Below the pieces are notes generated by a model. The model saw only the letters and a list, made by a program, of their open reading frames with translations, ran no database searches and had not been told where the DNA came from. A program made the position numbers and the translations under genes. Positions 1 through 22,730 of a stretch of 22,730 nt of DNA are shown here, piece after piece. The stretch's first letter is position 1; each line of letters opens with the position of its first letter. The DNA is taken from positions 1 through 22,730 of the IMG/VR virus record IMGVR_UViG_3300025904_000013; one strand, 5' to 3'. The stretch is from a virus.

Positions 1-393
1 GGAGCCGATGAATACCGCCCCGGTGTTGTCCACGTAGCCGTTGAGCACCGGTCCCAGCGGGCCGCCGATGAGCGGCGCCGTGACGGCCGGGATGAATCGG
101 ATGTCGTTGATCTGCGCGATCTTCGTGTTCGCGATGTTCCCCGACGCGGGGACGCTGATCGCCGGGAGCGTGAGGGTCAGCGCCATCGTGACGGACTTCC
201 CGCTGCGGGCCAGCGAGCCGCTCGTGATCGTCTGGCCCGCGATCGCGGACATCACCGAGGTTGCCGACACGACCGTGGTGAGCAAATCCGTCAGGTAGTC
301 GTCGAGCGCCTGTGAGATCGCGTTCAGCTTCGACGCGATGTCGGCGTTGTCGGTGAGCTGGAACAGCGGGAAGCCGAGCGAGGTCGATGCCAA
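1..393 (-). CDS. Minor tail protein, N-terminal 131 residues (3' end outside window)
   Basis: The frame is open from a TTG codon at 393 to the left edge, so the C-terminus is missing. I chose TTG because the SD-like GAAGGAGA (401-408) lies seven bases upstream and the preceding gene stops at 409; no ATG or GTG fits as well. The protein begins (M)ASTSLGFPLFQLTDNADIA, followed by a helical stretch and then beta-rich sequence containing IAGQTITSGSLARSGKSVTM and NGYVDNTGAVFIGS. A helical N-terminus followed by a beta-sandwich domain with a late G-x-hydrophobic strand pattern is usual in minor tail proteins of actinophages. Its position at the distal end of the tail genes fits a tail-tip or fibre component. 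The fold is inferred from pattern only; no enzymatic motif is visible. Confidence 0.75.
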   Translation of the reverse strand, partial: MASTSLGFPLFQLTDNADIASKLNAISQALDDYLTDLLTTVVSATSVMSAIAGQTITSGSLARSGKSVTMALTLTLPAISVPASGNIANTKIAQINDIRFIPAVTAPLIGGPLGPVLNGYVDNTGAVFIGS

Positions 394-400
394 CGGAAGT

Positions 401-408
401 TCTCCTTC
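401..408 (-). promoter_or_regulatory. Ribosome binding site selecting a TTG start
   Basis: The minus-strand sequence GAAGGAGA sits seven bases upstream of TTG at 391-393. It is one of the stronger SD sequences in the window and supports the non-standard start of the leftmost gene. Confidence 0.6.
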
Positions 409-696
409 TCAGACGACCGGAAGGCCGACGATCCGGCCGAGGATGAACGGCGAGTTGTCGATCAGCAGCACCATGACGAGGTGGCCGACGGTCGGGGTGT
501 AGCTCGCCGCGTACGGGGCGGCGATGTCGTTGCCGTCGACGGTGACCACCGCGGCGGCCACGCCGTCAGCGGAGGCGCCGGCGGTGACGGTGTGGATGGT
601 GCCGGTGCGGAACGCGACGCGGCTTCCCGTGCCGTCGGTGAGCGCGCGGCCGACGGCACGGATCGACGCGGCGAGCTCGGCGCTGAATTCGGTCAT
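409..696 (-). CDS. Small OB-fold-like tail protein (95 aa)
   Basis: The start ATG at 696 overlaps the stop of the upstream minor tail gene (TGATG), so the two are probably translationally coupled. An N-terminal helix (MTEFSAELAASIRAVGRAL) precedes a compact beta-rich domain with V-T-V-D-G-N, then SYTPTVGHLVMVLLIDNSPF and ILGRIVG. This string of strands, with 'vG..V.vl..d....lG.i.g', is the usual signature of small OB-fold hub or spike-associated domains in phage tails. The protein probably packs at the distal tail tip beside the DUF5047-like protein. The fold assignment is inferred from the strand pattern; no catalytic residues are visible. Confidence 0.8.
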   Translation of the reverse strand: MTEFSAELAASIRAVGRALTDGTGSRVAFRTGTIHTVTAGASADGVAAAVVTVDGNDIAAPYAASYTPTVGHLVMVLLIDNSPFILGRIVGLPVV

Positions 697-1853
697 CACG
701 CGCCGTCCGTGGCCGGCCGGGTGGAGCGGGTGAGGATCGGCTGCGTCTGGCTGCCGTTCTGCACCAGCGGGTGGGTGACCGAGTCGATGATGTGCAGCTC
801 CGACGGGCGGGCGGTGTTGCGGTCGATCTTCGGGAGCATCGCCAGGATCACATCCTCGGCGTCGAGGGCCGGGTTGGAGACGGCCTCGACGGTGAGTTGC
901 TTCGCCTCGCCGAGCTGCTGCGAGAGGATCACCAGGCCCGCAGCGCGCGCCTGGGTGGAGTTCCGGATCGCCGGCGAGCTGTACTCGTAAGGCCGGTAGC
1001 CCAGGGGTCCGTCGACGTTCAGCGGGTCGCCCGGGGTGGTGTTCTTCACCTCGACGGGCGCGAAGATGACGTCGCTGGCGGAGCTGGTCACGATCACGGC
1101 GTTGCGCACCGACGACCAGTCGCGGGTTCTGGATGCGGCGGTCATCACCGAGTCGGGCGTGTTCGCGTTGACCACCCACACCGGTGTCGAGGTCGGCGTG
1201 AGTTGCGGGACCGGCCGCAGGACGCCGGCCCCTTGCGCGTCGAAGAACACCTCGAGCGCGTTCGCTCGCGCGATGCCGGCTTCCCCGACGATCGCGGCTT
1301 CCCGGTCGCCGTCGTCCCACAGCAGCGACCCGACCTTCGTCGTCGCACTCGTGTCGAGCTGCGTCCACCCGGGGAACGGGTAGGTCGGGCTGGGCCACGC
1401 GCCCTCGACGAGCCGCTGGATCTCCTGCCAGGCAGCGTTCGAGGCGACCGAGGAACGGTTGAGCCCGAAGCGGGCGCGTTGCACCTTCAACCAGCGGTCC
1501 GGGCACGTCATGGTCAGGGTGTCGCCCGGGCCGTACCCGAACTGGTCCTGGTCGACGATGAACACGCCCAACGGGACGGTGGCGGCCGCGACCCCGCTCG
1601 GGTGCTTGATCGTCTGCCGGACGGTGATCTCCCCGCCTGGCGTGTCGAGCACGTCGAAGGTCGCCTGCAGTGCGGGGACGGTCAGGTTCAGGGTGCGGCG
1701 GATCGCGGCGGTGCGGTCGACCGTCACCGAGCCGTCGAGGATGTCCAACGGGGTGACGGCGCCGGTAACGAGGTTCCGGTGCGTCGCGGTCGAGACGATC
1801 GTGCAGTGGTGCCGGAGCAGGTCGAGCACGTCCGGCGCGAGGGGCCACGCCAT
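696..1853 (-). CDS. DUF5047-like minor tail protein (385 aa)
   Basis: ATG at 1853 overlaps the preceding stop (TGATG). The N-terminal third has the pattern I associate with DUF5047: LDGSVTVDRTAAIRRTLNLT (residues 39-58), then a beta-rich section with GGEITVRQTI and VPLGVFIVDQDQF (about residues 94-106), then a TLTMTCPDRW turn. The middle and C-terminal parts are mixed alpha/beta, with RDWSSVRNAVIVTSS and a later ELHIIDSVTHPL. Proteins of this type are minor tail proteins of actinophages, thought to belong to the distal tail or baseplate hub. The place downstream of the tape measure and before the OB-fold-like protein agrees. The family name comes from motif memory, not from a search. Confidence 0.8.
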   Translation of the reverse strand: MAWPLAPDVLDLLRHHCTIVSTATHRNLVTGAVTPLDILDGSVTVDRTAAIRRTLNLTVPALQATFDVLDTPGGEITVRQTIKHPSGVAAATVPLGVFIVDQDQFGYGPGDTLTMTCPDRWLKVQRARFGLNRSSVASNAAWQEIQRLVEGAWPSPTYPFPGWTQLDTSATTKVGSLLWDDGDREAAIVGEAGIARANALEVFFDAQGAGVLRPVPQLTPTSTPVWVVNANTPDSVMTAASRTRDWSSVRNAVIVTSSASDVIFAPVEVKNTTPGDPLNVDGPLGYRPYEYSSPAIRNSTQARAAGLVILSQQLGEAKQLTVEAVSNPALDAEDVILAMLPKIDRNTARPSELHIIDSVTHPLVQNGSQTQPILTRSTRPATDGA

Positions 1854-3166
1854 CAGGAGCCGATCAGGTTGTCCGTGATGACGTCGCGCAGCTGCTCGTA
1901 GGAGTCGAAGATCTCCTGCAGCGACCCGAACTCGGCCGCGATGTCGGCGAGGGTCCGCTGGGCTTGCAGCAGCCCGACCGGCGCGTCGGTGGTGGTGCAG
2001 GGCAGCGTCCAGAACGCCTTCGCGTCGTCGTAGTTCCGGGACGGTTGGGTGTCGGTGACGTCGCCGATCGACACCCACCGGTAATCGGTGCGGCCGGTGA
2101 AGTCGAACCCGACCTGCAGCAGCAGCGTTTCGGAGTCGCCGAGCAGCTCCTCCATCGCGTCGTACTCGTCAACCGTGGTGGTCTTCACGACCAGGTCGAA
2201 GGTGGGCGCGCGGCGGACGCCGTCGCTACGAGTGGGCGGGTTGGCGCGGCCGATGACGTCGAACACGCCGCGGCTGGCCGCACGTGTCCGATCCCCGATC
2301 GAGCGGATGACGATGGGCTGCGACAGATCGGGGATGCCGGGGTGGATCAGCCACGACCGGCGCACGTCGAGGACGACCGGGTCGGAGGTGACGACGCGGG
2401 TGGCGGTCACCTCGTACCGGACGGGCGTCTCGTACGGCGCCTCGTAGTCGTAGCCGAGCCAGGTGCCGGCGTCGAGGGTGGCGGGGTTGCCGAGCCGCAC
2501 CGGCGACCGGTTGCCGGACCGGTCGATGCGGACGATGGTCGCCGTCGTGCCGAGGAACCCGACGAGCTCGATCCGGATCCGCGGTGGCCGGTTGCCAGGT
2601 TCCGGGACGACGGTGACCGACCCAGCGCCGGGCGGCCCCTGCAGCGCGGCGCCGAGGAGCGTGAGGGAGCCGCCGCCGGCGATGCTGAGCACGCCGGACC
2701 TGTCGGTCGGCCCCGACTGGGCGCCGGACGGTGAGAGGGTGCCGCCGCCGGTTAGCGCGAGGGCGCCGGTGATGGCGATCGTCGCCCTCACGGTGGAGCG
2801 GCCGGCCGCCGTCCCCGCGATGGTGCCGGGGCTGCCGTTGCGGACGGTGACGTTCGAGGTGCCGGTGCCGGTGGAGACGATGACGCCGGCCGGGTAGGTG
2901 GTGACCCACTTCGTCCCGTCCCAGGTCTGCGTGTTGGCGACCGCGAAGGCGCCGACGTCGGCGAGACGGATGCTCGGTGGTGACTGCAGGGAGCGGGCGG
3001 CGACGTCGGCGAGGCGGACGTTCGCGGTCGAGGTGCCGGCCGAGGCGGTGACGTCCGCGATCCGCACCGACGCGCCGGAGGTGACGACCGCCGACGTGCC
3101 GTGCGCGGTCCCGCCGACGACGACGACGGCGGCCGCGACCTGCGCGATCCGGACGGTGGCGGTCAT
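1853..3166 (-). CDS. Minor tail protein with N-terminal VR(I/L)ADV repeats (437 aa)
   Basis: ATG at 3166 lies one base after the upstream stop. The N-terminus carries four copies of a short motif: VRIAQVAA (5-12), VRIADVTA (34-41), VRLADVAA (50-57) and IRLADVGA (66-73). Two Gly-rich repeats follow, LALTGGGTLSPSG (136-148) and VLSIAGGGSLTLLG (159-172). From about residue 190 the sequence looks globular and conserved-like (IRIELVGFLGTTATIVRIDR, SWLIHPGIPDLSQPIVIRSI, then YRWVSIGDV), resembling minor tail proteins of Streptomyces-type phages in which HPG-x-P-x-L-S precedes a distal-tail-like domain. The last 40 residues are helical and may form a coiled coil. The likely role is a structural tail-tip protein with a repetitive N-terminal extension; exact function is unknown. 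Confidence 0.8.
   Translation of the reverse strand: MTATVRIAQVAAAVVVVGGTAHGTSAVVTSGASVRIADVTASAGTSTANVRLADVAARSLQSPPSIRLADVGAFAVANTQTWDGTKWVTTYPAGVIVSTGTGTSNVTVRNGSPGTIAGTAAGRSTVRATIAITGALALTGGGTLSPSGAQSGPTDRSGVLSIAGGGSLTLLGAALQGPPGAGSVTVVPEPGNRPPRIRIELVGFLGTTATIVRIDRSGNRSPVRLGNPATLDAGTWLGYDYEAPYETPVRYEVTATRVVTSDPVVLDVRRSWLIHPGIPDLSQPIVIRSIGDRTRAASRGVFDVIGRANPPTRSDGVRRAPTFDLVVKTTTVDEYDAMEELLGDSETLLLQVGFDFTGRTDYRWVSIGDVTDTQPSRNYDDAKAFWTLPCTTTDAPVGLLQAQRTLADIAAEFGSLQEIFDSYEQLRDVITDNLIGS
2944..3157 (-). repeat. Four VR(I/L)A(D/Q)V-coding repeats
   Basis: These bases encode residues 4-74 of the 437-aa minor tail protein. They contain four degenerate copies of an eight-residue unit with spacings of 29, 16 and 16 residues. 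At DNA level the copies share a core resembling GCGGACGTCGCC-type sequence but have diverged, so the repeat is mainly a protein-level feature. Confidence 0.6.
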
Positions 3167-3167
3167 C

Positions 3168-4514
3168 TCAGGCCGCGGTGACCTGGAGCTTGACCTTCAA
3201 CGCGTTCCACCCGCCGGTGGTGACGTTCTGCACGTCGCTCCACGGGAAGGTCAGCGTGACCGTGCCGGTGACGTTGGGCCCGGAGCCGGACGGGATCGTG
3301 ATGCCCGTCAGAGACGAGCGGAGGGTCGCGCCCTCGTACAGCTGCGCGGCCAGCGACGCCGATGCGGCGCCGGTGGCGTCCATCGTGAGGAACACCTTGA
3401 GCGGCTGCCCGGTCGAGGGCGGAGTGAGCGCCTGGAGCAGGAAGTCGAACTCGAGCGCGGTCGGTGGCGGGGTCGTCGGCGAGTCGTACGTGGTGGGGTC
3501 GCCGTCGGTGATGGCGCCGAGCAGCGTCCCGGCGGACGCCGACCAGCCGGAGGAGGCGGTGAGCGACTCAACCGTCACGGACGAGGCCGGGGCGCTGATC
3601 ACGATCGACTGCGTCTGGGTGCCGGTCAGCCCGTTCGAGTCGGTGACGGTCAGCACCACGCTGTAGGTTCCGGCCGCCGCGTAGGTGTGCGTCGCGGTGG
3701 ACGCCGTGCCGTGGGTGGTGCCGTCGCCCCAGTTCCAGTCGTAGGACGAGACCGTCGCGGGCGTCACGGCGCTCGAGGCGGTGCCGTCGACCGACAGGGT
3801 CAGGCCGGCCCGGGAGTAGCTGTAGGAGGCGGTCGGCGGGGTCGCCGGCACGCCCCACGCGGTGGTGGTGGTGTCCCGCATCGCGATGTCGTCGAACCGG
3901 ACGGTCGCGACGAACGCCGAGCTGGCCGACTCCTTGCCGAACGAGCAGAAGTTCAGGTTCGTGGTGCCGAGGTTGCCGGTGGTGGTGGAGAAGGTGTCGA
4001 GCGCGCTGGTGGAGTCGCCGGCGTAGATCTGGGCGTTGAGCACGCCGGTCGAGGTGGACGCGCCGATGGTGCCCTGCACCTCGAACCGGTACCAGGTGGA
4101 GGTGTTCATCGTGATCGTGGTGAAGGTCTTCACGGTCGAGCCGGACAACTGCAGCACCGGCTGGTTGCTTGAGTTGATCACCCATGAGCAGATGCTGGCC
4201 GAGCCGACGTTGAAGAGCTGCATGATCGTCGCCGTGCTGCCGTTCGCCGAGGGCAGGGCGGACAGCTTCACGTAGAACCGCTGGGAGAACGTGGTGCCGG
4301 TGAAGCCGGTCATCTGTAGCTCGGCCTTGGCCGAAGCGGCGCCGGTCACGGCGTAGCAGAGGCTGCCGTGCGCCGAGTCGCTCGAGTCGAACACTGCGCC
4401 CGTGCCGGTGCCGAGGACCACGTTGAGCGCGTCGCCGGATCCGCCGCCGGTGTTGGCGCTGGTGGCGGTGACGCCGTTGGTGCCGCCTTCGGCGGTGTTC
4501 GTCTTCGAGGTCAC
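3168..4514 (-). CDS. Tail protein with LamG-like and PKD domains (448 aa)
   Basis: The GTG start at 4514 has TAGGAG seven bases upstream and lies ten bases after the previous stop. Residues about 28-222 look like a concanavalin A-like/LamG jelly roll: a run of short strands, WYRFEVQGTIG (141-151), and a closing VRFDDIAMRD (205-214). Residues about 226-308 are a clear PKD domain, with SYDWNWGDGT (257-266), THTYAAAGTYSVVLTVTDSN and a C-terminal strand. The last 130 residues form another beta-rich domain of unknown type ending in WNALKVKLQV. LamG and PKD modules commonly mediate carbohydrate or protein binding, so a receptor-binding or adhesin-like tail protein is the best reading. There is no evidence for enzymatic activity. 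Confidence 0.85.
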   Translation of the reverse strand: MTSKTNTAEGGTNGVTATSANTGGGSGDALNVVLGTGTGAVFDSSDSAHGSLCYAVTGAASAKAELQMTGFTGTTFSQRFYVKLSALPSANGSTATIMQLFNVGSASICSWVINSSNQPVLQLSGSTVKTFTTITMNTSTWYRFEVQGTIGASTSTGVLNAQIYAGDSTSALDTFSTTTGNLGTTNLNFCSFGKESASSAFVATVRFDDIAMRDTTTTAWGVPATPPTASYSYSRAGLTLSVDGTASSAVTPATVSSYDWNWGDGTTHGTASTATHTYAAAGTYSVVLTVTDSNGLTGTQTQSIVISAPASSVTVESLTASSGWSASAGTLLGAITDGDPTTYDSPTTPPPTALEFDFLLQALTPPSTGQPLKVFLTMDATGAASASLAAQLYEGATLRSSLTGITIPSGSGPNVTGTVTLTFPWSDVQNVTTGGWNALKVKLQVTAA

Positions 4515-4524
4515 GTCGATGCTC

Positions 4525-6339
4525 CTATGCGGTGAGGTAGGCGCCGGACTTGCGAGTCCCGGTCGGTACGCCCAGGGCCGCGGCGACGCCGGCTGGCAGC
4601 GCCGCGGCTTGGCCGTCGGCGACCGACCCCTGGACGTTGCCGGCGATGTGGGCGGGCTCGGCGGCTTGGGCGGCGGCGACGGTGTTGTAGTTGGTGTAGC
4701 CCTGCGCGGCGTTGCCCCACTGGATCAGTGACCCGTTGTTGTCCATGAACGCGTTGTTGGTCAGGACGGTGTTGAGCTGGTCGGCGGTCTGGGTGCCGAA
4801 GGTGTCGTTCGAGCGGATCGACGGGATGCTCGCGGCCGACGGGCCGAATACGTTGTTGGCGACCGTCACGTTGACCGCCTGCCAGGGGCAGGCCGATTGC
4901 GGCAGGGAGAGGGTGTTGGTGTTCCCGGCCCGGTCCTGCCACACCTGCAGGTAGATCGAGGAGCAGTTCTTGATCGTGTTGTTGTAGATGTCGACGTCGC
5001 CGGCCGCCTGGGAGTAGACCCCGAACCGGGGGCCGTCGATGTAGTTGCCCGCGATCGCCGAGCGGTACTGGACGCCGGCGAGCAGGCCGCCGGCCGACTC
5101 CTCGTAGGCGATGCCGACGGAGTGGTTGCCCACGATCGAGTTGCGGGCGATGGTGACCTGCACGCAGCTCACGTCCGTCCAGATGCCGTTGGCGCGGTTG
5201 GTGAGCGCGTTCGGCAGCGAGCTGGTGACGAGCGTGTTGACGACGGTCGGCCCGACGTTGTTCGTGATCTTGATGCCGGCCGACTGGGGCTGGGTCTTGA
5301 ACTGCCCTTGGTTGATGTCTCGGATCACGCAGGAGTCGATCACGATGCCGTCGCCCTGGTAGGAGAAGATCCCCGAGTAGGTGCAGTTGGCGACGGTGCA
5401 GTTCCGGATGGTGCAGTTCGGCTTGTTGATGCTGAACCCGCAGATGGCCGACGTCTCGACGTACACGTTCTCGAACAGCGACCCGCCGGAGTTCCCGCCG
5501 TAGTAGAACGGCGCCGGCACGGCGTTGGTGTAGTCCGGGGAGTAGCGCCGCACGCCGACGCCCTTCCACGACACCGGGACGGTGGCGACGATCAGCGACC
5601 GCAGGTCCGAGACTCGCACCTCGTGGCCGGACGGGTTGTCGGCGATGGTGATCGTGTTGGCGGTGTAGTTGACCGAGAACTGCCCGGTGAGCGGTGTCGT
5701 CCCGTCGGCGACCTGCTGCAGCCGGTTGCCGTCGAAGAACACCTGGTCGGACAGGTCGGCCGTCGGGTCGCCGCCGATGACCGCGCCGCTGGGGATCGTC
5801 CAGCCGGCGGTGCCGGATCGGTAGAACTTCGTCGGGATGCCGGTGTGCACCCATGTCGAGCCGGCCTGGGTCCACGTCGTGATCTGCTGCGACCCGTCGA
5901 ACCAGACCGCTTCGCCGGGGTACGCCTGGACGGTGCAGGCGTTGGCCGTGGCCGGGGTCTGGAACGACTCGTGGTAGACGCCTGCCCGGACGACGATCGT
6001 GCCGCTGACGGGCGCGACGGCGATGGCGTGGGCGACGGTGGCGAACGGGGAGCCGATCGTCCCGGCGTTGCTGTCCGAGCCGTTGGTGGCGACGTAGGAG
6101 ACGCCGCTGGCCGGGATGGCGTAGTTGGACGTGCCGACCGTCACCGCGCCGCGCGAGCCGGGCGGCGGCGGGGCGATGCCGATCGAGCGCGGGGTGCTTT
6201 CCCAGGTGTCGTGAGCGGCGAGCACGACACCGGGCGAGGTGGACGGGTCGTCGGCACCGGTGAACACGCGCGGCTGCGACGTGTCGGTGCGCCACTGTGC
6301 CGGGACGTACGCGCCGGCCAGCTCGAACAGCTGCCGCAT
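4525..6339 (-). CDS. Parallel beta-helix tailspike-like protein (604 aa)
   Basis: ATG at 6339 lies two bases after the upstream stop. Residues 81-125 match the opening of DUF1565/pectate-lyase-like proteins (SYVATNGSDSNAGTIGSPFA followed by A-T-V-A-H-A-I and GTIVVRAGVYHES). From about 285 to 500 there is a ladder of short turns typical of a right-handed parallel beta-helix: IRNCTVANCT, IVIDSCVIRD, IARNSIVGN, IAGNYIDGP, IYNNTIKNC, VTVANNVFG. The first 80 residues, including PPPPGSRG, would be the tail-attachment segment. In phages this fold is typical of trimeric tailspikes, many of which degrade or bind surface polysaccharide. I cannot identify catalytic residues, so depolymerase activity is possible but unproven; a purely adhesive spike is the alternative. 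Confidence 0.87.
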   Translation of the reverse strand: MRQLFELAGAYVPAQWRTDTSQPRVFTGADDPSTSPGVVLAAHDTWESTPRSIGIAPPPPGSRGAVTVGTSNYAIPASGVSYVATNGSDSNAGTIGSPFATVAHAIAVAPVSGTIVVRAGVYHESFQTPATANACTVQAYPGEAVWFDGSQQITTWTQAGSTWVHTGIPTKFYRSGTAGWTIPSGAVIGGDPTADLSDQVFFDGNRLQQVADGTTPLTGQFSVNYTANTITIADNPSGHEVRVSDLRSLIVATVPVSWKGVGVRRYSPDYTNAVPAPFYYGGNSGGSLFENVYVETSAICGFSINKPNCTIRNCTVANCTYSGIFSYQGDGIVIDSCVIRDINQGQFKTQPQSAGIKITNNVGPTVVNTLVTSSLPNALTNRANGIWTDVSCVQVTIARNSIVGNHSVGIAYEESAGGLLAGVQYRSAIAGNYIDGPRFGVYSQAAGDVDIYNNTIKNCSSIYLQVWQDRAGNTNTLSLPQSACPWQAVNVTVANNVFGPSAASIPSIRSNDTFGTQTADQLNTVLTNNAFMDNNGSLIQWGNAAQGYTNYNTVAAAQAAEPAHIAGNVQGSVADGQAAALPAGVAAALGVPTGTRKSGAYLTA

Positions 6340-6341
6340 CG

Positions 6342-6911
6342 TCAGGCGAACGTCTCGACCCAGACCGGCGAGAAGGTGCCACCGGAGGGGAACGACTGCG
6401 GCGCCACCGCCGACGCGTCGTAGTACGTGCCGGCGCTGGATGCGGAGAACAGCGCGACCGACCCGACCGACTTGCCCGACCCGATCGTGATGCCCGAGGC
6501 GGCGGTGGTGATGACGCCCGCCGGCGACGGCGACCCCCAGTTCGCGGCGACGCGCGTGACACCGGTGACCTCGTGCACGGTCGACGAGGTCAGCGGGACG
6601 TGGCTCTGCTTGCCGGCGTTCGAGCCCGTCAGCGAGTGCGCCTGTGCCAGCGGCGAGACCGGAGTCACGGTGTACGGGCCGGCGCCGGAGACCGCCTGGA
6701 CGACGACGGTCTCCTGCGTGGGCAGGCCGAGGTCGAAGACGATCTGGTCGCCGGCCGCGACGGACAGGTCGACGGAGAACGACGTCGCACCGACCGACGT
6801 GGCGGACTGCAGGGTGAGCGGCTGCAGCGCCGTCATGTACAGCGCCGCTCCCGCGTAGGCGTTCGCCGCGATGTTCTTGATCGCGTCGGTGGTCAGCCCG
6901 GTGGCACTCAT
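6342..6911 (-). CDS. Tail protein with inserted beta-domain (189 aa)
   Basis: ATG at 6911 lies 14 bases after the upstream stop, with GAGAGG a little further than usual from the start. The N-terminal 28 residues are helical. Residues about 36-98 form a beta module with SATSVGATSFSVDLSVAAGD, then E-T-V-V-V-Q-A-V and GPYTVTPVSPLAQAH, a pattern common in inserted domains of phage fibres and tail proteins. Residues 103-189 (VHEVTGVTRVAANWGSPSPA, then SVALFSASSAGTYYDAS and FPSGGTF) resemble the C-terminal domain of small tail-tip proteins and echo the downstream half of the neighbouring 112-aa protein. Likely a minor tail component between tape measure and tailspike; precise role unknown. Confidence 0.8.
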   Translation of the reverse strand: MSATGLTTDAIKNIAANAYAGAALYMTALQPLTLQSATSVGATSFSVDLSVAAGDQIVFDLGLPTQETVVVQAVSGAGPYTVTPVSPLAQAHSLTGSNAGKQSHVPLTSSTVHEVTGVTRVAANWGSPSPAGVITTAASGITIGSGKSVGSVALFSASSAGTYYDASAVAPQSFPSGGTFSPVWVETFA

Positions 6912-6925
6912 CTCGCGGCCGCCTC

Positions 6926-7264
6926 TCAGTTCTGCTGGTAGGTGATCGTCAGGGTGTAGGTGCCCTGGCTGGCGAACGCGAGGGGCGTCAGCGTGCCGCC
7001 GTCGAGGAAGTTGTTCGATGCGTCCCGCAGCCCGGCCCCGCCGACGGTGACGCCGGCCGGGACGTTGAAGGTGACCTGGATCGAGCCCTGTCCGGTGCCG
7101 TTGAGCGTGGCGGCCGGCGGGGTGATGCGCGCGTAGGCCGGGGAGCCGCCGCTGATCTCGTTGGCGCCGGTCGTCCCGGGGTCTCCGGTGTGCAGGGAGA
7201 CCTTGTCGATGGCCGCGAAGTACGCCGTCGCGAGGTCGTTCTTCATCGTGTTGGTGCGCGCCAT
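6926..7264 (-). CDS. Small tail-tip protein (112 aa)
   Basis: ATG at 7264 has TAGGAG eight bases upstream, ten bases after the tape measure stop. A helical N-terminus (MKNDLATAYFAAID) leads into KVSLHTGDPGTTGANEISGG (21-40), a motif of small phage tail proteins, followed by YARI and a beta-sandwich-like remainder with FNVPAGVTVGGAGLRDASNN and an aromatic final strand (YTLTITYQ). The place immediately downstream of the tape measure gene suggests a distal tail or tip component. It may be distantly related to the 189-aa product encoded next, which has the same order of elements with an extra domain. Confidence 0.8.
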   Translation of the reverse strand: MARTNTMKNDLATAYFAAIDKVSLHTGDPGTTGANEISGGSPAYARITPPAATLNGTGQGSIQVTFNVPAGVTVGGAGLRDASNNFLDGGTLTPLAFASQGTYTLTITYQQN

Positions 7265-7274
7265 CAGGGGTCTC

Positions 7275-10200
7275 CTACTTCTTGGTGTGCGGGCGCCGGT
7301 AGGTCAGGTGGTTGCCGAGCTCGTCGAGGATCTTGATGACCTCGGGGTGGACGACCTCGCGGGCGATGACCTTCCCGTTGATCGAGATGTTGGCGGGCCG
7401 GCCGGTGATCAGCGCGATCGCCCGCAGCAGTTTGTCGATCTTCTCGATGTCGGCGCGGCGCTCGGCCTCGAGCTGGGTCTCCTGCTTCGACACCGCCCCG
7501 ACCGAGGTGCCGTACTTGGTCAGCACGGCCGCATTGCCGCCGGCCAGCAGCGACGCGTTGTAGGCGCCGATCTGCTTGCTGACCTGCGCCAGGTCGGTCT
7601 TGGACGCGCCGGCGAGGGTCGCCAGCGTCGTCGTCTGGCCCTGGGCGGCGAGCTGGTTGATGAACCCAGTGAGGGCCTTGTTGCCCTTCGCTTCGGCGCG
7701 GAGCTTGGTCACCTCGGCCGTGTAGGCGGTGTTCGTCGCGGTGCCGCCGGACAAGGTGGCGAGCAGGTCGGTGATCGAGCCGGCCTTGGTGGTGTCGGTC
7801 GCGCCGGCGAGCGTGCCCATCACGCCGGACCGATAGGCCTTCATGTCGGCCAGCTTCTGCTTGACCTGCTCGATCGACTTCTCGACGCCCTTGAGGTCGA
7901 AGGCGTCGTTGACGGCGCGGGACAGCAGTCGCATCGCCTTCGCCGCCGGGCCGGTCTGGCCGGCGATGGCCTGCGCGACACCCTTCACGCCCGGGAGCGT
8001 CGCCGTATCGGTGAGCCCTTCCTTGTTCGACTTCTTCCGGTCCCGCTCCTGCGCGTTGAGCGCGGCCATCTCCGAGGCGTAACGGGTGCCCTTATAGATC
8101 CAGACCTTCTTGCCGTGGACGGTGTCGGTGGTGATGGACCCGACGCCGGTGCCGCCAGTGATCGACGTTTCAACCGGGGGGCGGCCAACTGTTCCGCCGC
8201 TGGCGAACCCGGCAACCGTGCCGGCGTTCATCGCCTTGAGGATCGCTCGGTACTTGGTGGCCGGGCCCTTGCTGATCACCTCTTCGCCAGGCGTCAACAT
8301 CGCCGGGACGCTGTCGGTGTTGCCCTGGCCCGGGACGGTGCCACCGGACGCGAGCGCAAACTGCACGGTGCCGTGCATCCCCTTCACGCCTCGGCCGGAG
8401 ACGCTGAGGTTGATCGGGATGTCCTTGCCGCGCAGGCTGTTGATCTGGGCCTGCAGGGCGGCGATCTTGCGCCGGCCCGCCGTGGTGTCGGCGTCGATGC
8501 CGGGGACGCGGCCCTGCTTGATCGCACGGATCCGCGCCTCGAGCGTGGTGATCTTCCGCTGCGCTGGCGTGGAGTCGGCGTCGAGCTGGGTGGGGTGCTT
8601 GAGCAGGTAGTCCGAGACGGCCTTGACGTTGTAGAGCTTGTCGATGTACGCCTGCACGGCCGGAGTCAGCTGGTTCTGCGCCCGCAGCTGCGACTCGAGC
8701 TGGGACTTCGAGTCCTTGAGCGACTGGATCTCGGCGCGGGTGGAGTGGGTCCGCTTCCCGATCGCGGAGGCGAGCTGCTGGGAGGCCTGCACCTGCCCCT
8801 GGAGCGCCTGCTGATTGTTCACCGCGGCCTGCGACGAGCCGCGGATCGCCTTGCCGTTCTGCTTGAACGACGCGGCGACCTGCAGGTTCGCCGACGACAC
8901 CGCGGTCTGCGCGGACGCGACCGACAGGTTGACGCCGGCGAGGCCGTCGAGGGCCTGCTGCAGTAGCGACGCGGCGTCGTTTTCCAGCTGGAACGCGAGG
9001 GTCTGTTGCCGGGTCTGCTCGGTGTTCTTCGCGGTCGCCTGCTGCGCATCGAGGTAGGCGTTCGTCGACAGCCCCAGCGCGCTCGCCTGCCCGGCGGCCG
9101 CCGCGGCGCCGCCGTCGGCCGCCGCCTGGTTGTCCCGGTTGGCCTTCTGCACGGCCTTGTAGAGCTCGATCTGCTTGGGCAGCTGCTTGTTGATGTCGTC
9201 GAGCGTCTGCAGGAAGTCGGCCGAGTTGCCGACGCCGAAGTCGAGGACCTTGGACGTGGCCAGGTGTCGGAGGTTCTCCAGCGCCTTGCCGCCGTGCTCG
9301 GCGGCGTTGACGATGTCGTCCATCGTGACGCCGAACCGCTTGGCGAAGTCGAGGCCGCCGGCGTCGCCGATCTGCTTGAGCGCGAACGCCTCGGTGGCCT
9401 TCCCGACCCGGCCAGCGTCCTGCTCGATCGACTGCGCCAGCCCGTCGGCGATCTCCTTCATCCGCTGGGCGGCGCGCTGCTCGGACGCCTGCGCCTGCTG
9501 CCAGCCGATGGCAAGGATCCCGAGTCCGACGGCGGCTGCGCCGATCGCGCCGGTCATCGGGGTGATCGAGGCGGTGGCGCTGCTCGCGCGCGCCGGCAGG
9601 CCGCTCATCGCGCCGGCCGCCCGGGCGGAGAACCGGGAGAACGCCGCGGCCGCGGCGTTGAGGATGGTGAAGCCCTTCATCGCGGCCCACAGGACCAGCA
9701 CCGCGGTGCCGAGACCTGTGACGATCGCGCGGTTGTCCTCCAGGAAGTTGCCGACCGCGCCGAGCGCGCCGGCGACGATGCCGAGCACGATGCCGAGGGC
9801 GTGCCACGCGGGCGAGAGGACACCGCCGACCTCGTGCGCGAGTGGGGAGACGATGTTCGTCACGGTCTGGATTGCCGCGGGGAGCTTCTGTCCGAGCCAC
9901 ATGACCGCGCTCGCGAGGCCGGGCTCGAGCCCCTGGTAGATGTCGATGCCGGCCGCGGTGGCTTCCTTGCTTAGCTGCCGGAACGCGGCGCCGACGCCGC
10001 GGTTCATGTTGTCCGCGGCCTTCTGCAGGTCGAAGGAGTTGAGCCGATCGCGGAACCGGTCCAGTCCCTCGATGCCCTTGCCGGAGAAGGCGGCGATCGC
10101 GTTGGCCGCGCGGGCGCCGAACACCGTAGACAGGTCGGCGAGGAACCGCTGGCTGTCGGCGCCGAACCGCTTCCGCGCCTCGTAAACGCTGCTGACGACG

Positions 10201-11519
10201 TAGGTCATGCCCTTGAACCGGCCGGTGGCGTCCCAGGCCTCGATGCCGAGGTCCTTGAGCGCCTTCGCGCCCGGGCCTGAGGGGGCGGCGAGCTTCGTGA
10301 TCGCCATCGCGAGGCCAGTGCCGATCATCGTGCCTTCGAGGCCGGCCTTGGACAGGTCGACGATCGCGGCGAGCAGATCGTCCATCGGGATCTCGGCGGC
10401 GCGGGCGCGGGTACCGGCGTACTTCAATGCGTCGAAGACGGTCTCGAGGCCGCCGGCCGTCGAGGTGGCGGCGGCGCCCAGCATGTTCGCGGTGCTCGCG
10501 GCCTTCGATGCGGGGAGCTGGAACTCGTCCAGGGCGTCGCCGAGTACCCGGGACGAGAACGCCATGTCGGTGTTCGCGACGCTGGCCAGCAGTAGGGCGG
10601 AGCGGGCGGCGGCCATGGCGCGGGGCAACGTCATGCCCGCTCGGACGAGGTCGTCGATCGCGTGCGCGGCATCGACCGCCGTGGCGCCCGGGACGCGGAG
10701 ATCCTTGCCGAGCGCGATCACCTGCGCCCGTACGGGCTTCATCTCCTCGTCGGTCGCCTGCGCGGCCGCCTGGACGGAGTTGAGCGCGTCGGTCAGCTCT
10801 TTGCCGGCGCCGATGAACTCGGCCGCCTTCTTCGCGATCTCGATGCCGCCGATGAACAGGCCGAGCTCGCCCGCGGTGCGCCCGAGACCGGCAAGGCTCG
10901 ACTTCCACCGTCCGGTGGCGGCGCTGGCCGCTTCCTGCGCGATCTGCGCCCCGTGGGCGGTGGCGGTGTAGCGGGCCATGGCGACCGACTGCCGGTCGAG
11001 GAACGCGGCGTTGGATGCGGCCGCAGCCTCCCGCTCCCGGGCGGTCAGCTTGTCCGCCGCGGCTGCCTTCTCAGCGGCGGCGGCCTCCTGCTGCCGGACG
11101 GTGACGAGCCGCTCCTCGGAGCGGATCAGCGACGCCTGCGCAGAGGCGTACTGCGCGGTCCCCGCCTTGCCCTCGACGAGGAGCTTGTTCAGCCGCTCCT
11201 GGGCGGAGATGACGCCCAGCTCGGCTGACCGCAGCTTCGCCGACCCGTCTGAGGCAGCGATGAACGCGACGGCAGCGTCCCGGGCGGACGTGACGGCCCG
11301 GTTGGTGGTCGCCTGCGTCCGCGACAGGGCGCTGGTGGCGGCGTTGGCCGACTTCGCCGCGGCCGCGAGGCTCCGGTCCAGCGTGGCGGTGCCCGCCGCC
11401 GCCTGCTCGGCCCGCCCACCGAGGTTGGCGAACTGCCGGACGACACGGGGATAGGTCCGTTGGAACTGAGCGTCTTCGAGGATGACCGAGCCAACGAGCG
11501 CACCGAGGTCGAGACTCAC
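7275..11519 (-). CDS. Tail tape measure protein (1414 aa)
   Basis: This is the longest gene in the window. The GTG start at 11519 has a perfect AGGAGG-type SD five bases upstream. Residues 40-200 are Ala-rich helix, probably coiled coil. Residues about 225-485 match the TP901-type tape measure core (GKDLRVPGATAVDAAHAIDD, LKYAGTRARAAEIPMDDLLA, STVFGARAANAIAAF). Hydrophobic segments at about 565-625 and 653-675 could insert in a membrane. Around 979-1035 two 29-residue-spaced repeats begin DADST and DADTT. Residues 1059-1082 carry the common TMP motif GNTDSVPAMLTPGEEVI. The protein sets tail length during assembly and is ejected ahead of the DNA. At about 0.15 nm per residue a tail near 210 nm is expected (inference). 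No peptidase or lysozyme motif is evident. Confidence 0.95.
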   Translation of the reverse strand: MSLDLGALVGSVILEDAQFQRTYPRVVRQFANLGGRAEQAAAGTATLDRSLAAAAKSANAATSALSRTQATTNRAVTSARDAAVAFIAASDGSAKLRSAELGVISAQERLNKLLVEGKAGTAQYASAQASLIRSEERLVTVRQQEAAAAEKAAAADKLTAREREAAAASNAAFLDRQSVAMARYTATAHGAQIAQEAASAATGRWKSSLAGLGRTAGELGLFIGGIEIAKKAAEFIGAGKELTDALNSVQAAAQATDEEMKPVRAQVIALGKDLRVPGATAVDAAHAIDDLVRAGMTLPRAMAAARSALLLASVANTDMAFSSRVLGDALDEFQLPASKAASTANMLGAAATSTAGGLETVFDALKYAGTRARAAEIPMDDLLAAIVDLSKAGLEGTMIGTGLAMAITKLAAPSGPGAKALKDLGIEAWDATGRFKGMTYVVSSVYEARKRFGADSQRFLADLSTVFGARAANAIAAFSGKGIEGLDRFRDRLNSFDLQKAADNMNRGVGAAFRQLSKEATAAGIDIYQGLEPGLASAVMWLGQKLPAAIQTVTNIVSPLAHEVGGVLSPAWHALGIVLGIVAGALGAVGNFLEDNRAIVTGLGTAVLVLWAAMKGFTILNAAAAAFSRFSARAAGAMSGLPARASSATASITPMTGAIGAAAVGLGILAIGWQQAQASEQRAAQRMKEIADGLAQSIEQDAGRVGKATEAFALKQIGDAGGLDFAKRFGVTMDDIVNAAEHGGKALENLRHLATSKVLDFGVGNSADFLQTLDDINKQLPKQIELYKAVQKANRDNQAAADGGAAAAAGQASALGLSTNAYLDAQQATAKNTEQTRQQTLAFQLENDAASLLQQALDGLAGVNLSVASAQTAVSSANLQVAASFKQNGKAIRGSSQAAVNNQQALQGQVQASQQLASAIGKRTHSTRAEIQSLKDSKSQLESQLRAQNQLTPAVQAYIDKLYNVKAVSDYLLKHPTQLDADSTPAQRKITTLEARIRAIKQGRVPGIDADTTAGRRKIAALQAQINSLRGKDIPINLSVSGRGVKGMHGTVQFALASGGTVPGQGNTDSVPAMLTPGEEVISKGPATKYRAILKAMNAGTVAGFASGGTVGRPPVETSITGGTGVGSITTDTVHGKKVWIYKGTRYASEMAALNAQERDRKKSNKEGLTDTATLPGVKGVAQAIAGQTGPAAKAMRLLSRAVNDAFDLKGVEKSIEQVKQKLADMKAYRSGVMGTLAGATDTTKAGSITDLLATLSGGTATNTAYTAEVTKLRAEAKGNKALTGFINQLAAQGQTTTLATLAGASKTDLAQVSKQIGAYNASLLAGGNAAVLTKYGTSVGAVSKQETQLEAERRADIEKIDKLLRAIALITGRPANISINGKVIAREVVHPEVIKILDELGNHLTYRRPHTKK

Positions 11520-11528
11520 GTCGACCTC

Positions 11529-12337
11529 CTACTGGTGGTGTGCACGGTCCTGCTCGACGTCCTTGCTGGAGAAGGCGGCCTGCAGCCGGTTGGCGGGGAC
11601 CGGGATCACGGTGCTGCCGGCGGCGATGAGCGACTCAGGCCGCGTGAGCAGACCGAGGATGCGGGTGCGGAGCCAGTTCCACGACCGCTCGCGCATCAGC
11701 ACCGGATCGCCGATGTCGACGCCGATGTCCTGCAGGTCGAGTTCGATCAGCTCCCACCGGTCGAACAGGTCGAGCCAGGTCACACCGCCGTCGCGGTGCC
11801 CTCGGGCGCGCTCGGTGATGTCGACGATCGGGTAGATGCCGGGCTGCGGGTTCGGCCCCGGGTGCCCGTAGACGCCCGGCTGGAGCTCGACCCACCCGTC
11901 TTCTTGCCGGTGCGCTTCGTCGCCGCCCGTCGAGTTGCCCGGTTGCCCCGGGCCATCGCTTCCCCCTGGGCCGCCGCAGTGATGTCGGCGAGGGACTCGT
12001 TGTCCGTGATGACGAGGTACGCGTCGCGCGCGATCGTGACCAGGTCGCCCCACTCGATCCCGTCGGCGAGCATCTCGTCATAGACGGGCCCGAGGACGTC
12101 CCGGTAGAACGTCTTCTCCTGCTCGTCGTCGAGGTTCAGGCTGGCACGTTCGTCGTCGGTGAGCGGTCGGCCGGCGGCGAGCTTGAGGCCGAGCGCGGCG
12201 TACGCGGTCAAGCGCGCGCCGACCTCGGCCGAGGGGGACGGCACCCGGTACGTCTTTCCCCCGGGGTGCTCCTTGGAGGGCACCCCGGGGTAGTCGATCG
12301 TCGCCCCGAAGAGGGCGCTTAGGTCGCGGACGGGCAT
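11529..12337 (-). CDS. Tail assembly chaperone long form (gpGT-like), by -1 frameshift
   Basis: The frame shifted by -1 relative to the gpG-like gene remains open to a TAG at 11529. It clearly encodes protein: QEDGWVELQPGVYGHPGPNP, then WLDLFDRWELIELDLQDIGV and RERSWNWLRTRILGLLTRPE. It has no convincing start of its own. A slippery-type GGGGGAA at 11960-11966 lies in the right register (last base of CAG, then GGG GAA). A -1 slip there, re-reading base 11960, gives a 269-aa fusion: about 126 residues of the gpG frame plus 143 of the downstream frame. This is the gpG/gpGT arrangement found before the tape measure in many tailed phages. The exact slip site is inferred. The alternative is that the downstream part is translated alone from an internal start. 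Confidence 0.7.
11780..12337 (-). CDS. Tail assembly chaperone short form (gpG-like, DUF7426-type)
   Basis: ATG at 12337 overlaps the major tail protein stop (TGATG). Residues 1-120 resemble DUF7426-type tail chaperones: MPVRDLSALFGATIDYPG, a GGKTYRVPSPSAEVGARL segment (26-43), a helical middle with EKTFYRDVLGPVYDEMLADG, and GDLVTIARDAYLVI (97-110). After about residue 128 the sequence turns basic (ARGNRATRRAATKRTGKK), then low-complexity Ser/Thr/Arg until the stop at 11780. That tail overlaps the well-formed -1 frame, as expected when a fraction of ribosomes shift. The product should bind the tape measure protein and recruit tail tube subunits during assembly; it is probably absent from the virion. 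Confidence 0.83.
   Translation of the reverse strand: MPVRDLSALFGATIDYPGVPSKEHPGGKTYRVPSPSAEVGARLTAYAALGLKLAAGRPLTDDERASLNLDDEQEKTFYRDVLGPVYDEMLADGIEWGDLVTIARDAYLVITDNESLADITAAAQGEAMARGNRATRRAATKRTGKKTGGSSSSRASTGTRGRTRSPASTRSSTSPSAPEGTATAV
11960..11966 (-). promoter_or_regulatory. Candidate -1 frameshift slippery heptamer GGGGGAA
   Basis: Read in the gpG frame as CAG GGG GAA, the heptamer G-GGG-GAA lets the P-site glycine codon re-pair perfectly and the A-site glutamate codon re-pair with a G-U wobble. It lies in the overlap of the two chaperone frames and gives the observed -1 register. No other heptamer I checked in the overlap fits as well. Confidence 0.55.
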
Positions 12338-13104
12338 CAGACGAACGTGACGTTGACGCCGGTGGAGGTGCCCGCGCCGGTCTGCACCGTCACCGACGAC
12401 GAGCCTGCGGTGATCGACGGCGTCGAGGCGACGATGAGCGTGTCCGACTCGACGTCGAACGCGGTGGCGTTGGTCGCGCCGAACTTCACCGCGGTGGCGC
12501 CGGTGAACCCGGTGCCGACGATCCGGACCAGCTTGCCGACCGTCGAGGCGGGCAGGCCGGTGTTCGGGCTGATCGAGGTGATCACCGGCGCGGCCGGCGT
12601 CACCGGGTACGGGTGGGTGATAGGCGCGCAGAGGCCCTGCCCGGAGAAGGTGAGTTGCGCGGTGTCGAGCGCGGTGTTGCCGCCGCCCTGGTTCTCCCAA
12701 CCGACGGCGAACAGGCCGACATAGGCCTCGACGCGAGGACCGCCGCCCGGCGTGTACTCGGAGATGCGCAGCTGCACGGTGTTGTCCGAGCCGTACTTGC
12801 CGATCGCCTTGGCGCGGACGAACTCCTGCCCCGCGTCGTAGGTGTTGCCGGTGGCGGCGACGACCTTCCGCGAGACGGTGATCTGCGCCGACGCGGAGCC
12901 GGCGGTCTTCGTCTGCGACCCGGCGCCGCCGGACTGCATGTCGGAGTCGTCCTCGAGGTTCGCCGCGTCCGGGTTGAACTGCGAGTTGGTGATGCCGCCG
13001 ATCGTCGTCCAGGTGGGCGAGAGCAGCGTGCCGGTGTTCACCTCGAACACCCACTTGCGCACGAGCGTGGACGCCCCGAGCTGCGTGTAGGTCGGACTGG
13101 TCAT
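12337..13104 (-). CDS. Major tail (tube) protein with C-terminal IPT/TIG domain (255 aa)
   Basis: ATG at 13104 has GAGGAG upstream at good spacing. Residues 1-166 look like a siphovirus tail tube protein: RKWVFEVNTGT near the start, then DDSDMQSGG (52-60), QITVSRKVV, a central EFVRAKAIGKYGSDNTVQLR, and EAYVGLFAVGWENQGGG. From residue 172 there is a clear Ig-like IPT/TIG domain: PVITSISPNTGLPASTVGK, IVGTGFTGATAVKFGATNAT, and a closing SVTVQTGAGTSTGVNVTFV. C-terminal Ig-like decorations on tail tube proteins are known from lambda gpV and others; they project from the tail and may bind cells weakly. The place between tail terminator and chaperones is canonical. Confidence 0.93.
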   Translation of the reverse strand: MTSPTYTQLGASTLVRKWVFEVNTGTLLSPTWTTIGGITNSQFNPDAANLEDDSDMQSGGAGSQTKTAGSASAQITVSRKVVAATGNTYDAGQEFVRAKAIGKYGSDNTVQLRISEYTPGGGPRVEAYVGLFAVGWENQGGGNTALDTAQLTFSGQGLCAPITHPYPVTPAAPVITSISPNTGLPASTVGKLVRIVGTGFTGATAVKFGATNATAFDVESDTLIVASTPSITAGSSSVTVQTGAGTSTGVNVTFV

Positions 13105-13115
13105 GTCGGGTCTCC

Positions 13116-13583
13116 TCAGACTCGATGGGCGCTGGGCCGGTAGACGGTGGTGCCGTAGTTGCTGGACCAGGTCCAGCGCTGGTTCTCATCCATCCCGAGG
13201 GAGACGGACGACGTGCGTTGCAGGGTGATCACCTGCACCCCGGTCGGGAGGGTGACGGGGTACATGCCGAGCAGGACGTTGCCGATCGCGTCGTCGAGCG
13301 CCCAGCAGGGCCGCGGGTCCGGACCCGGCCGGCGGACCTTGATCTGCAGGCCGAGTTCGGAGTCGTTCATCGCCGGGTCGTCGCCGTACCCGTACGGGGT
13401 GAGGGCCACGGCGCTGGACTGGTCGAACTCCGCGGCTGTGGGGAACGCGGCCAGCCAGATCCCCACCTCGGCCGGGTCGTACGGGTCGGCGTCGCGCCAC
13501 GTCAACCCGAGGTCAGGGTCGTCGGCCAGCACCTGCGCGAAACCCTCGACGTACTCGCGGACGAACTCGGCTGGCAGCGCCAC
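13116..13583 (-). CDS. Tail terminator / minor capsid-like protein (155 aa)
   Basis: The GTG start at 13583 follows the previous stop by one base. A helical N-terminus (MALPAEFVREYVEGFAQVLA) is followed by FPTAAEFDQSSAVALTPYGY, the phrase GDDPAMNDSELGLQIKVRRP and ALDDAIGNVLLGMYP. The order 'fP..pd.aV.LT.YG..DDP...s..G.Q...R' is typical of the minor capsid/tail terminator family between the HK97 gp10-like protein and the tail tube gene in actinophages. It should cap the tail tube and join it to the head connector. The family is recognised by pattern and gene order. Confidence 0.82.
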   Translation of the reverse strand: MALPAEFVREYVEGFAQVLADDPDLGLTWRDADPYDPAEVGIWLAAFPTAAEFDQSSAVALTPYGYGDDPAMNDSELGLQIKVRRPGPDPRPCWALDDAIGNVLLGMYPVTLPTGVQVITLQRTSSVSLGMDENQRWTWSSNYGTTVYRPSAHRV

Positions 13584-13584
13584 G

Positions 13585-13947
13585 TCAGAACGCCTTCCGC
13601 AGCGCGGCGGCCATCAGCGAGGCCACCTCCTGCGCATCGGTGTGCATCGGCTGCTCGAGGAACTTCGCCTGACCGCCGTTCGGGTGGTTCAAGCTCATGT
13701 CCTCGTGCTGGCGGATGCCGTAGGGGTAGCCCTCGGGCGAGACGGCGTCATAGACGATCCGGGCGTGGAGCGGGGCGACGGTCTCGACGTGGCCGGACGC
13801 CTTGAGGTCGCCGTGCTCAACCGGGACGAGCGGCTGCGAGGCGTCGAGAATGTGGTGCGCGGCCGCGTCGACCGCTTCGGCGCCGGCTTCGGCGAGCCGG
13901 AGGCGAGCGTCCACCTTCGGCGGGGTGTAGCGGAACTGGATGCTCAC
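13585..13947 (-). CDS. HK97 gp10-like tail completion protein (120 aa)
   Basis: GTG at 13947 overlaps the previous stop as GTGA. The protein begins SIQFRYTPPKVDARLRLAEA and carries the signature VPVEHGDLKASGHVETVAPL, a short strand AHARIVYD-type segment, then YPYGIRQHEDMSLNHPNGGQ and AKFLEQPM near the end. 'G.L..Sg.v', 'YA..QHE' and 'GG.aKfLE.p' are the classic HK97 gp10-like features. Members of this family act at the head-tail junction or in tail completion. The gene lies exactly where such a gene is expected, between the head-closure protein and the tail terminator. Confidence 0.87.
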   Translation of the reverse strand: MSIQFRYTPPKVDARLRLAEAGAEAVDAAAHHILDASQPLVPVEHGDLKASGHVETVAPLHARIVYDAVSPEGYPYGIRQHEDMSLNHPNGGQAKFLEQPMHTDAQEVASLMAAALRKAF

Positions 13948-14288
13948 TGGAGGGCCGCCTCGTTGTGGTCCGGCGTGGGGAGGCCGCCGCCGTCGCCGAC
14001 GGAGGAGCTGATGACCGTGGAGGTTCGGCCGCCGAACAGCGCGGGCAGCGTCACCTTCGATCCGACGGGGATGCGGGCGATCGCGGCCGGGTAGGCGATT
14101 TGCACGGTCGACACGACCTCGCTGCCGTTCATCGCGCGGACCAGCTTTGTTCCGTCGCGGACGAAACAGGGCACGCTCTCGGGGGCAGCCGGCGGGGCCG
14201 GGGTGTACACGTCTCCGCCGGCGCCGCTCCCGGTGAGGCGGCGCACGCCGACCTCGTGAACCCACCAGCGCGCGAGCGGGTCCGTCAC
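13944..14288 (-). CDS. Head-closure (stopper) protein (114 aa)
   Basis: I chose GTG at 14288, which overlaps the upstream stop as GTGA; longer upstream reading in this frame is Arg/Pro-rich shadow sequence. The protein opens TDPLARWWVHEVGVRRLTGS, then has a Pro-rich loop, CFVRDGTKLVRAMNGSEVVS, a TVQIAYPAAIARIPVGSKVT segment and LPTPDHNEAALQ at the C-terminus. The strand pattern and the terminal 'GG.LPTPDH.E' are familiar from head-to-tail stopper proteins of actinophages, which close the portal channel after packaging. Gene order (adaptor, stopper, gp10-like, terminator) supports this. Confidence 0.8.
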   Translation of the reverse strand: MTDPLARWWVHEVGVRRLTGSGAGGDVYTPAPPAAPESVPCFVRDGTKLVRAMNGSEVVSTVQIAYPAAIARIPVGSKVTLPALFGGRTSTVISSSVGDGGGLPTPDHNEAALQ

Positions 14289-14791
14289 AGCAGCCACCAG
14301 GCATCGACGTGGTTGGCGAACCTGGTCGACATCCGAGGATTGGCCGGGCCGGCGAGGCCGTACGTGGCCAACGCGCCGCTGGTGTCGCCGGATGCGGTGG
14401 GCATCCACAGCAATCCGGCCGCCTCCAGGATCGACTCGGCCTGGGGGGCGAGCTCTCGGGCGGCCTGCGAGCGGGCCTCGACAGACGCCTTGGTGTCGTA
14501 CTCGACGTCGGCCCCGAGCATCGAGGTCTTCTTCACCGGCGTCGGCCCATCGATGCCGAGAGCGTCCGGGTCGATCCCGAGCGTCTTCCACGCTGCCGCT
14601 TGTGCGCACGCTGCGTCACGCAGTGGCGCGACGTCGTCGCCGGTCGGCGGTTCGCCGTACGGGTTGCGGTTCGCCGCCTCGGCGACGACGAACGTAGCCG
14701 CCCGCAAGAGCTTCGGCGCGTTGTCCGGGATCGGGTCCGGGCGAAGCCAGTCGGACAGGTCAGCCGCCGTGGCGTACGGAGCGAACGTCAC
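14285..14791 (-). CDS. Head-tail connector/adaptor protein (168 aa)
   Basis: The GTG start at 14791 has GGGAGG five bases upstream. The product starts TFAPYATAADLSDWLRPDPI and is mostly helical: APKLLRAATFVVAEAANRNP, VAPLRDAACAQAAAWKTLGI, and a C-terminal helix with EARSQAARELAPQAESILEA. A helical bundle of this size just after the capsid genes is typical of HK97 gp6-like head-tail adaptors, which dock beneath the portal. A short C-terminal tail is rich in Gly and aromatic residues. The family is inferred from helix pattern and gene order. Confidence 0.8.
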   Translation of the reverse strand: MTFAPYATAADLSDWLRPDPIPDNAPKLLRAATFVVAEAANRNPYGEPPTGDDVAPLRDAACAQAAAWKTLGIDPDALGIDGPTPVKKTSMLGADVEYDTKASVEARSQAARELAPQAESILEAAGLLWMPTASGDTSGALATYGLAGPANPRMSTRFANHVDAWWLL

Positions 14792-14806
14792 GGCGGCCTC
14801 CCTGCG

Positions 14807-15079
14807 TCAGTTCTGCTCGGTCGGTGCGTCGAGGTTCAGCGGCTCGCCGCCGACGAGGTTCAGCTCGCCCTCGCCGTGGCCGACCTCGCCGTCCGGCAGC
14901 TGCTCCACCTCAGCGGGTTCGCCGTCGCTGTCGGTGTCGTTGACGACCCGCGGCAGCTGCCCGGACGTCTCGAGCGACTTCTCGACCGTCGCGCCCTCGC
15001 CGAGGTAGTACGCCTCGAGCTCGGGACGGTCGTCGCCGATCTCGAACTCCTGCCCGTCGGGCATCCGCACGGTGGCCAT
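14807..15079 (-). CDS. Small acidic protein of unknown function (90 aa)
   Basis: ATG at 15079 overlaps the upstream stop (TGATG). The N-terminal half has a beta-like start (MATVRMPDGQEFEIGDDRPE) and a short helix around ELEAYYLGEG. The C-terminal half is highly acidic and probably disordered (NDTDSDGEPAEVEQLPDGEV, then ELNLVGGEPLNLDAPTEQN). I do not recognise the family. Its place between the capsid genes and the connector, coupled to another acidic protein, suggests a minor head or assembly role. Confidence 0.72.
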   Translation of the reverse strand: MATVRMPDGQEFEIGDDRPELEAYYLGEGATVEKSLETSGQLPRVVNDTDSDGEPAEVEQLPDGEVGHGEGELNLVGGEPLNLDAPTEQN

Positions 15080-15486
15080 CACGAGACCCCGAAGTGCTGC
15101 TGCAGCGCTTCCTTCGACGGGTAGGCCTGCGCCTCCTCCGGGGTGAGGCCGCCGCCGCCCTGCTCGGCCGGCGTGCTGGCCCACGCGTCCCAGTCGGCGC
15201 GGGACGCCGACTTCGCAGGCATCGGGCCCGGGCCGTCCGGGTCGTCGTCGGAGTCGTCGGCGTCGCCACTGTCGTCCACATCGGCCGGCGGGTTGTCGAC
15301 GTACGCCGGGTCGACGAACCCGGCGGTCGGCTTCCCTTCGGCGACCATGCCGCGCTCGAGCAGCACGGCGACGTGCTCCTCGTCCGCCCCTTCGGGGACG
15401 GCTGCGCCCTTGTCGACGCGGCGGAACGACTGGCCGACCTTCACCATCGTGCCGTCGTACTGCGACACCAGCTGCTTGTTCGCCAT
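15079..15486 (-). CDS. Small acidic head-region protein of unknown function (135 aa)
   Basis: ATG at 15486 lies two bases after the major capsid stop; the longer upstream reading of this frame is capsid-gene shadow. Residues 1-55 are a compact segment with KQLVSQYDGTMVKVGQSFRR and AVPEGADEEHVAVLLERGMV, similar to small proteins found next to capsid genes in actinophages. The middle is an extremely acidic linker (DDSGDADDSDDDPDGPGP). The C-terminus is a short helix-extension-helix-like segment (LTPEEAQAYPSKEALQQHFG), reminiscent of SAP/HeH motifs. A minor head or DNA-associated role is possible but unproven. Confidence 0.75.
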   Translation of the reverse strand: MANKQLVSQYDGTMVKVGQSFRRVDKGAAVPEGADEEHVAVLLERGMVAEGKPTAGFVDPAYVDNPPADVDDSGDADDSDDDPDGPGPMPAKSASRADWDAWASTPAEQGGGGLTPEEAQAYPSKEALQQHFGVS

Positions 15487-15488
15487 GA

Positions 15489-16421
15489 TCAGGCTCCCTG
15501 GATGATGCGTGCGGCGTTGGGCTCCTGGACCATCGGCGCGCGGACGATGCGGGCCTGGACGACGACGCCATCGACGTCCTCTTCGCGGTACTTCTTGACC
15601 TCGACGCCCGACGCGACGTCGGACGGGTCGCCCTGGTAGCCGCCGCCGAGACGCTCGTACGCCATCGATCCGAGCATCGTGGAGTCGAGCGCGATCGCCG
15701 TCACGCCCGAGGGCATGTTGGTCGTCTTGACCCACGTCTGCCCGGCGATCTGGATCGAGTTGATGTCGCGGGTCGCGGCGTTGCCCGCCGCCTCGCGGGG
15801 CAGGATGCCCTGCTTGACCGCCGAGGAGACGGCGAAAGCGAACTTCGTCGGCGTGGTGGCGACCGTGTCGACGTTGTAGCCCTGGTTCTCCTCCATCACC
15901 GACGCGTCGGCGAGCAGGATGTCCTGCAGCGGGTCGGCGCTGGTGGTGCCGTCCCAGGTGGCGTGCGCCGTGATCGTCTTGACCACCGCCGACGCGATCG
16001 CGGCCAGCGCGAGAGCGTCGTTCTGGAACGTCAGCCGGTTGGCGATCTTCCGGAGCTCGCGGAGCACCTTGTCGATGTTGTTGTGCGCCACGTCCTCGTC
16101 ACTGATGATCGTCTTGAGACCGGTCTTGTCCGGCCGGACGGTGGCCAGGCTCGGCGCGGCGCCCTGGGCGAGCGGGTACTGCGACAGCGGCCGCACGACC
16201 GACCCTGACAGAGCGGTCATGATGGCCTCGGACACCTCGTAGATGCCGAAGCCGGTCCCGGTCAGGTCGACCCGGCCGGACAGCAGACGCCACCCGATGA
16301 GGTTCTGCATCACCAGCGTGCGGAGCAGTCGGTAGATGCGGCGCGGGTCGTTGCGCAGCCAGTCGACCGTGATGGCCGTCCCGCTGACGGTGGGGATCGG
16401 CAGGTCGTAGTTGTCGGCCAT
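15489..16421 (-). CDS. Major capsid protein, HK97-fold type (310 aa)
   Basis: ATG at 16421 follows the decoration protein stop by one base. The size and gene order (protease/scaffold, decoration, capsid, connectors) are canonical. Visible HK97-like elements are an N-terminal arm (MADNYDLPIPTVSGTAITVD), a spine-helix-type region (IISDEDVAHNNIDKVLRELR with K-I-A-N-R-L), the phrase LQDILLADASVMEENQGYNV, a P-domain-like strand set with QIAGQTWVKTTNMPSGVTAI, and a C-terminal EVKKYREEDVDGVVVQARIV strand pair. There is no long N-terminal delta domain, in line with scaffolding being supplied by the protease gene. About 415 copies are needed for a T=7 head; the T number cannot be read from sequence. 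Confidence 0.88.
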   Translation of the reverse strand: MADNYDLPIPTVSGTAITVDWLRNDPRRIYRLLRTLVMQNLIGWRLLSGRVDLTGTGFGIYEVSEAIMTALSGSVVRPLSQYPLAQGAAPSLATVRPDKTGLKTIISDEDVAHNNIDKVLRELRKIANRLTFQNDALALAAIASAVVKTITAHATWDGTTSADPLQDILLADASVMEENQGYNVDTVATTPTKFAFAVSSAVKQGILPREAAGNAATRDINSIQIAGQTWVKTTNMPSGVTAIALDSTMLGSMAYERLGGGYQGDPSDVASGVEVKKYREEDVDGVVVQARIVRAPMVQEPNAARIIQGA

Positions 16422-16422
16422 G

Positions 16423-16788
16423 TCAGACTCCGAACAGCGAGTAGGAAACGGACTGGCCGTTGCTGGCGGCCGTCATCGCCTTCGCGATGAGCGACGCGAC
16501 GGCGTCGGTGCCGGAGACCCAGGTGCGGATCTGGCCGGACGCCGCGGCGCACAGCGGGTCACCGACGGCGATCGAGCCCGACGCGGTTCCGCGGTGCTTG
16601 CCCGGCCCCCAGACGGTGATCTTGTCGCCGGACACGCCGTCCTGGCCCGCGACACCGGCGACGGAGGTCGACGCGGCGCCGGCCGCAGCGCCGGCCCAGG
16701 TGACCAGCTGACCGCCGGTCACCGTGCCGGACAGCGTGAGGGTGAACGGCTCGTCGGAGTCGAAGTAGATCGGCAGGTAGTCGCTCAT
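16423..16788 (-). CDS. Capsid decoration / DUF2190-like cement protein (121 aa)
   Basis: I placed the start at ATG 16788, which overlaps the protease stop as ATGA. The protein is almost all beta: SDYLPIYFDSDEPFTLTLSG, TGGQLVTWAGAAAGAA, DKITVWGPGKHRGTASGSIA, then GDPLCAAASGQIRTWVSGTD and an amphipathic end (SLIAKAMTAASNGQSVSYSL). The sequence 'G.i..Gd.l.a..sG....w..g' is characteristic of DUF2190-type and related capsid decoration proteins that bind three-fold or quasi-three-fold axes. The location just before the major capsid gene matches the lambda D-E order. Confidence 0.85.
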   Translation of the reverse strand: MSDYLPIYFDSDEPFTLTLSGTVTGGQLVTWAGAAAGAASTSVAGVAGQDGVSGDKITVWGPGKHRGTASGSIAVGDPLCAAASGQIRTWVSGTDAVASLIAKAMTAASNGQSVSYSLFGV

Positions 16789-17300
16789 CGGACCAACGCC
16801 TCCTTGCTGACGCCGGCGCGCTGTGCGAGCGCGTCGGCCTGGTCGTCGGTGAACACGGCGTCGCCTGCGCTGCCGTCGTGGCCGGCGACGCCAGTCGTCG
16901 GGCCGACCGGGAACAGCGGCTCGCCGTCGGTGAGGGTGGCGATGGCCGCGCGGGTGCCCTCGGCGTCGGCGTCCCACTGGGCGACCCAGTGGGCCCGGCG
17001 CGCCGGGGAGATGTGCCCCGAGTTGATCGCGGCGTTGATGGTGTCGTCGCGGTCCTGCCGAAGCTGGACTGCGCGGGCCTCCTGGCCGTCGCGGGCCGCG
17101 AGGCGCAGCTCGTCGAGCACGGCCTGCGAGACGACGACGCTCCCCTCGGGGATGGCCGCGGCGGGCGGGTCGGCGGCAGGCGGGTCCGCGCGCTCGGCGA
17201 GGGCCTCGGTCTGGGCGGCCACGATGGCCGACTCGTCGGCGTCGTTGGGGAGGCCGAGCTGCTGCCGCATGGTGGTGAGCTGCTCGTCGGTGAAAGCCAC
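16785..17300 (-). CDS. Putative free scaffolding protein from internal start (171 aa)
   Basis: An in-frame GTG at 17300 (Val283 of the protease fusion) is preceded, at seven bases, by GAGAGGAG (17308-17315). It coincides with the start of the scaffold domain: (M)AFTDEQLTTMRQQLGLPNDA resembles the first residues of stand-alone scaffold proteins. The product would contain an N-terminal helix, an ADPPAADPPAA linker, a helical segment (VVVSQAVLDELRLAARDGQE) and the ISPARRAHW region. Overlapping in-frame protease/scaffold pairs are known in lambda (C/Nu3) and Mu (I/Z). Use of this start is an inference from SD strength, spacing and domain boundary. Confidence 0.5.
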   Translation of the reverse strand: MAFTDEQLTTMRQQLGLPNDADESAIVAAQTEALAERADPPAADPPAAAIPEGSVVVSQAVLDELRLAARDGQEARAVQLRQDRDDTINAAINSGHISPARRAHWVAQWDADAEGTRAAIATLTDGEPLFPVGPTTGVAGHDGSAGDAVFTDDQADALAQRAGVSKEALVR

Positions 17301-18146
17301 GGCAGCGCTCCTCTCGTGCGTGATGGACCCGTCCGCGTCTGCGGCGGGGGCTTGGGGACGGCCGGCCGCGAGGGCGGCGGGCGCGTGGGCGAACATCGAC
17401 AGGTCGAACCGGGCAGCGGCCCGGGCCGCCAGCGCGGTCGCGGAGTCCTGGCCGGCCATCGCCTCGACGAGTGCCTCGAGCTCGGCGTCGACGTCGTCGG
17501 CGTTGACCGGATCCGGGGTCGTCTCGAGGCCGACCTTGTCGGCGAGCTTCGCGGCGACGGTCTCCTCGGCGGTGTACCAGGTCTCGGCACGCATCACGGC
17601 GCGCCACTCGGCCGCGGTCCCGCCGGCCTTGAGCGCGTACAGGCTCGCGACGCTGTCGGACAGCTTGTCGAGCACGACCGCTTCGGCGCGCAGCTCGTCA
17701 GCGGAGCCGAGGGCGATGTTCCACGCGTCGTGCACCATCATCATCGAGCCTGGCGCCATCGTGACGACGTCGCCGGCGGTCGAGATGTAGGACGCTGCGG
17801 AGGCGGCGAGCCCGAACACGGTGACATGGATGCTGGCCGAGTGCGCGCGGAGCAGGTTCGCGATCGCCACGCCCTCGGTCGCTTCGCCGCCGGGCGAGTT
17901 CACGCGCACGTACAGCGTGTCGACGTCGCCGGCCTGCTTGAGCGCCCGGTCGACGTCGCGGGCCGAGATGCCCCACCAGCCGCCCCAGGAGTCGATGACG
18001 TCGAAGATGTCGAGCGTCGCCGACGTGCTGGTGGACCCGTCGGTGCCGGTGGTGGCGGCGTTGCGGCGAACGGTGACCGGCCGCGACACCTCAGCGCACG
18101 GCTCGACGCTGCCGCGGAACCGGTAGCGCGGCTGGATGTCAGGCAC
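16785..18146 (-). CDS. ClpP-type prohead protease with C-terminal scaffold domain (453 aa)
   Basis: I chose GTG at 18146, with GGAGG five bases upstream, overlapping the portal stop by eight bases; upstream residues in this frame are Arg-rich shadow. Residues about 45-215 are a ClpP/S14 protease: YVRVNSPGGEATEGVAIAN (79-97), the serine motif GLAASAAS with Ser116, and MMMVHDAW with His139, 23 residues later. The third catalytic position aligns to Glu188 (AETWYTAEE) instead of Asp. After a helical and Ala/Pro-rich linker, residues 283-453 form a separate domain (FTDEQLTTMRQQLGLPNDAD, then INSGHISPARRAHWVAQWDA) like Mu I-type scaffolds. The enzyme should cleave the scaffold, and possibly itself, during head maturation. 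An internal start may also give free scaffold. Confidence 0.9.
   Translation of the reverse strand: MPDIQPRYRFRGSVEPCAEVSRPVTVRRNAATTGTDGSTSTSATLDIFDVIDSWGGWWGISARDVDRALKQAGDVDTLYVRVNSPGGEATEGVAIANLLRAHSASIHVTVFGLAASAASYISTAGDVVTMAPGSMMMVHDAWNIALGSADELRAEAVVLDKLSDSVASLYALKAGGTAAEWRAVMRAETWYTAEETVAAKLADKVGLETTPDPVNADDVDAELEALVEAMAGQDSATALAARAAARFDLSMFAHAPAALAAGRPQAPAADADGSITHERSAAVAFTDEQLTTMRQQLGLPNDADESAIVAAQTEALAERADPPAADPPAAAIPEGSVVVSQAVLDELRLAARDGQEARAVQLRQDRDDTINAAINSGHISPARRAHWVAQWDADAEGTRAAIATLTDGEPLFPVGPTTGVAGHDGSAGDAVFTDDQADALAQRAGVSKEALVR
17308..17315 (-). promoter_or_regulatory. Internal ribosome binding site for the scaffold ORF
   Basis: The minus-strand GAGAGGAG lies inside the protease/scaffold gene, seven bases before an in-frame GTG at the domain boundary. 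It is as strong as SD sequences used by genuine genes nearby. Confidence 0.5.
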
Positions 18147-19446
18147 TCGAGCCTCCGTCCGTCGGCGCACCGTCGGCCGGCACGGCCTGGTAGATCGGGT
18201 CCTTCGGGTCCTCGGCCGGGACTCCCCAGCGCTCACGGATCCACGCCCGGGCCGGCTGATCCGCTCGCAACCCGCCGTACTCCATGAGCCAGTTGAGGTC
18301 CTGGGCGGTGAGTTGCACGTCGGCGCCGACGTCCTGCACGACGATCCGCGGCGCTGGCTCGTTCTCGCCCCAGTTCGCGTCGACCAGCGGGACGACGATC
18401 TGGGCGGTGGCGGTATCGGCGATGAACTCTGCGTCGGCCTGCTGCGCCATCACCATCAGGTCCATCACGGTCTCGCCGAGGGACCGGTTACCCCGCTCGG
18501 CGACCGCCATGTCCAGGATCGACGTGAGGGTGGCGCGGGTCATGGCGCGGTCGAGGTAACTGACGAACGCGAGCGCGTCCGGGACCGTCCCGGTCATGCC
18601 GGCGATGACGAGCCGGTACCCGGCAGGCGGCCGGACGTGTGAGAACTCGCCCGCCTTGATCCGCGACAGGACCCGCTCGGCCTCGGCCTCCTGCTGCGGC
18701 GTGACGCTGGCGCCGGGCAGCGGCTCGAACGTCGGCACCCCCATGCCGAAGCGGCGGATGCTGGTCGCGTGGACCCGCAGCAGCTGGTCCTTGATCAGCC
18801 ACGGCCCGTACGCGGGCCGGATCAGCGACTGGCCGAAGTAGTTCGAGCCCTCCCGCTCCCGGACGTAGTAGACGAGCCGGTGATCTGCGGTGGTGATCTT
18901 CGGGACCTGCTGGCCCGACACGCCCGAGCTGAACAGCGCGCCGCCCTGCTCGACGGAGGCGAGCGTGCCGTCCCGGTTCAGGTGCAGCGTGCTGATCGTC
19001 TGCGGCATGCGCTCCTGCACGACGCGCAGGCGCCACATCCCGTCGGCCGGCTCCCACGCCTGCTCGAAGAACATGTGCCCGTACACCCGGTACAGGCCGG
19101 TCAGGCGCAGATGCTCACCCCAGGTGAATCCGCGCCGGCGTGCGCCCGTCGGCTCTTCCTCGGCGCCGGCGATGGGCAGGCCGAGATCGTCGGCGATACG
19201 CGCCGCCACCTCGTCCCGTACGCCGGCCGGATCGAGCGCCCAGTTGGCCCGCGCGATCGCCTGCCCGTACGCCGCGAGGATCGCGGTGAGCTGCGGGTCA
19301 TGCCTCATCCGCCCGAACGTCTGCACCGATTGCGGGTGCACCAGCTGCGGCGTGTTCTCCAGGAGGTAGTCGACGATCGCGCCGTACGAGTCAGCGCCGA
19401 AGTCGTCGACGTAGCCGCGCAGTTCGGTGGGGATGCTCGAGGTCAC
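18139..19446 (-). CDS. Portal protein (435 aa, DUF935/Mu gp29-like)
   Basis: The GTG start at 19446 follows the TerL stop by 18 bases and has AGAGGGGG upstream. The N-terminal region (RMRHDPQLTAILAAYGQAIA followed by R-A-N-W-A-L-D) and GFTWGEHLRLTGLYRVYGHM precede VYYVREREGSNYFGQSLIRP with A-Y-G-P-W, and IKDQLLRVHATSIRRFGMGV, a set typical of DUF935-like portals. The stem and crown region is helical (VSYLDRAMTRATLTSILDMA). The C-terminal part (LTAQDLNWLMEYGGLRADQP and IRERWGVPAEDP) is also common in this family. Twelve copies would form the DNA channel at one capsid vertex. The gene lies directly between terL and the protease, as expected. Family naming is from pattern; function is well supported. 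Confidence 0.88.
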   Translation of the reverse strand: MTSSIPTELRGYVDDFGADSYGAIVDYLLENTPQLVHPQSVQTFGRMRHDPQLTAILAAYGQAIARANWALDPAGVRDEVAARIADDLGLPIAGAEEEPTGARRRGFTWGEHLRLTGLYRVYGHMFFEQAWEPADGMWRLRVVQERMPQTISTLHLNRDGTLASVEQGGALFSSGVSGQQVPKITTADHRLVYYVREREGSNYFGQSLIRPAYGPWLIKDQLLRVHATSIRRFGMGVPTFEPLPGASVTPQQEAEAERVLSRIKAGEFSHVRPPAGYRLVIAGMTGTVPDALAFVSYLDRAMTRATLTSILDMAVAERGNRSLGETVMDLMVMAQQADAEFIADTATAQIVVPLVDANWGENEPAPRIVVQDVGADVQLTAQDLNWLMEYGGLRADQPARAWIRERWGVPAEDPKDPIYQAVPADGAPTDGGSSA

Positions 19447-19464
19447 CGTGCACCCCCTCTCGGG

Positions 19465-20976
19465 TCACCAGTTGGCGGTCATCAGGTCGACGTAGCCCGG
19501 CTCAGGCCGGGCGGCTTCGAGTGCTGCGGCTTCCTGCTCGGCGGTCTCGCCGGGCAGCCAGTGGGCGATCGCGACGCGGCCGGCGTACGCGCCGACGTCG
19601 ACCTGGTCGTCGTGGGCGGTGTTCGGGAAGTCGGCGTGCTCGTCGAGCCACTCGTCCAGCCACGCCGCGTTGCGGGGCAGCCACACGCGGTGTTGCCGCA
19701 CCAGCCCGGCGTACGGGAGCGCGCGGGTCAGCTTGTCCGCGTCGGCGTCGAGCTCGGCGACGGGGACGCCGGCCCGACCGAGCGCGTACACGAGCGTGGT
19801 GCCGAACATCCGCGACTCGATGTGCGTCACGTCGTACCGGCCCAGCCAGCGTTGCCGTAGCGGCGCGAGGAACGCCGCGTGGTCGATCTCCGGCACGCGG
19901 GCCCGGCGCCGATCGAGGACCACCAGGTCACCAGCGAGGGTGATGCCCCACGCCGCGGCGACCGTGTAGTCCGCGCTCGTCTTCGTCGACGTCGCCAAGT
20001 CCAGCGTGATGAACCGGGCGCAGGTGTCGAGGTCGAAGTGCTGGTCGTCGAGCCGGAGCCGGGTGCGGCCTTCGTGCTCGCCGAGGTCCCAGTATCGCCA
20101 GTCGCCGCGCTTGAAGATGCCACCCTCGGCCGCGGTCGGGTGCTGCTGGTACAGCGACGACCACACGTACCCCGAGACGGTCTTCTGCTTGGCCAAGAAG
20201 TAGCCGGGCGGGTGTAGATCCGGGTTCGCCGACTCGAGCTCGACCCCTTCGGGCCGGCCGAGCGGGTCGCCTTCGCCTTCGCTGACCGCAGGCACGTACA
20301 GCGTGCGCCACTGCCCTGGTTCCTTCTTGACCAGCTGCCCGGACAGGTCGTCGACGTGCCACCTGGTCGCCATGACGATCGTCGCCCGGGCGCGGGTGCC
20401 GGCGTCGTTCTCCCAGAACTCCCACAGCCGCTTGCGAACCGTCTCCGACTCGGCGTCCGCGCGGGACGTGATCGGGTCGTCGATGATCAGCAGGTCCGTC
20501 GGTTGCCCGACGGTGCCGGACGTCCAGCCGGTGCAGAACAGCGACCCGCCGGCGCTGGTCTCCCACCGCTTCGCCGAGTTGGAGTCGCGCCGCAGCGTGA
20601 TCCCGAGCTCGGGGTGCTCGGCGATGTCCTGCCGGATGAGGCGGCCCCACCGTTCGGCGAGCGGCAGGTTCGCCGAGACGAGCACGATCCGCAGCGTCGG
20701 CTCAGCCTTGAGCGCGTACAGCGGGAACCGGCGCGACACCCGCTGCGACTTCCCGACCTGGGGGCTGGTGCCGAGGATCAGCTTCTTCGTGCGGCCGTCG
20801 AGGACGTCGACGAGCGCCTGGTCGATGACGTCGAGCGTCGGCGTCTGCCTGGTGGACGGGTCGAGCGCCTTGGCCATCGCGCCGGGTGTTGGCCAGAGGC
20901 GTTGGCCGCGGGCGAGAGGCGGGTTGACGTCGAACTCGCGCGCCGCGTACTCGGCCCAGTCGAGCGAGCTGCTCAT
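19465..20976 (-). CDS. terL: Terminase large subunit (503 aa)
   Basis: ATG at 20976 has GGAGG five bases upstream. The N-terminal ATPase shows Walker A GTSPQVGKS (69-77), Walker B LLIIDD (162-167) and a motif III-like MATRWHVDDL (202-211). The C-terminal RNase H-like nuclease has candidate metal-binding residues Asp326 in FITLDLATS, Glu387 in THIESRMFG and Asp456/Asp457 in TAHDDQVDVGAY. All expected motor and nuclease motifs are therefore present and the length is normal for the family. The protein packages DNA through the portal encoded next and cuts concatemers. A 7-bp inverted repeat upstream overlaps its SD and might tune translation. Confidence 0.95.
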   Translation of the reverse strand: MSSSLDWAEYAAREFDVNPPLARGQRLWPTPGAMAKALDPSTRQTPTLDVIDQALVDVLDGRTKKLILGTSPQVGKSQRVSRRFPLYALKAEPTLRIVLVSANLPLAERWGRLIRQDIAEHPELGITLRRDSNSAKRWETSAGGSLFCTGWTSGTVGQPTDLLIIDDPITSRADAESETVRKRLWEFWENDAGTRARATIVMATRWHVDDLSGQLVKKEPGQWRTLYVPAVSEGEGDPLGRPEGVELESANPDLHPPGYFLAKQKTVSGYVWSSLYQQHPTAAEGGIFKRGDWRYWDLGEHEGRTRLRLDDQHFDLDTCARFITLDLATSTKTSADYTVAAAWGITLAGDLVVLDRRRARVPEIDHAAFLAPLRQRWLGRYDVTHIESRMFGTTLVYALGRAGVPVAELDADADKLTRALPYAGLVRQHRVWLPRNAAWLDEWLDEHADFPNTAHDDQVDVGAYAGRVAIAHWLPGETAEQEAAALEAARPEPGYVDLMTANW

Positions 20977-20983
20977 CCGAGCC

Positions 20984-21017
20984 TCCGAGAAGTCGATTCA
21001 GGGGTCGGCGTCTCGGA
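20984..21017 (-). promoter_or_regulatory. Inverted repeat overlapping the terL ribosome binding site
   Basis: TCCGAGA (20984-20990) and TCTCGGA (21011-21017) are perfect 7-base arms with a 20-base loop in the 68-base gap before terL. In the mRNA the 3' arm includes part of the SD GGAGG (20982-20986), so folding would partly hide it. The function is inferred; the rest of the gap holds nothing else I can identify. Confidence 0.35.
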
Positions 21018-21044
21018 TGGACCTATGAGCGTGCGTACAACCGC

Positions 21045-21722
21045 TCAGCCGGCCAGCGCCCGCAGGTGCCTCGGCACGACCACGCCCGCCTTGCTCGCCT
21101 GCTCCGGCGTCAGCTCGAGGTCACCGAGGATCTTCCGGATCACCTCGGCCACCAGCGCGCCCTGCTGCTCCGCGATGCGGACGCGGCGCTCCTCGATCCC
21201 AGCCTTGATCGCTTCGGAACAGATCCGCACCAGCCGGTCGTGCCACTGCCCGAGCAGATCGACCCAGACCGACGCCTCACGCTTGCCGGAGGCCGTCGAG
21301 TGCTGGGTCAGCGCCGCGTCGTCGGCTGCAGACTGCTCGCGCTCATCCGCGAGAGGCTCGACACCGACGCCGGCGACCTTGTCTCGCAGCCACCCGACGT
21401 ACCCGGCGGTCCACTTCACCGCATCCAGCAGCGCTTCGGTGGGGGTGGTGTCGATCGGGGCGCCGAACCGGCGAAGCGCGGCCTCGGCACGCTGCTCCGT
21501 GACCCGCTCAGCTGCGGCGGCCATCACCTGCGGGGCGCCAGCCCCGTGCATGTGGCACTTGTCGCTCCCCCGTGTCGCCCACCGAAGACACGGTCTCGGT
21601 CGTTCGAGCGGCGTGCGGGCCTGACCGGGGACGTACGAGTCACGGTCGGTGATGACGTGCCCGGCGCAGGTGGCGCGGCCGTCCTTCTCGTGCGCGTGGC
21701 CGCACTGCTGGCAGGCGGTCAC
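21045..21722 (-). CDS. Putative terminase small subunit with Cys/His clusters (225 aa)
   Basis: The GTG start at 21722 follows the previous stop by ten bases; the SD is weak. Two potential metal sites lie at the N-terminus: MTACQQCGHAH with a later ATCAGH (Cys4, Cys7, His9/11, Cys19, His22), and CLRWATRGSDKCHMHGAG (Cys45, Cys56, His57/59). The second resembles the Cys/His motif at the start of many actinophage small terminases. The rest is helical: TEQRAEAALRRFGAPIDTTP with T-E-A-L-L-D-A-V, WVDLLGQWHDRLVRICSEAI, and QQGALVAEVIRKILGDLELT, suitable for DNA binding and oligomerisation. The gene is directly upstream of terL, the usual place. The alternative is a zinc-finger DNA-binding protein unrelated to packaging. 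Confidence 0.78.
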   Translation of the reverse strand: MTACQQCGHAHEKDGRATCAGHVITDRDSYVPGQARTPLERPRPCLRWATRGSDKCHMHGAGAPQVMAAAAERVTEQRAEAALRRFGAPIDTTPTEALLDAVKWTAGYVGWLRDKVAGVGVEPLADEREQSAADDAALTQHSTASGKREASVWVDLLGQWHDRLVRICSEAIKAGIEERRVRIAEQQGALVAEVIRKILGDLELTPEQASKAGVVVPRHLRALAG

Positions 21723-21732
21723 GTCGCGTTCG

Positions 21733-22032
21733 TCAGGCGGCGGGCGGCGCGGTGACGACGCACGAGAGCGAGATGCTCAGCGAGTTGGTGCCCGCCTCGC
21801 CCTCGGGGACCGCGTGGCCGCTCAGGGTGGCGCTGACGTTCCCGTCGCCCAGGTTGCCGTGCTTCACGATGTCGACCGCGACCTCGATGGCCTCGTCGAC
21901 GAGGCCGGACGCGAGCTGCGTCAGCATGTAGTCGTTGCCGGCGAGGCCGGCCGCGTAGGTCTCCTTGGCCTTCACGGCGGCGGCCTCGAAGTCGGCGGCG
22001 GGCGTGGCCGGTACGGCGAAGCTGAACGACAT
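21733..22032 (-). CDS. Small protein of unknown function, first gene of the structural operon (99 aa)
   Basis: I chose ATG at 22032, with GAGGGG six bases upstream; the longer frame reading upstream would cross the leader hairpin. The sequence starts MSFSFAVPATPAADFEAAAV, continues with helices (AKETYAAGLAGNDYMLTQLA and VDEAIEVAVDIVKHGN), then a beta-like C-terminus with NVSATLSGHAVPEGEAGTNS and LSISLSCVVTAPPAA. I do not recognise the family. Being the first gene behind the candidate promoter and directly before the putative small terminase, it may be a packaging-associated or regulatory protein. Confidence 0.75.
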   Translation of the reverse strand: MSFSFAVPATPAADFEAAAVKAKETYAAGLAGNDYMLTQLASGLVDEAIEVAVDIVKHGNLGDGNVSATLSGHAVPEGEAGTNSLSISLSCVVTAPPAA

Positions 22033-22066
22033 AGCGATCCCCTCGTACGGAAGCCGGGAATGACGA

Positions 22067-22094
22067 AGCCCCGGCCGTTTAGCGGCTCGGGGCT
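22067..22094 (-). promoter_or_regulatory. Strong leader hairpin
   Basis: AGCCCCG-GCCG and CGGC-T-CGGGGCT form an 11-bp stem with one bulged T and a 5-base loop. On the minus strand it is followed by CTTCGTCATTCC, too weak a T tract for a confident intrinsic terminator. It could be an attenuator, a partial terminator for the two genes upstream, or an mRNA-stabilising 5' structure. Confidence 0.55.
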
Positions 22095-22120
22095 GATCTT
22101 GGGCGCACTGCGCCACGCCC

Positions 22121-22150
22121 ATAATGGGTGAACAACTCGAAGAATGTCAA
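22121..22150 (-). promoter_or_regulatory. Sigma70-like promoter candidate for the late operon
   Basis: On the minus strand a perfect -35 TTGACA (22145-22150) is separated by 18 bases from CATTAT (22121-22126, four of six consensus positions). It starts eight bases after the preceding gene's stop and points at the structural genes, with a predicted start near 22114. Confidence 0.55.
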
Positions 22151-22157
22151 AGGCCCG

Positions 22158-22373
22158 TTAGTCCCGGCGTGGCGTGATCACCCGGACGCCGACGTGCCGA
22201 TGAAGCGTCACGGCCCGACGGTTCGACCCATCCACGTCGGTGACGGTCACCTTCAACCGGACGTCTCCGACCGGCTCAGCAGACACGAACGCCATCCGCT
22301 GACCATCCGACTCGAGCCACTCGAACACGTCACCCGGCCGCAGCTGGATCACCCGCAGCATCCCGTCCCTCAT
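22158..22373 (-). CDS. Small beta-rich protein of unknown function (71 aa)
   Basis: ATG at 22373 overlaps the stop of the upstream gene as ATGA, so translational coupling is likely; the longer reading to 22415 is shadow of that gene. The protein MRDGMLRVIQLRPGDVFEWL continues with a short strand series (RMAFVSAEPVGDVRLKVTVT, a D-V-D-G-S-N turn, then RAVTLHRHVGVRVITP). This is the pattern of a small beta-barrel with an opening 'lrpGDvfe' turn, found in many short phage proteins. Function is unknown. It is the last gene before the promoter-like region, so it probably belongs to the preceding operon. Confidence 0.72.
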   Translation of the reverse strand: MRDGMLRVIQLRPGDVFEWLESDGQRMAFVSAEPVGDVRLKVTVTDVDGSNRRAVTLHRHVGVRVITPRRD

Positions 22374-22730
22374 GACGCGATGATCCCATCGTTCGGGCGT
22401 TCGTCGATGCTGCACCGGTCCCGGAACAACCGGCCCGCGCCGTCGCCATGGACCTCGTGCTCACCCCGCTCCGGGCAGTTCGGCCACCAGCACCGATCCT
22501 CGACCGTGAGCACCTCGCGTTCCTGGTTCGCGCGGAGCATGTCGGCCAGCAGCCCGATGGTGTCGACCGTCCAGCGGGTCCCGCAGCGGGTGCACTTCGC
22601 CGAGTGGAGATCGCCGGCGATCACGAGCGCGTTGCGGCGCATGCAGTACGGGCACGGATCGGCCAGCGTGCGGGGCGGGGCCTCTTCGCCGGCGGCGAGC
22701 TTCGCCCGATGCACCCAGTGGCGGGCGTCA
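22370..22730 (-). CDS. Zinc-ribbon-like protein, probably cut at the 5' end by the window edge
   Basis: The frame is open to the right edge (reading DARHWVHRAKLAAGEEAPPR). The only start visible is GTG at 22714, without an SD, so the true start is probably outside the window. A clear zinc-ribbon motif is present: CPYC (ADPCPYCMRR), then AKCTRCGTRWTV, followed by a helical LLADMLRANQERE. A second Cys/His group follows (RCWWPNCPERGEHEVHG), with a further Cys near the C-terminus. Small proteins with C-x2-C...C-x2-C and a helix are common in actinophages and often annotated as DNA-binding or HTH-like. The exact role is unknown. Confidence 0.7.
   Translation of the reverse strand, partial: DARHWVHRAKLAAGEEAPPRTLADPCPYCMRRNALVIAGDLHSAKCTRCGTRWTVDTIGLLADMLRANQEREVLTVEDRCWWPNCPERGEHEVHGDGAGRLFRDRCSIDERPNDGIIAS

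Follow-up and report, generated by a model that had tools for sequence, protein, structure and literature searches.

Whether the predicted capsid maturation protease gene of this virus encodes one product or two, the second being a scaffold translated from a start inside the protease reading frame, is the question raised by the locus described here. The stretch analysed, referred to as the window, is the whole virus record of 22,730 bp, and all coordinates are window positions. We consider it very probable that one gene gives two in-frame products, a protease-scaffold fusion and a predicted free scaffold, by the logic of lambda C/Nu3 and Mu I/Z. The features on which this reading depends are as follows, in order of transcription on the minus strand.

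18139 to 19446, minus strand: portal protein of the Mu type (PF06074 Portal_Mu, E 2.4e-42), its end overlapping the protease start
16785 to 18146, minus strand: long form, ClpP-type capsid maturation protease and scaffold fusion of 453 aa, with the internal GTG at codon 283 (ORF, PF00574, phrog_2976, PDB)
17460 to 17940, minus strand: ClpP (S14) protease domain, approximately residues 69-229 (PF00574, alignment, PDB matches, predicted fold)
17301 to 17348, minus strand: low-complexity linker between protease and scaffold, residues ~267-282 (AlphaFold2, alignment)
17308 to 17315, minus strand: internal Shine-Dalgarno (SD) sequence GAGAGGAG, core AGGAG at 17312-17308, spacer 7 nt (sequence, SD energy)
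17298 to 17300, minus strand: internal in-frame start GTG of the nested scaffold, codon 283 (sequence, conservation)
16785 to 17300, minus strand: nested scaffold of the Mu Z type, predicted free product of 171 aa (PF10123, helical model, homologue lengths)
16423 to 16788, minus strand: cement/decoration-type protein of 121 aa (43% identity to Vasanti gp5 over 99 aa)
15489 to 16421, minus strand: major capsid protein of 310 aa (PF25209 Phage_capsid_4, E 6e-11; phrog_1650 major head protein, E 1.6e-51)

A ClpP-type protease joined to a scaffold domain

The fusion ORF runs on the minus strand from a GTG at 18146 to a stop at 16785; mechanically, the frame could be extended as far as 18236, within the portal gene. 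Its GTG start is preceded by the SD sequence GGAGG, with an anti-SD energy of -11.1 kcal/mol, and its stop is overlapped by the ATG (16788) of the cement-type gene. Residues 70-206 match PF00574 CLP_protease in a Pfam scan (E 4.7e-23), the best PHROG for the fusion is phrog_2976 head maturation protease (E 8e-89), and the PDB relatives of the protease half are ClpP chains or subunits, with E values as low as 3e-23. The fusion of 453 aa with a ClpP protease, as the preliminary description had read it, is therefore borne out by the ORF coordinates and by the Pfam, PHROG and PDB matches, and the ClpP fold and homology of the N-terminal half place it with the S14 phage maturation proteases. Ser116 and His139 are invariant across an alignment of 30 homologous sequences and, judged by motif and spacing, would be the catalytic serine and histidine of ClpP. 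The linker that follows is poorly conserved as a peptide in the homologue alignment, and its residues 269-281, which lie shortly before the internal start, have an AlphaFold2 pLDDT below 50.

The 171-aa product predicted beyond this linker matches PF10123 (Mu-like prophage I protein) over profile positions 154-329 of 330, with 26.5 bits against a gathering cut-off of 25.2. As Mu Z matches the same profile over positions 153-330, the predicted start lies where Mu Z starts, and the earlier claim that a scaffold-like domain begins at the internal start agrees with this match to the second half of the profile. Compared by hhalign with Mu Z as a lone sequence, the scaffold gave a weak match (E 0.01, probability 4%), the curated Pfam profile being the better test of this kinship. 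The structure predicted for the scaffold is helical (pLDDT 87), with one helix of 35 residues. Foldseek searches with this model found nothing significant in the PDB, where no solved structure was matched, and one significant match among viral models, to a protein from an Arthrobacter phage that bears the name scaffolding protein (E 1.2e-6). A scaffold role for the domain is suggested by homology and gene order.

The internal start and its conservation

Between the AGGAG core and the GTG at 17300 lies a spacer of 7 nt (CGCTGCC), and the duplex energy of this site with the anti-SD sequence is -12.2 kcal/mol, the strongest among the in-frame interior starts of the gene (runner-up -5.6), though only slightly stronger than that of the gene's own start (-11.1) or of the next gene's (-11.2 kcal/mol). 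The in-frame GTG with a strong SD at spacing 7 and the product of approximately 171 aa, both of which had been proposed from a first reading, are confirmed by these values and by translation from 17300 to the stop at 16785, which gives a predicted protein beginning (V/M)AFTDEQLTTMRQQLGLP. The AGG within the internal SD is the sole AGG among the 29 arginine codons of the ORF. When synonymous codons were resampled with the protein held fixed, an SD of this strength arose in 1.0% of trials, and together with the GTG in 0.3%, which for the window alone is moderate evidence only (P 0.003). RNA folding predicts that the internal start codon of the window is for the most part paired, with a mean unpaired probability of 0.23.

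Conservation among homologues was assessed on 75 sequences with the C-terminal domain, reduced to 60 representatives of less than 80% identity, and a site was scored where an in-frame ATG or GTG lay at most 4 codons from the aligned position with an anti-SD energy of -8 kcal/mol or lower. Alignment to relatives had been proposed as a check on the preliminary description, and the objection from non-conservation fails: the internal SD and start are present in 60 of the 60 representatives (median anti-SD energy -12.2 kcal/mol), a count of non-independent events, as the homologues are related. Control blocks from the same genes, scored by the identical best-of-9-codons rule, passed in 58 of 2,357 cases (2.5%), and 70 of 1,061 other interior in-frame starts reached -8 kcal/mol. 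In 50 of the 60 genes no other interior start was as strong as this site. Across the family, the internal initiation site is present far beyond chance. Synonymous inertia seems unlikely to explain this, many homologues being only 30-45% identical in protein. Internal products of 145-178 aa are predicted in 58 homologues. One further homologue (L048:785-1975), whose reading frame is broken close to where it begins to match the window protein, was excluded from the alignments.

The form of the conservation points to the nucleotides. Where the start column encodes valine, the codon is GTG in 38 of 38 cases, against 34% of other valine codons. Among the 60 representatives the SD core occupies each of the three codon phases (35, 13 and 12), and the residues encoded by the SD region vary (ERS, EGS, KE, KG), so that selection acts on the nucleotide sequence and not on the peptide; because the SD shifts in codon phase between homologues, conservation of a peptide motif (KE/QE) is rejected as the explanation. 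In 85% of the representatives, local RNA structure at the junction is weaker than in the rest of the gene (mean z +0.75).

These observations bear on how a free scaffold could otherwise arise. The ClpP domain might cleave the fusion within the linker and so release whatever free scaffold there is, leaving the internal SD and GTG incidental; the linker is indeed disordered and of low complexity, and self-cleaving proheads are established for this type of system. Such cleavage requires no SD, no fixed spacing and no choice of GTG, yet all three are conserved and the linker peptide is not, so we regard it as an improbable substitute for the internal start, in addition to which it may nevertheless operate. 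More doubtful again is that the SD-like sequence, which sits exactly on the domain boundary, pauses translation between domains for folding of the protease, without initiation; pausing needs no in-frame ATG or GTG at initiation spacing, no exclusive use of GTG at valine and no weakened structure, and genes of the Opie type (described below) retain the start after an unrelated N-terminal domain.

In the closest relative of the window, L003 (62% identity to the fusion by tblastn), the 22 nt spanning the junction, GGAGCGCTGCCGTGGCTTTCAC, are identical to those of the window. This match, as part of a resemblance to an ordinary gene start, might suggest a non-functional relic of a recent fusion of two genes, the least credible of the explanations considered, as a dead site is expected to have decayed and fusion and signal occur together across divergent homologues from many actinobacterial genera, with scaffolds 25-63% identical to that of the window.

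Internal initiation is further supported by an independent set of prophages and contigs from GTDB bacterial genomes, unused in forming the hypothesis and found with the full-length alignment, which came from Micromonospora, Nocardioides, Arthrobacter, Microbacterium, Gordonia, Rhodococcus and other genera. The site was at the expected position in 35 of the 38 members with a scaffold domain. The 3 exceptions were all from Corynebacterium; two of these (L139, L165) carry a start with a strong SD at a more upstream position, and in this set of 38 the Corynebacterium prophage L157 had no comparable internal site.

Comparison with Mu and lambda, and the neighbouring genes

On the proposed mechanism, ribosomes initiating at GTG 18146 would make the 453-aa fusion of ClpP-type maturation protease, flexible linker and scaffold domain, and those initiating at the internal GTG 17300 would make the 171-aa scaffold alone. 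The free scaffold would co-assemble with the 310-aa capsid protein, which seemingly has no built-in scaffold, and the scaffold domain common to both products would bring fewer protease molecules into the prohead, where the protease would then degrade the scaffold ahead of DNA packaging. Production of both products, their ratio and their role in assembly are suggested by homology to Mu I/Z and by analogy to lambda C/Nu3; by analogy, too, free scaffold may be in excess. That the locus follows the logic of these two systems, as had been proposed, gains support from the PF10123 homology and from the conserved internal SD and start.

As in Mu I/Z, an in-frame internal start with a ribosome binding site is found at the scaffold boundary, in the position corresponding to that of Mu; homology to Mu extends over the entire scaffold domain, the portal is of the Mu type, and the major capsid protein gene comes after the scaffold. 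The window differs from Mu in that its N-terminal protease is of the ClpP type (S14), PF10123 aligning only from residue 230, and in having a cement-type gene between scaffold and capsid protein. The phage of the window is probably actinobacterial, judging from the hosts of its relatives. With lambda C/Nu3 it shares the arrangement of one ORF, a serine protease followed by an in-frame nested C-terminal scaffold, then decoration and capsid genes; lambda C is an S49 peptidase, whereas the best Pfam family in the window is PF00574 ClpP, with PF01343 absent, and Pfam scans revealed no sequence relation between the scaffold and Nu3.

GenBank annotates Mu Z with a start internal to gene I, and in the part of Mu I examined this annotated start ranks 2nd of 11 by SD energy. 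The annotated lambda nu3 start (5132) is weak (-2.7), so that in neither lambda nor Mu is the annotated start top-ranked, and SD energy alone is not an infallible finder of nested starts. The strongest in-frame interior SD of lambda gene C is that at ATG 5342 (L089:1343; CAGGAGG, -10.8), and N-terminal sequencing of Nu3 is reported to favour the later start as well. Lambda C and Nu3 overlap, as PMC8508860 notes with reference to Shaw and Murialdo 1980.

Within the consulted text of PMC4378225, gene 27 of the Pseudomonas Mu-like phage PaMx73 is given a predicted internal GTG (Val 177) with an SD for a scaffold inside the protease gene; this differs from the present case in being a Mu-type gene of a Pseudomonas phage, and that text yielded no family-wide statistical test. 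The 'capsid maturation protease' genes of Gordonia phage Vasanti, Arthrobacter phage Elesar and Microbacterium phage Min1 are homologous fusions that share the internal SD and start, but are annotated as protease only, and the 'scaffolding protein', where annotated, is the next gene. The expectation that annotation reports only the long form held in 10 of the 10 annotated family phages inspected. In most of these ten records the next gene is called 'scaffolding protein', and in several it belongs to a cement protein family; the scaffold domain itself has matches in 185 phage records.

In Vasanti (L084:3454-3816) and Elesar (L086:3459-3818), the gene after the protease that is labelled 'scaffolding protein' matches PF09956 Phage_cement_2, and PHROG 673, 'head scaffolding protein', also gathers this cement-family gene. 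The label looks wrong for the Vasanti/Elesar group. The corresponding gene in Ruthy, Wocket, Mbo4 and GrandSlam fell below every Pfam cut-off, so only in the Vasanti/Elesar group can the gene be relabelled with confidence; the cement-type protein of the window (16423-16788) itself reached no Pfam family.

The length of the capsid protein is consistent with a separate scaffold. HK97 and D3 capsid proteins have an N-terminal scaffold (delta) domain (PMC12749128), for which, in its HK97-type form, the 310-aa capsid protein of the window appears too short. At 90 loci with a fused scaffold, the next large ORF downstream, which presumably encodes the capsid protein, has a median length of 310 aa; in 37 protease-only relatives the median is 425 aa. 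This fits a separate scaffold in the fused group and an N-terminal delta domain in the protease-only group.

The logic of the nested gene is itself already known from lambda C/Nu3, Mu I/Z and PaMx73; the present analysis adds the ClpP-type variant, statistical backing from a broad family and the connection with how the next gene is labelled. A literature search, covering few subscription papers, returned the lambda C/Nu3 and Mu-like precedents and no description of a nested start in the ClpP-type actinophage family. In a large group of actinobacteriophages the nested product is likely the scaffold that had been missing, which changes the choice of gene product to express for building proheads and offers a direct test of free versus protease-tethered scaffold.

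Ahead of the tape-measure gene, at 11529-12083 of the window (minus strand), a pair of overlapping ORFs resembles the usual tail assembly chaperones, where a programmed frameshift would be expected.

Scaffold domains with other N-terminal partners

Seven phages (Opie, Ruthy, Wocket, Mbo4, GrandSlam, StAB and Altadena) join the scaffold domain to another, non-ClpP N-terminal domain. That of Opie matches phrog_3894, and searches for it found no Pfam family and no PDB relative; GH and RS-E motifs are conserved in the N-terminal domain across the seven phages and may mark an assemblin-like protease. The start of the scaffold module is the top-ranked interior SD in 7 of the 7 Opie-type genes, so that the nested start persists with unrelated upstream domains. 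This suggests that the nested start sets the point where one protease type can replace another, and we hold the matter evenly balanced as to whether the nested scaffold and its start form a portable cassette, with the internal start as the recombination joint for exchanging unrelated maturation proteases.

A second in-frame ATG, likewise preceded by a strong SD (-9 to -12 kcal/mol), lies inside six of the Opie-type genes (L085:2581, L170:2460, L171:2463, L172:2514, L173:2472 and L174:2472). This second start, found in 6 of 7 cases, precedes a conserved middle domain with the motif EDVRRAYYD, and Opie-type genes may thus encode a third nested product.
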